This document shows, piece after piece, positions 1 through 64,000 of a DNA stretch of 64,000 bases (position 1 is its first letter; every line of letters starts with the position of its first letter). Location: NCBI RefSeq assembly GCF_016899935.1, contig NZ_JACJJK010000001.1, forward strand, positions 62,001-126,000, given 5' to 3'. A program made the position numbers and the translations under genes. Below the pieces are notes generated by a model, which made no database searches, had not been told where the DNA came from, and saw only the letters and a program-made list of their open reading frames with translations. This DNA is from Olsenella uli (lineage in GTDB: Bacteria > Actinomycetota > Coriobacteriia > Coriobacteriales > Atopobiaceae).

Positions 1-304
1 CACCTTCGAGACGCGCACGAGAAACACCTTCGACGTCAACGCGATCCCGGTCCTGCACCACCTCACCCACCTGCCCGTCGTCGGCGACCCAAGCCACGCC
101 ACGGGCTACACCCGCTACGTCCGCCCCGGCGCCTACGCCGCCGTGGCCGCCGGCGCCGACGCGCTGGAGATCGAGGTCCACTCCTGCCCCGCCGAGGCGT
201 GGTCGGACGGCGCCCAGGCGCTCACCCCCGACCAGTTCGCCGACGCCATGCGCCGCATCGCCCTCATCCGCGAGGCCGTGACCGCGTCCGTAGAGGAGGC
301 CTAG
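1..304 (+). CDS. aroF: DAHP synthase, C-terminal part (gene runs off the window start)
   Basis: 3-Deoxy-D-arabino-heptulosonate-7-phosphate synthase joins PEP and erythrose-4-phosphate, the first step of the shikimate pathway. Only the last 100 codons are present, in the frame ending at TAG 302-304. The visible part contains [10 protein letters not shown] followed by [14 protein letters not shown], the conserved strand and metal/substrate-binding region of the class that includes the AroA/AroF enzymes of Gram-positive bacteria, and then an ALEIEVH strand of the barrel. The TAG is directly followed by the GTG of tyrA, so the two genes are translationally linked. The 5' end, including any chorismate mutase or ACT regulatory domain, lies outside the window. 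Confidence 0.9.
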
Positions 305-1189
305 GTGGCGGCCGAGAAGAACCAGGCGCCCGCACCGACCTACGTCGCGGGGCGCTGCGGCGTGGTGAGCCTCGGGCTCATGGGCGGCTCCTTCGCCAAG
401 GCCTTCGCCGCCGCCGGGGTCGAGGTCTTCGCCTGGAACCGCACGCGCTCCACGCTCGAGCTCGCCATGATCGAGACCGTGACCGGCGAGCTCGACGAGA
501 CGACGATCCCCACCTGCGAGCTCATCGTGCTCGCGGGCTACCCCGCCTCCACGGTTCAGTGGCTGGAGCGCTACGCGCCGCTCGTCTCGCCGGGCGCCAT
601 CGTGATCGACACCGTGGGCGTCAAGCGCGTCATCTGCGAGCGCTGCGAGCAGATCTGCGCGCCATACCCGTTCACCTTCGTGGGCTGCCACCCCATGGCC
701 GGCACGCAATACTCGGGCTTCGCCCGCGCGCGGGCCACGATGTTCAAGGGCGCCCCGATGGTCGTGGTGCCACCCGCGATGGACGACCTCGAGCGCGCCA
801 CGGTGCTCGAGCGCCTGAAGCGGCTCCTCGAGCCCTGCCAGTTCGGCAGCTTCACGCTGGCCACGGCGGACGAGCACGACCGCAACATCGCCTTCACCTC
901 GCAGCTCGCCCACGTGGTCTCCAACGCCTACGTGAAGAGCCCGACGGCCCGCGACCACCGGGGCTTCTCGGCGGGAAGCTACAAGGACCTCACCCGCGTG
1001 GCGCGCCTGAACGCGCCCATGTGGACCGAGCTCTTCCTGGACAACGCCGACTACCTCGGCGCGGAGCTGGACTGCATCATAGAGAACCTGACGGCCTACC
1101 GCGACGCCCTCGCGGCGCGCAACGCCGAGCGGCTCGAGGCCCTTCTCGCCGAGGGCGACCGCATCAAGAGAGAGATCGAGGGCAGGTAG
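305..1189 (+). CDS. tyrA: Prephenate dehydrogenase
   Basis: A 294-residue prephenate dehydrogenase (prephenate to 4-hydroxyphenylpyruvate, NAD(P)-dependent, tyrosine branch). A Rossmann glycine motif GLMGGSFAKAF lies near residues 23-33 and the family signature GCHPMAGTQYSGF near residues 123-135, containing the conserved histidine. The helical dimerisation region follows. There is no ACT domain, so feedback control may be weak or lie elsewhere. The GTG start at 305 immediately follows the aroF stop and is preceded by AGAGGAGG at 291-298 with good spacing. aroB starts 1 nt after the stop, which indicates a single operon. Confidence 0.93.
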   Translation: MAAEKNQAPAPTYVAGRCGVVSLGLMGGSFAKAFAAAGVEVFAWNRTRSTLELAMIETVTGELDETTIPTCELIVLAGYPASTVQWLERYAPLVSPGAIVIDTVGVKRVICERCEQICAPYPFTFVGCHPMAGTQYSGFARARATMFKGAPMVVVPPAMDDLERATVLERLKRLLEPCQFGSFTLATADEHDRNIAFTSQLAHVVSNAYVKSPTARDHRGFSAGSYKDLTRVARLNAPMWTELFLDNADYLGAELDCIIENLTAYRDALAARNAERLEALLAEGDRIKREIEGR

Positions 1190-1190
1190 C

Positions 1191-2264
1191 ATGCGACGGA
1201 TTCACGTGGACACCCTCTCGCGCCCCTATGACGTGCTCGTAGGCGCCGGGCTTCTCGACGAGCTCGGCCGGCACGTGTGCGAGACGCTCGGACGTCCCCG
1301 CTGCTGCGTGGTGACCGAGACCACCGTGGGCCCGCTCTACGCGGAGCGGGCCGAGGCGGCGCTCGCCGCAGCGGGCCTCGAGGTCGCGCCGCGCGTCACG
1401 TTCCCGGCCGGCGAGGCCCACAAGACGCTCGCCACGCTCGGCGGCATCCTCGAGGGGCTGGCCGCGCGCGAGCTCACCCGCGACGACGCCGTGGTCGCGC
1501 TCGGCGGCGGCGTCACCGGCGACATGGCCGGGCTCGCCGCAGCCCTCTACCTGCGCGGCATTGCCGTCGTGCAGGTGCCCACGTCGCTGCTCGCCATGGT
1601 CGACTCCTCCGTGGGCGGCAAGACGGCCGTGGACCTGCCCTCGGGCAAGAACCTCGTCGGCGCGTTCTGGCAGCCCTCCCTCGTCGTGGCCGACGTGCGG
1701 ACGCTCTCGACCGTCCCCGCCAATCTCTTCCGCGACTCCTGCGGCGAGGTGGTCAAGCACGCCGTCCTCGCCGACGCCGCGCTGCTCGACGAGCTCAGCG
1801 AGCGGCCCCTCACCGGGGGCGTCAACGAGGGGCGCCTCGCCGACGTCGTCGCCCGCAACGTGGAGATCAAGCGCGACGTGGTGAGCGCCGACGAGCGCGA
1901 GCGGGGCCTGCGCCAGACGCTCAACCTTGGCCACACGCTCGGCCACGCGATCGAGGCGGCGAGCGACTTCGCGCTCGGGCACGGCTCGTGCGTGGCGGCC
2001 GGCCTCTGCCTTATCGCGCGCGCCTCGTCGGCGCGGGGCTGGTGCTCGCCCGAGACGGCGGCGCGCATCGTGCGCTGCGTCGAGGCGCACGGCCTGCCGA
2101 CCGGCACCGACCTGCCCGCCGGCACGCTCATGCGCTACGTCGCCCACGACAAGAAGCGCCACGGGGACGGTGTGAACGTCGTGGTGCCGCGCGAGGTCGG
2201 CCGCTGCGAGGTGCGCCGCCTCGGCCTCGACGACCTGCGCGACCTGATCGAGCTCGGCCGCTGA
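1191..2264 (+). CDS. aroB: 3-Dehydroquinate synthase
   Basis: A 357-residue AroB that converts DAHP to 3-dehydroquinate using NAD and a divalent metal. The glycine-rich NAD-binding stretch GGGVTGDMAG is near residue 105, followed by the DSSVGGKTAVDLPSGKN loop. The metal-binding region LNLGHTLGHAIE near residue 245 and HDKKRHGD near 321 are intact. The length matches the family. The ATG sits 1 nt after the tyrA stop. It is the last gene of the first block of the aro operon, because a 1.6-kb insertion-like module separates it from aroA. Confidence 0.96.
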   Translation: MRRIHVDTLSRPYDVLVGAGLLDELGRHVCETLGRPRCCVVTETTVGPLYAERAEAALAAAGLEVAPRVTFPAGEAHKTLATLGGILEGLAARELTRDDAVVALGGGVTGDMAGLAAALYLRGIAVVQVPTSLLAMVDSSVGGKTAVDLPSGKNLVGAFWQPSLVVADVRTLSTVPANLFRDSCGEVVKHAVLADAALLDELSERPLTGGVNEGRLADVVARNVEIKRDVVSADERERGLRQTLNLGHTLGHAIEAASDFALGHGSCVAAGLCLIARASSARGWCSPETAARIVRCVEAHGLPTGTDLPAGTLMRYVAHDKKRHGDGVNVVVPREVGRCEVRRLGLDDLRDLIELGR

Positions 2265-2292
2265 CGAGCCGACGTTCTTCTCGCCCGCCCGT

Positions 2293-2435
2293 AGGTTGTG
2301 CGCACGCGCCGAGGTTGTGCGCACGCTGGAAGGGTATGCGCACCGGTGCGTTTCCTATATCCGCAGCTAGATGACCTGTCGAGAAAAACCTGCCGCCGCA
2401 ACCGTGCGCATAACCTCAGCGCGTGCGCATAACCT
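2293..2435. repeat. Palindromic element, left copy (19-bp period units)
   Basis: Three AGGTTGTGCGCAC-like units begin at 2293, 2312 and 2331, exactly 19 bp apart. After a central segment, two inverted units (GTGCGCATAACCT) begin at 2404 and 2423, also 19 bp apart, so the whole element is an imperfect palindrome. Its reverse complement matches 3627-3769 at the same length, with roughly 85-88% identity by eye. The pair brackets the nuclease-like gene. Confidence 0.85.
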
Positions 2436-2640
2436 TCTCGGCTTGGGCGAGACCAGGGCAGACCACGTCGGACAAGGCCAAGCCAGCACGTTTTCCCGCT
2501 GAGCCCGGACCGGGCCGCCTGCGGCAGAAACGGCGCCGCCCACGAACTCGTCGTCCGCCCCGCACGCGCCTCATGAGCCCCTGAGCTGCGACAGAATGCC
2601 AGCTGCAAGTCGGCGGCAATGTCGCGCGAGCACCGATTCC

Positions 2641-2646
2641 TATAGT
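2641..2646 (+). promoter_or_regulatory. Candidate -10 (TATAGT), leaderless start
   Basis: TATAGT ends 7 nt before the ATG at 2654. Initiation at the usual distance would fall on or next to the start codon, which would explain the absence of a Shine-Dalgarno sequence. No good -35 hexamer is visible. Confidence 0.45.
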
Positions 2647-2653
2647 GGGTCCC

Positions 2654-3601
2654 ATGATTACCGTCGATGACAGATCCGCCCTGGCGCGCTGGTCGGAGCC
2701 CGGGCTCGGACAGCGGCTCGGGAGCCCCGTCTGCCCGCCCGTCCCCTGGCAGACGGACGGGGCCAGCGTTCGCGACGAGGCCGTCCTCCGGGCGGCGCAG
2801 CTCGCGGCGACGCCGGAGCACCCCCTCCACGTCCTCGTGTCCGACCCGGCCAGGCGCATCCGGCTCCCCGGCGTGATCTCGCACGTGTGGTCGACCGAGC
2901 TCCCCGATGGGGCGCTCCTGCGGCTGACCCCGGAGGTCCTCATCGTCTCCCCGAGCTTCTGCCTGCAGAACATCTCCGCCCGGAGCGACGAGGTCGTCGC
3001 GGCCGTAGCCGCGATGGAGATCTGCGGCTCCTACGGCAGGTCGGCCGGCGCCCCGGACGGGTTCTACAAGCGGGCGCCCCTCGAGACCGTCGAACATCTG
3101 CGGGAGCACTTCGCGGCGACCCACAGCCACGGGGCGAGAAGGGCGCGCGTCGCCGTGGCCCACGTGGTCCCGGGGTCGCGCTCCCCCATGGAGACCGTCG
3201 TCGTCCTGCTCTTCACCCTTCCCGTCTCGCTCGGCGGCTGCGGTCTGCCCGCCCCTGAGCTCAACGCCCGGATCGAGATTCCGACCAGCCTGCGCGCCGC
3301 GCTCGGGAAGCCCTACGTGGTGGTCGACCTCTGCTGGACAGACCGCCGCGTCATCCTGGAGTACGACAGCTACCTCTGGCACTCGAGCGCCCGCGCGGTC
3401 GACTCGGACAGCACCCGCAACGAGGGGCTGCGCGACGAGGGCTGGATGGTGCGCTCCGTGACTGCGGGGATGCTCTCCAACGATGCGATGCGTCGCGAGC
3501 TCGTCGCAAAGGTGACGGCGCGCTTCGGACGGGCGCTTCTGGCCACGGAGGCCTTCGACCGGCTGCAGCACGACCTCGTGCACCGCCTGCTGCGCTGCTA
3601 G
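2654..3601 (+). CDS. DUF559-type PD-(D/E)XK nuclease-like protein
   Basis: A 315-residue protein of unproven function. The C-terminal third has the layout of the DUF559/Vsr-like nuclease fold: VVVDLCW, then ILEYDSYLWH, then an SDSTRNEGLRDEGW segment that resembles the family's R-D-x-x-L-x-x-x-G-W motif. An Asp and a Glu sit at PD-(D/E)XK positions, but the usual Lys is not obvious. The N-terminal two thirds resemble actinobacterial 'endonuclease domain-containing' proteins and include a GSRSPMET segment. A GTG at 2645 is the alternative start; I prefer ATG 2654 because of the -10 spacing. The gene and two flanking inverted palindromic elements interrupt an otherwise tight aro operon, which suggests insertion. 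Related DUF559 proteins occur near AbiEi-like antitoxins, but no partner gene is present here. Confidence 0.75.
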   Translation: MITVDDRSALARWSEPGLGQRLGSPVCPPVPWQTDGASVRDEAVLRAAQLAATPEHPLHVLVSDPARRIRLPGVISHVWSTELPDGALLRLTPEVLIVSPSFCLQNISARSDEVVAAVAAMEICGSYGRSAGAPDGFYKRAPLETVEHLREHFAATHSHGARRARVAVAHVVPGSRSPMETVVVLLFTLPVSLGGCGLPAPELNARIEIPTSLRAALGKPYVVVDLCWTDRRVILEYDSYLWHSSARAVDSDSTRNEGLRDEGWMVRSVTAGMLSNDAMRRELVAKVTARFGRALLATEAFDRLQHDLVHRLLRC

Positions 3602-3626
3602 GGCGCGGTTCTTCTCGCCTGCCCGC

Positions 3627-3769
3627 AGGTCGTGCGCACGCGCGGAGGTTATGCGCACGGTTCCGGCGGGCGGTCTTTCTCGCCAGGCTATCTAGCTGCG
3701 AATATAGGAAACGCACCTGTGCGCACACCCTTCGAACGTGCGCATAACCTCGGCACGTGCGCATAACCT
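3627..3769. repeat. Palindromic element, right copy (inverted relative to the left copy)
   Basis: Two forward units begin at 3627 and 3646 and three inverted units at 3719, 3738 and 3757, each set at exactly 19-bp spacing. Read in reverse complement it has the same unit count, order and 143-bp length as 2293-2435, including the shared central segment around TTTCCTATAT. A GGTTCTTCTCGCC motif (3607-3619) lies just outside it. Confidence 0.85.
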
Positions 3770-3878
3770 AGATCGAAAGCGTTTCTCGCCTGTGACGGGA
3801 GGAGCGCCCCGAGCGCCTTCGTCGCGCCGCCGCGGTAGCATAGACGGGATTCATCGTTCAACGAGAAGGACAGGCAGC

Positions 3879-5198
3879 TTGAACATCACCGTACATCCTG
3901 GCCCCCTCGGCGGCGAGCTCGACGCGCCGTCCTCGAAGTCGGAGGCGCACCGCGCGCTCATCTGTGCCGCGTTCGCCCCCGGCACGACGGACCTCGCCTG
4001 CTCGACCACCTCGGCGGACATCGACGCCACCGTCTCGTGCCTCGAGTCCCTCGGCGCGCGCGTCGCCCGCACCCGGACGGGGTTCCGCGTGCGGCCCGTC
4101 CCCGGCTCCTCCGCGACCGACAACCTGCCCGAGCCCGCCCGCGACGCGACGCTCGACTGCGGCGAGTCCGGCTCCACGCTCCGCTTCCTGCTGCCCGTCG
4201 TCTGCGCGCTCGGCTGTGGCGCCTCGCTCGTCGGGCACGGGCGGCTGCCGCAGCGCCCACTCTCGCCCCTCTACGAGCAGCTCGTCGAGCACGGCGCCGC
4301 GCTCTCGCCCCAGGGGTCGAGCCCGCTCGTCGTGCGCGGCCGCGTCCGCGCCGGCCGCTTTGAGCTCGCCGGCAACGTCTCGTCCCAGTACGTGAGCGGC
4401 CTGCTGCTCGCCGCGCCGCTGTTGCGCGCGCCCGTCGAGGTGGTCGTCAGCGAGCCGGTCGAGTCCCGGCCCTACATCGAGATCACCCTCTCCGTGCTGC
4501 GCCGCTTTGGCGTCGAGGTCTCCCGCTCGCGCGGGTGCGACGCTGCGGGCAACCCGGCGCTCGTCTACGACGTCGCCGCCTCGGACGGCCTCTCGTCCCC
4601 CGGCTCGTTCGCGGTCGGCGGGGACTGGTCGAACGCCGCGTTCTGGCTCGTCGCCGGCGCGCTCGGCGAGCGCGGCGTCGCCGTGCGCGGCCTCGACGCC
4701 GGGAGCGCCCAGGGCGACCGCACCATCCTCGCCGCGCTCTCGCTGCTCGGGGCCCATGTCCTGCGCACCCCCTCCGGCGCCGCCGTGCGCCCGGCCGAGC
4801 TCAGGGGCGCGCGGCTCGACGTCAGCGACTGCCCCGACCTCGTCCCGCCGCTCGCCGCAGCGGCGGCGTTCGCCGAGGGGACGACGCGCATCACCGGCGC
4901 CGCGCGCCTGCGCCTCAAGGAGTCCGACCGCATCGAGACCGTCTCAGCCGCGCTGCGCGCGCTCGGCGCCGTCGTGGAGACGGACGACGACGGTCTCTCC
5001 GTCACGGGGGCGCCCGCCCTGCGCGGCGGCACCGTCGACGCCGCCAACGACCACCGCATCGCGATGATGGCGGCGGTGCTCGCCACGCGCTGCCAGAACC
5101 CGACCACCATCCTCGGCGCCGAGTGCGTCGAGAAGTCCTACCCGCGCTTCTTCGAGGACCTCGAGCGCCTCGGGGGCCGCGTCGAAAAGGAGGCATGA
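3879..5198 (+). CDS. aroA: 3-Phosphoshikimate 1-carboxyvinyltransferase (EPSP synthase)
   Basis: A 439-residue EPSP synthase (shikimate-3-phosphate plus PEP). Landmarks are DAPSSKSEAHRALI near the N-terminus (phosphate-binding Lys), CGESGSTLRFLLP (the counterpart of the GNAGTAxR loop), LRLKESDRIE and NDHRIAMMAAV near the C-terminus. The start is TTG 3879: the protein reads NITVHPG immediately after it, and AAGGA at 3866-3870 is well placed, whereas upstream ATGs in frame lie inside the palindromic element. The stop TGA overlaps the start of aroC. It is the first gene after the inserted module, so it probably has its own promoter in 3770-3878. Confidence 0.93.
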   Translation: MNITVHPGPLGGELDAPSSKSEAHRALICAAFAPGTTDLACSTTSADIDATVSCLESLGARVARTRTGFRVRPVPGSSATDNLPEPARDATLDCGESGSTLRFLLPVVCALGCGASLVGHGRLPQRPLSPLYEQLVEHGAALSPQGSSPLVVRGRVRAGRFELAGNVSSQYVSGLLLAAPLLRAPVEVVVSEPVESRPYIEITLSVLRRFGVEVSRSRGCDAAGNPALVYDVAASDGLSSPGSFAVGGDWSNAAFWLVAGALGERGVAVRGLDAGSAQGDRTILAALSLLGAHVLRTPSGAAVRPAELRGARLDVSDCPDLVPPLAAAAAFAEGTTRITGAARLRLKESDRIETVSAALRALGAVVETDDDGLSVTGAPALRGGTVDAANDHRIAMMAAVLATRCQNPTTILGAECVEKSYPRFFEDLERLGGRVEKEA

Positions 5199-6313
5199 TG
5201 CCGTCCACGCTCGGAACCGCGCTCCGCGTCACCGTCTTCGGACAGTCCCACTCCCCCGCCGTCGGCTGCGTCGTGGAGGGGCTGCCCGCCGGCATGCCCG
5301 TCGACCTCGATGCGCTCGCCGCCTTCGTCGCCCGACGGGCGCCGGGGTCCGACCCCTGGAGCACCCCGCGCAAGGAGCCGGACGAGCCCCGCGTCGTCTC
5401 CGGCCTCAACCCGCGCGGCGAGACCTGCGGCGCGCCGCTCGCCGCGATCATCGAGAACACCAACACGCGCTCGCAGGACTACAACAACCTGCTCGCGGTC
5501 CCGCGGCCCGGTCACGCCGACTTCACCGCCTGGGCCAAGTGGCACGGCGCCCAGGACGTCCCCGGCGGCGGGCACTTCTCGGGACGCCTCACGGCGGCGC
5601 TCTGCGTGGCGGGCGGCCTCGCGCTGCAGTGGCTCGAGCGGCAGGGCGTCACCGTGCGCGCGCACGTGGCGGAGCTCGCGGGCATCGAGGACACGCCCTT
5701 CTCGGCCCTCGACAACTCCCCCGCCGCACGCGAGGAGCTCGCGGCGCAGATGGCCGCCCTCGCCGACGGCCGGCGCGTGGCGACCATCGACGCCGACGCC
5801 GGCGCGCGCATGGTCGAGGCCGTGCTCGACGCCCGCTCGCACAAGGACACGCTCGGCGGCATCGTCGAGTGCGTCGCCACCGGGCTTCCCGCCGGCGCGG
5901 GCTCGCCGATGTTCGACGGCGTGGAGAACGTCCTCGCGCGCGACCTCTTTGGCATCCCCTCGGTCAAGGGCGTGGAGTTCGGGCGCGGGTTCGCGGTCGC
6001 GCGGATGCGCGGCACCCAGAACAACGACCCCTACGAGGTGCGCGACGGCGCCTGCGTGCCGCGCACCAACAACGCCGGCGGCATCCTCGGCGGCATCACC
6101 ACCGGCGCGCCCGTCCTCGTGCGCTGCGCGTTCAAGCCCATCTCCAGCATCATGATGGACCAGCAGTCGGTCGACCTCACCACGATGGAGCCGGCCACCC
6201 TGCGCGTTCACGGCCGCCACGACACCACGGCCGTCCTGCGCGCGGTCCCCGTGGTCGAGGCGGTCTGCGCGCTCGGCCTCGCGGACGTCCTGCTCGGCTG
6301 GCCGGCTGAGTAG
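5198..6313 (+). CDS. aroC: Chorismate synthase
   Basis: A 371-residue FMN-dependent chorismate synthase that completes the common aromatic pathway. Visible signatures are FGQSHSPAVGCVVEGLP at the N-terminus, the RRAPGSDPWSTPRKEPD segment, the GGGHFSGRLTAALCVAGG region and the C-terminal RCAFKPISS segment. AAGGAGG at 5187-5193 gives the best spacing to the second of two adjacent ATGs (5198); the first is at 5195. The coding sequence overlaps the aroA stop by 1 nt, so translation is coupled. A long perfect hairpin follows the stop. Confidence 0.95.
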   Translation: MPSTLGTALRVTVFGQSHSPAVGCVVEGLPAGMPVDLDALAAFVARRAPGSDPWSTPRKEPDEPRVVSGLNPRGETCGAPLAAIIENTNTRSQDYNNLLAVPRPGHADFTAWAKWHGAQDVPGGGHFSGRLTAALCVAGGLALQWLERQGVTVRAHVAELAGIEDTPFSALDNSPAAREELAAQMAALADGRRVATIDADAGARMVEAVLDARSHKDTLGGIVECVATGLPAGAGSPMFDGVENVLARDLFGIPSVKGVEFGRGFAVARMRGTQNNDPYEVRDGACVPRTNNAGGILGGITTGAPVLVRCAFKPISSIMMDQQSVDLTTMEPATLRVHGRHDTTAVLRAVPVVEAVCALGLADVLLGWPAE

Positions 6314-6321
6314 GCTTGCAC

Positions 6322-6423
6322 GCCGCGTCGGACCGGCCGACCGGGTCCGCCGCGAGTTCTTGCCGAGCGTCCTTCTCGGCAAGCTGTTTGAGCGCCGGAC
6401 CCGGTCGGCCGGTCCGACGCGGC
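6322..6423. repeat. Conserved-core hairpin, copy 1
   Basis: Arms 6322-6349 and 6396-6423 are perfect 28-nt reverse complements. They enclose a 46-nt core (6350-6395) that contains an inner 9-bp stem, CTTGCCGAG (6359-6367) with CTCGGCAAG (6375-6383), and loop CGTCCTT. The core recurs at 41642-41687, 50458-50501 (other strand) and 50580-50627, while the arm sequences differ in every copy. Confidence 0.9.
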
Positions 6424-6452
6424 ACGTTACCGGTACGTACGAAAGGCAGCAC

Positions 6453-7604
6453 ATGGCAGAGCTCTCTGACCTCAGACGGCGAATCGACGAGATAGACTCC
6501 CGGATCTTCGAGCTCTTCGCGGAGCGTACAACGGTCGCGGAGGAGGTCGCGGCCTACAAGCGCGAGAGCGGGATGCGGATCTTCGACCCAGCTCGCGAGC
6601 GCGCCAAGGTCGCCGACGCCGCCGAGCACGTGCCCGAGGACCTGGCCACCTACGCCCAGGTCATGATGGAGCTCCTCATGGAGGCATCTCGGGCGCGGCA
6701 GCACGAGCTTCTCGACGACACCGCCGACGACGCCGCGCTGCGAGCCATCGCCGCCGCACGCCAGCGGACTCCCGAGCTCTTCCCGCCGTCGGCTCGCGTC
6801 TCCTGCCAGGGTGTGGAGGGCGCCTACTCCCAGATCGCGGCCGAGAAGATCTTCCGCCGGCCCACCATCTCCTACGCACCGACCTTCGACGGCGTCTTCC
6901 GCGCCGTGGGACAGGGCCTCGCGCGCTACGGCGTCATCCCGTTCGAGAACTCCACGGCCGGCTCCGTCCGCCAGGTGTTCGACCTCATGATGGAGAACTC
7001 GTTCCACATCGTCCGCACCACCCGCGTGAAGGTCGACCACAACCTCCTCGCCAACCCGGGAGCACGCCTCTCCGAAATCCGGGACATCTACAGCCACGAG
7101 CAGGCGATCGGCCAGTGCGCGGAGTTCCTCTCCGGCCTGCCGGACGTTCGGGTGCACGTCTGCGAGAACACCGCCGTCGCCGCCGAGCGCGTCGCCGAGT
7201 CGGGCCGGACGGACGTGGCGGCGCTGTCATCCTTGCCGTGCGCGGACCTCTACGGCCTCGACGTGCTCTCCTCGAGCGTCCAGGACCGCGACAACAACTA
7301 CACGCGCTTCGCATGCATCTCCCGCGACCTGGAGATCTATCCCGGGGCTGACCGCACCTCGCTCATGATCGTGCTCCCCCACGAGCCCGGCTCGCTCTAC
7401 AAGCTGCTCGCCAAGTTCTACGCGCTCGACATCAACCTCCTCAAGCTCGAGAGCCGCCCCATCCCCGAGCGTGACTTCGAGTTCATGTTCTACTTCGAGC
7501 TCGACTGCCCCGTCGCCGCCCCGGAGTTTTCCTCCCTCATGGCGACGATCGGCGGGCTCTGCCAGGAGTGCCGCTACCTCGGCAGCTACGCGGAGGTGCT
7601 CTAG
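6453..7604 (+). CDS. pheA: Bifunctional chorismate mutase / prephenate dehydratase (P-protein)
   Basis: A 383-residue P-protein that converts chorismate to phenylpyruvate. Residues about 5-90 form an AroQ-type chorismate mutase helix bundle (LRRRIDEIDSRIFELFAER, then VAAYKRESGM). Residues about 112-290 are prephenate dehydratase, with VSCQGVEGAYSQ at its start, PFENSTAGSV and the catalytic NNYTRF motif. The C-terminal ACT domain (HEPGSLYKLLAKF, then ESRPIPERDFEF) probably binds Phe for feedback inhibition. ATG 6453 follows GAAAGG with normal spacing. The conserved-core hairpin lies 29 nt upstream; no leader peptide rich in Phe codons was found. Confidence 0.95.
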   Translation: MAELSDLRRRIDEIDSRIFELFAERTTVAEEVAAYKRESGMRIFDPARERAKVADAAEHVPEDLATYAQVMMELLMEASRARQHELLDDTADDAALRAIAAARQRTPELFPPSARVSCQGVEGAYSQIAAEKIFRRPTISYAPTFDGVFRAVGQGLARYGVIPFENSTAGSVRQVFDLMMENSFHIVRTTRVKVDHNLLANPGARLSEIRDIYSHEQAIGQCAEFLSGLPDVRVHVCENTAVAAERVAESGRTDVAALSSLPCADLYGLDVLSSSVQDRDNNYTRFACISRDLEIYPGADRTSLMIVLPHEPGSLYKLLAKFYALDINLLKLESRPIPERDFEFMFYFELDCPVAAPEFSSLMATIGGLCQECRYLGSYAEVL

Positions 7605-7605
7605 C

Positions 7606-8898
7606 GTGGGCGCGGCCGAGAAGGGCCTCGGCGACGCACCGTACGGCCTCGTCGGACGCAGGCTCGGCCACAGCTGGTCGGCGCAGATCCACGAGCGCCT
7701 GGGATCGGCCCCCTATCGGCTCGTCGAGCTCGAGCCCGACGAGCTGGCTCCCTTCGTCCGGCAGGGCTCGTGGCGCGGCCTCAACGTGACCATCCCCTAC
7801 AAGCGCGAGGCGGCGCGCCTGGCCGACGTTCGCTCCGCCGCCGTCGAGCGCCTCGGTGCCGCAAACACCCTGGTGCGCGCCGAGGACGGCTCCATCGTCG
7901 CCGAGAACACCGACGTGCTCGGCTTCGCATGGATGCTCTCCCGCTTCTGTCGCGAGCGTCTCGGGGCGTCGCCGCGCGAGCTGCTCGAGGGCGAGAAGGT
8001 CATCGTCCTCGGAAGCGGCGGAGCGAGCCAGGCCGTCGTCGACGCTCTCTCCAACACGGTGGGGGCGGAACCCGTCGTCATCTCCCGGTCCGGAACCGAG
8101 ACCTACGACACGCTCGTCGAGCGTCACGCCGACGCGGTCCTTCTCGTCAACACGACCCCGGTCGGCATGTTTCCCGAGTGCCCGGCGTCCCCCGTCCCCG
8201 AGGGGGACCTCGCCGCGCTCGGGAGCCTCAGGGGCGTCCTCGACGTCGTCTACAACCCCACGCGGACCGGCCTCGTCCTCGCCGCCGAGCGCCTCGGCCT
8301 GCCCGCCGAGAGCGGCCTCGCGATGCTCGTCGCCCAGGCGCTCTACGCAAGCGAGCTCTTTCAGGGACGCGACCTCGACGACTCCCTCGTCACCGAGGTC
8401 GAGCGACAGATCGCCGGTCAGGCGGAGAACGTCGTCTTGATCGGGATGCCCGGGGCGGGCAAGACGAGCTGCGGGCGCGAGCTCGCGCGCCTGCTCGGAC
8501 GCCCCTTCGTCGACCTCGACGACGCCGTCGAGGTCGCGTGCGGCCGCAGCCCCGCCCAGATCATCGAGCAGGACGGCGAGGCGGCCTTCCGCGCTGTGGA
8601 GACGGAGACGGCCGGCCGCTACGGCGCCCGCTCGGGCCTCGTCGTCGCCTGCGGCGGCGGCGTGGTCACGCGCCCGGAGAACCGCGACCTGCTGTGCCAG
8701 AACGGCCGGGTCGTCCTCCTCGACCGCCCGCTGGGCGAGCTCAGCTCGGACGGCCGGCCCATGTCGCGCTCGCGCGGGGTGGAGCGGCTCGCCGCCGAGC
8801 GCATGCCGGCCTACCGTGCCTGGGCGGACGTCACGCTCCCCTGCACCGGCTCGCCGGCCGGGGACGCCGCCGCGCTGAGGGAGCTTCTCGACCTCTAG
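7606..8898 (+). CDS. aroE-aroK: Shikimate dehydrogenase - shikimate kinase fusion
   Basis: A single 430-residue reading frame fuses two consecutive pathway steps. Residues 1 to about 270 are AroE: GRRLGHSWSAQIH binds shikimate, NVTIPYK carries the catalytic Lys and AENTD the catalytic Asp, and VLGSGGASQAVVDAL is the NADP Rossmann loop. Residues about 275-430 are shikimate kinase: Walker A GMPGAGKTS, DLDDAVE and CGGGVV are all intact, although this domain is on the short side (about 156 residues). The GTG start at 7606 lies 1 nt after the pheA stop, with GGAGG about ten bases upstream. No separate aroK is present in the cluster, so the fusion presumably supplies both activities. Confidence 0.93.
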   Translation: MGAAEKGLGDAPYGLVGRRLGHSWSAQIHERLGSAPYRLVELEPDELAPFVRQGSWRGLNVTIPYKREAARLADVRSAAVERLGAANTLVRAEDGSIVAENTDVLGFAWMLSRFCRERLGASPRELLEGEKVIVLGSGGASQAVVDALSNTVGAEPVVISRSGTETYDTLVERHADAVLLVNTTPVGMFPECPASPVPEGDLAALGSLRGVLDVVYNPTRTGLVLAAERLGLPAESGLAMLVAQALYASELFQGRDLDDSLVTEVERQIAGQAENVVLIGMPGAGKTSCGRELARLLGRPFVDLDDAVEVACGRSPAQIIEQDGEAAFRAVETETAGRYGARSGLVVACGGGVVTRPENRDLLCQNGRVVLLDRPLGELSSDGRPMSRSRGVERLAAERMPAYRAWADVTLPCTGSPAGDAAALRELLDL

Positions 8899-8920
8899 GC
8901 ACGAAGACGACACAAACCCA

Positions 8921-8962
8921 CCGCATTTCTCGCCGTCTGCGACACCGCTCGGCGGAATGCGG
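8921..8962 (+). terminator. Stem-loop after aroE-aroK
   Basis: CCGCATTTCTCGCCG (8921-8935) pairs with CGGCGGAATGCGG (8950-8962) with a small bulge. There is no T-run, so it could be an intrinsic terminator remnant or another palindromic repeat. A TATACT at 8984-8989 suggests that a new transcript begins just beyond it. Confidence 0.4.
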
Positions 8963-9069
8963 CAACTTCGCGCGGGCGCCCCGTATACTTCCACCCGACG
9001 CATACGATGAACGCGGTGAGTGAGGAGACGGGGCTCCCGCTCGCGATTCGACGACGAAAGGGTCGCGAC

Positions 9070-10020
9070 GTGGACAGACAGCAGATTGCGGAGGAGGTCC
9101 TCGCCGCCGTGGGCGGCAAGGAGAACGTCGCTGCGAACGACATCTGCATGACCCGCCTGAGGATTCTCACCCAGGACCCCTCCCTCGTCGACACCGACCA
9201 GCTCTCCGCCGCGCGCGGCGTCCTCGGCTTCGTCCGGCGCGGGACGCGCGGCATCGAGGTCGTCTTTGGCCCTGGCAAGGCCGAGGCCGTGCACGAGGCG
9301 CTCGCCAGGCTCACCGGCATCGAGGGCAGCGAGGACGCCTTCGCGCCCGACGCCGTGCCCGCGCCCGCCCCGCTCCACGTCCACATCTCCCAGAACCCGC
9401 TCCGCGACGCCTCCATCGCGCAGATGGAGCATGACCGGGACGCCGAGGGGGAGCCCGGGACCTCGAGCGTGGAGGACCTGGTCAGCCTGCTCGACTCCAT
9501 CGACTCCGCGCCTGCGGGCGAGGACGCCGAGGAGGCCGAGACGGAGGCGGAGCCCCCGGCGCCCGCCGCGCCCGACGCGCCGGCGCGCGTCCTCGTTATC
9601 AACGGGCCCAACATCAACATGCTCGGCATCCGCGAGCCCGACATCTACGGTCACGACACCTATCGCGCGATGCTCCAGCTCTGCCACGACGCCGCCGAGG
9701 AGGCGGGCTTCTCGGAGTGCACCTGCTTCCAGTCAAACCACGAGGGCGACCTCATCGACGCGATCCAGGACGCCTACGGCTGCTACGCGGGCATCGTCAT
9801 CAACCCCGGCGCCTACACGCACACCTCGATCGCGATCCTCGACGCCGCCAAGGCGGTGGGGCTCCCGATGGTCGAGGTGCACATCTCCAAAGTCGACGAG
9901 CGCGAGGAGTTCCGGCGCGTCTCCTACATCCGCGCCGCCTGCTTCGAGACCGTCACCGGCATGGGTATCGAGGGCTACCGCAAGGCCATCCTCGACCTCG
10001 CCGCCCACGTGGGCCTGTAG
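9070..10020 (+). CDS. aroQ: PTS EIIB-like domain fused to type II 3-dehydroquinate dehydratase
   Basis: A 316-residue two-domain protein. Residues 172-316 are a complete type II dehydroquinase (3-dehydroquinate to 3-dehydroshikimate): VINGPNINMLGIREPDIYG, FQSNHEGDLID, NPGAYTHTS and VEVHISKVDEREEFRR cover the active site. Residues 1 to about 85 resemble a glucose-family PTS EIIB domain, with AVGGKENV followed by NDICMTRLR. The latter matches the EIIB phosphorylation motif CxTRLR, and Cys26 is retained. An acidic Pro/Ala-rich linker joins the two. GTG 9070 is preceded by GAAAGGG at good spacing and starts exactly at the EIIB domain; ATG 9007 in the same frame is an alternative that adds 21 residues. 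The gene supplies the missing third step of the pathway. The role of the EIIB part is unknown. Confidence 0.88.
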   Translation: MDRQQIAEEVLAAVGGKENVAANDICMTRLRILTQDPSLVDTDQLSAARGVLGFVRRGTRGIEVVFGPGKAEAVHEALARLTGIEGSEDAFAPDAVPAPAPLHVHISQNPLRDASIAQMEHDRDAEGEPGTSSVEDLVSLLDSIDSAPAGEDAEEAETEAEPPAPAAPDAPARVLVINGPNINMLGIREPDIYGHDTYRAMLQLCHDAAEEAGFSECTCFQSNHEGDLIDAIQDAYGCYAGIVINPGAYTHTSIAILDAAKAVGLPMVEVHISKVDEREEFRRVSYIRAACFETVTGMGIEGYRKAILDLAAHVGL

Positions 10021-10037
10021 GCCCCGCGCGCCCCCGC

Positions 10038-10640
10038 TCAGCGCGGCCGGCAGCTCCAGACGGAGCCCTCCGTGGCGATGAAGTCCACGGGCACGTCATG
10101 GGGGTCGGCGGGCAGGGGATTTGACGAGAGCATCGTGGTTCTCGCCAGGCCGATCTTGTCGCCGGGATAGAAGGCCAGGAAGCGGTCGTAGTAGCCCCCG
10201 CCGTACCCGACACGGTGGCCGGCGCCGTCGAAGACGAGCCCCGGCACGAGGCAGACCGACCCGACGAGCTGCGCGGGCTCGGTGAGGACCGGGGCGTCCG
10301 CCGGGGGCTCGAGGATGTCCATCGTGCGCGGGGCGAGCTCGTCGAGCGAGCTGATCTCGTGAAACGTCATGCGTCGCGCGACGAGGTCGGTGCGCGGCAC
10401 GCCCACGCGACGCCCGGCGGCGAGCAGCCGCTCGATCAGCGCGCGGGTGCCGACCTCGTCGGCTCGGGAGACGTAGGTGAGCACGAGCGGGGCCTCGGAG
10501 AAAATCGGGAACGCCGTGAGGGCGCTCGCGATCGAGGAGTCGCTCTCGAGACGGGTGCGCTCCGGGATGGAGCGCCGCACGCGGAGGTAGTTGCTCCTGA
10601 GGGAGCTCTTGTCGGCGTCCGTTCCGTACGAGCTTGCCAA
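10038..10640 (-). CDS. fthC: 5-Formyltetrahydrofolate cyclo-ligase
   Basis: A 200-residue member of the 5-formyl-THF cyclo-ligase (MTHFS) family, which converts 5-formyl-THF to 5,10-methenyl-THF using ATP and so recovers an inhibitory folate. The signature GYGGGYYDRFL near the C-terminus forms the ATP/folate site; the N-terminal segment with K-S-S-L-R and RRSIPE matches the family start. I place the start at TTG 10640 because GGGAGGGGG lies four to five bases upstream; upstream in-frame ATGs (10673, 10757) would add residues not typical of the family. It converges with the end of aroQ and is divergent from trpS. Confidence 0.85.
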   Translation of the reverse strand: MASSYGTDADKSSLRSNYLRVRRSIPERTRLESDSSIASALTAFPIFSEAPLVLTYVSRADEVGTRALIERLLAAGRRVGVPRTDLVARRMTFHEISSLDELAPRTMDILEPPADAPVLTEPAQLVGSVCLVPGLVFDGAGHRVGYGGGYYDRFLAFYPGDKIGLARTTMLSSNPLPADPHDVPVDFIATEGSVWSCRPR

Positions 10641-10777
10641 AGCGCCCCCTCCCGTTAGTCGCAACGGGTTCATTCTAGCAGTGTTTGCGCGTCGCCCGTT
10701 CGCAACGCGCGGCAGTTTGCCGTACCATGGTTGGTCGGTCGAGACGTCCGTGCCCACGCGCGAGAAGTGGAGGAACC

Positions 10778-11827
10778 ATGCCCAACGAGGGAAGCTACGA
10801 GGCTGCCAAGCGCAGGAGCGACGAGGTCCACGCTGACCTGCTCGTCCACCCCGAGAACTACACGATGCTCACGGGCGACCGCCCGACGGGCAGGCTGCAC
10901 CTGGGCCACTACTTCGGGACGCTCGTGGACCGCGTGCGCCTGCAGGACCTGGGCGTGCGCACCAACATCATCATCGCGGACTACCAGGTCATCACCGACC
11001 GCGACACCACCGAGCACATCAGAGACAACGTCTACAACATGGTCATCGACTACCTGGCCTGCGGGATCGACCCGGCCAAGACGATGATCTTCACGCACTC
11101 GGCGGTGCCCGAGCTGAACCAGCTCATGCTGCCGTTCCTCTCCCTCGTGACCGAGGCCGAGATGGAGCGCAACCCCACGGTCAAGGCCGAGCAGGAGGCG
11201 TCCGGCCATGCGCTCACGGGGCTCCTGCTCACCTACCCCGTGCACCAGGCCTGCGACATCCTCTTCTGCAAGGGCAACATCGTGCCCGTGGGCCGCGACC
11301 AGCTCCCGCACATCGAGATCACGTCCAAGATCGCGCGCCGCTTCAACGAGCGCTACGGCTGCGTCTTCCCGGACGTGACGGGCCTTCTCACCTCCACGCC
11401 GCTGCTCCCGGGCCTGGACGGCCGCAAGATGAGCAAATCCTACGGCAACGCCATCTCCATCTCCATGACGGCGGAGGAGACGGCCAAGCTGATCAAGAAG
11501 TCCAAGAGCGACTCCGAGCGCATGATCACCTTTGACCCCGAGAGCCGCCCGGAGATCTCCGGCCTGCTCACCACGGCCGGCATCTGCACCGGGCGCGACC
11601 CGAGAGAGATCGCCGAGGAGATCGGCATGGGCGGCGCGGGGCAGCTCAAGCGCGTGGTCACCGAGGCCGTGAACGGCTACTTCGCGCCCATTCGCGCGCG
11701 CCGCGAGGAGATCGCCCGCGACATGGGCTACGTGGCCGACGTCCTCCACGAGGGCAACCGTCGCGCGCGCGAGATCGCTGCCGCGACCCTCGACGAGGTG
11801 CGCGAGGCCATGGGCATGGTCTACTAG
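10778..11827 (+). CDS. trpS: Tryptophanyl-tRNA synthetase
   Basis: A 349-residue class I synthetase charging tRNA-Trp. HIGH corresponds to LHLGHYFG near residue 38 and KMSKS is present exactly at GRKMSKSYGNA near residue 213. ATG 10778 follows GTGGAGGA with typical spacing. There is no room for a T-box or a Trp-codon leader peptide between fthC and trpS, so no attenuation signal is claimed. The sequence belongs to the shorter TrpRS type common in Actinobacteria and Firmicutes. A palindromic segment follows the stop. Confidence 0.94.
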   Translation: MPNEGSYEAAKRRSDEVHADLLVHPENYTMLTGDRPTGRLHLGHYFGTLVDRVRLQDLGVRTNIIIADYQVITDRDTTEHIRDNVYNMVIDYLACGIDPAKTMIFTHSAVPELNQLMLPFLSLVTEAEMERNPTVKAEQEASGHALTGLLLTYPVHQACDILFCKGNIVPVGRDQLPHIEITSKIARRFNERYGCVFPDVTGLLTSTPLLPGLDGRKMSKSYGNAISISMTAEETAKLIKKSKSDSERMITFDPESRPEISGLLTTAGICTGRDPREIAEEIGMGGAGQLKRVVTEAVNGYFAPIRARREEIARDMGYVADVLHEGNRRAREIAAATLDEVREAMGMVY

Positions 11828-11863
11828 GCGCGACGGACCGGTGACGTCTAACCCCTGACCAAG

Positions 11864-11979
11864 AATCCCGAGAAGCGCGCGGCGACAAGAACGCGCTTCT
11901 CGGGATTTCTGTCCTCACGGAGACGAATCCCGGGTTACGTACGCGACGGGAGCGTCACGTGCGCGCGCTTCTCGGGATT
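11864..11979. repeat. Inverted repeats of AATCCCGAGAAGCGCG
   Basis: AATCCCGAGAAGCGCG (11864-11879) pairs perfectly with CGCGCTTCTCGGGATT (11892-11907), giving a 16-bp stem with a 12-nt loop. A second copy of the right arm lies at 11964-11979, and a partial left arm, AATCCCGGG, begins at 11926. The first hairpin could act as the trpS terminator, but the repeated arms suggest a repeat family. Confidence 0.7.
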
Positions 11980-12027
11980 CATGGTTTTGGTGAACGCACC
12001 AGCCGGGATTACCGGCGGGCACGCCCC

Positions 12028-13026
12028 TTAGCTGAGCGTCGCGAGCATCACGGCTTTGATGCTGTGGAGGCGGTTCTCGGCCTCGTCAAAGACGCGGCTG
12101 CGCGGGCCCTCAAAGACCTCGTCGGTGACCTCGAGCTCGGCCAGGCCGAACTTCTGGTAGACCTCCTCGCCGATCGTGGTCTTGCGGTCGTGGAAGCTCG
12201 GCAGGCAGTGCATGAAGATCGCGTCGGGCGCCGCCTTGGCCATGAGCTCGGCATTGACCTGGTATGGGGAGAGCAGGCGGATGCGCTCGCCCCAGAGCTC
12301 GGAGCTCTCACCCATGGAGACCCAGATGTCGGTGTAGATGACGCTCGCGTCGCGCGCGCCTTCCTCGACGTCGGCCGTGAGCGTGATCGTGGAGCCGGTC
12401 TCGGACGCGACCGCGCGGCAGGTCTCCACGAGCCCGGCCGAGGGCATCTGCTCGGCGGGTCCGCACGCACAGAAGTCGATCCCCAGCTTGGCGCAGACCA
12501 CCATCAGCGAGTTGCCCACGTTGTTGCCCGCGTCGCCCATGAACGTGACCTTGCGGCCGCGCATGCCGCCGCGCCCGAACTCCTCCTCCATTGTGAGCAC
12601 GTCGGCGAGCATCTGCGTGGGGTGGAACTCCGTGGTGAGGCCGTTCCACACTGGCACGCCCGCGTACGCCGCGAGCTCCTCCACGCGCTCCTGCCCGAAG
12701 CCCCGGTACTCGATGCCGTCGAACATGCGCCCGAGCACGCGCGCGGTGTCCGCGATGGACTCCTTCTTGCCGATCTGGCTCGCGCTCGGGTCCAGGTAGA
12801 CCGCGTGCATGCCCAGGTCGGCCGCGCCCACCTCGAAGGCGCAGCGCGTGCGCGTGGAGGTCTTCTCAAAGATGAGGGCGACGTTTTTGCCCTCGAGGTA
12901 GCGGTGCGGCTCGCCCGCGCGCTTCTTGGCCTTGAGCTCGGCGGAGAGGTCCAGCAGGGAGCGGATCTCCTCGGGCGTGAAGTCGAGGAGCTTGAGGAAG
13001 CTGCGTCCGGAGAGGTCGTGCGTCAT
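12028..13026 (-). CDS. argF: Ornithine carbamoyltransferase
   Basis: A 332-residue OTCase, ornithine plus carbamoyl phosphate giving citrulline. The carbamoyl phosphate loop [10 protein letters not shown] is near residue 57, [13 protein letters not shown] near 135, and HCLPSFHD near 272 contains the ornithine-binding Cys. The length and sequence type fit both anabolic ArgF and catabolic ArcB; no arginine deiminase or carbamate kinase gene is adjacent, so the direction cannot be decided from this window. The ATG follows AAAGGAGA with good spacing. It is transcribed divergently from ppk1. Confidence 0.92.
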
Positions 13027-13179
13027 GGGGGTCTCCTTTCAGAGGGGTCCGCAGGCGGGAGGGACGATCCCTTGCAAAACGATAACGTCGCCGAGCCGCC
13101 GTGGCCGTAGCCCGCCTGAGCTATCATGGTACACGGTCGGATGCTGCCCCGCTCAGGGGCATCGGGAAAGGGAAATACA

Positions 13180-15606
13180 ATGGCAAAGGCTGCCGGCGAG
13201 AAGAACGAGAAGGTCGAGAGGACCGAGAGGCCCGAGAAGGGCGCCAAGGCGGAGAAGGCCCCCGGGCGCGACTTCTCCTACACGCAGAACCGCGAGATCA
13301 GCTGGCTGCGCTTCGACGACCGCATCCTCGACGAGGCCTACGACGAGACCGTCCCGGTCTTCGAGCGCCTCAAGTTCTGCGAGATCGTGGAGTCCAACCT
13401 CGACGAGTGGTTCATGATCCGCGTCGGCGGCCTCTCCGACCTCGCCTCCCTCAAGAACCAGCCCAAGGACAACAAGTCCAACATGACGCCCGGCGAGCAG
13501 CTCGACGCCATCTTCGAGGCCCTGCCCGCCCTCGTGGGACGTCACGAGCGCGGCCTCGCCGAGGTCGAGGCGGCCCTGGCCGAGAAGGGCCTCGTGCGCG
13601 TCTCCCCCGCCGACTACACCGACGCCGACCGCGCCACGGTGCAGCGCCACTTCGAGCGCCGGCTCGCCCCGATCATCTCCCCGCTCATCGTGGACCCGCG
13701 CCACCCCTTCCCCAACCTGCGCAACGGCCGCCTCTTCGTGGCCTGCTCGCTCGACGGCGAGGAGGAGAGCGGGCTTCTCGGCATCATCGAGGTGCCCCGC
13801 ACCGAGGGCCGCGTGGTGGCGCTGCCTTCCTCGTCCAAGGCCTACCGCTACACGCTGCTCGAGGACGTGCTCGAGACCTGCCTCGACCAGTGCTTCGGCG
13901 ACTACGCCCCCAAGCGCTCCGCCGTCCTGCGCGTCACGCGCAACGCCGACATCGACCCCGACGGCGAGGGCGTCGAGGAGGAGGAGGACTACCGCCAGCA
14001 CATGAAGAAGGTCCTCAAGCTCCGCCAGCGCCTGCAGCCGGTGCGCCTGGAGATCCGGGGCAAGCTCGGCAAGAAGCTCGAGGACCTGATCGCCGACGAG
14101 CTCTCCCTCGAGCCGAGGCGCGTCTTCCACCTGAGCCGCCCGATCGACCTCGGCTACGTCTACGGCCTGGAGTCCCACATCCCTGACCACGAGCACACCG
14201 CCTGCGTCTATCGCCCCTTCGAGCCGCAGATCTCGCCGATGGTCGACCTCGCGCTGCCCATGCGCGGCCAGGTGGAGGACCACGACGTCCTGCTCACCTA
14301 CCCCTACGAGTCCATGACGCCGCTGCTGCGCCTCGTGCGCGAGGCCTCCGCCGACGACGCCTGCATCTCGATCAAGATCACGCTCTACCGCGTGGCCAAG
14401 AGCTCGCACCTCTGCGAGAGCCTGATCAGCGCCGCCGAGGCGGGCAAGGACGTGACCGTGCTGATGGAGCTGCGCGCCCGCTTCGACGAGGCCAACAACA
14501 TCGCCTGGGCCGAGCGGCTCGAGGACGCCGGCTGCACCGTCATCTACGGCTCCGAGGGCTTCAAGTGCCACTCCAAGATCTGCCAGATCACCTACCACGA
14601 CCGCGACGGCATCAGCCGCATCACCTGCCTCGGCACCGGCAACTTCAACGAGAAGACCGCCACGCTCTACTCCGACTTCATGTACCTCACCGCCGACGAG
14701 GGCATCGGCGCGGACGGCAACACCTTCTTCCGCAACCTCTCGCTCGGCAACCTCCGCGGCTCCTACAAGCACCTCGGCGTCGCGCCGGTGGGCCTCAAGC
14801 CCCTCGTCATGCGCGGGCTCGACCGCGAGATCTCCCGCGCCCGCGCCGGGGAGCCGGCCAAGGTCTTCCTCAAGATGAACTCGCTTACGGACCGAGACGT
14901 CATCGACAAGATCTCCGAGGCGTGCGAGGCGGGCGTGCGCGTGGTCATGATCGTGCGCGGCATCTGCTGCATCAAGGCGGGCGTGCCGGGCAAGACCGAC
15001 GGCCTCGTGATCCGCCAGATCGCCGGGCGCTTCCTCGAGCACGCGCGCATCTACGCCTTCGGCGAGGACATGGACACGATCTACCTCTCGAGCGCGGACA
15101 TGATGACGAGAAACACGGAGCGCCGCGTGGAGATCGCCTACCCCGTGCGCGACCCGGCGTGCTCCCAGATCGTGCGCCACTTCATCGAGCTCCAGCTCGC
15201 CGACAACGTCAAGGCCCGCCAGCTCACCTCCAAGGGCACCTGGGCCCGCATCGAGGTCGCGCCGGACGCGCCGCGCGTCGTCTGCCAGGAGGTGCTGCTG
15301 CGCGAGGCCTACGAGCGCGCCCGCGCCGCCGTCGAGGCGCGCGCGGCGGCCGCCAAGGCCGAGCGCATCGAGCCCGAGGCCGACGCCGCGCCCCAGCTCG
15401 CCTCCGTCGAGCGGGCCGAGCGCGAGGAGCCCGGCTACGTCGAGGTGAGCGCGCAGGCGAGCGCGCCCGAGCCCGAGCGTCCCGTCGCGGCGCCGGTGAC
15501 GCCGCAGACGGTGGCGCGGCCGACGGCCAAGCGCGGCCGCGTCTCGCGAGCCCTGTCGCTCTTCGGCCAGGCCTTCGGCACGCTCTTCGGCGGGGGCGAC
15601 GAGTGA
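13180..15606 (+). CDS. ppk1: Polyphosphate kinase 1
   Basis: An 808-residue PPK1 that reversibly polymerises the ATP gamma-phosphate into polyphosphate. The N-terminal domain begins with QNREISWLRFDDRILDEA; the catalytic half contains FKCHSKICQ, where His464 is the likely phosphorylated residue, followed by GTGNFNEKTATLYSD. The last roughly 115 residues are Ala/Glu/Pro-rich with low-complexity character and end in a basic GRVSRALSLFGQAFG helix, beyond the usual core. The start at ATG 13180 follows AAAGGG; the first 25 residues are a highly charged Lys/Glu stretch. Its stop overlaps the GTG of the methyltransferase gene. Confidence 0.95.
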   Translation: MAKAAGEKNEKVERTERPEKGAKAEKAPGRDFSYTQNREISWLRFDDRILDEAYDETVPVFERLKFCEIVESNLDEWFMIRVGGLSDLASLKNQPKDNKSNMTPGEQLDAIFEALPALVGRHERGLAEVEAALAEKGLVRVSPADYTDADRATVQRHFERRLAPIISPLIVDPRHPFPNLRNGRLFVACSLDGEEESGLLGIIEVPRTEGRVVALPSSSKAYRYTLLEDVLETCLDQCFGDYAPKRSAVLRVTRNADIDPDGEGVEEEEDYRQHMKKVLKLRQRLQPVRLEIRGKLGKKLEDLIADELSLEPRRVFHLSRPIDLGYVYGLESHIPDHEHTACVYRPFEPQISPMVDLALPMRGQVEDHDVLLTYPYESMTPLLRLVREASADDACISIKITLYRVAKSSHLCESLISAAEAGKDVTVLMELRARFDEANNIAWAERLEDAGCTVIYGSEGFKCHSKICQITYHDRDGISRITCLGTGNFNEKTATLYSDFMYLTADEGIGADGNTFFRNLSLGNLRGSYKHLGVAPVGLKPLVMRGLDREISRARAGEPAKVFLKMNSLTDRDVIDKISEACEAGVRVVMIVRGICCIKAGVPGKTDGLVIRQIAGRFLEHARIYAFGEDMDTIYLSSADMMTRNTERRVEIAYPVRDPACSQIVRHFIELQLADNVKARQLTSKGTWARIEVAPDAPRVVCQEVLLREAYERARAAVEARAAAAKAERIEPEADAAPQLASVERAEREEPGYVEVSAQASAPEPERPVAAPVTPQTVARPTAKRGRVSRALSLFGQAFGTLFGGGDE

Positions 15607-16934
15607 GCCGGGCGGACGAGCTCGAGCTCACCTGCGAGCGCATGTCCTACGGTCCCGACGCCGTCGCCCACGACGACGCCGGGCGGACGGTCTTCGTCTC
15701 CGGCGCGGTCGCCGGCGACCGCGTGCGCGCCGTCGTGGACCGCGACGAGGGCCGCTGGGCCCACGCCCGCCTGACCCAACTCATCGAGGCGTCCCCCGAC
15801 CGCGTGCAGCCCGCCTGCCCGCACGTCGGCGTCTGCGGCGGCTGCCCGTGGGGCGCGCTCTCCTACGACGCCCAGGCCGCCGCGAAGCGCGCCGGCGTCG
15901 TCGACGCCCTCGCGCGCATCGGCCGCCTCGGCACGGTGCGCGCCGAGGGGCTCGTCGCCCCGCTCGTCTCCCCCGGCGAGCCCTGGGGCTACCGCAACAA
16001 GGTCGAGCTCGCCGTCGCCCGCAGGGGCGCGCGCACGGCGCTCGGCATGCACGCGGCCGCAAGCGACGACGTTGTCCGCGTCAAGCGCTGCCCACTGCTC
16101 GACCGCGCCCACGCCGGCGCCGTCAAGTCCGTCGCCGGCGCCCTCTCCTACCTCGCCGGCCGCCACGACTTCGACCTCGAGCGCGTCGGCGTCCGCGTGT
16201 CCCGGCGCACCGGGGACGTCGAGGTCGCCCTCTGGGACCGCCCCGGCGCCTTCCCGCGCGCCCAGGCCGCCAAGGTGCTCGCGGACGCCCTGCGCCCCAC
16301 CTCGGTCGTCCGCGTCATGCAGAAGGGTCCCGCCAAGGCGCGGCGCATCGCCGGCGTGGAGTGCCTCTCCGGGGCCGGCTCGTGGGGCGAGCTCGTGGGC
16401 GAGGAGCGCATGCGCGTCTCTGCCCCCTCGTTCTTTCAGGTGAACACCCGTGGCGCCGAGAAGCTCGTGGAACTCGTGACGGAGGCGCTCGACCCGCAGC
16501 CGGACGAGGAGGCGATGGACCTCTACTGCGGCGCGGGGACCTTCACCCTGCCGCTCGCGCGGCGCGCGGGCTTCGTCTCCGCCGTGGAGTCCTACGGGCC
16601 GGCTGTCCGCGACCTGCGTCGCAACCTGGAGACCGCCGGGCTCGACAACGTGGACCCCATCGGCGGCGACGTCGGTCGCGAGTTCCCGGACACCGAGGCC
16701 GACGTCATCGTCGTGGACCCTCCGCGCGCCGGCCTCGCGGAGGACGTGGTGAGCCGTCTCTCCGAGCAGCCCGCCCGCGCGATCGCCTACGTCTCCTGCG
16801 ACCCGGCGACCCTCGCCCGCGACCTCGCGCGCTTCTCGGACGCCGGCACCTTCCGGCCCGCGCGCGTGACGCCCGTGGACCTCTTCCCGCAGACCTATCA
16901 CGTGGAGACGGTCACCCTGCTCGAGCGGGGCTGA
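15603..16934 (+). CDS. RlmD/RumA-type 23S rRNA (uracil-5)-methyltransferase
   Basis: A 443-residue SAM-dependent RNA m5U methyltransferase of the RlmD/TrmA superfamily. A TRAM-like beta-barrel occupies about residues 1-60. A cluster CPHVGVCGGCPW plus a later RCPLL supplies four cysteines for a 4Fe-4S centre. The SAM site is seen as DLYCGAGTFTLPLA, with VVDPPRAGL, and the nucleophile motif SCDPATLARDL is close to the C-terminus. GTG 15603 overlaps the ppk1 stop by 4 nt. The exact uridine target cannot be read from sequence. Open frames upstream of the GTG belong to the opposite-phase shadow of ppk1. Confidence 0.9.
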   Translation: MSRADELELTCERMSYGPDAVAHDDAGRTVFVSGAVAGDRVRAVVDRDEGRWAHARLTQLIEASPDRVQPACPHVGVCGGCPWGALSYDAQAAAKRAGVVDALARIGRLGTVRAEGLVAPLVSPGEPWGYRNKVELAVARRGARTALGMHAAASDDVVRVKRCPLLDRAHAGAVKSVAGALSYLAGRHDFDLERVGVRVSRRTGDVEVALWDRPGAFPRAQAAKVLADALRPTSVVRVMQKGPAKARRIAGVECLSGAGSWGELVGEERMRVSAPSFFQVNTRGAEKLVELVTEALDPQPDEEAMDLYCGAGTFTLPLARRAGFVSAVESYGPAVRDLRRNLETAGLDNVDPIGGDVGREFPDTEADVIVVDPPRAGLAEDVVSRLSEQPARAIAYVSCDPATLARDLARFSDAGTFRPARVTPVDLFPQTYHVETVTLLERG

Positions 16935-16944
16935 CGCGGTCCGA

Positions 16945-17372
16945 GAATCGCCGTTCTTGTCGCCCACCGTTCCAGGAATCACCGCCCTTGTCGCCCATCG
17001 TTCCGGGAATCACGGACCTTGTCCCAACCCACTCTAGGAATCCGCGTTCTTGTCCCAACCCACTCTAGGAATTGCCGCCCTTGTCACGGCTCGTTCTAAT
17101 AATCGCCGCCCTTGTCCACCAAAGCGCTTCCCAGCCGCGACAAGGGCGGCAATTCCTGGAAGCATGCGCGACAAGAACGGCGATTCCTAGAGTCAGCCGC
17201 GACAAGGGCGGCGTTTTTCGGAGTCCTCCGGAACAAGGGCGGCGATTCTTAGAGGCACCTGTGACAGAGGTCGCGATTCCTAGAACCACCCGGGACAAGG
17301 GTCGGGATTTTCGGAAGCGTCCGGAACAAGGGCGGCGATTCCCGGACGTGCCCGCGCCACGACCCGTGATTT
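16945..17372. repeat. 31-bp-period palindromic array 1 (6 forward + 8 inverted units)
   Basis: A 17-nt unit close to GAATCGCCGCCCTTGTC starts at 16945, 16976, 17007, 17038, 17069 and 17100, exactly 31 bp apart. The reverse complement (GACAAGGGCGGCGATTC) starts at 17139, 17170, 17201, 17232, 17263, 17294, 17325 and, degenerate, 17356, again exactly 31 bp apart. The 14-nt stretches between units vary but often end in TCTAG or TTCCG-like sequence. The two halves can fold into a very long cruciform around 17117-17138. Confidence 0.92.
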
Positions 17373-17473
17373 CCGGACGCACCCGCCGCCCACGGCAAAC
17401 TCCCAGCTCCAACTAGGAATAAACGGCAGCTCACGACCGTTGGCCGTCAATTTGGGCTATATGCGGGAAACGG

Positions 17474-17502
17474 TTGCAAGGCCGCACGGAAACGTGTACA
17501 AA
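17474..17502 (+). promoter_or_regulatory. Candidate ferredoxin promoter
   Basis: TTGCAA (17474-17479) and TACAAA (17497-17502) are separated by 17 bp. A 7-bp hairpin, CCTGGGC/GCCCAGG (17512-17530), lies in the resulting leader directly upstream of the ribosome-binding site. Confidence 0.55.
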
Positions 17503-17549
17503 AAGAGAGAACCTGGGCAGGGGGCCCAGGCAAGAGAGAGGAACCTAAC

Positions 17550-17735
17550 ATGAAGGCTACGGTCAACGAGGATTGCATCGGCTGCGGGCTCTGCGAGGGC
17601 ACCTGCCCCGACGTCTTCTCCATCTCCGACGACGGCGTCGCCGTCGCCATCGAGGAGGATGTCCCCGAGGACGCCGAGGACGCCGCTCAGGAGGCTGCTG
17701 ACAACTGCCCCGTCTCCGCCATCGTCGTCGAGTAA
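17550..17735 (+). CDS. Small [4Fe-4S] ferredoxin
   Basis: A 61-residue acidic single-cluster ferredoxin. CIGCGLCEGTCP supplies the first three cluster cysteines, and NCPVSAI near the C-terminus supplies the fourth; the second cluster seen in eight-Cys ferredoxins is absent. The protein is strongly acidic, as expected of a soluble electron carrier. It would fit as an electron acceptor for oxidoreductases such as IorAB at the other end of the window, though that pairing is inference. GAGAGGA precedes the ATG. It has its own promoter candidate and a strong terminator, so it is probably monocistronic. Confidence 0.94.
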   Translation: MKATVNEDCIGCGLCEGTCPDVFSISDDGVAVAIEEDVPEDAEDAAQEAADNCPVSAIVVE

Positions 17736-17764
17736 CGGCTTGCCGCACGTCAGCATGACGTCCT

Positions 17765-17795
17765 GCGGGGACCGCGCGTCGGTCCCCGCTTTTTT
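17765..17795 (+). terminator. Rho-independent terminator after ferredoxin
   Basis: GCGGGGACC (17765-17773) pairs with GGTCCCCGC (17781-17789) and is followed by TTTTTT (17790-17795). Confidence 0.92.
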
Positions 17796-17810
17796 GTATG
17801 GAGGTGCCCC

Positions 17811-18443
17811 GTGATTCTCGCCTCGCAATCCCCGCGCCGCCGCGAGCTGCTCGCGGACGCCGGCTTTGAGCTGGAGGTCGTCCCCGCCCACATCGACGAG
17901 TCGCCCCGCACGGGCGAGACGCCCGTCGAGCTGGTCGGCCGGCTCGCCGCCGAGAAGGCCGAGGCCGTGCGCGCCGCGCTCGACCGGGCGCCCGCAGACG
18001 GCCTGCTCGTGGCCGCCGACACGATCGTGTGGGTCGGCGACGCCGCGCTCGGCAAGCCCGCCGACGCCGCCGACGCCGCACGCATGCTGCGCGCGCTCTC
18101 GGGGCGCACGCACCACGTCTCGACCGGTGTGTGCGCCCTGGCCCTCGAGCCGGACGGGCGCGAGCGCGCGGCAAGGCGCTTCGTCGAGACAACCGCCGTG
18201 ACGTTCTGGGAGCTCACCGACGCGCAGATCGAGGCATACGTCGCCTGCGGCGAGCCGCTCGACAAGGCGGGCGCCTACGGCATCCAGGGCGCGGGACGCC
18301 TGCTCGTGCGCGGCATCGACGGGGACTATTCGAACGTCGTCGGCCTGCCCGTGGCCCGACTGGTGCGCGAGCTCGGGAGGCTCGTCGCCGAGGGGACGGA
18401 CCTCGTGGCCGACGCCATCAGGATCGGAGGGGCACATGCCTAG
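17811..18443 (+). CDS. maf: Maf-like nucleoside triphosphate pyrophosphatase
   Basis: A 210-residue Maf/HAM1-like house-cleaning pyrophosphatase that hydrolyses modified or canonical NTPs. The N-terminal ILASQSPRRRELL (S-x-R-R-x-E signature) is at the very start, AADTIVW carries the catalytic Asp, and GRTHHVSTGV follows. The protein has the full Maf length. The GTG start at 17811 is supported by GGAGG at 17800-17804, immediately downstream of the ferredoxin terminator. Its end overlaps the next gene by 8 nt. Confidence 0.9.
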   Translation: MILASQSPRRRELLADAGFELEVVPAHIDESPRTGETPVELVGRLAAEKAEAVRAALDRAPADGLLVAADTIVWVGDAALGKPADAADAARMLRALSGRTHHVSTGVCALALEPDGRERAARRFVETTAVTFWELTDAQIEAYVACGEPLDKAGAYGIQGAGRLLVRGIDGDYSNVVGLPVARLVRELGRLVAEGTDLVADAIRIGGAHA

Positions 18444-19413
18444 CGAGAAGGACATCACGAGCGTCACCCAGGTGCCGGGCGTCTTTGCCGCCCACGCCAC
18501 CAACGCGGGGGCCGGGACCGGCTGCACCGTCATCGTCTGCCCCGCCGGGGCGACCGGCGGCGTCGACGTGCGCGGCGGCGCGCCGGCGACGCGCGAGACG
18601 GACCTGCTGCGACCCGAGGAGACCGTCGAGGTGCTCCACGCCGTCGTGCTGTCCGGCGGCAGCGCCTTCGGCCTCGCGGTCGCCTGCGGCGTGGCCGAGG
18701 AGCTCGAGCGGCGCGGCCGCGGCCTCGACGTGGGCGTGGCGCGCGTGCCGATCGTCTCGGGCGCATGCCTCTTCGACCTCGCCTGCGGCGACGCCCACGT
18801 GCGCCCGACGGCGGAAGACGGCCGCGCGGCGTGCGAGCGCGCCCTCGACGGGGACGGCTCGCCCCTCCCCCGGGGCAACGTCGGTGCCGGCACGGGCTGC
18901 ACCGTCGGCAAGCTCGCCGGCCCCGAGCGCGCGATGAAGTCGGGCCTCGGCGAGGACGTCGAGCGCGCGGGCGAGCTCGTCTGCGCCGCGGTCGCCGCCG
19001 TCAACGCCTGCGGCGACGTGCGCGACCCGGACACGGGCGAGAAGATCGCCGGGGTGCGCGACCCGCAGACGGGGGGGCTCGCCGACACCACCGAGGTTCT
19101 TCTCGGCGGCTATGCGCAGATGCCGCTCGCGCGGACCAACACCACGATCTCGTGCGTCGTGACCAACGCGCGGCTCACCAAGGCGCAGGCGACCAAGGTC
19201 GCGCAGATGTCGGCCGACGCCTACGCGCACGCGATCGCGCCCACCCACACGACCAACGACGGGGACACGGTCTTCGTCATGGCCACCGGGGAGGTCGAGG
19301 CACCCGTCGACGTCGTCGGGGCGCTCGCCACGCGCGCGCTCGGGCGCGCCATCGCGGACGGCGCCCGCCAGGCCGAGACCGCCTACGGCTACCCCGCCGC
19401 GCGCGACCTGTAA
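18436..19413 (+). CDS. P1-family (DmpA-like, S58) peptidase
   Basis: A 325-residue member of the P1/S58 aminopeptidase family, whose members mature by self-cleavage. Matching features are GCTVIVCPAGATGGVDVRGG at the start, LSGGSAFGLAVACG, the glycine-rich GNVGAGTGCTVGK, and TNTTISCVVTNA, which probably holds the cleavage site and N-terminal nucleophile. The product may be a D-stereospecific or beta-aminopeptidase; the natural substrate is unknown. The 8-nt overlap with maf suggests co-translation. The C-terminus keeps the TTNDGDTVFVMATG motif. Confidence 0.87.
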   Translation: MPSEKDITSVTQVPGVFAAHATNAGAGTGCTVIVCPAGATGGVDVRGGAPATRETDLLRPEETVEVLHAVVLSGGSAFGLAVACGVAEELERRGRGLDVGVARVPIVSGACLFDLACGDAHVRPTAEDGRAACERALDGDGSPLPRGNVGAGTGCTVGKLAGPERAMKSGLGEDVERAGELVCAAVAAVNACGDVRDPDTGEKIAGVRDPQTGGLADTTEVLLGGYAQMPLARTNTTISCVVTNARLTKAQATKVAQMSADAYAHAIAPTHTTNDGDTVFVMATGEVEAPVDVVGALATRALGRAIADGARQAETAYGYPAARDL

Positions 19414-19443
19414 GACCGCAGCCGAACCCGCGCGGCCGCAGGG

Positions 19444-20478
19444 CTAGTTGAACTTGACGAGCTTCTGCGCCGCGCGGTAGCCGGCGAGCGTGAGCGCGCG
19501 CCCGACGGTGCCGGGGAGGTTGGTCGCCATGCCCACGATGCCGTGGCGCGCGCGACGATACATCCGCCGGTCGTAGGCCCTGAGCTCGTCCCAGAGCCTC
19601 TGGAGCTCGTCCATCGCGTCCGGCCGGTCGCTCTTCTTGGAGAAGACCGAGCAGATCGCCATGATGATCGTGAAGTAGTTCATCATGTAGCTGCGGAGCT
19701 TCGCGGACGAGATGTCGTCGTAGAGGTGGTAGGCGTGCATCATGACGCGCGCCACGCGCCAGTAGTGGTCCACGCGGCTCGTGAGGACCTTGTCGTTCAC
19801 GGACTGGTCCTCGCGCCCGATGAAGTAGCGGTAGACGTCCTCGTCCAGGTAGTAGATGCTGCGGCACGCCGGGAACGGCACGTAGGCGTAGACGTTGTCC
19901 ACGTAGAACGTGTGCGGCGGCATCTCGAGGCCCACCTCGCGCAGCACGTCCACGCGGTAGGTGAGCGCGTGCATGAGCAGATACTGCCACATCATGAAGT
20001 GGCCCATGTCGTTCCAGGTGAAGACGCGGCCCACCGGCAGCACGTGGCGGTAGTCCACGACGTTTTGCGTGTCGTCCTCCACGTGCTCGTAGACGTAGTT
20101 GGTGATGACGAGGTCCACGTGCTCGCCGAGCTCCTCGAAGCGCCGCAGCTGGGCGAGAAGCGCGCTCACGGCGTCGGCGTCCACCCAGTCGTCCGAGTCG
20201 ACGTTCTTGAAGTAGGTGCCGGTCGCGTTGCGCACGGCCTGCATGACCGCCGCGCCGTGGCCGCCGTTCTCCTGGTGCACCGCGCGGATGATCGAGGGGT
20301 GACGACGCGCCCATGCGTCGGCCTTGGCCGGCGTCTCGTCCTTGGTCGAGCCGTCGTCCACGACGATGATCTCGACGTCCTCGGCGTAGCCCGTGCCCTC
20401 GAGGATAGACTCGATGCAGTGGTCCATGTAGGCAGCCGAGTTGTAGCACGGGATGCCGAAGGTGATGGTCTTCTTCAT
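19444..20478 (-). CDS. Family 2 glycosyltransferase
   Basis: A 344-residue GT-A fold glycosyltransferase. The N-terminal GIPCYNSAAYM, IIVVDDGSTKDE and VDSDDWVD (DXD-type metal site) segments are typical of GT2 enzymes using nucleotide sugars. A C-terminal region of about 100 residues contains a hydrophobic stretch (MMNYFTIIMAICSVF) that may anchor it to the membrane. It lies immediately downstream of UDP-galactopyranose mutase on the same strand, 40 nt apart, so it may transfer galactofuranose or another sugar to a surface glycan. The acceptor cannot be read from sequence. Confidence 0.85.
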   Translation of the reverse strand: MKKTITFGIPCYNSAAYMDHCIESILEGTGYAEDVEIIVVDDGSTKDETPAKADAWARRHPSIIRAVHQENGGHGAAVMQAVRNATGTYFKNVDSDDWVDADAVSALLAQLRRFEELGEHVDLVITNYVYEHVEDDTQNVVDYRHVLPVGRVFTWNDMGHFMMWQYLLMHALTYRVDVLREVGLEMPPHTFYVDNVYAYVPFPACRSIYYLDEDVYRYFIGREDQSVNDKVLTSRVDHYWRVARVMMHAYHLYDDISSAKLRSYMMNYFTIIMAICSVFSKKSDRPDAMDELQRLWDELRAYDRRMYRRARHGIVGMATNLPGTVGRALTLAGYRAAQKLVKFN

Positions 20479-20518
20479 GCGTTCCTTCTTGGTCGGGTCG
20501 GGCGACGGGCCGCGCTCG

Positions 20519-21721
20519 CTAGCTGTGCTGCGAGATGATCTCGTCGGAGAGGTCGAGCGCGGAGGCCACGACGCCGTCCATGTCGTAGTAGCGATACTCC
20601 GCGAGCCGGCCCACGCAGTGGAAGTTCACGAGGTCCTCGACGCGCGCACGGTAGCGGCGGTAGAGCTCGAGGTTAGCATCCTCGATGATCGCGTAGTAGG
20701 GGGTCTGCCCGCTGCCAGGCTCGTAGGCCTTGGAGTACTCCTTCAGGATGGTCGTCCTGCCCGGGACCACCTGGCCGGTCATGTTCTTGAACTCGGTGAT
20801 GCGGGTGAAGTCCTCGCTCGTGGTGTAGTTGACCGTGCCCACGGGCTGGAACTGGTCGACCGGCAGCGTCTCGAAGACCATGTCGAGGGTGCGGTACGGA
20901 AGCGCCCCGAGGTCGAGCCCAAAGAGCTCGTCGAGCGGGCCGGTGTAGACGACCTCGCCGCCGTAGGGACGCCCGCAGACCGCGAGGCTCGTCTCGGAGA
21001 CGCCGAGCACGTCGCGCGCGTCGACGTCCAGGTAGACGGAGATCAGGTCGTGCTCGAGCATGTGCTCGAAGAGCGCCGTGTAGCCCTCGGTGGGCATGCC
21101 CTGGTGCGGCGCCTGCGGGAAGTAGCGCTCGTCGTCGCCGACAAAGACCGGCACGCGCCCGGTGACCGAGGGGTCGATCTGGTCGGGCGTCTGCCCCCAC
21201 TGCTTCATCGTGTAGTGCAGGAAGACGTTCTCGTAGACGTAGTCGGCGACCTCGACGAGCTCGGGGTCGTTCTTCTCGCGGAGCTCCATGATCGGCACCT
21301 TCTTGTTCTCGCCGAAGGTGTCCACGAGCTTGCGGTAGAGCCGCTCGCCCTTCTCGTCGCCGAAGGCGAGCTTGAGGGAGCGGTGGTTGAAGGGCACCGG
21401 CATGAGCGTGCCGTGGATGTTGGCGAGCACGTGGTGCTGGTAGTCGGTCCACTCGGTAAAGCGGGAGAGGAACTCGTGGACCCGGTCGCTCACGGTGTGG
21501 TAGATGTGCGGGCCGTACTTGTGGACGAGGATGCCCGCCTCGTCGACGAAGTCGTAGGCGTTGCCGGCGATGTGGTCGCGGCGCTCAAGGACGCAAACCT
21601 TGAAGCCGCACGACTCGGCGAGGCGCCGCGCGCAGGTGGCGCCGGCGTAGCCCGCGCCGACGATGATCGCGTCGTAGGCATCGGGGTTGAATCCGGCGGG
21701 AAGGCCCTTCTCGATACTCAT
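20519..21721 (-). CDS. glf: UDP-galactopyranose mutase
   Basis: A 400-residue flavoenzyme interconverting UDP-galactopyranose and UDP-galactofuranose, the donor for surface galactofuran. The FAD-binding IIVGAGYAGATCARRLAE is near residue 20 and YGPHIYHT near residue 85; TVNYT and the aromatic-rich central region agree with the family. ATG 21721 follows AGAGAGGA with good spacing; an upstream in-frame ATG at 21790 would add an unconserved Arg-rich leader. It is divergent from pta and heads a two-gene unit with the glycosyltransferase. Confidence 0.92.
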   Translation of the reverse strand: MSIEKGLPAGFNPDAYDAIIVGAGYAGATCARRLAESCGFKVCVLERRDHIAGNAYDFVDEAGILVHKYGPHIYHTVSDRVHEFLSRFTEWTDYQHHVLANIHGTLMPVPFNHRSLKLAFGDEKGERLYRKLVDTFGENKKVPIMELREKNDPELVEVADYVYENVFLHYTMKQWGQTPDQIDPSVTGRVPVFVGDDERYFPQAPHQGMPTEGYTALFEHMLEHDLISVYLDVDARDVLGVSETSLAVCGRPYGGEVVYTGPLDELFGLDLGALPYRTLDMVFETLPVDQFQPVGTVNYTTSEDFTRITEFKNMTGQVVPGRTTILKEYSKAYEPGSGQTPYYAIIEDANLELYRRYRARVEDLVNFHCVGRLAEYRYYDMDGVVASALDLSDEIISQHS

Positions 21722-21809
21722 GGAAATCCTCTCTCTGCGCGTGGGCGCGGCGGGACGGCGGCTGGCGCGCGCTCGCCCATTCGTCCGCATGATTCTATCA
21801 CCTCGGCCC

Positions 21810-21815
21810 TATAAT
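21810..21815 (+). promoter_or_regulatory. Candidate -10 (TATAAT) for pta
   Basis: A perfect TATAAT lies 83 nt upstream of the pta start. The -35 region is weak. The predicted leader is about 75 nt. Confidence 0.6.
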
Positions 21816-21898
21816 GGGCCCGTGCGCGCGGACGCCCGGCGCAACCACACAATCGGGGCCGTGCGCGAGAACGGGAGACGTCTGAAGAAGGAGCTTCG

Positions 21899-22891
21899 AT
21901 GAGCGATTTTCTCGCACGCATGAAGGCCGCGGCCAAGGCCTACAAGAAGACGATCGTCCTGCCCGAGGGCGAGGACCCGCGCACGCTCGAGGCGGCGCGC
22001 ACGATCGTCGAGGAGGACCTGGCCAACCTCGTCATCCTGGGCGACCCGGCCCAGATCGACGTCGAGGGCGTCACCGTGATCGACCCGACCTCCCCCACCG
22101 CGCCCAAGCACGAGGCCTACGCCCAGAAGTTCGCCGAGCTGCGCGCCAAGAAGGGCGTGACCATCGAGCAGGCACGCGCCCAGATGATGGACGCCACCTA
22201 CTACGGCACCATGATGGTCAAGATGGGCGACGCCGACGGCCTCGTCTCCGGCGCCTGCCACTCCACGGCCAACACGCTGCGCCCGGCGCTGCAGATCCTG
22301 AAGACCGCCCCGGGCACCAAGCTCGTCTCCGCCTTCATGGTCATGTGCACCAAGACGCCGCAGTTCGGCGCCGACGGCACGCTGGTCTTCGCGGACTGCG
22401 GCCTCAACATCGACCCCACGTCCGACGAGCTCTCCGAGATCGCCATCGCCTCCGCCAACTCCTTCGCCACCTTCATGGACGACGTGGAGCCCAAGGTGGC
22501 CATGCTCTCCTACTCCACGATGGGCTCGGCCGGCGGCGACACCGCCAAGAAGGTCCAGGAGGCCACGAAGTTCGCCAAGGAGAAGGCCCCCGAGCTCGCC
22601 ATCGATGGAGACCTGCAGCTCGATGCCGCCATCGTGCCCGAGGTGGCCGCCCTCAAGGCCCCCGAGAGCGCCGTGGCCGGTCACGCCAACGTGCTCGTCT
22701 TCCCCAACCTGGAGACCGGCAACATCGGCTACAAGCTCGTCCAGCGCTTTGGCAACGCCGAGGCCTACGGCCCCATTCTGCAGGGCATCGCCAAGCCGGT
22801 GAACGACCTCTCGCGCGGCTGCGTCGCCGACGACATCGTGGGCGTGGTCGCCATCACTGCCGTCCAGGCCCAGATGGCCGAGATGCGCTAG
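21899..22891 (+). CDS. pta: Phosphate acetyltransferase
   Basis: A 330-residue short-form phosphotransacetylase (acetyl-CoA plus phosphate giving acetyl phosphate). DADGLVSGACHSTANTLRPALQ, LSYSTMGSAGG and NVLVFPNLETGNIGYKL are diagnostic. It works with AckA (30647-31816) to make ATP from acetyl-CoA, but the two genes are 8 kb apart here instead of adjacent. GAAGAAGGAG precedes the ATG. It is divergent from glf and has a strong terminator, so it is probably transcribed alone. Confidence 0.95.
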   Translation: MSDFLARMKAAAKAYKKTIVLPEGEDPRTLEAARTIVEEDLANLVILGDPAQIDVEGVTVIDPTSPTAPKHEAYAQKFAELRAKKGVTIEQARAQMMDATYYGTMMVKMGDADGLVSGACHSTANTLRPALQILKTAPGTKLVSAFMVMCTKTPQFGADGTLVFADCGLNIDPTSDELSEIAIASANSFATFMDDVEPKVAMLSYSTMGSAGGDTAKKVQEATKFAKEKAPELAIDGDLQLDAAIVPEVAALKAPESAVAGHANVLVFPNLETGNIGYKLVQRFGNAEAYGPILQGIAKPVNDLSRGCVADDIVGVVAITAVQAQMAEMR

Positions 22892-22893
22892 TC

Positions 22894-22922
22894 GCCTAAA
22901 AGGGGTCAGACCCCTTTTAGGC
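22894..22922. repeat. Odd-length perfect palindrome (GGGGTC type), copy A
   Basis: Arms GCCTAAAAGGGGTC (22894-22907) and GACCCCTTTTAGGC (22909-22922) flank one central A. The same sequence with a central T occurs at 26319-26347. It lies 2 nt after the pta stop. Confidence 0.92.
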
Positions 22923-22930
22923 AAGTTTTC

Positions 22931-22969
22931 GACCCGGCGGCCGGACGCGCGGCTGCCGGGTCGTTTTTT
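22931..22969 (+). terminator. Rho-independent terminator of pta
   Basis: GACCCGGC at 22931 pairs with GCCGGGTC ending at 22962 (one unpaired base in the longer stem) and is followed by GTTTTTT (22963-22969). Confidence 0.9.
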
Positions 22970-23012
22970 CACGCGCTCGCAAACCACTTTGCGCGCTCGG
23001 GCCTCCCCTCCT

Positions 23013-23130
23013 CGAGGTTTGGGTTCACTTTGTTGGCATTCGCGCGGTACAAGAAAAAGCCCCAGGCTTCTGACCTGGGGCTTTGTGGAGCGAGAGGAGC
23101 GGTGGGTTCCAAATGCGAACCCAAACCTCG
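23013..23130. repeat. Inverted repeat enclosing the pckA terminator
   Basis: CGAGGTTTGGGTTC (23013-23026) and GAACCCAAACCTCG (23117-23130) are perfect 14-bp arms. Between them lies the 11-bp hairpin AAAGCCCCAGG/CCTGGGGCTTT (23056-23084), which is followed by TTTTTC-type sequence on the minus strand and probably terminates pckA. Confidence 0.75.
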
Positions 23131-23144
23131 GAGAGGCTCGAAGC

Positions 23145-24746
23145 CTAGCGGCCGATGGGCTTGGGGCCGGCGGCGCGGACCTCGGGCGACATAGTGGTGA
23201 GGCGCTTGTCGGCGTTGTCGACGAACATCTGGGCGAGCTTCTCGGCCATCTCGTCGTAAGCGGCACGGTCCTCCCAGGTGTTGCGGGCGTTGAGCAGCTC
23301 GCTCGGCACGCCGGGGCAGGACGTGGGCACGTCAAGGTTGAAGCGCTCGTCGTGGACGTACTCGGAGTCGTCGATGATGCCGGACTGGGCGGCCTCGACC
23401 ATCTTGCGGGTGTAGGCGAGCTTCATGCGCTTGCCCACGCCGTAGGGGCCACCGGTCCAGCCGGTGTTGATGAGGTAGACGCGCACGCCGCCCTTGTCGA
23501 TCTTCTCGCCCAGCATCTGAGCGTAGACGTTGGGGTCGAGCGGCATGAACGGCTCGCCGAAGAGCGAGGAGAACGTGGGCTGGGGCTCCTTGATGCCGCG
23601 CTCGGTGCCTGCGACCTTGGAGGTAAAGCCGGTCATGAAGTGGTACATGGCGGCATCGCGGTCCAGCTTGGCGATCGGGGGCAGCACGCCGAAGGCGTCG
23701 GCCGTGAGGAAGATCACGACGTCCGGGGTGCGCTTGGCGCGGCCCTTGGCCACGGCACCGGGCACGAACTCGACCGGGTAGGCCACGCGGCCGTTCTCGG
23801 TGAGCGAGGTGTCAAAGTAGTCGGCCACGCGGGTCTCGGGGTCGATCACCACGTTCTCGCACATGGAGCCAAAGCGGATGGCGTTCCAGATCTGCGGCTC
23901 GGTCTCGGGCGTGATGTCGATCGTCTTGGCGTAGCAGCCGCCCTCGATGTTGAAGACGCGGTCCTCGGCCCAGCCGTGCTCGTCGTCGCCGATGAGGAGG
24001 CGGTCCTCGGCGGCCGAGAGCGTGGTCTTGCCGGTGCCGGAGAGGCCAAAGAAGACCGTGGTGCCGTGGGAGCGCGGGTTCATGTTGCAGGAGCAGTGCA
24101 TGGTGAGCACGTTGTCCTCAACCGGGAGCAGGTAGTTCATGACCGAGAAGATCGACTTCTTGATCTCGCCGGAGTACTGGGTGCCCACGACGAGAATCAT
24201 GCGCTCCTGGAAGTTGATGAGGACGGCGGCCTCGGAGTGGGTGCCGTAGACCTCCGGGTCGAGCTTGAGGGTCGGCGCCGCCATGACGACGAAGTCCGCC
24301 TCGCCGAAGTCGCGCAGCTCCTCGTCGGTCGGACGCACGAGCATCTGGTGCACGAAGAGCGCCTGGCTGGCCAGCTCGCAGATGGCGCAAATCTTGCGGG
24401 AGTAGCGGCGCTCGGCGCCCGCGAGGCCGTGCACGACGAAGAGGCGACGCTCGGAGAGGTGGCCGATGACCTCGCTCTTGACCTTCTGGTAGTTCTCCTC
24501 GGAGAACGGCACGTTCACGTTGCCCCAGGCGATCTTGTCGTGGACGTCGGGGGTGTCAACGATGAAGCGGTCCTTGGGCGAGCGGCCGGTGTACTGGCCG
24601 GTGATGACGGAGAGCGAGCCGGTGTTCGTGAGCTCGCCCTCGCCGCGCTCGACGGCGGTCTCGATGAGCACGGCCGGGGAGGCGTCGATGACGGTCTTTT
24701 CCTCCGTGTGAGCGATGCCGTAGCGCTGCAGTTCCTCGATGATCAT
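23145..24746 (-). CDS. pckA: ATP-dependent phosphoenolpyruvate carboxykinase
   Basis: A 533-residue ATP-type PEPCK (oxaloacetate plus ATP to PEP, or the reverse as an anaplerotic CO2-fixing, ATP-forming step in fermenters). The kinase P-loop GLSGTGKTTLS is near residue 237, GDDEHGW (metal and adenine region) near 256, and the RSPKDRFIV substrate region near 55. The length is typical. In fermenting bacteria that carry Pta, AckA and AdhE the enzyme often runs in the carboxylating direction, but this cannot be decided here. The start follows an AAGGAGGC ribosome site. Confidence 0.96.
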   Translation of the reverse strand: MIIEELQRYGIAHTEEKTVIDASPAVLIETAVERGEGELTNTGSLSVITGQYTGRSPKDRFIVDTPDVHDKIAWGNVNVPFSEENYQKVKSEVIGHLSERRLFVVHGLAGAERRYSRKICAICELASQALFVHQMLVRPTDEELRDFGEADFVVMAAPTLKLDPEVYGTHSEAAVLINFQERMILVVGTQYSGEIKKSIFSVMNYLLPVEDNVLTMHCSCNMNPRSHGTTVFFGLSGTGKTTLSAAEDRLLIGDDEHGWAEDRVFNIEGGCYAKTIDITPETEPQIWNAIRFGSMCENVVIDPETRVADYFDTSLTENGRVAYPVEFVPGAVAKGRAKRTPDVVIFLTADAFGVLPPIAKLDRDAAMYHFMTGFTSKVAGTERGIKEPQPTFSSLFGEPFMPLDPNVYAQMLGEKIDKGGVRVYLINTGWTGGPYGVGKRMKLAYTRKMVEAAQSGIIDDSEYVHDERFNLDVPTSCPGVPSELLNARNTWEDRAAYDEMAEKLAQMFVDNADKRLTTMSPEVRAAGPKPIGR

Positions 24747-24942
24747 GCGTGCCTCCTTATGGCAGGCGGGTATCCGCCGACTTTAGACGCATCGAAGTCC
24801 CCGGAATTCCGAGGGCACCGGTTGGATATTATGACACAACTACCCGCTTGCGGTCTCATACGCCCCATTCAGCTAACCAAGCGGGCGAGAAGAACGTCGG
24901 GGTAATAAAGTTTTGAGAGATGGGGACGAGGAAAGGACGGAC

Positions 24943-25827
24943 ATGGCAACGCTCACGACCATCACGGACGGCGCGCTCTCGGCCACGATCGACGCGCAGG
25001 GCGCGCAGCTCATGAGCCTCATGCTCGACGGCGGCGAGTACCTCTGGCAGGGCGACGAGCGCTACTGGGCGCGTCGGGCGCCGGTGCTCTTCCCCATCGT
25101 CGGCTGCCTGAGAAACGACCATGCCGTCTCCGCGCAGGGCGAGGTCTCGCTCAAGCGCCACGGCATCGCCCGCCTCTACGAGCACGCCGTCGTGGCGCAG
25201 ACGCCCGCGAGCGTGACCTACCAGCTCGCCTCCACCGAAAAGACGCGCGCCGCCTACCCCTTCGATTTCCGCCTCAACATGACCTACGCCGTCGCGGACG
25301 GTCGCCTCACGCAGACCTTCGCCGTAACCAACACCGGCTCCGTGGACCTGCCGTTCACGCTGGGCGGCCACCCCGCCTTCAACGTTCCCGTGCCGGGCGA
25401 CGAGGGCGCGTCCTTCTCGGACTACGAGCTCGTCTTCCCCGAGGCGTGGACCGCGCGCGTCCCCACGATCGACGAGCGGGGCCTGCACGACTTCTCCCGC
25501 ATGCACGAGCTCTTCCGCGACAGCGACCGCCTCCGGCTCACCCACGAGCTCATCGACCGCCTGCTGACCGTGGTCTTCGTCGACGTGCCCGGACGCTCGG
25601 TGAAGCTCGTGGGGCCGGCTGGCCACGGCGTGGAGCTGGACTTCGAGGGCTTTGGCTACCTCGGCGTCTGGACCGCGAGCGCGGACGCCCCGTTCGTGGC
25701 GATCGAGCCCTGGGTGGGATGCGCCACGGCCTACGACGAGTCCGACGTCTTCGAGGAGAAGCGCGGCACGATCGCGCTGGCGCCGGGCGCGTCCTGCGAG
25801 CAGTCTTTCTCGATCAGGCCCTTCTAG
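24943..25827 (+). CDS. Aldose 1-epimerase family protein (LacX-like)
   Basis: A 294-residue beta-sandwich sugar mutarotase of the LacX/YeaD-like branch of the aldose epimerase superfamily. RHGIARLYEH and LGGHPAFNVP hold the conserved histidines, and AIEPWVG the conserved acidic residue. It is distinct from the longer GalM encoded at 55758-56837, and its substrate is unclear. ATG 24943 is supported by AAAGGA at normal spacing. The GNAT gene starts 2 nt after the stop, so they form a pair. A GGCGAGAAGAACG motif (24884-24896) lies upstream. Confidence 0.85.
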   Translation: MATLTTITDGALSATIDAQGAQLMSLMLDGGEYLWQGDERYWARRAPVLFPIVGCLRNDHAVSAQGEVSLKRHGIARLYEHAVVAQTPASVTYQLASTEKTRAAYPFDFRLNMTYAVADGRLTQTFAVTNTGSVDLPFTLGGHPAFNVPVPGDEGASFSDYELVFPEAWTARVPTIDERGLHDFSRMHELFRDSDRLRLTHELIDRLLTVVFVDVPGRSVKLVGPAGHGVELDFEGFGYLGVWTASADAPFVAIEPWVGCATAYDESDVFEEKRGTIALAPGASCEQSFSIRPF

Positions 25828-25829
25828 CG

Positions 25830-26324
25830 ATGGCGGAGATTCGGCTGGCAACCGCAGGCGACCTCGGCGCCGTCTGCGCCATCTACGAGGCCGCGCGCAC
25901 GTTCATGCAAACGCACGGCAACCCCACGCAGTGGCCCGGGGACTACCCCGGGCTCGTTGATGCCGAGAAGGACCTCGCGGCCGGCGCGCTCTGGGTGCTG
26001 GACGAGGGTTCGGGGCCCGTTGCGGTCATGAGCGTGCTGCCTGGGCCGGACCCCACCTACGGCGTCATCGAGGGCGAGCCCTGGCTGAACGACGACCCGT
26101 ACTGGGTGATGCACCGGCTCGCGGTGGCCGAGAGCGGCCGCGGCGCCGGCACGCGCATGCTCTCCTGGCTCTGCGCGCGCCACGACAACGTCCGGGCGGA
26201 CACGCACGCGGACAACGTTCCCATGCGGCGCACGCTGGAGAAGTGCGGCTTCGTGCGGCGCGGCACGATCTGGGTCGAGGACGGCACCCCGCGCGTCGCC
26301 TACCACTTCGTGAGACATGCCTAA
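25830..26324 (+). CDS. GNAT-family N-acetyltransferase
   Basis: A 164-residue GNAT acetyltransferase. The acetyl-CoA-binding motif is seen as MHRLAVAESGRGAGTRML near residue 92, followed by ADTHADNVPMRRTLEKCGFVRRG, the typical motif B. The acceptor amine is unknown. The stop codon TAA (26322-26324) lies inside the palindrome at 26319-26347, so the last residues and termination are shaped by the repeat. It is coupled to the upstream epimerase gene. Confidence 0.85.
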   Translation: MAEIRLATAGDLGAVCAIYEAARTFMQTHGNPTQWPGDYPGLVDAEKDLAAGALWVLDEGSGPVAVMSVLPGPDPTYGVIEGEPWLNDDPYWVMHRLAVAESGRGAGTRMLSWLCARHDNVRADTHADNVPMRRTLEKCGFVRRGTIWVEDGTPRVAYHFVRHA

Positions 26325-26347
26325 AAGGGGTCTGACCCCTTTTAGGC
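26319..26347. repeat. Odd-length perfect palindrome (GGGGTC type), copy B
   Basis: Arms GCCTAAAAGGGGTC (26319-26332) and GACCCCTTTTAGGC (26334-26347) flank a central T. Because the sequence carries TAA on both strands, it provides the stop codon of the GNAT gene (26322-26324) and of the convergent amidase gene (26342-26344). It is probably also a bidirectional terminator. Confidence 0.93.
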
Positions 26348-27088
26348 AAATCGGCAGGCGTCGACGAAGCTCTTCCAGAGGGCGAGGTCCGTCCCCACCT
26401 TGCGCCAGGTGTACTCGGGGTGCCACTGCACGCCCACGCAGAAGCGCCGCCCCGTGACCTCGATGCCCTCGGGCACGCCATCGGTCGCGCGGGCCACGAG
26501 CCGCACGCCCTCGCCGAGCCGGTCAACGCAGCAGTGGTGCGCGGAGTTGGCCTGCACGAGCGTCTCCCCGCCGAGCGCGCGGGACAGCAGCGACCCCTCC
26601 TCCACCTCGACCGGGTGGCAGACGTCGGTAAGGACCCCCGTGTGACGCCACTGGACCATGCCCTCGCGCGCGCCGAGGCTCGGGACGTCCATGCAGAGCG
26701 TGCCGCCGAGCGCGACGTTCAGGAGCTGCGTGCCGCGACAGGTCGTGAGTAGCGGCTTGTCAGCCGCGATGACAGCGCGCAGCAGCGGCAGCTCGAAGGC
26801 GTCGCGCTGCGGGCAGAGCAGCGCCGGGTCGTAGGGTCGCTCGTCGCCCCAGAGCGCGGGGCTCACGTCAGGCCCGCCCGGCACGGCGACGCCGTCGGCC
26901 TGCGCCACGTAGTCCGCGATCACGTCCTCGTCCTCGGTGAGCGCCATCATGAGCGGCAGGCCGCCGGCGGCGATGATCGCGTCCACGAAGCAGTCCGCGA
27001 TGGCCTCCTGGGGCGCGATCGTCTCGGAGCCCTCGACGACGGGCGCCTCCCACCGGGGGGCGACAAGTACGACCGGTCTTCTCGCCAT
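26342..27088 (-). CDS. PuuD-like gamma-glutamyl-gamma-aminobutyrate hydrolase family protein
   Basis: A 248-residue class I glutamine-amidotransferase-like hydrolase of the peptidase C26/PuuD type. GGPDVSPALWG, the nucleophile motif TTCRGTQLLN and the catalytic VQWHPEY are all present. Family members cleave gamma-glutamyl amides. The gene starts 2 nt after the stop of a polar amino acid ABC ATPase, so it is the last gene of that operon and could process an imported gamma-glutamyl compound (inference). Its TAA and final codons lie in the shared palindrome. Confidence 0.87.
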   Translation of the reverse strand: MARRPVVLVAPRWEAPVVEGSETIAPQEAIADCFVDAIIAAGGLPLMMALTEDEDVIADYVAQADGVAVPGGPDVSPALWGDERPYDPALLCPQRDAFELPLLRAVIAADKPLLTTCRGTQLLNVALGGTLCMDVPSLGAREGMVQWRHTGVLTDVCHPVEVEEGSLLSRALGGETLVQANSAHHCCVDRLGEGVRLVARATDGVPEGIEVTGRRFCVGVQWHPEYTWRKVGTDLALWKSFVDACRFA

Positions 27089-27090
27089 GC

Positions 27091-27855
27091 CTAGTGCCCC
27101 TTGATCGAGTCGAGGAAGTCACGGGCGCGCTGCGTCTGGGGGTGGTCGAAGAACGCGTCCGGCGCGCCCTCCTCCACGATCTGGCCGTCGGCCATGAAGA
27201 CCACGCGGTCGGCCACGCGCCGCGCGAAGCCCATCTCGTGCGTCACCACGACCATCGTCATGCCGCCGCGCGCGAGCTCCACCATGACGTCCAGGACCTC
27301 GTTGATCATCTCGGGGTCGAGCGCGCTCGTGGGCTCGTCGAACATCATGGCCTTGGGGCGCATCGCGAGCGAGCGCGCAATCGCGGCGCGCTGCTGCTGG
27401 CCGCCGGAGAGCTGCGCGGGCACCTTGTGGGCCTGCGAGGCCACGCCCACGCGCTCGAGGAGCTCCATCGCGTACTTCTCGGCCTCCTCCTTGCCCTGGC
27501 CGAGCACCTCGCGCGGCCCGAGCGTCACGTTGTCGAGGATCGTCATGTGCGCGAAGAGGTTGAACTGCTGGAACACCATGCCCAGTTCCGCGCGCATCCG
27601 GGCGAGCTCGCGCCCCTCCTGCGGCAGCGGCTCGCCCTCGATGAGGATCTCGCCGGAGTCGATGGTCTCGAGCCGGTTGATCGTGCGGCACATCGTGGAC
27701 TTGCCGGAGCCCGACGGGCCGATCACCACGAGCACCTCGCCCTTGTTCACGGTCAGGCTCACGTCGCGCAAGACGTGGAGGTCCCCGTAGTGCTTGTCCA
27801 CGTGGCGGAGCTCGATCACCGGCACGTTCTTCTCGTCTGTGCTTTCCTGGGCCAT
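27091..27855 (-). CDS. Polar amino acid ABC transporter ATPase (GlnQ-like)
   Basis: A 254-residue ABC ATPase of the glutamine/glutamate family. Walker [10 protein letters not shown] is near residue 40, the Q-loop at FQQFNLF, the ABC signature [16 protein letters not shown], Walker [14 protein letters not shown] and the switch His in [10 protein letters not shown] 27855 follows an AGGAG-containing leader; upstream in-frame codons belong to the permease tail. Operon order on this strand is binding protein, permease, permease, ATPase, amidase. Confidence 0.93.
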
Positions 27856-27865
27856 TGCTCCGCTC

Positions 27866-28699
27866 CTAGCGAATGATCTTGACGCCCGTGCGGCGCGCGA
27901 CGTACACGGACGCCTTGTTGATGGCAAAGTTGATCAGGACGTAGATGACGGCCACGACCAGGTACATGGAGAGCAGCGCGTCGTAGTTGGTGATGAGCAC
28001 GCGCGCGTTCTGCATGAGATCGGGGTAGCTCACCACGTAGGCGACCGTCGTGTCCTTGACCACGACGACGAGCTGCGCGATGAGCGAGGGGATGACGTAG
28101 CGCACGGCCTGCGGCAGCACGATCTTGCGCATGGTCTTGGCCGGGCTGAGCCCGATCGAGAGCGCGGCCTCCACCTGGCCCTTGGGCACGGCGTTCACGC
28201 CCGCGCGGAAGACCTCGGCGAGCACGCCCGAGGCGGCGAGCGCCACCGGCAGGGTGAGCATCCAGAAGGCGGGCATCTGGATGCCGTACTGCGGGACCAC
28301 GAGGAAGAAGAAGTAGATCAGAAGCAGGCTCGGGACGCCCCGGAAGAAGTCCGTGACCATGCGGCAGAGCGCGGCGAGCGGGCGGACCCCGCTCGTGCGG
28401 CCGAGCATGAGCAGAAGGCCCAGCACGAGCGCGATGACGCCGGCCGTGAGCGCCACCTCGACCGTGCCCACGAAGCCCTGCAGCAGGAACCGCCACGTAG
28501 GCCACTCCAGGAGGAACGACCAGTAGCGCGGCGCCAGCTGGCCCGTCACGTAGAACTGCCGGACCACGAGCGCCGCGAGCAGGGCGAGAAGGACAGCGGA
28601 GATCGCCGTGCCCACCGCGATCCGGCGGCGCGTGCGCGGGCCGGGCGCCTCGTAGAGCGCGGCGCGGACGCTCGGGGTAGTCTGGGTGCGCGCGCTCAT
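27866..28699 (-). CDS. Polar amino acid ABC transporter permease (second)
   Basis: A 277-residue membrane permease of the HisMQ type. An N-terminal cytoplasmic leader of about 28 residues precedes the first helix ([15 protein letters not shown]). The EAA loop that contacts the ATPase is [19 protein letters not shown] followed by LPQA. About five further helices follow. It overlaps the upstream permease gene by 4 nt and lies 10 nt from the ATPase gene. It would pair with the 219-residue permease as a heterodimer. Confidence 0.9.
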
Positions 28700-29355
28700 C
28701 GCAGGATCCTCACCTTCCGGTCAAGGCGGTTGCCCGCGAAGGATATGACGAAGGCGGTGAGCACGTAGCCGAGCGCCGAGACCAGAAACGCGAGGACGCC
28801 GCCCGTGGCGCGCGTGTTGACATAGGAGACCACGCCCGTGAGCTCCTGCGGGGAGAGCGGCACCTGGGAGCCGAGCGCCGTCGTGAGCATGACGGCGATG
28901 AGGAGGTTGGTCATGGGCAGCACCGTCGTGCGCAGGGCCTGCGGGATCACGATGTGCCGCAGAATCTGCGCGAACGTGAGGCCCACCGAACGCGCCGCCT
29001 CGATCTGCCCGACGCCAATCGTGTTGATACCGCTCATGAAGTTCTCGGAGCCGAAGGCCGAGCCGAGCAGCACCACGGTCACGATGACGCAGGTGCGCCA
29101 GTCGAGCACGACGCGCAGCTGCGGCAGGGCGTAGGCGACGAGAATCAGCAGCGCCACGCCGGGGATGTTGCGGAACACCTGGACATAGAGCTCGCCGAGG
29201 CCGCGCAGCGGCGCGACCGGGCAGACGCGCGCCACGGTCACGAGCACGGCGAGCGCCATCACGAAGACGAACGAGACCGCGGTCATCGACCAGGTGGCGA
29301 GAAGCCCGTCCAGGTAGTTCTGCCCGTAGGTGCCGAGAAGCTCAGCGAGGCCCAT
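28696..29355 (-). CDS. Polar amino acid ABC transporter permease (first)
   Basis: A 219-residue HisMQ-type permease with about five membrane helices. The FRNIPGVALLILVAYALPQL and SENFMSGINTIGVGQIEAARS segments (EAA loop) and the IVIPQALR motif are typical of glutamate/glutamine systems such as GluC. The stop overlaps the start of the second permease (ATGA-type). It lies 20 nt downstream of the binding-protein gene. Confidence 0.9.
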   Translation of the reverse strand: MGLAELLGTYGQNYLDGLLATWSMTAVSFVFVMALAVLVTVARVCPVAPLRGLGELYVQVFRNIPGVALLILVAYALPQLRVVLDWRTCVIVTVVLLGSAFGSENFMSGINTIGVGQIEAARSVGLTFAQILRHIVIPQALRTTVLPMTNLLIAVMLTTALGSQVPLSPQELTGVVSYVNTRATGGVLAFLVSALGYVLTAFVISFAGNRLDRKVRILR

Positions 29356-29375
29356 GCGACGTCCTCACCCGGCGC

Positions 29376-30341
29376 CTACGCGCCGATCGCGGGCGGCTCA
29401 GGGACCGTGTCGATGCCGGCGCGGTCACCGATGCACAGGCGCCACAGGTCCTCCCAGACGCCCTCGTCCTCGATCTGCTGCAGCCACGCGTTGACGAAGG
29501 CGACGCCGTCGGAGTCGAGCGGCAGGCCGATGCCGTAGGCGTCGACGGGGCCGAACTCGTCGCCGGCGAGGCGGTAGCGACCAGGGTTGCGCGTCATCGA
29601 GCCCATCTGCATCGCGGTATCGATGACGTAGGCGTCCACGCGGCCCTGCGAGAGCGCCTGGCGGGCCTCCTCGTCGGTCTTGAACTCCTGGACGCTGGCG
29701 TCGGGCGCGTACTCCTCGAGGATGCTCGGGCCGGTGGAGCCGGACTGGGCGGCCACGTTCTTGCCGGCCAGGTCGTCGACCGAGTTGATGTCGGTGTTGT
29801 CCGCCATCACGAGGATGGACTGCTGGGTGGTGTAGTACGGGCCGGCAAAGGAGATGACCTTCTTGCGGTCGTCGTTGATCGAGTAGGTCGCAAAGACGGT
29901 GTCCACCTGGTCGTTCTGGAGGACCGACTCGCGCGTATCCGAGGTCACCTGCGTGATCTCCTGCTTGGACTCGTCGCCGAGGATGTAGCGCGTGAGCAGC
30001 TGGGAGAGACCAGCGTCAAAGCCGCGGGTCTTGCCGTCCTGCTCGTTCAGGGACGAGAAGAGCAGCGACGTCTGGACGCCGCCGACACGCAGCGTGCCCG
30101 CCTCCTTGACGGCGCTCGCCCACGCGCTCGCGGAGATGACGTCGTCGGTGGCGACGGCGCCGGCAGCGATGAGCTCGTCGTAGGCGGCGGTATCGAGCTT
30201 GGTCTCCTCGGACGCCTCCTCGTCGGTCGAGGGCGCGGGGGCCTCCGCGTCGTCACAAGCGGCGAGTCCGAAGGTGGCGAGGGCGGCGGCGCCGAGCCCG
30301 AGGGCGGCGCGACGGCTGAGCATGAGGTCGTTGAGCGACAT
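29376..30341 (-). CDS. Glutamate/polar amino acid ABC substrate-binding lipoprotein
   Basis: A 321-residue family 3 solute-binding protein. The signal is SRRAALGLGAAALATFGLAAC: a twin Arg followed by a hydrophobic stretch and a lipobox Cys, suggesting Tat export and lipid anchoring. The mature region has GFDAGLSQLL, SFAGPYYTTQQSILV and AYGIGLPLDSDG, typical of glutamate/glutamine binders. ATG 30341 follows AAAGGA; a longer frame starts at 30452 but adds a non-signal leader. It is the first gene of the transporter operon, with TATAAT just upstream. Confidence 0.9.
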   Translation of the reverse strand: MSLNDLMLSRRAALGLGAAALATFGLAACDDAEAPAPSTDEEASEETKLDTAAYDELIAAGAVATDDVISASAWASAVKEAGTLRVGGVQTSLLFSSLNEQDGKTRGFDAGLSQLLTRYILGDESKQEITQVTSDTRESVLQNDQVDTVFATYSINDDRKKVISFAGPYYTTQQSILVMADNTDINSVDDLAGKNVAAQSGSTGPSILEEYAPDASVQEFKTDEEARQALSQGRVDAYVIDTAMQMGSMTRNPGRYRLAGDEFGPVDAYGIGLPLDSDGVAFVNAWLQQIEDEGVWEDLWRLCIGDRAGIDTVPEPPAIGA

Positions 30342-30381
30342 GGGGACATCCTTTCGATAGAGTCTCCGTACACGCCCGCAA

Positions 30382-30387
30382 ATTATA
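30382..30387 (-). promoter_or_regulatory. Candidate -10 (TATAAT) of the amino acid transporter operon
   Basis: TATAAT on the minus strand lies 40 nt upstream of the ATG at 30341. No clear -35 hexamer is visible. Confidence 0.6.
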
Positions 30388-30446
30388 CCCAACTCACTAG
30401 GAATTAACCCCGGCGGCGGCGCCTCCGTCATTTCCCCGTAACCTCG

Positions 30447-30564
30447 GCCCAATACGCGACTTCCTACGTTTCTGGGCCCCAGAACGTTGGAAGTCGCGTA
30501 CTGGGCCCGACGAATACGCGACTTCCTACGTTTTGAAGGCCAAAAACGTTGGAAGTCGCGTATT
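30447..30564. repeat. Two tandem palindromes 62 bp apart
   Basis: AATACGCGACTTCCTACGTT occurs at 30451 and 30513, and AACGTTGGAAGTCGCGTA at 30483 and 30545. Each left copy pairs with the following right copy into a roughly 22-bp stem. Both left and right members repeat at 62 bp, which is twice the 31-bp period of the arrays elsewhere in the window. Confidence 0.85.
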
Positions 30565-30583
30565 GGCGCTCCCTGACAGAGAA

Positions 30584-30610
30584 AGGCCCGACTCGCCGGG
30601 AGCCGGGCCT
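30584..30610 (-). terminator. Terminator of ackA
   Basis: AGGCCCGACTC (30584-30594) pairs with GAGCCGGGCCT (30600-30610) with one mismatch. On the minus strand the hairpin is followed by TTCTC. Confidence 0.7.
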
Positions 30611-30646
30611 CTCAAAGGCACGCGCGGAGGAAGCTGCCGCCGGAGC

Positions 30647-31816
30647 CTACCCCAGCAGCTCCTCGACGTCGAGCGCGATCATGTACTCCTCGTTGGTCGG
30701 GACCACCATGACGGTGATCGCGGAGTCCGGCGTGGAGATCACGCGCGGCTCGTCGGAGCGCGGCGCGTTCTTCTCGGCGTCGATCTTGACGCCCATCCAG
30801 CCGAGCAGCTCGCAGATCGCGGCGCGGATCTCGGGCGCGTTCTCGCCGATGCCGGCGGTGAAGGCCATCGTGTCGACGCCCTGCATCGAGGCGGCCATCT
30901 CGGCGAAGAGCTGGGAGACGCGGTAGTTGAACATGTCGAGCGCCATCTGGCACTTCTCGTCGCCGTCCGCCGCGCCGGCCTCGATGTCGCGGGAGTCGGA
31001 GGAGACCTCCGAGACGGCGAGAAGACCGGACTTCTTGTTCATCATCGTGTCGATGTCGTCGATGCTCATGTCGGCGACGCGGTTGAGGTAGAAGACCGTG
31101 GCCGGGTCGAGCGTGCCGCAGCGCGTGCCCATGATGAGACCGTCGAGCGGGGTGAGGCCCATCGTGGTGTCCATGCAGCGGCCGTCCTCGATGGCGCACA
31201 GGGACGCGCCCGAGCCCAGGTGGCAGCTCACGAGCTTGTGGGTCTTGTCGCCCATCATCTCGTGGACGGTGCGCCAGATGAAGCGGTGGCTCGTGCCGTG
31301 GGCGCCGTACTTGCGCACGTGGTAGGCGTCAACGACGTCGCGCGGGAGGGCGTAGCGCCAGGCGCGCTCGGGCATGTGGTAGTGGAACGCGGTGTCCGGC
31401 ACGATGACGTTGCCGATCTCGGGGAACATGTCGCGGCAGATCTCGATGACGTCGGCCTCGGCGTAGTTGTGCAGCGGCGCGAGCGGCGCGACCTCGCGGA
31501 CCCAGCCGAGCGTCTCGTCGGTCACGACGGCGGACTCGGGGAAGTACCAGCCGCCCTGGACCACGCGGTGGCCGATGCCGCCGATGGGCTTGTCCACGGT
31601 CTTGAGGATGTCGAAGACGTACTTGATGGCGGTCTTGTGGTCGGGAAGCGCCACCTCGAGCTTCTGCTTCTCCCCGCCCATCTCCTCGTGACCGACGAAC
31701 GAGCCGTCGATGCCGATGCGCTCACAGTTGCCCTTGGCGTAGACCTCGCGCGTGTCCACGTCCAGGAGCTGGTACTTGAGCGACGAGCTGCCGGCGTTGA
31801 TGACAAGGACGTTCAT
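30647..31816 (-). CDS. ackA: Acetate kinase
   Basis: A 389-residue acetate kinase (acetyl phosphate plus ADP to acetate plus ATP). Motifs in order: VINAGSSSLKYQL at the N-terminus, GIGHRVVQGG, GAHGTSHRF, HLGSGASLCAIEDGRCMDTT and FTAGIGENAPEIR. It completes the Pta-AckA acetate route with the gene at 21899. ATG 31816 is backed by GGAGGAGAG; the frame remains open upstream, but without a start signal. A TATCAT (minus strand, 31869-31874) may be its -10. It lies downstream of the xse/HIT genes on the same strand. Confidence 0.96.
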   Translation of the reverse strand: MNVLVINAGSSSLKYQLLDVDTREVYAKGNCERIGIDGSFVGHEEMGGEKQKLEVALPDHKTAIKYVFDILKTVDKPIGGIGHRVVQGGWYFPESAVVTDETLGWVREVAPLAPLHNYAEADVIEICRDMFPEIGNVIVPDTAFHYHMPERAWRYALPRDVVDAYHVRKYGAHGTSHRFIWRTVHEMMGDKTHKLVSCHLGSGASLCAIEDGRCMDTTMGLTPLDGLIMGTRCGTLDPATVFYLNRVADMSIDDIDTMMNKKSGLLAVSEVSSDSRDIEAGAADGDEKCQMALDMFNYRVSQLFAEMAASMQGVDTMAFTAGIGENAPEIRAAICELLGWMGVKIDAEKNAPRSDEPRVISTPDSAITVMVVPTNEEYMIALDVEELLG

Positions 31817-31926
31817 GACTCTCCTCCCGCGGGGTCTCCCCCACTCGGCGTTGAAACACAGCACTCACATGATACGCCCGCCGCGCGGCTCTAGCGCCCT
31901 CGCGTCGCCGAGCGGGCTGCGGAATC

Positions 31927-32271
31927 TCAGGCGGGGATGAGGCCCTCGCCGAGGGGCTTGCCGCCGAGGACGTGCATGTGGAGGTGCATGACGGTCTGGC
32001 CGGCCGCCGCACCCGTGTTCATGATGCAACGGAAGCCCGTCTCCGCGACGCCGGTCTTCTCGGCCACCGCGCGCACGGCGCGCTCCATCGAGGCGAGCGT
32101 CTCGGCCGGCACGTCGTCGACGAAGTTGTCGTGGTGGGCCTTGGGCACCACGAGCACGTGCACCGGCGCCTGGGGGTTGAGGTCGTTGAAGGCGACCACG
32201 TTGTCGTCCTCGTAGAGGAACTCGCTCGGAATCTCTCCGTTGGCAATCTTGCAGAAGATGCAGTCTGACAT
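31927..32271 (-). CDS. HIT-family nucleotide hydrolase
   Basis: A 114-residue histidine triad protein of the HINT type, likely an AMP-lysine or purine phosphoramidate hydrolase. CIFCKIANGEIPSEFLYEDD is the typical N-terminus (with a CxxC pair) and HLHMHVLGG holds the triad. GAGGAGAGACCC precedes the ATG. It lies 21 nt downstream of xseB and may be cotranscribed with xseAB. Confidence 0.93.
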   Translation of the reverse strand: MSDCIFCKIANGEIPSEFLYEDDNVVAFNDLNPQAPVHVLVVPKAHHDNFVDDVPAETLASMERAVRAVAEKTGVAETGFRCIMNTGAAAGQTVMHLHMHVLGGKPLGEGLIPA

Positions 32272-32292
32272 GGGTCTCTCCTCTCGCTGCAG

Positions 32293-32562
32293 CTATTCGT
32301 TGATGAAGGCGGTGCTCGGCGCCGAGGAGGTGTCCGTCGTCGCGGCGCCCTCGTCGGTGGCGTCGAGAAGGACGCGGACCTTCTGCTCGGCGTTCGCGAG
32401 GCGCTCGCGCAGGCTCTTCAGGAGCTCGACGCCGCGCCCATAGCGCTCGAGCGACTCCTCGAGCTCGAGCTCGCCCGACTCGAGCGCGCGCACGATCTGC
32501 TCGAGCTCGACGGACGCCTCCTTGAACGTCATGTCCTCGACCTTCCTCGGTTCCTCTGCCAT
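32293..32562 (-). CDS. xseB: Exodeoxyribonuclease VII small subunit
   Basis: An 89-residue XseB. TFKEASVELEQIVRALESGELELEESLERYGRGVEL is the conserved two-helix core (quoted regions span about residues 13-48), followed by a short acidic/Ser-Thr tail. It assembles with XseA to degrade single-stranded DNA. AAAGGGGAG gives a strong ribosome site, and the gene starts 19 nt after xseA. Confidence 0.93.
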   Translation of the reverse strand: MAEEPRKVEDMTFKEASVELEQIVRALESGELELEESLERYGRGVELLKSLRERLANAEQKVRVLLDATDEGAATTDTSSAPSTAFINE

Positions 32563-32581
32563 GGTCTCCCCTTTCCGGGCG

Positions 32582-33925
32582 CTATGCCCGCTCGTTGTAT
32601 ACGGTGGTCACGCGGGCGTCGAAGGACCCGCTGCCGAGAAGGACGCGGACCTCGTCGCCGCACCCGAGCTCGGAGGCGCTCTTGACGACCCGTCCCGAGG
32701 CGTCGCGCGCGATGGCGTAGCCGCGGGCGAGCACGGAGAGCGGCGAGAGCGCCTCCAGCGAGGCGGCGAGACGCGCGAGGGTCGACTCGGCGGGGCGCAG
32801 CACCCGGGGAGCGGCGTCCCGCAGCCGAGCCGCTGCCCGCTCGCAGCGCTCCTCGTCGCGCGCGAGCGAGCGCGGGATCGCGTCGTGGAGGCGCTGCTCG
32901 GTCTGCATGAGGTCGGAAAGCCGGTCGCGCAGCGGGGCCGCGGGGTCGACGAGGCAGCGGCGCGCGCCGATGGCCTCGAGCGCGACGCGGCGGCGCGAGA
33001 GCTCGGCCTCGACGCTGCCCGCCATGAGCCGGCCCGCCGCGTCGAGGCGCTGGCGCCGGAACTCGAGCGCGGCAGACATCGCGCGGCCGAGGCGCACCTG
33101 GCGCTGCAGCATCTGCCGCTCCACCTCGTCGATCGCCGGCGCCACGGACTCAGCGGCGGCCGTCGGGGTGGAGGCGCGCCGGTCGGCGACCATGTCGGCG
33201 ATCGTGGTGTCGGGCTCGTGGCCGATGCCGGTCACCACCGGGACCGGACACGCCGCGATCGCGCGCGCGAGCCCCTCGTCGTTGAAGCACATGAGGTCCT
33301 CGAACGAGCCGCCGCCGCGGACCAGCAGGATCGCGTCGGGACGGGAGGCCGCCGCCATGGCGAGCGCGCGCACGATGGTGACGGGGGCGTCCGCGCCCTG
33401 CACCGAGCAGCCGACCACGTCGATCTCCACGAGCGGGTTGCGCCGCGCGAGCGTGCGCTTGACGTCCTCGATGACGCTGCCCGAGAGCGACGTCACGACG
33501 CAGACGCGCGAGCAGAACGCCGGGACGTGGCGCTTGCGCGCGGGGTCCATGAGCCCCTCGCGCTCGAGGGCGCGCGCGAGCTCGGCGACCTGCTGGCGCA
33601 GCAGCCCCTCGCCGGCGGCCTCGACCCGGCTCGCCACGAAGGAGAGCTTGCCGGAGGCCTTGTAGACGTCGAACTTGCCCGTGAGCTGGACGGCGAGGCC
33701 GTCGCGCAGCGCAAAGCCCATCTTCGCCGCCGTGCCGCGCCACACGATGACGCTCATCGACGCGCCGTCGTCCTTGACCTCGAAGTAGCAGTGGCCGGAG
33801 CGCGCGTTGGGGCCCCTGAACCCGGAGACCTCGCCGTTCACCACGAGCGTGGGCCAGGCGGAGACCGCGCCCTTGGCGAGCGCGACCGCGTCGGTCACCG
33901 ACAGGGGCTGGGGACGCTCGCCCAT
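32582..33925 (-). CDS. xseA: Exodeoxyribonuclease VII large subunit
   Basis: A 447-residue XseA. An N-terminal OB fold (VVNGEVSGFRGPNARSGHCYF) is followed by the nuclease domain with VVTSLSGSVIEDVKRTL, LLVRGGGSFEDL and GIGHEPDTTIADMVADRRASTPTAAAE, then coiled-coil helices. The ATG at 33925 shares one base with the stop of the upstream peptidase gene (TGATG), so translation is coupled. Frames extending farther upstream are out-of-phase with the peptidase gene and are not used. Confidence 0.94.
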   Translation of the reverse strand: MGERPQPLSVTDAVALAKGAVSAWPTLVVNGEVSGFRGPNARSGHCYFEVKDDGASMSVIVWRGTAAKMGFALRDGLAVQLTGKFDVYKASGKLSFVASRVEAAGEGLLRQQVAELARALEREGLMDPARKRHVPAFCSRVCVVTSLSGSVIEDVKRTLARRNPLVEIDVVGCSVQGADAPVTIVRALAMAAASRPDAILLVRGGGSFEDLMCFNDEGLARAIAACPVPVVTGIGHEPDTTIADMVADRRASTPTAAAESVAPAIDEVERQMLQRQVRLGRAMSAALEFRRQRLDAAGRLMAGSVEAELSRRRVALEAIGARRCLVDPAAPLRDRLSDLMQTEQRLHDAIPRSLARDEERCERAAARLRDAAPRVLRPAESTLARLAASLEALSPLSVLARGYAIARDASGRVVKSASELGCGDEVRVLLGSGSFDARVTTVYNERA

Positions 33926-34626
33926 CACTCGCCGTCCCTGCCGCCGTAGCGACCCAGCAGGTACACGAGCTGGATGATGGACGTGAGGGCGGCGGCCACA
34001 TACGTGAGGGCGGCCGCGGTGAGCACCTTGCGGGCGCCCTGCTCGTCGAGGCCGAAGCCGTTCTCGCCGAGGTAGGCCACGGCGCGGCGCGAGGCGTCGA
34101 TCTCGACGGGAAGCGTCACGAGCTGGAACACGACCGAGACGGCAAAGAGCGCGATCGCGAGCCGCACGAGCCCGAACGCGTTCATCAGGACGCCGACGAG
34201 TAGCACGATGACCCACCCCTGCTGCGCGACGTTCACGACGGGAACGAGGGCCGTGCGCAGCCGGTAGAAGCCGAAGCCCCGCGCCGCCTGGATGGCGTGG
34301 CCCGCCTCGTGGCACGCCACGGCGACCGACGCCACCGACGCGCCGCGATAGTTGTCGTCCGAGAGGTGGAGGCGGTTGTCGCGCGGGTCGTAGTGGTCGG
34401 TTAGCGTGCCCCCGACCCGCGTGATGCCGACGCCGGCCGCCCCGCCCTCCTCGAGCATGCGGCGAGCGACGTCCGCCCCGGTCCCGGGGACGTTGGCGGG
34501 GACCTTGGACCACTTGTTGTAGGTGCTGCGGATGTAGGCCTGCGCGAGGCCGCCGATGACGAGCGCGACGAGGGCCACGAGGTAGTAGCCCACGTCGACG
34601 CCGTAGAACCCGTAGTAGAGGGGCAT
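33925..34626 (-). CDS. Membrane zinc metallopeptidase (YugP/PF04298 type)
   Basis: A 233-residue membrane protein with an N-terminal helix (VGYYLVALVALVIGGLAQAYI), the zinc-binding motif VACHEAGHAIQ (HExxH variant) near residue 112, and two or three C-terminal helices. This matches the small membrane zinc peptidase family represented by Bacillus YugP; its substrate is unknown. ATG 34626 has GGAG at good distance; a TTG at 34638 in the same frame is the alternative. It is the gene upstream of xseA in the same unit. Confidence 0.87.
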   Translation of the reverse strand: MPLYYGFYGVDVGYYLVALVALVIGGLAQAYIRSTYNKWSKVPANVPGTGADVARRMLEEGGAAGVGITRVGGTLTDHYDPRDNRLHLSDDNYRGASVASVAVACHEAGHAIQAARGFGFYRLRTALVPVVNVAQQGWVIVLLVGVLMNAFGLVRLAIALFAVSVVFQLVTLPVEIDASRRAVAYLGENGFGLDEQGARKVLTAAALTYVAAALTSIIQLVYLLGRYGGRDGE

Positions 34627-34694
34627 GTCGATCTCCAATCGTCCGGTACGAGGCTCATTCTACCCATGCGACCGGACAAGAAGTCCGACGCCCG

Positions 34695-35825
34695 TCAGAG
34701 CAGCTCGATCCTCCCGTCGCGGACGGTGAGCCCGACCTCGCCGGCGAGCAGCCGCTCGAGCGTGGAGCCGGCGAGCTCGTAGCGCCAGCCCGACGCGAGC
34801 GGCGACGCCTCGCGGCTCTGGACGAAGTCGAGCAGGTCGTCGCGGGTGGCGATGAGCTGCGTCGCGACCCCGCTGCGCTCCGAGGCGAGGCGCAGGACGG
34901 CGTACATGAGGTCGATCACGCCCTCGACGTCGGCCGAGGGACGCGCGCGCCGCGCCATCTTGGGGCAGTCCTCGGCGGGGCACGCCGTCCCGCGGGCCAC
35001 CGCCTCCAGAAGCGACCGGGCGTCGCGCTCGGAGATCTGGTCGGTCCCGCGGATGCGGCGCAGGCGGTCGAGCGTGGTGGGCGTGCGCTTGCAGACCTCG
35101 ACGATCACCTCGTCGGAGGCGACCCACTTCCTCGGGAGGTCGCGGCGGGCGGCCGTCTCCTCCCGCCACGCACATGCCTCGCGAGCGACGGCGAGCTGCC
35201 GCCTCGTGAGCGAGCCGGCGCGCCGGAGGCGCTGGTAGGCCTCGCGCGGGTCGCGGCGGATGCGCGCGGGGTCGCAGAGCGCCTCCATCTCGGGCGCGAC
35301 CCACGACAGGCGGTCCCGCTCGACGAGCTCCCCCATCATGCGCTCGTAGATGCCGGGGAGGTAGCGCACGTCGTCCTCGGCGTAGGTGAGCTGCTCGGGG
35401 TCGAGCGGGCGGCGCGACCAGTCGGTGAGCGACTCGGCCTTGGGGAGCCGCACCCCGCAGTACGCCTCGACGAGCGAGGCGTAGCTCACCTGCTGGCGCA
35501 GCCCGAGGAAGGCGGCGGCGAGCTGGGTGTCAAAGACGGGCGCGCAGACGACCCCCATGCCGTCGAGCAGGACCTCGAGGTCCTGGCCGCAGGCGTGGAA
35601 CACCTTGGTGACGGAGGGGTCCTCGAGAAGCGCCGCGAGCGGCGAGAGGTCCTCAATCAGGATGGGGTCGATCGCCGCGATGTGCTCGCCGGCGGCGACC
35701 TGGACGAGGCAGAGCTTGGGGAAGTAGGTCCGCTCGCGGAGGAACTCGGTGTCGACGGCGATCACCTTCGCCGCGGAGGCGAGCTCGCAGAACTGCTCGA
35801 GCTCGTTCTTGGTGGAGAGGTACAA
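34695..35825 (-). CDS. rnd: Ribonuclease D-like 3'-5' exoribonuclease with HRDC domain
   Basis: A 376-residue DEDD-family exonuclease. The catalytic acids lie in AVDTEFLRER, HACGQDLEVL and TYAEDDVRYL (the DEDDy Tyr). A helical HRDC-like region (LPRKWVASDEVIVEVCKR) occupies the following 80-100 residues. It probably trims tRNA or other stable RNA 3' ends. The start is TTG 35825, with GGGAGAA about nine bases upstream. It is divergent from the lipid kinase gene. Confidence 0.88.
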   Translation of the reverse strand: MYLSTKNELEQFCELASAAKVIAVDTEFLRERTYFPKLCLVQVAAGEHIAAIDPILIEDLSPLAALLEDPSVTKVFHACGQDLEVLLDGMGVVCAPVFDTQLAAAFLGLRQQVSYASLVEAYCGVRLPKAESLTDWSRRPLDPEQLTYAEDDVRYLPGIYERMMGELVERDRLSWVAPEMEALCDPARIRRDPREAYQRLRRAGSLTRRQLAVAREACAWREETAARRDLPRKWVASDEVIVEVCKRTPTTLDRLRRIRGTDQISERDARSLLEAVARGTACPAEDCPKMARRARPSADVEGVIDLMYAVLRLASERSGVATQLIATRDDLLDFVQSREASPLASGWRYELAGSTLERLLAGEVGLTVRDGRIELL

Positions 35826-35935
35826 GTCGCTCGATTCTCCCCCGACGGGGGTTTGGCTACACTAGGAGGCGCGGCCCGCTGCGGGCCGCCACCCTATGAT
35901 AGCCAACGCCCGCCGCGTCCCGGGAGGAGATTCGC

Positions 35936-36907
35936 GTGCGCACCCTCATCGTCCACAACCCCCTGTCGGGCTTTGGGTCCGACGCCGTCTTCCAGTTCCA
36001 GCGCTCGCTCGTGCACGCCGGCGACGAGTGCCTCATGAGGGTCCTCGACGACGACTTCGTCGCGCGCGAGGCGTGCGCGGACGCGGCTGACTTCGACCTG
36101 GTCGTGCTCTCGGGCGGGGACGGCACCGTCTCCTCGTTCCTCTACGAGCTGCGCGAGTCCCCGGTCCCCGTCTGCGTCTTCCCCTCGGGGACCGCCAACC
36201 TCCTCTGCGCCAACGTCGGCAACGCCCCCGAGCCCTCCGCGCTCGCCCGCGCCTGCCGCGTCGGCAAGACCGCCCGTCTCGACCTGGGCGAGATCTCGTG
36301 GCAGGCGGAGGGCGGCGAGGCCCGCACGCGGGGCTTTGCGATCATGTCCGGCACGGGCTTCGACGCGCAGCTCATGCAGGCGGCGCTCCCCAACAAGGCG
36401 ATCATGGGGCAGGCCGCCTACTTCGCGGCGGCGCTCGCCAACCCCCGCCCGACGGTATCCCACTTCACGATCACCGTGGACGGGCGCACCCACGAGCGCG
36501 ACGGCATCACGTGCCTCGTGGCCAACACCGCCACGATCCAGGGGGACATCGAGATCGTCCCCGACTGCCGTATGGACGACGGCCTGCTCGACGTGATCGT
36601 CGTGGAGACCGCCGACGCGGCGCAGCTCCTCAAGCCGCTCGCCTTCGGGCTCGTGGACCGCACCGGCCACGCGATCGGCCGGCCCCACATCGAGTCGTTC
36701 AAGGGCCGCGAGATCCGCATCGAGTCGTCCGTCCCCGTCCCGCTCGAGGTGGACGGCGAGGTGGCGCCGGGGCTCGTGACCTCCTACGTCGCCCGGGCCC
36801 TCCCCCGCGCCGCCAACCTCGTCGTCGACCCGATGAGCCCCTATGGCTCCGCCGACGACGGGTCGTCGCGCTTCGGCGGCTCCGAGGTCATCGCCTACCC
36901 CAAGTAG
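35936..36907 (+). CDS. Diacylglycerol/lipid kinase family protein
   Basis: A 323-residue DAGK-catalytic-domain protein (YegS/DgkB type). The nucleotide loop is VVLSGGDGTVSSFLYELR near residue 55, followed by VFPSGTANLLCANV. C-terminal landmarks are ESFKGREIRIESS and PLEVDGEVAPG. It probably phosphorylates diacylglycerol or a related lipid at the membrane. GTG 35936 follows GGGAGGAG at good spacing. A 19-bp palindrome (GCGGCCCGC, T, GCGGGCCGC) lies about 45 nt upstream, next to a TATGAT, and could be an operator. Confidence 0.88.
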   Translation: MRTLIVHNPLSGFGSDAVFQFQRSLVHAGDECLMRVLDDDFVAREACADAADFDLVVLSGGDGTVSSFLYELRESPVPVCVFPSGTANLLCANVGNAPEPSALARACRVGKTARLDLGEISWQAEGGEARTRGFAIMSGTGFDAQLMQAALPNKAIMGQAAYFAAALANPRPTVSHFTITVDGRTHERDGITCLVANTATIQGDIEIVPDCRMDDGLLDVIVVETADAAQLLKPLAFGLVDRTGHAIGRPHIESFKGREIRIESSVPVPLEVDGEVAPGLVTSYVARALPRAANLVVDPMSPYGSADDGSSRFGGSEVIAYPK

Positions 36908-36947
36908 CCGCGCGACCGGCGCAGCCCAGCCGAGAAGAACGGACGCC

Positions 36948-37259
36948 TCAGGGCACGAGCGAGAGCAGCGCGTACGCCGCCATGCCCGTGAGGGCGCACC
37001 AGATCAGCGAGCCGGTCCTTCTCGCCACCACGACGACGAGCCCAGCGGCGAGAAGCGCCCTCCAGGGAAGGCCGGCCACCGGGTCGATGAGGTCGTTCGC
37101 CACCAGCGCGGCGAAGGCGGCGGGCGGGATGAGGCCCAGCGCCTCGCTGACGCGCGGGGAGAGCTCCCGGCCCTTGAGGGCGAGCAGGGGCACGCAGCGG
37201 CACGCCACGATCACGGCAAGCACGCAGACGTAGAAGACGAGGAAGTCACGCCCGCTCAC
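36948..37259 (-). CDS. azlD: AzlD-like branched-chain amino acid transport protein
   Basis: A 103-residue membrane protein with three to four hydrophobic helices; the CRCVPLLALKGRELSPRVSEAL segment matches the AzlD family. With AzlC it forms a two-component exporter for branched-chain amino acids. The start is GTG 37259, overlapping the azlC end by 14 nt. Confidence 0.88.
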   Translation of the reverse strand: MSGRDFLVFYVCVLAVIVACRCVPLLALKGRELSPRVSEALGLIPPAAFAALVANDLIDPVAGLPWRALLAAGLVVVVARRTGSLIWCALTGMAAYALLSLVP

Positions 37260-37947
37260 GGGATCCCCTCCTCCCGGCCCCGACCGCCATCCCGCTCGCC
37301 ACGCCGGCGAGCGCGCCGAGCAGCACGGAGAGCGAGCCGAGCCCGAGCAGCTTGAGGAGGGCGACGACCGCCGCCGCGACCGCGACCACGACGACCGTCA
37401 CGACCGTCCACTCCCGCGCGACGAGCAGGCACACGAAGATCGAGGTCATCGCGAACGACATGATCGCCGTCGGGATGGCGAGCGCCGGGCCCACGGCGGC
37501 ACCGAGCGCGTTGGCGAGCGCCCACGAGAGCATGCTCGCGAGGTTGACGATGGTCGCGCGCGTCGGGGTCCAGGCGTCGTCGGCCACGAAGCGGTCGAGG
37601 TTGACGCCGAAGCTCTCGTCGGTGACCGTCGCGGCGAAGAGCGTCGCGAGCGGGCGCGGAGCGCGGGCCAGGTAGGGCGAGAGCGCCGCCGAGTAGAGGA
37701 GCTGGCGCGTGCTCACGAGCGCCACGCTCGCGATCATGGAGGCGAGCGGCACGCCGGCGAGCGCGAGCGACGCCATCATGAACTGGCCAGCCCCCGAGTA
37801 GAACGTCGCCGAGAGGAGAAACGCCACGGCGGGACCGAGCCCCACCTCGGAGGCCATGACGCCGCAGGGGACGCCGATCGTGACGTAGCCGAGCATGACG
37901 GGCAGCGCCGCCCGCAGGGCGGGCGCGACGTCGGCGCGCGCGATCAC
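37246..37947 (-). CDS. azlC: AzlC-like branched-chain amino acid exporter
   Basis: A 233-residue AzlC/YgaZ-family membrane protein. LGYVTIGVPCGVMASEVGL, then FYSGAGQFMMASL and TRQLLYSAALSPYL are family hallmarks, and FAATVTDESFGVN is strongly conserved. About six hydrophobic helices are seen. The start is GTG 37947, just after the stop of the upstream oxidoreductase gene; longer versions are shadows of that gene. Confidence 0.9.
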   Translation of the reverse strand: MIARADVAPALRAALPVMLGYVTIGVPCGVMASEVGLGPAVAFLLSATFYSGAGQFMMASLALAGVPLASMIASVALVSTRQLLYSAALSPYLARAPRPLATLFAATVTDESFGVNLDRFVADDAWTPTRATIVNLASMLSWALANALGAAVGPALAIPTAIMSFAMTSIFVCLLVAREWTVVTVVVVAVAAAVVALLKLLGLGSLSVLLGALAGVASGMAVGAGRRGSRERA

Positions 37948-37948
37948 G

Positions 37949-39013
37949 CTAGGCGACCGCATCCGCCGGGAAGCGCACGCCGACCTGACGGCGTATCTCG
38001 TCCATGACGGCCAAGGAGTCGACCGTGACGCGCTCGAAGCGGTCGCGGGCGAGAAGCGCCGCCTCGTCGCCGGCGACGGCCGCGACGAAGTCGTCAATCT
38101 CGCAGACCATGTCGTTGTCCGGCACCTCGACGGGCACCGGGAGAGTGGTCATCCCCTCCATGCGGAAGATGAGGCCCTTGTCCTCGTGGACGTGCACGCG
38201 CGGGTTCACCGGGCAGGAGGTCTGGTCCCACAGCAGCGTCCCCTCCTCACCCTCGACCTGGGAGGGCAGGAGGTCGTCGGTCATCTTGCCGTAGGAGAGG
38301 CTCACGAGCTTGTCGCCGTAGCCGAGGATCGCCTCTCCAGCGAGGTCCACGGTGTCGCACGGGTCGCCCTCGGCGCAGCCCGGGACGGGCGCCGTGACGG
38401 CGAGCGCGCGCACCGTGTCCGGCCGCCCGAAGAGCGCCACGGCCGGCTCCACGCAGTAGACGCCGATGTCCATGAGCGCGCCGCCCGCGAGCGCGGGGTC
38501 GAAGACGTTGAGCCGCTCGCCAGCGCGCAGGCGCGCCATGCGCGAGGTGACCTTGGAGAAGCGCAGCGTGGCGAGGCGAACCGTGCCGAGCTCGGAGGAG
38601 ACGACGCGCTCGATGGCGGCGAAGGTGGGCACGTGCAGGTTGCGCATGGCCTCCATCGCGACGACCCCGCGCTCGCGGGCCGCGTCGAAGACCTCGCGCG
38701 CCTCGCGCTCGTTGGAGGCGAGGGACTTCTCGACCAGCACGTGCTTGCCGCCGGCGATCATCGCGAGAGCCTGCGCGGCGTGGGGCCCGTTGGGGCTGGA
38801 GACGTAGACGGCGTCCACCTCGTCGCACGCGGCGAGCGCGTCGAGGTCGTCGAAGAACAGCCGCGCGCCGTACTTCTCGCCGAACGCCCGGGCGCGCCCG
38901 GCGTCGCGCGAGTACGCGGCGACGTACTCGACGCCCTCCGCCTCGGCGAGCGCCTCGAGGAACCGCTCGCAGATGCCGCTCGAACCGATGGTCGCAAACC
39001 TGACCGTGCCCAT
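37949..39013 (-). CDS. Gfo/Idh/MocA-family oxidoreductase
   Basis: A 354-residue NAD(P)-dependent oxidoreductase. The Rossmann start is FATIGSSGICERFLEAL, and VYVSSPNGPHAAQALAMIAGGKHVLVEKS is split here over the conserved EKP region, where Ser replaces the usual Pro. EAMRNLHVP and GGALMDIGVYCVEP are typical of the dehydrogenase branch. Its substrate is probably a sugar or polyol derivative, not assignable from sequence. AGGGGAGGAC precedes the ATG. It abuts azlC and may share its transcript. Confidence 0.87.
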   Translation of the reverse strand: MGTVRFATIGSSGICERFLEALAEAEGVEYVAAYSRDAGRARAFGEKYGARLFFDDLDALAACDEVDAVYVSSPNGPHAAQALAMIAGGKHVLVEKSLASNEREAREVFDAARERGVVAMEAMRNLHVPTFAAIERVVSSELGTVRLATLRFSKVTSRMARLRAGERLNVFDPALAGGALMDIGVYCVEPAVALFGRPDTVRALAVTAPVPGCAEGDPCDTVDLAGEAILGYGDKLVSLSYGKMTDDLLPSQVEGEEGTLLWDQTSCPVNPRVHVHEDKGLIFRMEGMTTLPVPVEVPDNDMVCEIDDFVAAVAGDEAALLARDRFERVTVDSLAVMDEIRRQVGVRFPADAVA

Positions 39014-39118
39014 GTCCTCCCCTTTCGTCGGTCAGTCGATTCTACCATCGTGCTTTTCTCGCGCGGGCGCTCGCGGACTGGTAAGGTTCTAGGGGTGTGT
39101 CGAGAAAGGCGGGTGGGC

Positions 39119-39850
39119 ATGTACGCGTTCGAGAGCCGCGTGCGCTACAGCGAGTGCGACGAGACGGGGCGCCTCTCCCTGGCCTCCATGGTCAACTACC
39201 TCCAGGACGCGTCGACCTTCCAGTCGGAGGAGCTCGACCGGGGCTTCGCGAGCCTCGGGGAGCGCGCCATCGCCTGGATCCTCGCCGCCTGGAGGATCGA
39301 GGTCGACGAGCTCCCGCGCCTGGGCGAGCGCGTCCGCGTCTCGACCTGGTGCTACGACATGAGCCGGTCGCGCGCGCTGAGGTGCTTCTCGATGACCGAC
39401 GCGGCGGGGCGCGACCTGGTGCGGGCCGACTCCAAGTGGTTCGTCTACGACGTCGCCGCCGGGCACGTCGCGCACGTCCCGGACGACCAGCGGATCTATC
39501 TCTCGGACGAGCCGCGCGCCCGCATGGCGCCGCTCGAGCGCTCCCTGCGCCCCGCTGGCGAGGCGCGCGCCGCCACGCGGACCGCGATCCGCCCCCACCA
39601 CCTCGACACCAACCGGCACGTGAACAACGCCCAGTACGTGCTGTTCGCGAGCGACGCGCTCGCGGAGCTGGGGCACGCGGGCGCGGTGAGCTGCGTGTCG
39701 GTGCAGTACCGCAGGATGGCGCTGCTCGGGGACGTGGTCGTCCCGCGCGTCAGCGCCTGGGAGCGCGGGTGGGACGTCGACCTCGCGGACGACGCCGGCT
39801 CGACCTATGCGCTCGTCCGCTTTGAGATGCGACGGGAGGAGACGCGATGA
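39119..39850 (+). CDS. Acyl-ACP thioesterase (FatA/FatB-like)
   Basis: A 243-residue double hot-dog acyl-ACP thioesterase. RVRYSECDETGRLSLASMVNYLQDAS is the first hot dog, LGERVRVSTWCYDMSRSRALR follows, and IRPHHLDTNRHVNNAQYV in the second half carries the conserved Asn and His of this family. It releases fatty acids from ACP and may tune membrane lipid composition. ATG 39119 is preceded by AAAGG and a GGTGGG stretch. The next gene overlaps its end by 4 nt. Confidence 0.88.
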   Translation: MYAFESRVRYSECDETGRLSLASMVNYLQDASTFQSEELDRGFASLGERAIAWILAAWRIEVDELPRLGERVRVSTWCYDMSRSRALRCFSMTDAAGRDLVRADSKWFVYDVAAGHVAHVPDDQRIYLSDEPRARMAPLERSLRPAGEARAATRTAIRPHHLDTNRHVNNAQYVLFASDALAELGHAGAVSCVSVQYRRMALLGDVVVPRVSAWERGWDVDLADDAGSTYALVRFEMRREETR

Positions 39851-40266
39851 CCGTGCACGTTTCGGCCGCGCTCATCGGCCGCGAGGGGCGCCTGCTCGCG
39901 GCGAGGAGGGCCTCCGGCGACCAGGCCGGGCTCTGGGAGCTGCCCGGGGGCAAGGTGGAGGACGGGGAGAGCCCCGCCGAGGCGCTCCGGCGCGAGATAC
40001 GCGAGGAGCTCGGCTGCGAGCTGCGCACGCTGTGGCCCTACGACACCGTCGAGCACGACTACCCCGACTTCCACCTCACGATGGACTGCTTCGTCTGCAC
40101 CCTCCCGGAGGGCGCAGATCCCGCCCCGCGCGCGGGCGTCCACTCCGAGCTCCGCTGGCTCGCGCGCGACGAGCTCCTCGACGTCGAGTGGCTGCCGGCT
40201 GACGTCTCCCTCATGCGGACGCTCGCCTTCTACTGGGACGAGGCCTTCGCCGACCAGCTGCTCTAG
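39847..40266 (+). CDS. NUDIX hydrolase (MutT-like)
   Basis: A 139-residue NUDIX protein. The box GGKVEDGESPAEALRREIREELG (about residues 34-56) is complete. ELPGG before it and the length are typical of the MutT/CTP-pyrophosphohydrolase branch, which cleans oxidised nucleotides such as 8-oxo-dGTP; the substrate is inferred only. It overlaps the thioesterase stop by 4 nt. Confidence 0.92.
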   Translation: MTVHVSAALIGREGRLLAARRASGDQAGLWELPGGKVEDGESPAEALRREIREELGCELRTLWPYDTVEHDYPDFHLTMDCFVCTLPEGADPAPRAGVHSELRWLARDELLDVEWLPADVSLMRTLAFYWDEAFADQLL

Positions 40267-40277
40267 CCTCCCCGACT

Positions 40278-40286
40278 TGCTATGAT
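40278..40286 (+). promoter_or_regulatory. Extended -10 (TGCTATGAT)
   Basis: TG at 40278-40279 and TATGAT at 40281-40286 form an extended -10, 23 nt upstream of the ATG at 40309. It probably drives the small membrane protein gene and thyA. Confidence 0.6.
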
Positions 40287-40308
40287 GGGCAGGACGAAAG
40301 GAGCGGCC

Positions 40309-40626
40309 ATGCCCGAGGAGAACATCCCCGCGTCGCGCCCGCAGACGCCGATCATAGAGAGCCCGAGCGGGACGACCGACCCCGACAACAGCAACTCCGG
40401 GGTCAGCGCGTACGTGATCTTTGCGATCGCGATCGCCCTTCTCGCCGTGACGCTCCTGAGCCTGTCGAGCTGCGTGAGCGCCGTCGGGACCTTCGTGGCG
40501 AACGACATAGCCGAGAAGGACGAGACGACCCTCGACTCCGACGACCTCGAGACGCTTGACGAGCTCACCGACCGCGACTTCCACGAGGACGGCTTCCCCG
40601 GCGGCGAGCCCCTCTCCCACACGTGA
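40309..40626 (+). CDS. Small single-pass membrane protein, unknown function
   Basis: A 105-residue protein I do not recognise. Residues about 1-35 are polar, Pro/Ser/Thr-rich; residues about 36-60 form one hydrophobic helix (YVIFAIAIALLAVTLLSLSS) ending at a Cys; the rest is strongly acidic. The orientation is uncertain. ATG 40309 follows AAAGGAG with good spacing. thyA begins 10 nt after the stop, so they are probably cotranscribed. Confidence 0.7.
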   Translation: MPEENIPASRPQTPIIESPSGTTDPDNSNSGVSAYVIFAIAIALLAVTLLSLSSCVSAVGTFVANDIAEKDETTLDSDDLETLDELTDRDFHEDGFPGGEPLSHT

Positions 40627-40636
40627 GGAGACCAGC

Positions 40637-41485
40637 GTGAGCAAAGCCGACGACATCTTCATCTCCATGTGCTCGGACATCATCGAGCACGGCACCACCA
40701 CCGAGGGCCAGAAGGTCCGCCCCCACTGGGAGGACGGCACGCCCGCCTACACGATCAAGCGCTTTGGCGTGTGCAACCGCTACGACCTGCGCGAGGAGTT
40801 CCCGGCGCTCACGCTGCGCCGCACGGCCCTCAAGTCCGCGATGGACGAGGTCCTGTGGATCTACCAACGCAAGTCCAACAACGTCCACGACCTGAAGCCC
40901 CACATCTGGGACGAATGGGCCGACGAGACGGGCTCGATCGGCAAGGCCTACGGCTACCAGGTGGGCCAGGTCTCGCACTACCCCGACGGCGACTACGACC
41001 AGATGGACCGCGTCCTCAAGGACCTGCGCGAGAACCCCTACTCGCGCCGCATCATGACCAACCTCTACACCTTTGCCGACCTCTCCGAGATGCACCTCTA
41101 CCCCTGCGCCTACAACGCGATCTACAACGTGACGCAGGAGCCTGGCGAGGACCGGCCCACGCTCAACATGGTGCTCGTCCAGCGCAGCCAGGACGTGCTC
41201 GCGGCCAACAACTGGAACGTCTGCCAGTACGCGATCCTGCTCATGATGGTGGCGCAGGTCTCGGGCATGGTAGCCGGCGAGCTCGTCCACATGATCGCCG
41301 ACGCGCACATCTACGACCGCCACGTTGAGGTGGTCCGCGAGCTCATCTCCCGGCCGACGTTTCCCGCCCCCACCGTGCGCCTCAACCCCGAGGTCACGAA
41401 CTTCTACGACTTCACGACCGACGACCTGATCGTCGAGAACTACGAGCACGGCCCGCAGGTAAAGAACATCCCGATCGCGGTCTGA
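40637..41485 (+). CDS. thyA: Thymidylate synthase (ThyA)
   Basis: A 282-residue folate-dependent thymidylate synthase (dUMP to dTMP, making dihydrofolate). The nucleophile lies in LYPCAYNAIYNV, the dUMP-binding segment is QRSQDVLAANNWN, and HIYDRHVE follows; this is the divergent ThyA type found in Firmicutes and some Actinobacteria. GTG 40637 has GAGGAG six bases upstream. The dihydrofolate it makes is reduced by DfrA, encoded 244 bp downstream. Confidence 0.94.
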   Translation: MSKADDIFISMCSDIIEHGTTTEGQKVRPHWEDGTPAYTIKRFGVCNRYDLREEFPALTLRRTALKSAMDEVLWIYQRKSNNVHDLKPHIWDEWADETGSIGKAYGYQVGQVSHYPDGDYDQMDRVLKDLRENPYSRRIMTNLYTFADLSEMHLYPCAYNAIYNVTQEPGEDRPTLNMVLVQRSQDVLAANNWNVCQYAILLMMVAQVSGMVAGELVHMIADAHIYDRHVEVVRELISRPTFPAPTVRLNPEVTNFYDFTTDDLIVENYEHGPQVKNIPIAV

Positions 41486-41491
41486 GCGCCC

Positions 41492-41604
41492 GGCGAGAAG
41501 GACGTGTCGCCCCGTGCTCAAACAGGTCCTCTTCGCACGGAGGCGACATTAAGTCGCCTCCGGCTCATGCGGAACTCCGCGCGGGACGACACGTCCTTCT
41601 CGCC
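41492..41604. repeat. Long inverted repeat with GGAGGCGAC core hairpin
   Basis: GGCGAGAAGGACGTGTCG (41492-41509) and its perfect reverse complement (41587-41604) flank a 77-nt interior holding a 9-bp hairpin, GGAGGCGAC (41539-41547) with GTCGCCTCC (41553-41561). The arms carry the recurrent GAGAAGGACG motif. Confidence 0.85.
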
Positions 41605-41623
41605 TACTCGTTTCGGCTCGACG

Positions 41624-41705
41624 GGCTCGGCGCTTTGTCCCGCCGCGAGTTCTTGCCGCGTTCTTTGCGGCAAGCTGTTCGAGCGCCGGGGCAATGCGCC
41701 GAGCC
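41624..41705. repeat. Conserved-core hairpin, copy 2 (upstream of dfrA)
   Basis: Arms 41624-41641 and 41688-41705 (18 nt) pair with one mismatch and one G.U. They enclose core 41642-41687, whose inner stem is CTTGCCGC/GCGGCAAG. It ends 24 nt before the dfrA start. Confidence 0.88.
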
Positions 41706-41729
41706 TACCCGTGCAGAAAGGTATGAGAT

Positions 41730-42227
41730 ATGAGCTGCAAGCTGAGTGCGATCGTGGCGGTGTGTGACGACTGGGGCATCGGGCTCGACGGCGGGATGGT
41801 CGTCGAGAACCGCGAGGACATGCGGCACTTCGTGGCGTGCACGACGGGACATCCCGTCATCATGGGGCGCCGCACGCTGGAGAGCTTCCCCGGTGGCCGG
41901 CCGCTCAGGAACCGCCGCAACGTGGTCCTTACGCGCGACGCGTCCTTCTCTCCCGAGGGCGTCGAGGTGGTCCGCTCGGTCGACGAGGCGCTCGCGGCCG
42001 TGGCCGACGAGGACGAGGCGTGGGTCATCGGCGGCGGCCAGGTCTACAAGCAGCTCCTCCCCCGCTGCGAGCGCGCCGTAGTGACGCGCAACCACTGCGT
42101 GCGCCCCTGCGACGCGTACTTCCCCGACCTCGACGCCGACCCCTCCTGGCACGTCGGCGAGACGCGCGCCGGCGGCGTCACCGACGAGGGCGTGGCCTTT
42201 GACTTCGTGACCTACGAGCGCCGCTAG
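41730..42227 (+). CDS. dfrA: Dihydrofolate reductase
   Basis: A 165-residue DHFR (dihydrofolate to tetrahydrofolate with NADPH). LSAIVAVCDDWGIGLDGGM with the catalytic acidic residue region, GHPVIMGRRTLESFP and WVIGGGQVYKQLLP are clear. GAAAGG precedes the ATG. It follows thyA, as in many bacteria, with two structured repeats in between. Confidence 0.94.
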   Translation: MSCKLSAIVAVCDDWGIGLDGGMVVENREDMRHFVACTTGHPVIMGRRTLESFPGGRPLRNRRNVVLTRDASFSPEGVEVVRSVDEALAAVADEDEAWVIGGGQVYKQLLPRCERAVVTRNHCVRPCDAYFPDLDADPSWHVGETRAGGVTDEGVAFDFVTYERR

Positions 42228-42285
42228 CCGACGTCCTTCTCGCCCGTCCTTCTCGCTACATTTCCCCCTCCCCTCTCGCCCCCTG

Positions 42286-42424
42286 CTTGTCTGGGCAAAG
42301 TTTCTCAACCAACAGCTACCCTCGTTCCTATCTGGGCACGTCTGAGCTTGGCTTTTGTCTCTCGGCGTCGCTATGTGGGTCAATCTGGTTCGAATAGTTT
42401 GCCCAGATAAGCCGAGGACAAATA
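42286..42424. repeat. Imperfect inverted repeat around TCTGGGCA
   Basis: TCTGGGCA occurs at 42290 and 42331, and its complement TGCCCAGA at 42400. An outer pair TTTTGTCTCTCGGC-like/GCCGAGGACAAAT (about 42353-42366 and 42411-42423) also folds. The element is bounded on both sides by oppositely oriented CTTCTCGCC motifs. Confidence 0.55.
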
Positions 42425-42481
42425 ACGGAGGGGCGGCAAGGCGAGAAGAACGCGCGGCTCGAAGACCCATCCTCACGAGAA

Positions 42482-42511
42482 GGGCCCGCCAGCCGCAAGG
42501 CTGACGGGCCC
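42482..42511 (-). terminator. Terminator of the kinase-like/adhE unit
   Basis: A 13-bp stem, GGGCCCGCCAGCC (42482-42494) with GGCTGACGGGCCC (42499-42511), has one mismatch and a 4-nt loop. It lies just past the minus-strand stop at 42535. Confidence 0.75.
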
Positions 42512-42534
42512 GAAGCCACTCGATGCGACAAGCG

Positions 42535-43308
42535 CTAGTCGGTGTCGACCGCGGCGTCGACCTGGCTGCGGAGGAACTCCTCGGCGTCCTTGCGGCCGCG
42601 GGAGAGCTCGGCGGCGGCCATGACGGGCACCCAGTAGTGCACCTTCTGCTTGGCAACGTCGGCCTTCTTGGAGAAGAGGTCGAGGTAGGCCTCGGCGTGG
42701 CCGGGGTGATACATCTTGAAGAGGATGTAGGTCATCGCGGCGTCGGCTTCGGGAAGGCCACGGGTGACGTGGGTCCAGTCGCAGGCGTAGAGCGTGCCAT
42801 CCTCGGCCACGATCACGTTAGACGGGTTGAAGTCGCAGTGGCAGATGCTGTGGCCCGGCGCCATGCGGTCAGTCCTCATCTGCAGGTCGTAGCGCACGGA
42901 CGGGTCGAGGTTCGGCGTCTTGCCGACCATGCCGGCGATCTTGGTCTTCTGGTCCTTCATGAGGTCGGTGGCACGGATGCCCTGAATCTCGATCTGGAAG
43001 TCCACGAACTGCTCGAGCAGCTTGTCGTACTCGGGCGTGCCCTCGGCGGCGTCCATCAGCGAGCGCATGGTGACGCCCTTGACGTACTCCGTGGAGAGGG
43101 CCCAGGAGCCGTCGGCGACCTGAGAGACCTCGAGGACCTTGGGCACGCGGACGCCGGCCTCGGCGACGCGGGCGATGTTCAGCGCCTCGTTGAAGACGTC
43201 GGACGCGGGCTTGGTGGCCTTGAACACCTTGACGATGCGATCGCCGTCAGCGTAGACGACCTTGTTGTGGCGCTCGACGATGACCTGCTTGCTGTCGGAA
43301 AGTTCCAT
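42535..43308 (-). CDS. APH/choline-kinase-like phosphotransferase
   Basis: A 257-residue protein-kinase-fold phosphotransferase. HCDFNPSNVIV (catalytic loop, Brenner-type HxDxxxxN) and ACDWTHVTRG (DFG-equivalent Asp) are intact, and the N-terminal KVVYADGDRIVKVFKA has the ATP-binding Lys. The substrate could be a small-molecule alcohol; antibiotic resistance is not implied. It lies 39 nt downstream of adhE on the same strand. Its ribosome site is AGGAGGCAGCA. Confidence 0.82.
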   Translation of the reverse strand: MELSDSKQVIVERHNKVVYADGDRIVKVFKATKPASDVFNEALNIARVAEAGVRVPKVLEVSQVADGSWALSTEYVKGVTMRSLMDAAEGTPEYDKLLEQFVDFQIEIQGIRATDLMKDQKTKIAGMVGKTPNLDPSVRYDLQMRTDRMAPGHSICHCDFNPSNVIVAEDGTLYACDWTHVTRGLPEADAAMTYILFKMYHPGHAEAYLDLFSKKADVAKQKVHYWVPVMAAAELSRGRKDAEEFLRSQVDAAVDTD

Positions 43309-43347
43309 TGCTGCCTCCTTCTGGGCAACGAGAAGAACGTGTGCGGA

Positions 43348-45969
43348 CTAGTCCTCGTAGGAGCTGGGCTCGCGGCCGTAGAAGGCGTCGAGGTAGAGCT
43401 CCTTGATCTCGGAGATCAGCGGGTAGCGCGGGTTGGCTCCGGTGCACTGGTCGTTGAACGCGTTCTCGGACATCTCGTCGAGCGTGGCGAGGAAGTCCTC
43501 CTCGGTGACGCCGAAGCCGGCGATCGTCTCGGGCACGCCCACGTGAGCCTTGAGCTCCTCGATGCGGGCGATAAAGTTCTCGAAGACCTCCTGGTCGGTG
43601 CGGCCCTTGATACCGCAGAAGCGACCGGCCTCGGCGTAGCGCGCGAGGGTCTTGGGGTGGTCGTACTGCGGGAAGGTGCCCATCTTCACCGGGCGCTCGG
43701 CGGCGTTGTAGCGCATGACGCGCGTCAGGATGACGGCGTTGGCCATGCCGTGGGCGATGTGGTGGTAGGCGCCGAGCTTGTGGGCCATCGAGTGGTTGAC
43801 GCCCAGGAAGGCGTTGGCGAAGGCCATGCCGGCGAGGCAGGAGGCGTTGGCCATGTGGTCGCGGGCCTCGACGTCGGTGCCGTCGTCATAGGCGCGCTCG
43901 AGGTAGGTGAGGACGAGCTTCATCGCGCGCAGCGCCAGGCCGTCGGTGTAGTCGGACGCCATGACGGAGACGTAGGCCTCGAGGGCGTGGGTGAGCACGT
44001 CGACGCCGGAGGCGGCGGTCAGGCCCTTGGGCTGGGTCATCATGTTGTCGGTGTCGACGATGGCCATGTTGGGCAGGAGCTGGTAGTCGGCGATGGGCCA
44101 CTTGGTGCCGGTCTCGGCGTCGGTGATGATCGAGAAGGGCGTGACCTCGGAGCCGGTGCCCGAGGAGGTGGGGATGGCCACGAAGAAGGCCTTCTCGCCC
44201 ATCTTGGGGAAGGTGTAGACGCGCTTGCGGATGTCCATGAAGTCCATGGCCATGTCCTCGAACTTGGCCTCGGGGTGCTCGTACATCATCCACATGATCT
44301 TGCCGGCGTCCATCGCGGAGCCGCCGCCGATGGCGATGATGCAGTCGGGCTCGAACGCCTTGACCTGCTCGAGGCCGCGCAGGCAGTCCTGGAGCTTGGG
44401 GTCGGGCGAGATGGACCAGAAGCTGGAGTAGACGATGCCCTGCTCGTCAAGGGAGGCCTCGATCTTCTTGGTGAAGCCGCTCTTGTAGAGGAAGGAGTCG
44501 GTGACGATGAAGGCGCGCTTCTTGCCGTAGACCTCGGAGAGCTCGCGCAGGGCCACGGGCATGCAGCCCTTCTTGAAGAAGACCTTCTCGGGGACACGGA
44601 ACCACAGCATGTTCTCACGCCTCTCTGCGACGGACTTGATGTTGAGCAGGTGCTGCGGGCCGACGTTGCCCGAGACGGAGTTGCCGCCCCAGGAGCCGCA
44701 GCCGAGGGTCAGCGACGGCGGCATCTTGAAGTTGTAGATGTCACCGATGCCTCCCTGGGCAGCCGGGGTGTTGATGAGGATGCGGCAGGTCTTCATGCGC
44801 TTGGCGTGCTCGGCCATCTTCTCGGTCTCGCGCGTGTCGATGAACAGAGAGCTCGTGTGGCCGTAGCCGCCGTCGGCGATGAGGCGCTCGGCCTTGGAGA
44901 GGGCGTCCTCCCAGTTCTTGGCGCGATACATGCCGAGGATGGTGGTGAGCTTCTCGTGCGCCCACGGCTCGGAGGGCTCGACGGACTCGACCTCGCCGAT
45001 CAGCACCTTGGTGCTGGCGGGGACGGAGACGCCCGCGGCCTCGGCGATCTTGGGGGCGGGCTGGCCGACCATCTTGGCGTTCACGCCGCCGTTGACAATG
45101 ACGGTGTTGCCGACCTTGGCGATCTCGTCGCCCTGGAGGAAGTAGCAGCCACGCTTCTGGAACTCGGCCTTGACCTTGTTGTAGACCTTGTCGAGGACGA
45201 TGACGTTCTGCTCGGTGGCGCAGATCATGCCGTAGTCGAAGGTCTTGGAGTGGATGATCGAGTTGACGGAGAGCTCGATGTCGGCGGTGTCGTCGATGAT
45301 GGCGGGGTTGTTGCCCGGGCCGACGCCGAGGGCCGGCTTGCCGGAGGAGTAGGCGGCGTTGACCATGCCCGGGCCGCCGGTGGCCAGGATGATGTCGGCC
45401 GAGCGCATGAGCTCGGAGGTCATGTCGAGGGAGGGCACGTCGACCCAGTCGATGATGCCCTTGGGGGCGCCGGCGGCCTCGGCGGCCTCGCGCACGATGC
45501 GGGCGGCCTCGGCGGTGCACTTGCCGGCGCGCGGGTGCGGCGAGATGAGGATGGCGTTGCGGGTCTTCAGGCAGATGAGCGTCTTGAAGATGGCCGTGGA
45601 CGTGGGGTTGGTCGTCGGGATGACGGCGGCCACGAGGCCGAGCGGCTCGGCGATCTGCTTGTAGCCGAAGGCGGGGTCGTCGGAGATGACGTCGCACGTC
45701 TTCATGTCCTTGTACTTGTTGTAGATGTACTCGGAGGCATAGTGGTTCTTGATGACCTTGTCCTCCATGACACCGTAGCCGGTCTCCTCGACGGCCATCT
45801 TGGCCAGCGGGATGCGGGCCTTGTTGGCGGCCATGGCGGCCTCATAGAAGATCTTGTCCACCTGCTCCTGGGTGAACTTGGCGAACTCGGCCTGCGCGAC
45901 GCGCATCTCCTTGATGCGCTCCTGCAGCGCCTCGACGCTGTCGATCGGGGTCCTGACGATCTCTGCCAT
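43348..45969 (-). CDS. adhE: Bifunctional acetaldehyde-CoA / alcohol dehydrogenase
   Basis: An 873-residue AdhE. The N-terminal half is a CoA-acylating aldehyde dehydrogenase: IPTTNPTSTAIFK, ATGGPGMVNAAYSSGKPALGVG region and MICATEQNV with the catalytic Cys. The C-terminal half is an iron alcohol dehydrogenase: IAIGGGSAMDAGKIMW, HALEAYVS and HSMAHKLGAYHHIAHG supply Fe ligands, ending with NPRYPLI. It reduces acetyl-CoA to ethanol, regenerating NAD, and such enzymes form long spirosome filaments. The 110-nt leader, with an extended -10 upstream, could hold redox control. Confidence 0.96.
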   Translation of the reverse strand: MAEIVRTPIDSVEALQERIKEMRVAQAEFAKFTQEQVDKIFYEAAMAANKARIPLAKMAVEETGYGVMEDKVIKNHYASEYIYNKYKDMKTCDVISDDPAFGYKQIAEPLGLVAAVIPTTNPTSTAIFKTLICLKTRNAILISPHPRAGKCTAEAARIVREAAEAAGAPKGIIDWVDVPSLDMTSELMRSADIILATGGPGMVNAAYSSGKPALGVGPGNNPAIIDDTADIELSVNSIIHSKTFDYGMICATEQNVIVLDKVYNKVKAEFQKRGCYFLQGDEIAKVGNTVIVNGGVNAKMVGQPAPKIAEAAGVSVPASTKVLIGEVESVEPSEPWAHEKLTTILGMYRAKNWEDALSKAERLIADGGYGHTSSLFIDTRETEKMAEHAKRMKTCRILINTPAAQGGIGDIYNFKMPPSLTLGCGSWGGNSVSGNVGPQHLLNIKSVAERRENMLWFRVPEKVFFKKGCMPVALRELSEVYGKKRAFIVTDSFLYKSGFTKKIEASLDEQGIVYSSFWSISPDPKLQDCLRGLEQVKAFEPDCIIAIGGGSAMDAGKIMWMMYEHPEAKFEDMAMDFMDIRKRVYTFPKMGEKAFFVAIPTSSGTGSEVTPFSIITDAETGTKWPIADYQLLPNMAIVDTDNMMTQPKGLTAASGVDVLTHALEAYVSVMASDYTDGLALRAMKLVLTYLERAYDDGTDVEARDHMANASCLAGMAFANAFLGVNHSMAHKLGAYHHIAHGMANAVILTRVMRYNAAERPVKMGTFPQYDHPKTLARYAEAGRFCGIKGRTDQEVFENFIARIEELKAHVGVPETIAGFGVTEEDFLATLDEMSENAFNDQCTGANPRYPLISEIKELYLDAFYGREPSSYED

Positions 45970-46083
45970 GCGTTCCTCCTATTTCTCGGACCGTGTGACG
46001 ACGCATCGCAGCACGGTCGTACAAAGGACAAGGTAAAGCGTGGTGGTTCGGACCAGCATGCACACGGGGCGCATACATGGTTG

Positions 46084-46092
46084 AGTATAGCA
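46084..46092 (-). promoter_or_regulatory. Extended -10 (TGCTATACT) of adhE
   Basis: On the minus strand TG-C-TATACT lies 115 nt upstream of the adhE start. No clear Rex-like palindrome was found around it. Confidence 0.6.
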
Positions 46093-46172
46093 TGACCCCG
46101 CGGCCGCTCGCCCACCGACGGCGAGCGCGGCGTTTTTGCCAAGCGAGCGCCACCGCCGGGCGGGGAACGGGC

Positions 46173-46487
46173 TCACCTCCGCCCGAGCGCGGCCTCGAGG
46201 TCCATGACCTGGTCGCGGGCGTCGCGCCCGTCGGCCTCCCAGAGGTGCCACTCCCCCGTCGCCCGATAGGCCACGCGCGGGCCGAAGCCGCCCACGAGGG
46301 TGTTCGCGGCGCGCGGGAAGTCGGGGTCGGACTTGAGGCCGGGGTAGCGCACGGCCTCCACGCGCGGATGGCACGCGAGGTAGTTGGCTACCACCTGCGC
46401 CGCGTCAGAGAGGGCCCTCCAGCGCTCCCGCCCCAGCTGGGACGAGAGCGTCTGGAGGGCCGCAAGATCGAGGTTCTTCTCGCCCAC
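46173..46487 (-). CDS. Short protein resembling the C-terminal piece of Cys/Met PLP enzymes
   Basis: A 104-residue frame. VANYLACHPRVEAVRYPGL and GFGPRVAYR resemble a segment near the C-terminus of MetB/MetC-type PLP enzymes (H-P-x-V-x-x-V-x-Y-P-G-L, then G-F-G), but the PLP lysine domain is absent. It could be a decayed remnant or a free-standing small domain. The GTG start at 46487 has no clear ribosome site and encodes GEKN, which is the recurrent GGCGAGAAGAAC motif read as protein. It lies 15 nt downstream of thrS. Confidence 0.5.
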   Translation of the reverse strand: MGEKNLDLAALQTLSSQLGRERWRALSDAAQVVANYLACHPRVEAVRYPGLKSDPDFPRAANTLVGGFGPRVAYRATGEWHLWEADGRDARDQVMDLEAALGRR

Positions 46488-46502
46488 CGCGTTCGGCCGG
46501 GC

Positions 46503-48266
46503 CTAGCGGCGCTCGGCGATCTCGGCCGTGACGTCGGCGATGAACTCGTCGAGGTCGCGGGTGACGGTCTCGTTGGAGCGGTCGCGCACGGAGATGGTGC
46601 CGGCCTCGACCTCCTTCTCGCCGAGGATGAGCATGTAGGGCGGGCGGTCGATGGAGCGCGCCTCGCGGATCTTGTAGCCGATCTTCTCGTCGCGCTCGTC
46701 GAGCACCGCGCGGATGCCGGCCGCCTCCAGGCGCTCGGTGACGGCGCGCGCGTAGTCGCGGCTCTTCTCGGAGACGGGAAGGACCTTCACCTGGCAGGGC
46801 GCGAGCCACGTGGGGAACTTGCCGGCGAAGTGCTCGATCAGGATGCCGATGAAGCGCTCGATGGAGCCGAAGCACACGCGGTGCAGCATGATCGGGCGCT
46901 TCTTGGAGCCGTCGGCGTCCGTGTACTCCAGGTCAAAGTTGAGCGGCATCTGGAAGTCCAGCTGCACGGTGCCGCACTGCCAGGTGCGCCCGAGCGAGTC
47001 CTCCAGGTGGAAGTCGATCTTGGGACCGTAGAAGGCGCCGTCGCCCTCGTTGACCACGTAGTCCTTGCCGAGCTTCTCCAGCGCCAGGCGCAGGGCGGCC
47101 TCGGCGCGCTCCCAGTCCTCGTCGGAGCCCATCGAGTCCTCCGGGCGCGTGGAGAGCTCCAGGTGGTAGGTGAAGCCGAACTTCTCGTAGACCGAGTCGA
47201 TGAGGTTCACCACGCCCACGATCTCGTCGGTGAGCTGGTCCGGGCGCACGAAGAGGTGAGCGTCGTCCTGGTTGAAGCAGCGCACGCGGAAGAGGCCGTG
47301 CAGCGCGCCGCGCATCTCGTGACGGTGCACCAGGCCGATCTCGCCGGCGCGGATGGGCAGCTCACGGTAGCTGTGCGGGTGGCTCTTGTACACGAGCACG
47401 CCGCCCGGGCAGTTCATCGGCTTGATGCAGTACTCCTCGTCGTCGATGATCGTGGAGTACATGTTGTCCTTGTAGTGGTCCCAGTGGCCGGAGGTCTTCC
47501 AGAGCTCCTTGCTCATGATCATCGGCGTGGAGATCTCCACATAGCCGGCGGCGCGATGGATCTCGCGCCAGTACTGGAGCAGCTCGTTCTTGAGGGTCAT
47601 GCCGTTGGGCAGGAAGAACGGGAAGCCCGGGGCCTCGTCGCGCATCATGAAAATGTCCATCTCGCGGCCGATCTTGCGGTGGTCGCGCTTCTTGGCCTCC
47701 TCGAGCAGGCGCAGGTGCTCGTCGAGCTCCTCCTTGGTGGCGAAGGCGGTGCCGTTGATGCGGGTGAGCATCTTGTTGTTCTTGTCGCCCTTCCAGTAGG
47801 CGCCGGAGACGCCCGTGAGCTTGAAGGCCTTGAGCGCCTTGGTGTAGGTGAGGTGCGGGCCCACGCACATGTCGACGTACTCGCCCTGCTGGTAGAAGGT
47901 GATGCGCGCGTCCTCGGGCAGGTCGCCGATGTGCTCGACCTTGTACTTCTCGCCGCGCTCCTCCATGAGCGCCACGGCCTCCTCGCGCGGGAGCTCGAAG
48001 ACGGTGAACTTGAGGTTCTCCTTCACGATCTTCTTCATCTCGGCCTCGATCGCGGGGAAGTCCTCCTCGGAGACCTTGGTGCCCTCGGGCAGGTCGACGT
48101 CGTAGTAGAAGCCGTTGTCGGTGGCCGGGCCGTAGGCGAAGTCGGCCTCGGGGTAGAGGCGCTTGATGGCCTGGGCCATGATGTGGGCAGCGCTGTGGCG
48201 GACGACGTGGGTGACCTCGTCGGCCGGGCACTCGTCGATGTGGCCGTCGTTGTACAGGACCTTCAT
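46503..48266 (-). CDS. thrS: Threonyl-tRNA synthetase (lacking a full TGS domain)
   Basis: A 587-residue class II ThrRS. The editing domain begins with VRHSAAHIMAQAIKRLYPEA (zinc-type HxxxH), and a second His pair region is present (CVGPHL). Catalytic motif 2 covers FRVRCFNQDDAHLF, and KPMNCPGG holds a Zn ligand. The C-terminal anticodon domain is complete. Only about 23 residues precede the editing domain, so the usual N-terminal TGS domain of about 60 residues is missing. AAAGG lies 8 nt before ATG 48266; a GTG at 48275 is too close to it. Confidence 0.94.
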   Translation of the reverse strand: MKVLYNDGHIDECPADEVTHVVRHSAAHIMAQAIKRLYPEADFAYGPATDNGFYYDVDLPEGTKVSEEDFPAIEAEMKKIVKENLKFTVFELPREEAVALMEERGEKYKVEHIGDLPEDARITFYQQGEYVDMCVGPHLTYTKALKAFKLTGVSGAYWKGDKNNKMLTRINGTAFATKEELDEHLRLLEEAKKRDHRKIGREMDIFMMRDEAPGFPFFLPNGMTLKNELLQYWREIHRAAGYVEISTPMIMSKELWKTSGHWDHYKDNMYSTIIDDEEYCIKPMNCPGGVLVYKSHPHSYRELPIRAGEIGLVHRHEMRGALHGLFRVRCFNQDDAHLFVRPDQLTDEIVGVVNLIDSVYEKFGFTYHLELSTRPEDSMGSDEDWERAEAALRLALEKLGKDYVVNEGDGAFYGPKIDFHLEDSLGRTWQCGTVQLDFQMPLNFDLEYTDADGSKKRPIMLHRVCFGSIERFIGILIEHFAGKFPTWLAPCQVKVLPVSEKSRDYARAVTERLEAAGIRAVLDERDEKIGYKIREARSIDRPPYMLILGEKEVEAGTISVRDRSNETVTRDLDEFIADVTAEIAERR

Positions 48267-48577
48267 GGGATGCACCTTTCTGCAGGGGGCGTGAACATGA
48301 AAAACGCCCGCACGCCGCCTGTGCGACGTCGAGCGATATGCGGCGCCTGCCCGGGGCCTGCCGGCCGGGATGGACAGACGCCTAGATAGTCTGCGTTCGA
48401 GCGATATGTGCGGCGATGCGCTGCATCTGGACCCTTCGTCTTGGTTGCACCCCTAGGTTTACCACAAGTGGGCGCGCGATATGCGCGAGGAGGCACGATT
48501 GTCCGGGCGGGTCGCCGAGCACAAGAAGAGGGCCCGCGCGAACGGGCCCTCTCAGGCAGGGTGCAGGACGTGCGCCG
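48267..48577. other. thrS leader and spacer
   Basis: A 311-bp gap without a gene. It contains GCGATATG three times (48333-48340, 48401-48408, 48476-48483), an AAAAACGCCCG that reads as a T-run after a GC-rich stem on the minus strand (a possible attenuator at about 48299-48346), and the terminator of the next gene. The T-box consensus AGGGTGGNACCGCG was not found. Confidence 0.55.
48528..48551 (-). terminator. Terminator of the zinc-ribbon gene
   Basis: GAGGGCCCG (48528-48536) pairs with CGGGCCCTC (48543-48551); on the minus strand it is followed by TTCTTGT. Confidence 0.85.
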
Positions 48578-49012
48578 CTACTGCTGAATGCGGGTGCGGC
48601 AGTAGGGGCAGACCTTCCAGTCGGCGTTCAGCGGCCGGTGACAGGTGGGGCAGACGTTGCGGACCTGCGTGTTGCAAATCGGGCAGACCACGAAGTCGCG
48701 GTCGATGGGGGCGCCGCACTTGGGGCAGATGCCGTAGTGGGAGAGCTGGTGCTCGCGCAGGGCGATGTCCAGGTCCTGCTCCTCGCGGTCGATGAGGTAG
48801 GAGCTCGGGCGCAGGATGACGTAGGCGAGCAGGCCCACGATGGGGATCACGGAGATGATGGCCCACATCCACCAGGGCTCCGCGCCGCGGCGCTGGGCGT
48901 CGCGGATGACGTAGACGATGGAGAGGATGTAGAGCATGACGACGCACACGACCATCAGGTAGAGGACCATGCGGACCTCGGGCGTGATGAGCTGGTCGAG
49001 AAGTTCTTGCAT
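48578..49012 (-). CDS. Membrane protein with double zinc ribbon
   Basis: A 144-residue protein. Two N-terminal membrane helices (VLYLMVVCVVMLYILSIVYV, and WAIISVIPIVGLLAYVIL) precede a cytoplasmic tail with four CxxC knuckles: CPKC, CPIC, CPTC and CPYC, i.e. two zinc ribbons. The function is unknown; such proteins are widespread in Gram-positive bacteria. ATG 49012 follows AAGGAG with an 8-nt spacer; the in-frame upstream extension has no start signal. It lies 68 nt beyond the folC stop on the same strand. Confidence 0.82.
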   Translation of the reverse strand: MQELLDQLITPEVRMVLYLMVVCVVMLYILSIVYVIRDAQRRGAEPWWMWAIISVIPIVGLLAYVILRPSSYLIDREEQDLDIALREHQLSHYGICPKCGAPIDRDFVVCPICNTQVRNVCPTCHRPLNADWKVCPYCRTRIQQ

Positions 49013-49080
49013 GTCGGGGACTCCTTCGGACTTTGGGCGCGGCGTCGCGCCGCCACATTCAAACGGGATTGTAGCAAAAG

Positions 49081-50421
49081 CTACCGGAAGAGGCCCGCAA
49101 GCTCCCCCGCGAGGGTGATCGACCCGCATGCGACGTACGATTCTTCACACAATGCCGACGCGGCGGCCTCAACCGTCGGATACGTCCCCACGACCTCCGC
49201 GGCGGCGGCGGCGAAGCGCTCGGCGAGCTCGGCGGCCGGCAGCGCGCGCGGGCTCGCGGTCTGCGTGACGGCCACACGCGGGAACGCCTCGGCCAGGAGG
49301 CGCACGATGCCCGCCACGTCCTTGTCCGCGAGCACGGCGGCGAGAAGGACGGGGCGCTCGTCGCGCTCCGGCGCGACGTCGGCCACCGCCGTGAGGAACG
49401 CCTCGACCGACTGCGGGTTGTGGCAGGCGTCGATGAGCACGGGCGGCTCGGGGCGCAGCAGCTGGAAGCGCCCCGGCGTCGGGCAGCGGACGACCGAGGT
49501 GAAGAGCGCCTCCGCGTCGAGCGCGCGGCCCAGGTAGGCCTCGGCGAGCGCGACGGCGCAGGCGATGTTGGCGGCCTGGTAGGCGGGCTTGAGCGCCGCG
49601 AGCTCGGCATAGGTCGCACGCGGCGTCGTGACGGTGAGCTCGAGCGGCGCGCCGAGGCGGTGCGGGCGCTTGGTGATCTCGAAGCCGGGGCGGACGGGCG
49701 TGACGCCGGCCTCGCGCGACCGGGCGAGAAACACCTCGTTCACGCTCGCCGGCTCGGCGGTGCCGGCCCCCAGGACGCACGCGCGGCCGGGCTTGATGAT
49801 CGCGGCCTTCTCGCCCGCGATCTCCTCGAGCGTGTTCCCGAGGATCCTCATGTGGTCGAGCCCGATGCCCGTCACGGCGACGGCGCGGATGGACTTGGCC
49901 GCCGAGGTGGCGTCCCAGCGGCCGCCGAGGCCGCACTCCAGCACCGTCACGTCCACGTCCGCCTCGGCGAAGACGACCATCGCGGCGACCGTGAGCAGGT
50001 CGAACTCGGTGACGTCGTAGGGGCGCTCGCCGGCCGCCGCGCGCCGCGCGTTCACGCGCTCGCCGGCGAGCCGCGCCGCCGCGACCCCGTGCGCGAAGGC
50101 CTCCTCGGAGACCGGAGCGCCGCCGACCTCCATGCGCTCCGTGTAGCTCACGAGCTCGGGTGACGTGTAGAGGGCGACGCGCCGGCCCTCGCCCGCCAGG
50201 ATCGCGGCCGTGTAGCGCGCGGTCGACGTCTTGCCGTTGGTGCCTGCTATCTGCACGCACTCGAAGGCCAGGTCCGGGTCGCCCAGCTCGGCGAGCATGT
50301 CCTCCACGGTCTCCAGCAGCGGCTCGATGCCAAAGCGCAGCGCCCCGCGCACATGCGCGAGCGCCTCCGCATACGTCGTCTCCGGAACCTCAAACGGCAC
50401 CTTGTACACAGCCATCTCCAT
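49081..50421 (-). CDS. folC: Folylpolyglutamate synthase / dihydrofolate synthase
   Basis: A 446-residue Mur-ligase-family enzyme adding glutamate to (dihydro)folate. The P-loop IAGTNGKTSTARY is near residue 57, ECGLGGRWDAT and GLDHMRILGNTLEEIAGEKAAI form the core, and DACHNPQS the C-terminal ligase motif. I start it at ATG 50421 (MEMAVYK), with GAGAAG upstream; ATG 50415 is the alternative. Longer frames run into the conserved-core hairpins, which are not coding. It is the last gene of the folate operon. Confidence 0.93.
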   Translation of the reverse strand: MEMAVYKVPFEVPETTYAEALAHVRGALRFGIEPLLETVEDMLAELGDPDLAFECVQIAGTNGKTSTARYTAAILAGEGRRVALYTSPELVSYTERMEVGGAPVSEEAFAHGVAAARLAGERVNARRAAAGERPYDVTEFDLLTVAAMVVFAEADVDVTVLECGLGGRWDATSAAKSIRAVAVTGIGLDHMRILGNTLEEIAGEKAAIIKPGRACVLGAGTAEPASVNEVFLARSREAGVTPVRPGFEITKRPHRLGAPLELTVTTPRATYAELAALKPAYQAANIACAVALAEAYLGRALDAEALFTSVVRCPTPGRFQLLRPEPPVLIDACHNPQSVEAFLTAVADVAPERDERPVLLAAVLADKDVAGIVRLLAEAFPRVAVTQTASPRALPAAELAERFAAAAAEVVGTYPTVEAAASALCEESYVACGSITLAGELAGLFR

Positions 50422-50437
50422 TTCTTCTCGTATGGTG

Positions 50438-50521
50438 GGGTTCGCGGGCATACCCCGGCGCTCGGACAGCTTGCCGCAGAGGGCGCGGCAAGAACTCGCG
50501 GCGGGATATGCCCGCGAACCC
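50438..50521. repeat. Conserved-core hairpin, copy 3 (minus orientation)
   Basis: Arms 50438-50457 and 50502-50521 (20 nt) pair with a single G.U. The core 50458-50501 on the minus strand reads CCGCGAGTTCTTGCCGCG, then a loop, then GCGGCAAGCTGTCCGAGCGC. It lies in the folC leader. Confidence 0.88.
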
Positions 50522-50554
50522 GCTGCGAGGAAAACCGGGAACGTATGACGCGCG

Positions 50555-50652
50555 GCGAGCGCCCGGACGGGGAACGTCCGCCGCGAGTTCTTGCCGAGCG
50601 TTCTTCTCGGCAAGCTGTCCGAGCGCTGGACGTTCCCCGTCCGGGCGCTCGC
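50555..50652. repeat. Conserved-core hairpin, copy 4 (plus orientation)
   Basis: Arms 50555-50579 and 50628-50652 (25 nt) are perfect reverse complements. The core 50580-50627 has inner stem CTTGCCGAG/CTCGGCAAG, as in copy 1. It lies just past the folE stop. Confidence 0.9.
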
Positions 50653-50661
50653 AGACAGACG

Positions 50662-51267
50662 CTACAGCCCGAGCAGGCGCAGGGCCTCCTCGCGGGTCTT
50701 GAGGTCACGCAGGCAGCCGCGCACCGCCGAGGTGGTGGTCAGCGCGCCGGCCGCGCGGATGCCGCGCATGGTCATGCACGTGTGCTCGGCCTCCAGGACC
50801 ACGAGCACGCCGAGCGGGTCGAGCTCGCGGACCAGGGCGTCGGCGATCTGCCCGGTGAGACGCTCCTGGACCTGCAGGCGCCGCGCGTAGCCGGAGACGC
50901 AGCGCGCGATCTTGGAGAGCCCCGTGATGCGGCCATCGCGCGGGATGTAGCAGACATGCGCGCGGCCGGTGAAGGGCAGGATGTGGTGCTCGCACAGCGA
51001 CGAGAACGGGATGTCCTTGACGATCACCATCTCCTGGTTGCCCGGTTCGTGGAACTGCTTGCGCAGATGGGCGCCGGGGTCCTCCTGCATGCCCCCGAGA
51101 ATCTCCTCGCAGGCGCGCGCCACCCGGTCGGGCGTGCCGAGAAGCCCCTCGCGGTCGGGGTCCTCCCCCACCGCGAGCAGCAGCTCGCGCACCGCCGCCT
51201 CGACGCGCGGCCGGTCGATCGGGCGGAACCCCTGGGCGTTCGTCGCGCGTGCGTGATCGTCAGACAT
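50662..51267 (-). CDS. folE: GTP cyclohydrolase I
   Basis: A 201-residue type IA GTP cyclohydrolase (GTP to dihydroneopterin triphosphate, first pterin step of folate synthesis). Zn-binding and catalytic regions are [20 protein letters not shown] and HTCMTMRGI, with the Cys and His residues in place. The C-terminus is conserved. I start at ATG 51267, supported by GAGGGGGAG; the in-frame ATG at 51309 adds a leader without conservation. The gene follows folD by 48 nt. Confidence 0.95.
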
Positions 51268-51315
51268 GTAACTCCCCCTCGGCGCCCACGCGCCCGTTGA
51301 CAGACCCAACCAGCC

Positions 51316-52170
51316 TCATCGGCAGCTCCTCTCGGCGGCCTCGACCACGTGCGCGGCGAGGACCGCCGTGGTCACCGACCCGACCCCTCCCGGGACGGGC
51401 GTGATCGCGCCCACGACGCCCTCGGCGGCGGGGTCGACGTCGCCGACGAGCGAGCCGCTCCCCTCGTCCCAGTTGATGCCCACGTCAATGACGACCTGCC
51501 CCGTGCGCAGCGCGCCCGCGCGGACGGCGCCGGCGTGCCCGGCGGCCGCGACCACGACGTCGGCGCGGCGGAGCTCGCCCTCCAGGTCGACGGTGCGCGT
51601 GTGGCACATCGTGACGGTGGCGTTTCTCGCCAGAAGCATCATCGCGACCGGCCGGCCGATGACGAGCGAGCGCCCCACGACGACGACGCGCGCGCCCTCG
51701 AGCTCGCAGCCGTAGTGATCGAGCACCGCGAGCACCGCCTCCGCCGTGCACGGCGGGAACCCGACCTCGCGGCCGGAGAAGACCCCGCAGAGGGAGGCAT
51801 CGGTCACGCCGTCGACGTCCTTGGCGGGGTCAAGAGCGGCGCAGGCCGCGTCCTCGTCGAGGTGCGCGGGCAGCGGCCGCAGGAGCAGGCAGCCGTGGAC
51901 CGCGTCGTCCGCGCTCACGTCCCGGATCGTGCCGAGAAGGACCTCCTGGCTCACGTCGGCGGGAAGGACGAGCGACCTCGTCGCCACGCCGACGCCCTCG
52001 CAGCGCCTGAGAGCCCCGCGCTCGTAGGCGAGGTCGTCGGGCCGCTCGCCCACGCGCACGACGGCGAGGGTCGGCGTGACGCCGCGCGCCGCCAGCGCGT
52101 CCACGCGCGTGCGGAGCCCCTCGGAGAGGGCCTTCGCGACCGGGGCTCCCCGGAGCAGGCGCGCCGTCAC
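51316..52170 (-). CDS. folD: FolD-family methylene-THF dehydrogenase, cyclohydrolase residues missing
   Basis: A 284-residue FolD. The NADP fold is intact: VVVGRSLVIGRPVAMML, DVGIN, GDVD and TPVPGGVGSVTT. In the active site the YxxxK motif reads Y49-E-R-G-A53, so the Lys essential for cyclohydrolase (Lys54 in E. coli numbering, Lys56 in human) is Ala, and the Gln of VQLPLP is Leu97 (LLLRPLP). DVDG is retained. This predicts dehydrogenase activity with little or no cyclohydrolase. The GTG start overlaps the stop of fchA by 4 nt, and FchA could provide the lost step. Confidence 0.92.
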   Translation of the reverse strand: MTARLLRGAPVAKALSEGLRTRVDALAARGVTPTLAVVRVGERPDDLAYERGALRRCEGVGVATRSLVLPADVSQEVLLGTIRDVSADDAVHGCLLLRPLPAHLDEDAACAALDPAKDVDGVTDASLCGVFSGREVGFPPCTAEAVLAVLDHYGCELEGARVVVVGRSLVIGRPVAMMLLARNATVTMCHTRTVDLEGELRRADVVVAAAGHAGAVRAGALRTGQVVIDVGINWDEGSGSLVGDVDPAAEGVVGAITPVPGGVGSVTTAVLAAHVVEAAERSCR

Positions 52171-52799
52171 CGGACCGACCTCTCCGCGAGCCGGCGCGCG
52201 ACGGCGCGCGAGCGCGGGACGAACTCGTCGAGCATCTCCGCGCAGGCGGACTCGATGCTCGAGGTGGTGTCGTCGGCGGGCAGGGCGGCGGTGTTGACGA
52301 AGACGTTGACGCTCGCCGCCTGGAGGGCGGCGGCGGCGAGCAGCGCGCCGCAGGCCACGTCCGAGGCGAGCAGGCGCGAGCAGCGCCCCTCCATCTCCTC
52401 GAGCAGCACGATCGCGCGGCAGCACTCCCCCATCATCGCCAGGGGCGCCATGCAGGCGCCCCGGACCGCCCGCTCGATCGCGGGGGCGCGGCGCGGGTCG
52501 TCGCGCGGGATCGCGTAGGCCTCGAGCACGGGCGAGAAGCCCGCCGCGTCGTCGCCGACGAGCTCAAGCAGGCGGAAGCGCACGTCCTCCGCGTCCTCCA
52601 TGATCTCGCGCACCTCGGGCTCGACCGAGGCGAACCTCGGCTTTCCCACCGTGAGCGACCCCGCCATCGAGCAGAGCGCGGCGGCGAGCGAGCCGACGAG
52701 CGCCGCCGCCCCGCCCCCTCCGGGAACGCTCTCGTCCGAGGCGAGCCGGTCGGCGAACTCCTCGCAACTGAGCTCCGTGAGCCTCTCGTCCACGGGCAT
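52167..52799 (-). CDS. fchA: Cyclodeaminase/cyclohydrolase family protein (FchA)
   Basis: A 210-residue protein of the formiminotransferase-cyclodeaminase family, whose stand-alone members act as methenyl-THF cyclohydrolases or formimino-THF cyclodeaminases. SVPGGGGAAALVGSLAAALCSMA and SDVACGALLAAAALQAASVNVFVN are the two conserved segments. No formiminotransferase gene is adjacent, and it lies between fhs and folD, so methenyl-THF cyclohydrolase is the likelier role. It follows fhs by 19 nt. Confidence 0.9.
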   Translation of the reverse strand: MPVDERLTELSCEEFADRLASDESVPGGGGAAALVGSLAAALCSMAGSLTVGKPRFASVEPEVREIMEDAEDVRFRLLELVGDDAAGFSPVLEAYAIPRDDPRRAPAIERAVRGACMAPLAMMGECCRAIVLLEEMEGRCSRLLASDVACGALLAAAALQAASVNVFVNTAALPADDTTSSIESACAEMLDEFVPRSRAVARRLAERSVR

Positions 52800-52818
52800 C
52801 CCTCCTCGTGCGCTGGGC

Positions 52819-54492
52819 CTAAAACAGGCCGACGATGCGGCCGTCGGGCGTGACGTCGATCTTCTCGGCGGCCGGGACCTTGGGCAGGCCCGGCATGGTC
52901 ATGATGTCGCCCGTGAGGGCCACGATGAAGCCGGCGCCCGCAGAGACGCGGAGGTTGCGGACCGTGATCCGGAAGCCCTCCGGCGCGCCCAGCTTGGTCT
53001 GGTCGTCGGTAAAGGAGTACTGGGTCTTGGCCATACAGATGGGCAGGTTGCCGTAGCCGAGCTCCTCGAGCTGGGCGAGCTGGCGCCGGGCCGGGCCCGT
53101 GAAGTCCACGCCGTCCGCGTGGTAGACCCTCGTGGCGATCGCCTCGATCTTGTCGGCGATGCCGCCCTCCAGCTCGTAGGCGTAGCGGAAGTCCGACGGC
53201 TCCTCGCAGAGGCGCACGACCTCGTTCGCGAGGGCCTCGCCGCCCTCGCCGCCCTTGGCCCAAACCTCGGAGAGGGCGACGTTCACGCCGAGCTCGTTGC
53301 AGCGGCGCTCGACGAGGGCGAGCTCGGCAGGGGTGTCCGTCGGGAAGGCGTTGATGGCCACCACGACCGGCAGGCCCCAGACGTCCTTGATGTTGGAGAC
53401 GTGGCGCAGCAGGTTGGGCAGGCCGGCCTCGAGCGCCTCGAGGTTCTCCTCGGCGAGGTCGGTCTTGGGGACGCCGCCGTTGTACTTGAGCGCGCGCACG
53501 GTGGCCACGAGGACCACGGCGGAGGGGGCCACGCCCAGGGCGCGGCACTTGATGTCGAGGAACTTCTCGGCGCCGAGGTCCGCGCCGAAGCCCGCCTCGG
53601 TAACCACGTAGTCGGCGAGCTTGAGGGCCGTCGTCGTGGCCTCCACGGAGTTGCAGCCGTGGGCGATGTTGGCGAAGGGGCCGCCGTGCACGAAGGCGGG
53701 GTTGCCCTCGAGCGTCTGCACGAGGTTGGGCTTGATGGCGTCCTTGAGCAGCGCCGTCATGGCGCCCTCGGCGCGAATGTCCGCCACGGTCACGGGCTTG
53801 CGGTCGTAGGTGTAGGCGATCACCATGCGGCCGAGGCGCGCCTTGAGGTCGGCGAGGTCGGTCGCGAGGCAGAAGACCGCCATGACCTCGGAGGCCACGG
53901 TGATGTCGAAGCCGTCCTGACGGGGCGTGCCGTCGGCCACGCCGCCGAGGCCGTCCACCACGTTGCGCAGCTGGCGGTCGTTCATGTCCACGCAGCGCTT
54001 CCAGACGATGCGGCGCGGGTCGATGCCCAGCTCGTTGCCCTGCTTGATGTGGTTGTCGAGCATCGCGGCGCAGAGGTTGTTGGCCGCGCCGATGGCGTGG
54101 AAGTCGCCGGTGAAGTGCAGGTTGATGTCCTCCATCGGGACGACCTGGGCGTAGCCGCCGCCTGCGGCGCCGCCCTTGATGCCAAAGACCGGCCCGAGCG
54201 AGGGCTCGCGCAGGCAGAGCATCGTCTGGTGGCCGAGGCGGTTCATCGCGTCCGCGAGGCCCACCGACGTGGTGGTCTTGCCCTCGCCGGCGGGCGTGGG
54301 GTTGATGGCCGTGACCAGGACGAGCTTCCCCTTGGCGGGACGGTCGGCGAGGGAGTGGATGTCCACCTTGGCCTTGGTGCGGCCGTACGGCTCGAGCATC
54401 TCCTCCGTGAGCCCCGCCCGCGCCGCGACCTCGGAGATGGGCAGCATCTCCGCCTCCTGCGCAATCTGGATGTCGGACTTGTACTCGGCCAT
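52819..54492 (-). CDS. fhs: Formate-tetrahydrofolate ligase
   Basis: A 557-residue Fhs (formate, THF and ATP to 10-formyl-THF). [19 protein letters not shown] is the P-loop, [23 protein letters not shown] the folate/formate region, and NDRQLRNVV and [11 protein letters not shown] are typical. It is the first gene of the folate operon. Its product is processed by FchA and FolD, or feeds purine synthesis. The promoter candidate lies 36 nt upstream. Confidence 0.96.
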
Positions 54493-54527
54493 AGTCGTCC
54501 CTCTCGTACGTCGCCACAGTTGTGACT

Positions 54528-54533
54528 ACTATA
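54528..54533 (-). promoter_or_regulatory. Candidate -10 (TATAGT) of the folate operon
   Basis: TATAGT on the minus strand, followed by a GTCACAACTGTGGC partial palindrome in the leader that could be an operator. Confidence 0.5.
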
Positions 54534-54564
54534 ACGCGGCGCGGGGACGCATGCGGCTCGGGGC

Positions 54565-55590
54565 TCAGGGCGCGTCCGCCACGCTGTCGCGCTCGACGAG
54601 CGCGGGCGGGATGCGGATGGCCACCGGCTGGTAGCCCGGCGCGGACCCGAGCAGCGCGTGCTCGACCGCCGTGCGCCCGCGCCCGAACAGGTCGAAGCGG
54701 ACCGTGGTCAGGTGCAGGCGCGGCAGGGTGCGCTCGAGCGAGTCGTCCACCCCCACGACGCTCACGTCCTCGGGGACGCGCCTGCCGGCGTCCCGAAGCG
54801 CCGTCCAGATGCCGACCGCCATCTGGTCGTTGGCCGCGTAGACGGCGGTCACCCTCGGGTCGCGGGCGAGCCGCGCGCCTGCCTCGTAGCCGCTCTCGGC
54901 GGTCCAGTCGCCGCGCAGCGGCTCGCTGACGTAGAGGCCGCGCGCGAAGAGCTCGTCTCGCCAGCCCTTCTCGCGGAAGACCGAATCCACCGAGTAGGTG
55001 GGCCCGCTGACAAAGCGGATCTCTCGGTGGCCGTGCGCGAAGAGGTGCTCCATGACGAGATGCGAGCACTCGTACTGGTCCGAGTCGACGGTCGTGCAGA
55101 GCGGGTGCTCGTACATGGAGAGCAGCACCGTGGAGAGCCCCGGCTGGGGCGTGAAGCGCTCGAAGTCGCTCGCCTTGATGCTCATGCTGATGATGAGGGC
55201 GTCGATGGGCAGCGCCATCATCCGGCGCGTTGCCTCGGCGAGCGAGAGCGGGACGCGGTCGTCCATCTCGAGCGTGGTCACGGCGTAGCCCATCTCGCCC
55301 GCTGCGGAGAGGATCCCCTTGATGGTAGCGAGGTTGCCGAACTGGTCGACGTTGTAGAGGCACAGCCCCAGCGAGTTGTAGCGCCCGCTGCGCAGCGACT
55401 TGCCCGCGAAGTTGGGCCTGAACCCGAGCTCGCGAATCGCGGCGAGCACGCGCTCCCGCGTCCGCTCGCTGACGTTGGCCTGACCGTTGACCACGCGGGA
55501 CACGGTCTGCTGCGAGACCCCCGCCGCCCGGGCGACCTCGGCCATGGAGACGGGCCGGGCGTCCGCAGCCGAGCCTTCGATCCTCTCCAT
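54565..55590 (-). CDS. LacI-family transcriptional regulator (galactose module)
   Basis: A 341-residue LacI/GalR-family repressor. The HTH is MAEVARAAGVSQQTVSRVVNG at about residues 16-36 with the hinge helix FAGKSLRSG near 61-70, followed by a periplasmic-binding-protein-like sugar domain. It is divergent from galM. An 11-bp sequence, GTACGTTAACA, occurs upstream of both galM and mglB, which makes this regulator the likely controller of both (inference). The effector is probably galactose or a derivative. Confidence 0.9.
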   Translation of the reverse strand: MERIEGSAADARPVSMAEVARAAGVSQQTVSRVVNGQANVSERTRERVLAAIRELGFRPNFAGKSLRSGRYNSLGLCLYNVDQFGNLATIKGILSAAGEMGYAVTTLEMDDRVPLSLAEATRRMMALPIDALIISMSIKASDFERFTPQPGLSTVLLSMYEHPLCTTVDSDQYECSHLVMEHLFAHGHREIRFVSGPTYSVDSVFREKGWRDELFARGLYVSEPLRGDWTAESGYEAGARLARDPRVTAVYAANDQMAVGIWTALRDAGRRVPEDVSVVGVDDSLERTLPRLHLTTVRFDLFGRGRTAVEHALLGSAPGYQPVAIRIPPALVERDSVADAP

Positions 55591-55672
55591 CCGTCCCCTC
55601 CCCGACCGTCTGCGAGCTGTTCCGCCGTCCTGGCGGCAAACGGGGCGCGCGACCGGTGCACCCGCCCTATGT

Positions 55673-55683
55673 GTACGTTAACA
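55673..55683. promoter_or_regulatory. Shared operator-like site upstream of galM
   Basis: GTACGTTAACA, identical to 61859-61869 upstream of mglB. It contains a GTTAAC palindrome and lies in the lacI-galM divergent region. Confidence 0.6.
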
Positions 55684-55757
55684 TCTGCCTAGGGTCCGCA
55701 CGGGAGCAGGCGGCGAGCGGCGCCCATCCGCCCGCCTGCGACAGGAAGGGAGCACGC

Positions 55758-56837
55758 ATGGAGGTCTCCTCGTTCGGCACGACGCCCGCAGGCGCCGAGG
55801 CCCACGTCTACACGCTCCGCTCCGAGCACGCGCGCGTGCGCGTCTCGGACTTCGGCGCGACGCTCGTCGGGATAGACGTCCCCGACCGCACCGGCGCCAC
55901 GGCCGACGTCCTTCTCGGCTTTGCGTCGGTGGAGGGCTACGCCGGCGAGAACGGCGCGTGCTACGGGGGCGTCATCGGCCCCATGGCCAACCGCACCGAC
56001 CGCGCCGAAGTCCCGATCGACGGCGTCGTCTACCACCTGCCGGGAAACGACGGGGCGCACGGCGAGAACAACCTCCACTCCGACCTCATGCATGGCCTGC
56101 ACAAGCGCCTCTGGGAGGTCGGATCGACCGAGGGCGACGAGGCGCTGCGCCTCAGCTGCGCCCTCGCGGACGGCGAGCTGGGTCTGCCCGGAAAACGCAC
56201 GTTCACCGCGTCCTACGACCTGAGCGAGCCCGAGGACGGCGTCGTGGAGCTGCGCATCGGCTTCGGGTGCACCACGGACGCGAGGACGTACGTGAACATG
56301 ACGAGCCACGCCTACGTGAACCTCGCGGGGCACGACGCCGGCAGCGTGCTCGACGAGGTCGTCTCCGTGGACGCGGACGCCTTCCTCCCCCTGCGCGAGG
56401 ACTCGGTCTCCGAGGGCGAGGTCCGCGACGTGACCGGGACCCCCTTCGACTTCCGCGCGCCCAAGGCGCTCGGGGCCGACATCGAGGCGGACTGCGAGCA
56501 GCTCGCGCGCGCCCGTGGCTACGACCACTGCCTCTGCGTGCGCGGGTGGGAGCCGGGCGGCGAGCCGCGCCACGCGATGCGCGCCGAGGACCCCGCGAGC
56601 GGGCGCGCGCTCGACGTCCTCATCACCATGCCGGGCGCCCACCTCTACACCGGCAACTGGCTTGAGGACGACGCCCCGCTCACCAAAGACGGGGCCTCCT
56701 ACCGGCCGCGCCACGGCCTCGCCTTCGAGCCGGAGTTCTATCCGGATGCGCCCCATCACCCCGATTGGCCGCAGCCTGTCTGTGAGCCGGGACGCCCCTA
56801 CTCGCAGACCATCGTGTATCGCTTCTCGACGGTCTAG
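55758..56837 (+). CDS. galM: Aldose 1-epimerase
   Basis: A 359-residue galactose mutarotase. The substrate region PMANRTDRAEVPIDG, the catalytic His in NMTSHAYVNLAGH, and the Glu-containing FEPEFYPDAPHHPDW near the C-terminus match GalM. It feeds galactose imported by MglBAC into the Leloir pathway; galK/galT are not in the window. ATG 55758 follows AGGAAGGGAG. An in-frame upstream extension (from 55656) lies over the operator and is not used. Confidence 0.93.
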   Translation: MEVSSFGTTPAGAEAHVYTLRSEHARVRVSDFGATLVGIDVPDRTGATADVLLGFASVEGYAGENGACYGGVIGPMANRTDRAEVPIDGVVYHLPGNDGAHGENNLHSDLMHGLHKRLWEVGSTEGDEALRLSCALADGELGLPGKRTFTASYDLSEPEDGVVELRIGFGCTTDARTYVNMTSHAYVNLAGHDAGSVLDEVVSVDADAFLPLREDSVSEGEVRDVTGTPFDFRAPKALGADIEADCEQLARARGYDHCLCVRGWEPGGEPRHAMRAEDPASGRALDVLITMPGAHLYTGNWLEDDAPLTKDGASYRPRHGLAFEPEFYPDAPHHPDWPQPVCEPGRPYSQTIVYRFSTV

Positions 56838-57203
56838 GCCGCGCGCCGGAAAGTCCGTTCCGTACGGGGCCCCGTTCGCGGGGCCCTTCTCGTTGTGTCC
56901 GGGAATCGGCGTTCTTGTCGCCCTGCGATCTTGAAACTGCGGGGCTTGTTCCAGAGGCTTCCGGGAATCTCCGGGGTTGCGCGGAACGAGCGGCGTCCGG
57001 GCGCGCAACCTCCCGGATTTCCGGACACGCGGGCGACAAGAACGCCGATTCCCGGAACCCGTCGGGACAGGAACGCCGATTCTCGGAACCCTCCGGAACA
57101 ACCCCGCCAATTCCCGGACGCAATGGGGACACGCCCCGACAAAAGCGGACCCGCCCGGCACGAGGTCCGGACGGGTCCGAGGGGGAGGGTCAGCCGCGCG
57201 GCG
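56838..57203. other. 366-bp spacer with 31-bp-period array
   Basis: Between the convergent galM and mglC genes; no gene. It is largely array 2 (56903-57113). CCCCGTTCGCGGGG-like pairing (about 56870-56884) directly after galM may terminate it. Confidence 0.7.
56903..57113. repeat. 31-bp-period palindromic array 2 (3 forward + 4 inverted units)
   Basis: Forward 17-nt units begin at 56903 (GAATCGGCGTTCTTGTC), 56934 (degenerate) and 56965. Inverted units begin at 57004, 57035 (GACAAGAACGCCGATTC), 57066 and 57097. All intervals within each half are exactly 31 bp. The unit is the same family as array 1 at 16945-17372. Confidence 0.9.
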
Positions 57204-58850
57204 TCACTTCTTCTGGATGTACTTGAGGCAGTCGAGCGTGACGGCGAGCAGGATGATGATGCCGGAGAAGACGAACTGGAGGTTCGTGTCCACGCCGAGG
57301 ATCGTGAGCGAGTAGGTCAGCGCGGTGAAGATCAGCACGCCGATCGTGACGCCCGAGATCTTGCCGATGCCGCCGGTGAAGGAGACGCCGCCGACGACGC
57401 AGGCCGCGATGGCGTCGGTCTCCCAGCCCTGGCCGTAGGCCGCGGAGCCGGAGCCGGTCATGCGCATGCACTCGAGCCAGGAGCCGAAGCCGTAGAGGAC
57501 GCCAGCGAGCATGAAGGTGCCGAGCATGACCCAGAAGACGTTGATGCCGGAGACGGCAGCGGCCTCCTGGTTGCCGCCGACCGCGTACATGTTCTTGCCG
57601 AACGTAGTCTTGTTCCAGATGAACCAGACGATGGCGATGGCCGCGACGGCCCACAGGATGATCGTCGGGAACCCGTTGACCTTGGGGATGACCATGCTCG
57701 GGATCGTGGGCTCGATCGAGCCGAAGGAGACGCCCTTGGTCGCATAGGTGAGCAGGCCGAAGATGATCAGCATGTTGGCCATCGTGGAGATGAACCAGTG
57801 CATCTTGAACTTGGCCGTGAAGAAGCCGGCAATCGTCGCGAAGAAGGTGCAGAGCACGATGCAGACGACGAGGGCCAGCACGATGCGGGCGATCACGGGA
57901 ACGGAGGTGAGGTCGAACGCCACGCCGAAGACGGTGCCGGTGTTGATGCCCTGGTGCATGATGATCGTCGAGGCGGTCATGCCCATGCCGACCATGCGGC
58001 CGATCGAGAGGTCGGTGCCCGTCTGGAGGATGAGGCCCGCGACGCCGAGCGCGAGGAACATGCGCGGCGAGGCCTGCTGGAGGATGTTGAGCACGTTGTT
58101 GGGCGTCAGGAGCTGGGTGCCCTTGACGACGGGCGCCGCGACGCACAGGCCGATGAAGACGGCGAGAATCGCGATGTAGAGGCCGTTGCGCAGCAGGAAC
58201 TGGCGACGGTCGAACGTGTACTTGTAGTTCTCCCAGCGCTGCGCCTGGGACTCGGCGAGGGTGAACTTGGACATGCGGAGCATGTCGATCAGGTGGTAGC
58301 GGTAGGTGAAGGCCTCGTGGCCGCGGTCCTTGATGGCCTGGAGCGCCTTCTCGTACTCGAGCTTGGCGTCGAAGCGACGGTTCTTGTAGACGTAGTTCTC
58401 GTCCTTGACCTCGGCGCTGTCGGAGAGCTTGGCGAGGTTGGCCTGGTGCTCCTTCTCGAGCTCGGCGAGGCGCTTGTCATAGTTCTGCTTGGCGACGACG
58501 CGCTCGGCGGCGCAGCTCTGCTTGACCGCTGAGAGGTAGTCCTTCTCGTAGTGGGCGGAGAGGTAGGCGACGGCCTCCTTGATGAGGGAGTCGACCTGCG
58601 CCTTGTTCTTGCTCTCGACGGACTTGGCCTTCTCGAGGTCCCTCTGGTAGGCGGCGATGGCGCGGGAGCGCTCGTCCTTGGTCAGGATCTTGTCGCGCTT
58701 GGCGTCGTCGATCGAGCCCTGGAGCGAGACGACCTTGTCGGTGCCGTCGACGCGCAGCGCGTCGATCTTAGCCTGGATGGCGCCGACGTGCTCGTCGATG
58801 GGCTTGCGCAGCGCCAGCTCCTCCTCGGGTGTGAGTATTGCGGTTGCCAT
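57204..58850 (-). CDS. mglC: Galactose/methylgalactoside ABC permease with long coiled-coil N-terminus
   Basis: A 548-residue MglC-type permease. The C-terminal roughly 320 residues are a normal RbsC/MglC permease (about eight to ten helices; GLILQTGTDLSIGRMVG and YAVGGNQEAA loop). The first roughly 220 residues are an unusual hydrophilic, Lys/Glu/Ala-rich, helical extension, likely coiled coil (for example DLEKAKSVESKNKAQVDSL), absent from the E. coli protein of 336 residues. Its role is unknown; it would lie in the cytoplasm next to MglA. It follows mglA by 12 nt. Confidence 0.9.
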   Translation of the reverse strand: MATAILTPEEELALRKPIDEHVGAIQAKIDALRVDGTDKVVSLQGSIDDAKRDKILTKDERSRAIAAYQRDLEKAKSVESKNKAQVDSLIKEAVAYLSAHYEKDYLSAVKQSCAAERVVAKQNYDKRLAELEKEHQANLAKLSDSAEVKDENYVYKNRRFDAKLEYEKALQAIKDRGHEAFTYRYHLIDMLRMSKFTLAESQAQRWENYKYTFDRRQFLLRNGLYIAILAVFIGLCVAAPVVKGTQLLTPNNVLNILQQASPRMFLALGVAGLILQTGTDLSIGRMVGMGMTASTIIMHQGINTGTVFGVAFDLTSVPVIARIVLALVVCIVLCTFFATIAGFFTAKFKMHWFISTMANMLIIFGLLTYATKGVSFGSIEPTIPSMVIPKVNGFPTIILWAVAAIAIVWFIWNKTTFGKNMYAVGGNQEAAAVSGINVFWVMLGTFMLAGVLYGFGSWLECMRMTGSGSAAYGQGWETDAIAACVVGGVSFTGGIGKISGVTIGVLIFTALTYSLTILGVDTNLQFVFSGIIILLAVTLDCLKYIQKK

Positions 58851-58862
58851 AGGTTATCCCCC

Positions 58863-60374
58863 TTACAGATACTTGGCGCTGAGGCGAAGGAGCTCTTCCT
58901 GGTTCGTCTCCTTGGTGTTGACGATGCCGGAGAGCCTGCCGTTGGACATGACGCCGATGCGGTTGGTGATGCCGAGGATCTCGGGCATCTCGGAGGAGAC
59001 CACGATGATGGTCTTGCCCTCCTTCGCCATCTTGATGATGAGCTCGTAGATCTCGTACTTGGCGCCGACGTCGATGCCGCGGGTGGGCTCGTCCATCAGG
59101 AAGACCTGCGGCGCGCGCTCGAGCCACTTGCCGAAGATGACCTTCTGCTGGTTGCCGCCGGAGAGCGACGAGATCAGGTCGTCGGGGCCCATGCACTTGG
59201 TGTGCATGGTCTTGATCTCGTCGTTGGTGGCGTTGACCATCTTGGGCTTGGAGAGCGCGATGCCCGACTTGTAGTGGCCGAGGTTGGCGATCGTGGTATT
59301 GAACGTCAGGTCGCCCTTGAGGAAGAGGCCATTGGCCTTGCGCTCCTCGGTGATGAGGGCAAAGCCGTAGTCCATGGCCTCCTGGGCGTTGGAGAAGTTC
59401 ATGAGGTGGTCGCGGAAGTAGACGCGGCCCGACGCGCGCGTGCGGATGCCGAAGATCGTCTCGAGCAGCTCCGTGCGCCCGGCGCCGACCAGGCCGTAGA
59501 GGCCGAAAATCTCGCCCTTGCGCACGTCGAAGGTGATGTCGGAGAGGTAGGGAGCGTACTTGGTGGAGAGGTGCTGGATGGAGAGGATCGGCTCGCCGGG
59601 CGTGTTGTCCACCGGCGGGAAGCGGTTGTCGAGCGAGCGGCCGACCATCGCGGAGATCAGCTCGTTCATGTTGGTGTCCGCGATGCGCTTGGTCATGACG
59701 AGCTCGCCGTCGCGCAGCACGGAGACGTCGTCGCAGATCTCGAAGATCTCGTCCATCTTGTGGGAGATGTAGATCAGCGAGATGCCCTGCTCCTTGAGCA
59801 TGCGCATCATCGCAAAGAGCTTCTCGACCTCCTGGGTCATGAGCGAGGAGGTAGGCTCGTCCAGGACGATGACCTGGGCGTTGTAGGAGATGGCCTTCGC
59901 GATCTCGCACATCTGGCGCTGCGAGACGCTCATGTTGCGCATCGGCGTGCTGAGGTTAACCGTGAGGCCGAGCCTGCGGAAGAGGTCGGAGGCCTCCTTG
60001 CGCATGCGCCCCTCGTCGATCACGCCGAGCGCGTTGGTGGGGAAGCGCCCCAGGAACAGGTTGTCGACGACGTTGCGATCCAGGCACTGGTTGAGCTCCT
60101 GGTGCACCATCGCGATGCCGTTCTCGAGCGCATCCTTGGGTCCGGAGAAGGCGACCTCCTTGCCGTTGAGCAGGATGGTGCCCTCGTCCTTCTGATAGGT
60201 GCCGAACAGGCAGTTCATCATCGTGGACTTGCCCGCGCCGTTCTCGCCCATGAGGCCCATGACCGTGCCGCGCCGGACGTTGAGGTTGATGCGGTTCAGC
60301 ACCCGGTTGCGCCCGAACGACTTGCTCATGCCCTGAATCGACAAGATGACGTCGTCTTGTTTGTTGTCAGCCAA
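58863..60374 (-). CDS. mglA: Galactose/methylgalactoside ABC ATPase (MglA)
   Basis: A 503-residue tandem ABC ATPase for sugars. The N-terminal copy has Walker A GENGAGKST, signature MSVSQRQMCEIAKA and VLDEPTSSL; the C-terminal copy has GLVGAGRTE, SGGNQQKVIFGKWL and MDEPTRGIDVGAK, typical of RbsA/MglA. The start is TTG 60374 with AAAGGGGTG; the frame upstream is open but lacks a better start. The length matches E. coli MglA (506). Confidence 0.93.
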   Translation of the reverse strand: MADNKQDDVILSIQGMSKSFGRNRVLNRINLNVRRGTVMGLMGENGAGKSTMMNCLFGTYQKDEGTILLNGKEVAFSGPKDALENGIAMVHQELNQCLDRNVVDNLFLGRFPTNALGVIDEGRMRKEASDLFRRLGLTVNLSTPMRNMSVSQRQMCEIAKAISYNAQVIVLDEPTSSLMTQEVEKLFAMMRMLKEQGISLIYISHKMDEIFEICDDVSVLRDGELVMTKRIADTNMNELISAMVGRSLDNRFPPVDNTPGEPILSIQHLSTKYAPYLSDITFDVRKGEIFGLYGLVGAGRTELLETIFGIRTRASGRVYFRDHLMNFSNAQEAMDYGFALITEERKANGLFLKGDLTFNTTIANLGHYKSGIALSKPKMVNATNDEIKTMHTKCMGPDDLISSLSGGNQQKVIFGKWLERAPQVFLMDEPTRGIDVGAKYEIYELIIKMAKEGKTIIVVSSEMPEILGITNRIGVMSNGRLSGIVNTKETNQEELLRLSAKYL

Positions 60375-60454
60375 TGTTTCACCCCTTTTGCCTATTCGCG
60401 GCGCCCCTCGGCGCCTCGGGAAAACCTCAAAAGACAAGAACGCCAGACGCACGA

Positions 60455-60482
60455 GGAGGGAGGAGCGTGACCTCCTCCCTCC
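60455..60482. other. Intercistronic hairpin between mglB and mglA
   Basis: GGAGGGAGGAG (60455-60465) and CTCCTCCCTCC (60472-60482) form a perfect 11-bp stem with a 6-nt loop. No T-run follows on the minus strand, so it may stabilise the mglB transcript and lower mglA expression instead of fully terminating. Confidence 0.8.
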
Positions 60483-60523
60483 GATGGCTCCGTGTGTGTC
60501 AGCGGCCTGTCACCATGGGCTCA

Positions 60524-61804
60524 CTACTGGAGCAGCGAGGTGTAGGACGCGCCGTTGTCCGTCTTCACCATGTTGATGGCGAAGCCGTCGTACTCGCTCG
60601 GGTTGCCGAGGCGGTTGGTAATGTTGGCCTCGGTCTGGCCGTCGCCGCCGATGTACTCGACCGTGAGGTTGAGCAGGTCGTCGTACTTCTCGAGCAGCGG
60701 CTGGTAGGTGGAGGACAGGAAGTTGTCCGCCGCGTTGTAGATGTCGAGCCAGACCTTCTTGTTCGGGCTCTTGGACTCGTCGAGCTGGCTGGAGGCCGTC
60801 TCGTAGAGGGTGGTGGAGTCCGTGAAGTCCTGGTAGTTGTCCGCGGTGACGGCGAGGTTCATCGCGTAGTAGGAGCGCTGCTCCTCGTTGTAGACGTAGT
60901 CATCCTCGGAGATGACGTTGCCCGCGTCGTCGGCGGTGGCGATGCCGGTGTTGATGTCAACGCCGTCGAAGACGTTGCGGAGCAGACGGAGCGTGAGGTA
61001 GGCCTGGACGGCGGGGTTCTGGGAGATCGTGCCCGCGTAGCCCTCGGCGATGGCCGCGACGGCGTCGGAGTTGGCGTCGTAGCCGAACGTCGGGACGTTG
61101 TTGTCCTTGGACCAGGCGTTGAACATGGACATGCCCATGCCGTCGTTGTTGGAGACGACGACGTCGATCTGGTCGCCGAAGGAGGAGGACCAGGACTGGA
61201 GGGCGTTGCCGGCCGTGGCGGCGTCCCAGGTGGCGCCGGACTGGTTCTTCATCTCCTGCGAGGCGAGCTCGCGGATGGTGTACTCCTTGCCGTCGTCGGC
61301 GGTGATCGTGGCGTCCTGGACGATCTCGGAGGAGCCGTCGGTGTTGGTGCCGACGGGCGTGGGGTCGATGTTGCCGTCGACCTCCTTGCCGGTGCCGAGC
61401 GCCTTGCGGGTGCCGCGGGTGCGGGCGATGGAGTCGTTGTGGCCGATGTCGCCGACGGCGAGGACGTAGCCGATGATGCCGTCGCCGTTGCGGTCGAGCT
61501 CGGCGGCGTTCTTCTTGATGTAGTCGAGGACCATCTCGCCCTGGAGGTCGCCGCCCTGCGTGGCGTCGAAGCCGACGTAGTAGGTGTTCTCGTTGAAGCT
61601 GAGGGCAGCCATGTCGAGCTCGCCCGTGGTGGAGTTGGACGGCTGACGGTTGAAGAAGATGACCGGCTTCTGGTTGTTGGGCACGGACTCGCCCGAGCCG
61701 CCGCCGTTGCCGCCCTCGTCACCGCAGCCGACGAGCGCGACCGTGCCGGCGCCCGCGAGACCGAGGCCGCAGACCTTCACGAAGTTGCGACGAGTCAGAT
61801 CCAT
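60524..61804 (-). CDS. mglB: Galactose/glucose-binding lipoprotein (MglB-like)
   Basis: A 426-residue family 2 sugar-binding protein. TRRNFVKVCGLGLAG followed by VALVGC is a Tat-type twin-arginine lipoprotein signal. DRNGDGIIGY is an EF-hand-like calcium loop like that of E. coli GBP, and VVSNNDGMGMSMFNAW and GYDANSDA match the sugar-site regions. It is longer than the E. coli protein because of several acidic inserts. It is the first gene of mglBAC, with an operator-like site about 60 nt upstream. Confidence 0.93.
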   Translation of the reverse strand: MDLTRRNFVKVCGLGLAGAGTVALVGCGDEGGNGGGSGESVPNNQKPVIFFNRQPSNSTTGELDMAALSFNENTYYVGFDATQGGDLQGEMVLDYIKKNAAELDRNGDGIIGYVLAVGDIGHNDSIARTRGTRKALGTGKEVDGNIDPTPVGTNTDGSSEIVQDATITADDGKEYTIRELASQEMKNQSGATWDAATAGNALQSWSSSFGDQIDVVVSNNDGMGMSMFNAWSKDNNVPTFGYDANSDAVAAIAEGYAGTISQNPAVQAYLTLRLLRNVFDGVDINTGIATADDAGNVISEDDYVYNEEQRSYYAMNLAVTADNYQDFTDSTTLYETASSQLDESKSPNKKVWLDIYNAADNFLSSTYQPLLEKYDDLLNLTVEYIGGDGQTEANITNRLGNPSEYDGFAINMVKTDNGASYTSLLQ

Positions 61805-61858
61805 GTTGGGTTCCTTTCCCCGTTTCCCCGAGCGCGTCTCGAGCGCGCCTTGTCATGA

Positions 61859-61869
61859 GTACGTTAACA
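61859..61869. promoter_or_regulatory. Shared operator-like site upstream of mglB
   Basis: GTACGTTAACA, identical to the site upstream of galM at 55673-55683. Confidence 0.6.
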
Positions 61870-61971
61870 CTCGCATGTACGGAGGCCGGGAACCCTCCCC
61901 GCTTCATCCGCCGACGGTCGCATGGGGCACGCGAACGGCGTCCGGGGGCGCGGGGTGGGCCCGGCGCGGGG

Positions 61972-63207
61972 CTACTCGTAGCGCTCGTCGAAGACGCGAC
62001 GGGTCTTCTTCTCGCTTCTCGGCAGCACGCCGAGCTCCACGACCTTCACGAGCGGCGTGAAGCCGATGCGGCGCTTGACCTCGTGCGCGACGGCGTCGGC
62101 GGTCTCCAGGAAGTCCTGGGTGCCGTCGGTCTCCACGTAGATGCGCATGGTGTCGCGCCCCTCGAGGTGCGAGAGGCGAATCTGGTACTCGCTCGAGAGC
62201 GCCGGGAACGTCTGGAGGATCTCCTCGATCTGGCGCGGGAAGACGTTGACGCCGTGGATCTTGACCATGTCGTCGGATCGGCCCTGGAGCGCGTCGATGC
62301 GCGGGTAGGGGCAGCCGCAGGGGCAGGCGCCCGGGATGATGCGGCTGAGGTCGTGCGTGCGGAAGCGCACGAGCGGCGCGCCCTCCTTGACGAGCGTGGT
62401 GATGACGATCTCGCCCCACTCCCCGTCCGGCACGGGCTCGCCCGTGGCGGGGTCGACGATCTCCAGGTAGAGGTAGTCGTCCCAGTAGTGCATGCCGTCC
62501 TCGGCGTCGCAGGAGATGCCGATGCCGGGGCCGTAGACCTCGGTGAGGCCGTAGATGTCGTAGATCTGGATGCCGAGGCCCGCCTTCACGCGGTCGCGCA
62601 TCTTCTTGCCCCAGCGCTCCGAGCCGATGACGCCCTTGGTGAGGGCGATCTGGTCGCGCATGCCGCGCCGCTCCACCTCCTCGGCGAGCAGCAGCGCGTA
62701 GCTCGACGTGGCGCCGATGACCGTGGTCTGCAGGTCCACCATGAACTGCAGCTGCTTCTCGGTGTTGCCGGGGCCCATCGGCACGACCATCGCGCCGAGC
62801 TTCTCGGCGCCGGCCTGGAACCCGATGCCGGCGGTCCACAGACCGTAGCCCGGCGTGATCTGGATGCGGTCGTCGGCCGTGATGCCGGCGAGCTCGTAGC
62901 AGCGACGGAACTGCTCGGCCCAGTCGTCGAGGTCGCGCGCGGTGTAGGGGATGATGACCGGCGTGCCCGTGGTGCCCGAGCTCGAGTGGATGCGCACGAT
63001 CTGGCGCTCGTCCACGGCGGCGACGCCGAGCGGGTAGCAGTTGCGCAGGTCCTCCTTCTCCGAGAAGGGCAGCGCGAGAAAGTCCTCCTCGGTGCGGACC
63101 TCGGTGACGCCCGCCTCCTGGAGGCGACGGCCAAAGTAGTTGCCCGACGCCACGAGGCGCTGGACCTGCTCGTTCACGAGCTTGAGCTGGGACTCACTGA
63201 TCTTCAT
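61972..63207 (-). CDS. paaK: Phenylacetate-CoA ligase-like (PaaK family) adenylate-forming enzyme
   Basis: A 411-residue acyl-adenylate/CoA ligase of the PaaK type. The P-loop-like HSSSGTTGTPVIIPYT is near residue 75, YGLTEVYGPG the A5-type motif, and the C-terminal DDMVKIHGVNVFPRQIEEIL is typical. With IorAB directly upstream it could interconvert arylacetyl-CoA and arylacetate with ATP formation, or activate phenyl- or indoleacetate. ATG 63207 follows AGGGGAGAC; the frame upstream runs through a palindromic repeat. Confidence 0.9.
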   Translation of the reverse strand: MKISESQLKLVNEQVQRLVASGNYFGRRLQEAGVTEVRTEEDFLALPFSEKEDLRNCYPLGVAAVDERQIVRIHSSSGTTGTPVIIPYTARDLDDWAEQFRRCYELAGITADDRIQITPGYGLWTAGIGFQAGAEKLGAMVVPMGPGNTEKQLQFMVDLQTTVIGATSSYALLLAEEVERRGMRDQIALTKGVIGSERWGKKMRDRVKAGLGIQIYDIYGLTEVYGPGIGISCDAEDGMHYWDDYLYLEIVDPATGEPVPDGEWGEIVITTLVKEGAPLVRFRTHDLSRIIPGACPCGCPYPRIDALQGRSDDMVKIHGVNVFPRQIEEILQTFPALSSEYQIRLSHLEGRDTMRIYVETDGTQDFLETADAVAHEVKRRIGFTPLVKVVELGVLPRSEKKTRRVFDERYE

Positions 63208-63223
63208 GCTTGTCTCCCCTGTC

Positions 63224-63284
63224 AATTGGGGACAGTCCCCAATTTGCAGAAACGTTTTATGTGAATTGGGGACTGTCCCCAATT
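63224..63284. repeat. Two tandem odd-length palindromes (GGGGAC type)
   Basis: AATTGGGGAC and GTCCCCAATT flank a central A at 63224-63244 and a central T at 63264-63284, 40 bp apart, each followed by TGCAG. Design and size resemble the GGGGTC palindromes at 22894 and 26319. Confidence 0.92.
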
Positions 63285-63853
63285 TGCAGGGCGCGGAGGT
63301 CGAGGTCGAGGAAGCGGGGGCTCACGAGGGCGCGCACGGCGTCGGCGAGGTCGTCTGCGGTGACGGGGCCGAGCGCGCCGGCGCGGGCGGCGGCGCCGAG
63401 CAGGACGACGTTCAGTGCCTTGGCGGTGCCGAGCTCGGAGGCCGCCGCGGCGGCGTCCACGACCACGAGGTTCTTCTCGCCCACGCGCTCGCGCAGGTAG
63501 GACCTGATGGCGGGCAGGTCGTAGGCCGGGCCGCCCGTGGACGCCGAGACGGGCACGACGGGCGCGTCGCTCGTGACAACCATGCCGTGCGCGCGCAGAA
63601 ACGGAAGCTGGCGCGCGGCCTCGGCGGGCTCGAAGGCCACGATCGCGTCCGCGCGGCCGCGTCCGATGAGGGGCGAGCACGCGCCGGCGCCGATGCGCAC
63701 GTGGCTGAAGACGGAGCCGCCCCGCTGCGCCATGCCGATCGTCTCGGCGGTCTTGACGGGAAGGCCCCGCCCCATCGCGGCGCGCGCGAGCAGCTTGGAG
63801 GCGAGGACGGCGCCCTGGCCGCCCACGCCGGCGAGGATGACGTTGGTGCTCAC
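63257..63853 (-). CDS. iorB: Indolepyruvate oxidoreductase subunit beta
   Basis: A 198-residue beta subunit of indolepyruvate:ferredoxin oxidoreductase (the gamma/beta 2-oxoacid oxidoreductase fold). VGGQGAVLASKLLARAAM at the start and TAETIGMAQRGGSVFSHVRIG are conserved. It oxidises aryl pyruvates to aryl-acetyl-CoA with ferredoxin. The GTG start overlaps the iorA stop by 4 nt. The last residues (QIGDSPQFT) and the stop are encoded by the palindromic repeat at 63264-63284. Confidence 0.92.
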   Translation of the reverse strand: MSTNVILAGVGGQGAVLASKLLARAAMGRGLPVKTAETIGMAQRGGSVFSHVRIGAGACSPLIGRGRADAIVAFEPAEAARQLPFLRAHGMVVTSDAPVVPVSASTGGPAYDLPAIRSYLRERVGEKNLVVVDAAAAASELGTAKALNVVLLGAAARAGALGPVTADDLADAVRALVSPRFLDLDLRALQIGDSPQFT

Positions 63854-64000
63854 AGGCGCTCACCTCCCGAGATGGCGTGCGTGGGACAGATCTGCTCGCA
63901 GAGGGTACAGCCCGTGCACTGTGCGGCGTCGATCGCCACCTTGCCGGTCGCGGCGTCGGGCACGAGGGCGGGGCAGCCCAGCTCGCGCACGCAGCGCTGG
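63850..64000 (-). CDS. iorA: Indolepyruvate oxidoreductase subunit alpha, C-terminal end (partial)
   Basis: About 49 residues at the C-terminus of IorA. They carry a ferredoxin-type cluster motif, CTGCTLCEQICP, and upstream cysteines in QRCVRELGCPA, which belong to the second [4Fe-4S] cluster. The TPP-binding catalytic part lies outside the window. Its stop overlaps the iorB start (GTGA). Confidence 0.9.
   Translation of the reverse strand, partial: QRCVRELGCPALVPDAATGKVAIDAAQCTGCTLCEQICPTHAISGGERL

Follow-up and report, generated by a model that had tools for sequence, protein, structure and literature searches.

We find that, in Olsenella uli and related gut bacteria, a predicted nuclease gene and the palindromic elements on either side of it form one co-varying system, which probably operates in the manner of REP/RAYT but with an enzyme of another kind. 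That gene and repeats are coupled is observed, and we have high confidence in it. The likeliest function is mobilisation of the elements by the protein, which we infer and to which we give a slightly better than even chance. We regard as evenly balanced the broader proposal that this is a second, independent repeat-spreading system, in which a domesticated Vsr/EDxHD-type nuclease joined to an AbiEi-like domain disperses its own palindromes, with units and enzyme co-evolving. In the parts of Nunvar 2010 (PMC2817692) drawn on here, RAYTs are always found between two inverted REPs and co-evolve with them, they evolve faster than their neighbours, and their presence is tied to REP abundance. The REP/RAYT and REPIN systems, as treated in the relevant parts of Bertels and Rainey 2011 (PMC3116915), serve as a further comparison.

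The window, that is, the whole stretch of 64,000 nucleotides that was analysed, is contig C49, positions 62001 to 126000, of a 2.13-Mb genome in 131 contigs (G000). The order along it is aroB, element 1, the nuclease-like gene, element 2 and aroA (Table 1). An initial annotation of this DNA had described two 143-bp elements with 19-bp-spaced units, inverted around one gene in an aro context, and we confirm its coordinates. The two elements are identical, in inverted orientation, at 125 of 143 positions (inverted-repeat search: 144 nt, 88% complementary). Each contains units of type TGCGCAYAACCT at 19-nt steps, three of them inverted and two direct, on either side of an asymmetric centre that holds GCAGCTAG-N9-CGAGAA. 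The motif GTGCGCAYAACCT, allowing up to two mismatches, has 12 matches in the window versus 2.3 expected (0 of 100 shuffles reached as many), and 10 of the 12 lie in the two elements, spaced by 19 nt along each arm. The same annotation called the elements imperfect palindromes, which holds for their outer arms, where 30 and 29 of 33 pairs match, but not over the whole length (38 and 39 of 71 pairs), palindromy being confined to those arms. Folding of element 1 as single-stranded DNA gives z = -6.2. At the host locus, aroB and aroA are the flanking genes; they overlap by 4 nt in 9 of the 29 aroB loci examined.

Table 1. Features of the nuclease-like locus, in window coordinates.
Feature	Position	Strand	Details
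Element 1, 143 bp	2293..2435	+	3 minus-strand units (2293, 2312, 2331), centre, 2 plus-strand units (2404, 2423)
Central core of element 1, GCAGCTAG-N9-CGAGAAAAAC, form of motif common to clades	2363..2389	+	sequence reading
Nuclease-like gene, 315-aa protein	2654..3601	+	ATG start; possible alternative start, GTG at 2645
Element 2, 143 bp, inverted copy of element 1	3627..3769	-	minus-strand units 3627, 3646; plus-strand units 3719, 3738, 3757
Central core of element 2, GCAGCTAG-N9-CGAGAAAGAC	3673..3699	-	sequence reading
CGAGAAGAAC motif directly outside element 1	2274..2283	-	motif search
CGAGAAGAAC motif, from the gene's stop to element 2	3608..3617	-	motif search
aroB, left neighbour (context)	1191..2264	+	
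aroA, right neighbour (context)	3879..5198	+	

The window pair belongs to a dispersed family. A search of the host's own genome recovered 14 near full-length copies, the pair included (E values from 3e-70 to 3e-10), and two further degraded copies at C60:185.5 kb and C49:157.2 kb. Thirteen of these 16 copies are exactly 143 nt long. The copy nearest to element 1 is element 2 (87% identical), and the others are 70 to 79% identical to it. All 16 are intergenic (10 in tandem, 4 in convergent and 2 in divergent contexts) by crude gene calls, which come from a codon-usage model of our own; for one copy the nearest calls lie kilobases away. In one region (L071:9893-13830; G000 C49:157.2-161.1 kb), a Y1_Tnp (RAYT-type) gene is located about 3 kb from a degraded copy. 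The motif CGAGAAGAAC, or its core, was seen directly outside several elements and also in element centres. It has 69 matches versus 4.2 expected, the bulk of which probably reflect codon use; within 60 nt of the 32 element ends we counted 11 matches, a mild enrichment over the roughly 1.4 matches per 30-nt bin found farther away. We considered CGAGAAGAAC as an insertion target motif and dropped it, its enrichment outside the elements being modest. Rfam matches to the element were sub-threshold microRNA families only, and we took them as chance.

Every close ortholog examined is flanked by elements. Of 60 genomes (the host and 59 others), 49 contain a match to the protein, many of these matches being distant paralogs, and close orthologs (at least 52% identity over most of the length) occur in 19 of 31 same-genus genomes, the host included. 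The G026 ortholog has an in-frame stop, and that of G015 is a fragment. A scan of further genomes yielded 20 close orthologs (L077-L096) and four distant ones. Together with the window, the close orthologs make 21 loci at eight sites: aroB-aroA (six loci), four sites with two to four species each, and three single ones; at one of the eight, the gene in L094 is reversed. By reading, elements lie on both sides of the gene in 21/21 loci, which answers an earlier proposal to check whether each copy of this gene subtype has a flanking pair. The downstream element of L083 has diverged, and that of L085 lies beyond a hicAB-like gene pair. Nor is the gene conserved in all relatives without the elements, as only some species have it at aroB-aroA, always with elements.

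Aligning upstream with downstream flanks gave a score above all eight cross controls in 16 of the 21 loci. The exceptions are L079, L080, L083, L092 and L096; in four of these five, a related locus may be behind the high control, and L080 is simply weak. Flank scores of the four distant paralogs were 12 to 23. The initial annotation described an inverted pair, but inversion is not the rule: the pair is inverted in the window, yet of the 21 loci 14 have a direct pair and only 7 an inverted one (L079 and L080 are close calls). In L086 and L092, a hicAB-like toxin-antitoxin pair, named from a reading of its translation and not from a database match, lies between two elements and adjoins the nuclease gene (at about 7000-7900). 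The hicAB-like pair of L085 is at about 7000-7600.

Units and gene vary together, and the element centre stays. Arm units differ by clade, and the two flanks within a genome share a unit type, least clearly in L083. The types found include TGCGCATAACC, TGCGCATACC, GTCGCATAACCT, TGTACATAACCG, TGTACATACCC, TGTACGTAACCG, TGTACACAACG, TGCAACTTCGTACAC and GTGTACACGATGCG. While the units vary, the core motif GCAGSTAG-N6-TGGCGAGAAGAAC is kept in the element centre. Allowing up to three mismatches, it is present in 31/31 same-genus genomes, 3 to 53 times in each (0 to 2 for the reversed control), and in 5 of 29 other genomes, once or twice each; some of the matches at three mismatches may be coding background. 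Genomes with a close ortholog have a median of 18 core motifs (n = 19) versus 7 in those without (n = 10; Mann-Whitney test, P = 0.008), a comparison that leaves out G015 and G026 and whose P value ignores kinship and genome completeness. Four genomes (G008, G010, G017 and G024) have 12 to 19 core motifs and no close ortholog found. Two others (G020 and G028) have the gene and only four and five core motifs, and the core pattern may miss the centres of their elements. Dispersed elements track the gene, and the possibility that they spread with no relation to it is not borne out. In 13 of 16 non-independent pairs, the gene itself shows lower identity than its neighbours do; in the other three it is as conserved or more so.

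One genome with two close paralogs, G025, is informative here. We read 20 of its 31 core matches. In eight, the unit is that of the first paralog (TGTACGAAGTTGCA and its complement), and two of the eight are that gene's own flanks; nine have a variant unit, AGGGTATGTACAC, several with the TGTACGAAGTTGCA-type inner sequence. The second paralog's unit, TGCGCATACC, is found in two, one of which flanks that gene, and one match is ambiguous. Core matches with the units of both paralogs are thus present, and at least two element families therefore exist in one genome. These data bear on the proposal that the elements are REP-like sequences moved by Y1 (RAYT-type) transposases, with the nuclease gene a passenger. 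A Y1_Tnp match does occur in 28 of the 31 same-genus genomes searched (the exceptions are G004, G019 and G026), yet unit type follows the nuclease gene, even where two paralogs share a genome. Moreover, G004 and G019, which are 98-99% complete, have elements without a Y1_Tnp match, and the host's own Y1_Tnp gene (C49:160631-160966) sits between different palindromes, GGGGACNGTCCCC (L071 positions 12932 and 13803, and another at 11704). We already disfavour this proposal and consider it very improbable.

The protein was initially annotated as a DUF559-like nuclease. The predicted fold favours a nuclease, of a Vsr-like kind, whereas the Pfam match to DUF559 (PF04480) falls below its cut-off (12.4 versus 20.6 bits), as does that to MTES_1575 (16.3 versus 38.2 bits). 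Among 19 orthologs at E ≤ 0.1, MTES_1575 was matched in 17 and DUF559 in 5, and Y1_Tnp was absent from the Pfam matches of these orthologs and of the window protein. The DUF559 profile had no match in the host genome at E ≤ 0.001. The best AlphaFold2 model has a mean pLDDT of 86.4 (the remaining four, 69-74). Structure comparison with VIA-align matched model residues 177-292 to the homing endonuclease I-Bth0305I (3r3p; Z 8.2, rmsd 3.1, 88 residues), aligned Vsr (1cw0) to the nuclease domain at Z 6.1, and aligned residues 68-195 of the type IV antitoxin AbiEi (6y8q) to model residues 1-172 at Z 6.9, all middling Z values. Because Foldseek alone gave no match to the predicted model at E ≤ 0.001, we grade the fold as likely but not certain: an AbiEi-C-terminal-like domain (about 1-172) followed by a Vsr/EDxHD-type nuclease domain (about 175-292). 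In the model, the C-terminal domain would resemble I-Bth0305I, an EDxHD enzyme, and Vsr both in fold and in an invariant acidic/His set. This set comprises E180, D225, E236 and H243, putative counterparts of the EDxHD/Vsr catalytic residues, which are invariant in the 19 orthologs and also in a 12-row set that includes a sister subfamily and L055 (see below). No DNA-binding domain was identified in the protein, and a search of NCBIfam with three family members found nothing at E ≤ 0.1. A plasmid search returned one 28% match, in Collinsella.

The AbiEi family binds inverted repeats and autoregulates. The elements could be binding sites of the protein for gene control, or self-marks of a defence or toxin-antitoxin device, and be spread by host recombination or by other enzymes. 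The predicted AbiEi resemblance of the N-terminal part is in keeping with this, as are the phased 19-bp units, which would suit cooperative protein binding, and the hicAB-like pair between two elements in L086 and L092. However, the aligned AbiEi range starts at residue 68 and has no winged helix, which presumably lies outside that range. Unlike AbiEi, the predicted domain is fused to a nuclease and has no nucleotidyltransferase toxin next to it, its neighbours in the window being the elements, aroB and aroA; PADLOC likewise gave no match for the protein at E ≤ 10. Elements are also found on the gene's downstream side and at loci unrelated to it. We judge this alternative unlikely.

Comparison of sites among relatives bears on gain and loss. 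We found aroB in 29 of the 36 genomes searched, the host included. The aroB-aroA junction holds gene and elements in 4 of these 29, a solo element in 1 (G010), and neither in 20; in the other 4, aroA is not next to aroB. Occupied, solo-element and empty junctions thus all exist, empty ones having been suggested as a check at the outset. Two genomes outside the set, G025 and G027, are also occupied, for a total of six occupied species. Because six species have the aroB-aroA site in common, the gene itself appears to move rarely. No close ortholog was found in the G010 assembly, whose completeness is 76%. One element is present in G025 and absent from G003 at a collinear site whose flanks are 96-97% identical; the site shows an 8-nt overlap and imperfect ends, and gain and loss are indistinguishable there. 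A target-site duplication was considered and dropped, given only this 8-nt overlap with imperfect flanks. Two other presence/absence candidates (site 3 upstream and site X) were replacements, not clean insertions. We used only near-complete matches for sites, as tblastx synteny is noisy in GC-rich DNA. In L095, an element is chimeric, joining the left part of one L092 element to the right part of another, and the hicAB-like segment is missing, as expected from recombination of direct copies. A clean 221-bp difference between L085 (3361-3583) and L086 involves a different palindrome, CTTGAGTGGGCAA, perhaps of another element family. Additionally, a 7.6-kb block of G025 (L220:10072-17691) without a collinear match in G003 holds element-like stretches.

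Homing offers another account of these sites, in which the gene would spread by cutting resident elements and being copied in by repair, so that solo elements would be its targets. The solo element in G010 at the same aroB-aroA site suits such a cycle, as does a gene found at eight sites and adjoining elements each time, and the best solved match of the modelled nuclease domain is itself a homing endonuclease, I-Bth0305I. Against this, the gene has a whole element on each side and does not interrupt one, and homing leaves the many-copy dispersal of the elements themselves unexplained. Unlike EDxHD homing endonucleases, this is a free-standing chromosomal gene with dispersed palindromes, and no relatives were found in the phage and viral-contig collections searched. 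We consider homing distinctly unlikely.

We return to a REP/RAYT-like system as the preferred reading. The protein would recognise its own element by the phased units, with the DNA probably in hairpin or cruciform form, and would cut at or near the conserved centre. Cutting could then lead to repair-based copying or insertion of elements elsewhere, and recombination of direct copies would delete the intervening DNA, so that a solo element remains. At some sites a genome has elements, either alone or with the gene, where relatives have none; copy numbers of the elements are modest, at most tens per genome. The RAYT-analogous arrangement first proposed for this locus gains from the flanking pairs in 21/21 loci, the dispersed copies, the variation of units with the gene and a gene mostly less conserved than its neighbours, but loses inversion as a rule.

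As far as the cited parts of the REP/RAYT literature go, the resemblance covers a gene between two palindromic repeats, cognate repeats dispersed intergenically, co-variation of gene and repeat, a gene that is for the most part less conserved than those around it, repeat abundance that goes with presence of the gene, and more than one gene/repeat pair per genome. In contrast to REP/RAYT, the enzyme here is a predicted Vsr/EDxHD-type nuclease with an AbiEi-like domain, not a Y1/HUH transposase of the IS200/IS605 kind; each element consists of units phased at 19-bp spacing on both sides of a long conserved centre; and the flanking pair is direct in 14/21 loci and inverted in 7/21. REP/RAYT systems have a GTAG tag at the hairpin foot; here GCAGGTAG or GCAGCTAG is conserved, though in the element centre. 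MITEs and CGTC-type REPs without a known enzyme, as presented in the portion of PMC3733652 used here, are likewise short, dispersed, palindromic and intergenic; unlike there, a candidate enzyme gene here consistently has its own element on its flanks. We found no description of such a nuclease/palindrome system in the open-access library searched. For many intergenic repeats of bacteria no enzyme is known, and a poorly understood nuclease family that co-varies with its own repeats is a candidate. The natural protein/unit pairs make recognition testable by simple swaps. If our reading is true, REP-like repeats would need no HUH transposase, which would point to more than one origin of the REP/RAYT way of life.

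Flanking repeats extend beyond the window subfamily. A sister subfamily, 38-42% identical to the window protein, has simple hairpins around its genes, with arms that are common to both flanks and that differ among species at apparently one conserved locus. Eleven of its 17 loci pass the flank score, and 5 of the other 6 have common arms by hairpin search (16/17 in all; L054 fails). When six genomes were searched with six joined hairpins (E ≤ 0.01), the hairpins proved to be dispersed almost exclusively in the genome they came from: 41 places matched the genome's own hairpin and 4 matched another's; the 41 comprise 12 flanks and 29 other places, some of them partial, and include a 97% copy near a contig end (G018 C33:15988). 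In another genus, L055 (G034 C2:205.3-207.2 kb) has tandem 31-bp repeats on both sides of the gene, 14 before and 7 after by short motif, and the repeats recur at three other regions of its genome (C6, C5 and C1). Two L055-type arrays (L239) border a regulator-like open frame. Tandem repeats before and after the gene, together with the strong folding of element 1, would be compatible with repeats acting as RNA in the style of a type III toxin-antitoxin system, the protein being the toxin. We find this barely credible, as elements in either orientation lie on both sides of the gene, and further copies are scattered far from it.

In a tree of 74 proteins, the window subfamily, the sister subfamily and L055 form one clade (97/91). 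A flank score of at least 25, from 800-nt flanks for the window subfamily and 600-nt flanks for the rest, was reached by 32 of 39 loci inside the clade versus 6 of 35 outside it (P = 3e-8). L166, L169, L194, L195 and L198 pass this score. By eye, L191, L195 and L198 have real-looking flanking repeats. The flanked-gene trait is strongly clustered in the clade, yet it is not confined to it, because L191, L195 and L198, which lie outside, look real. L198 (G038 C125), a more distant relative, has near-identical inverted flanks of about 360 bp.
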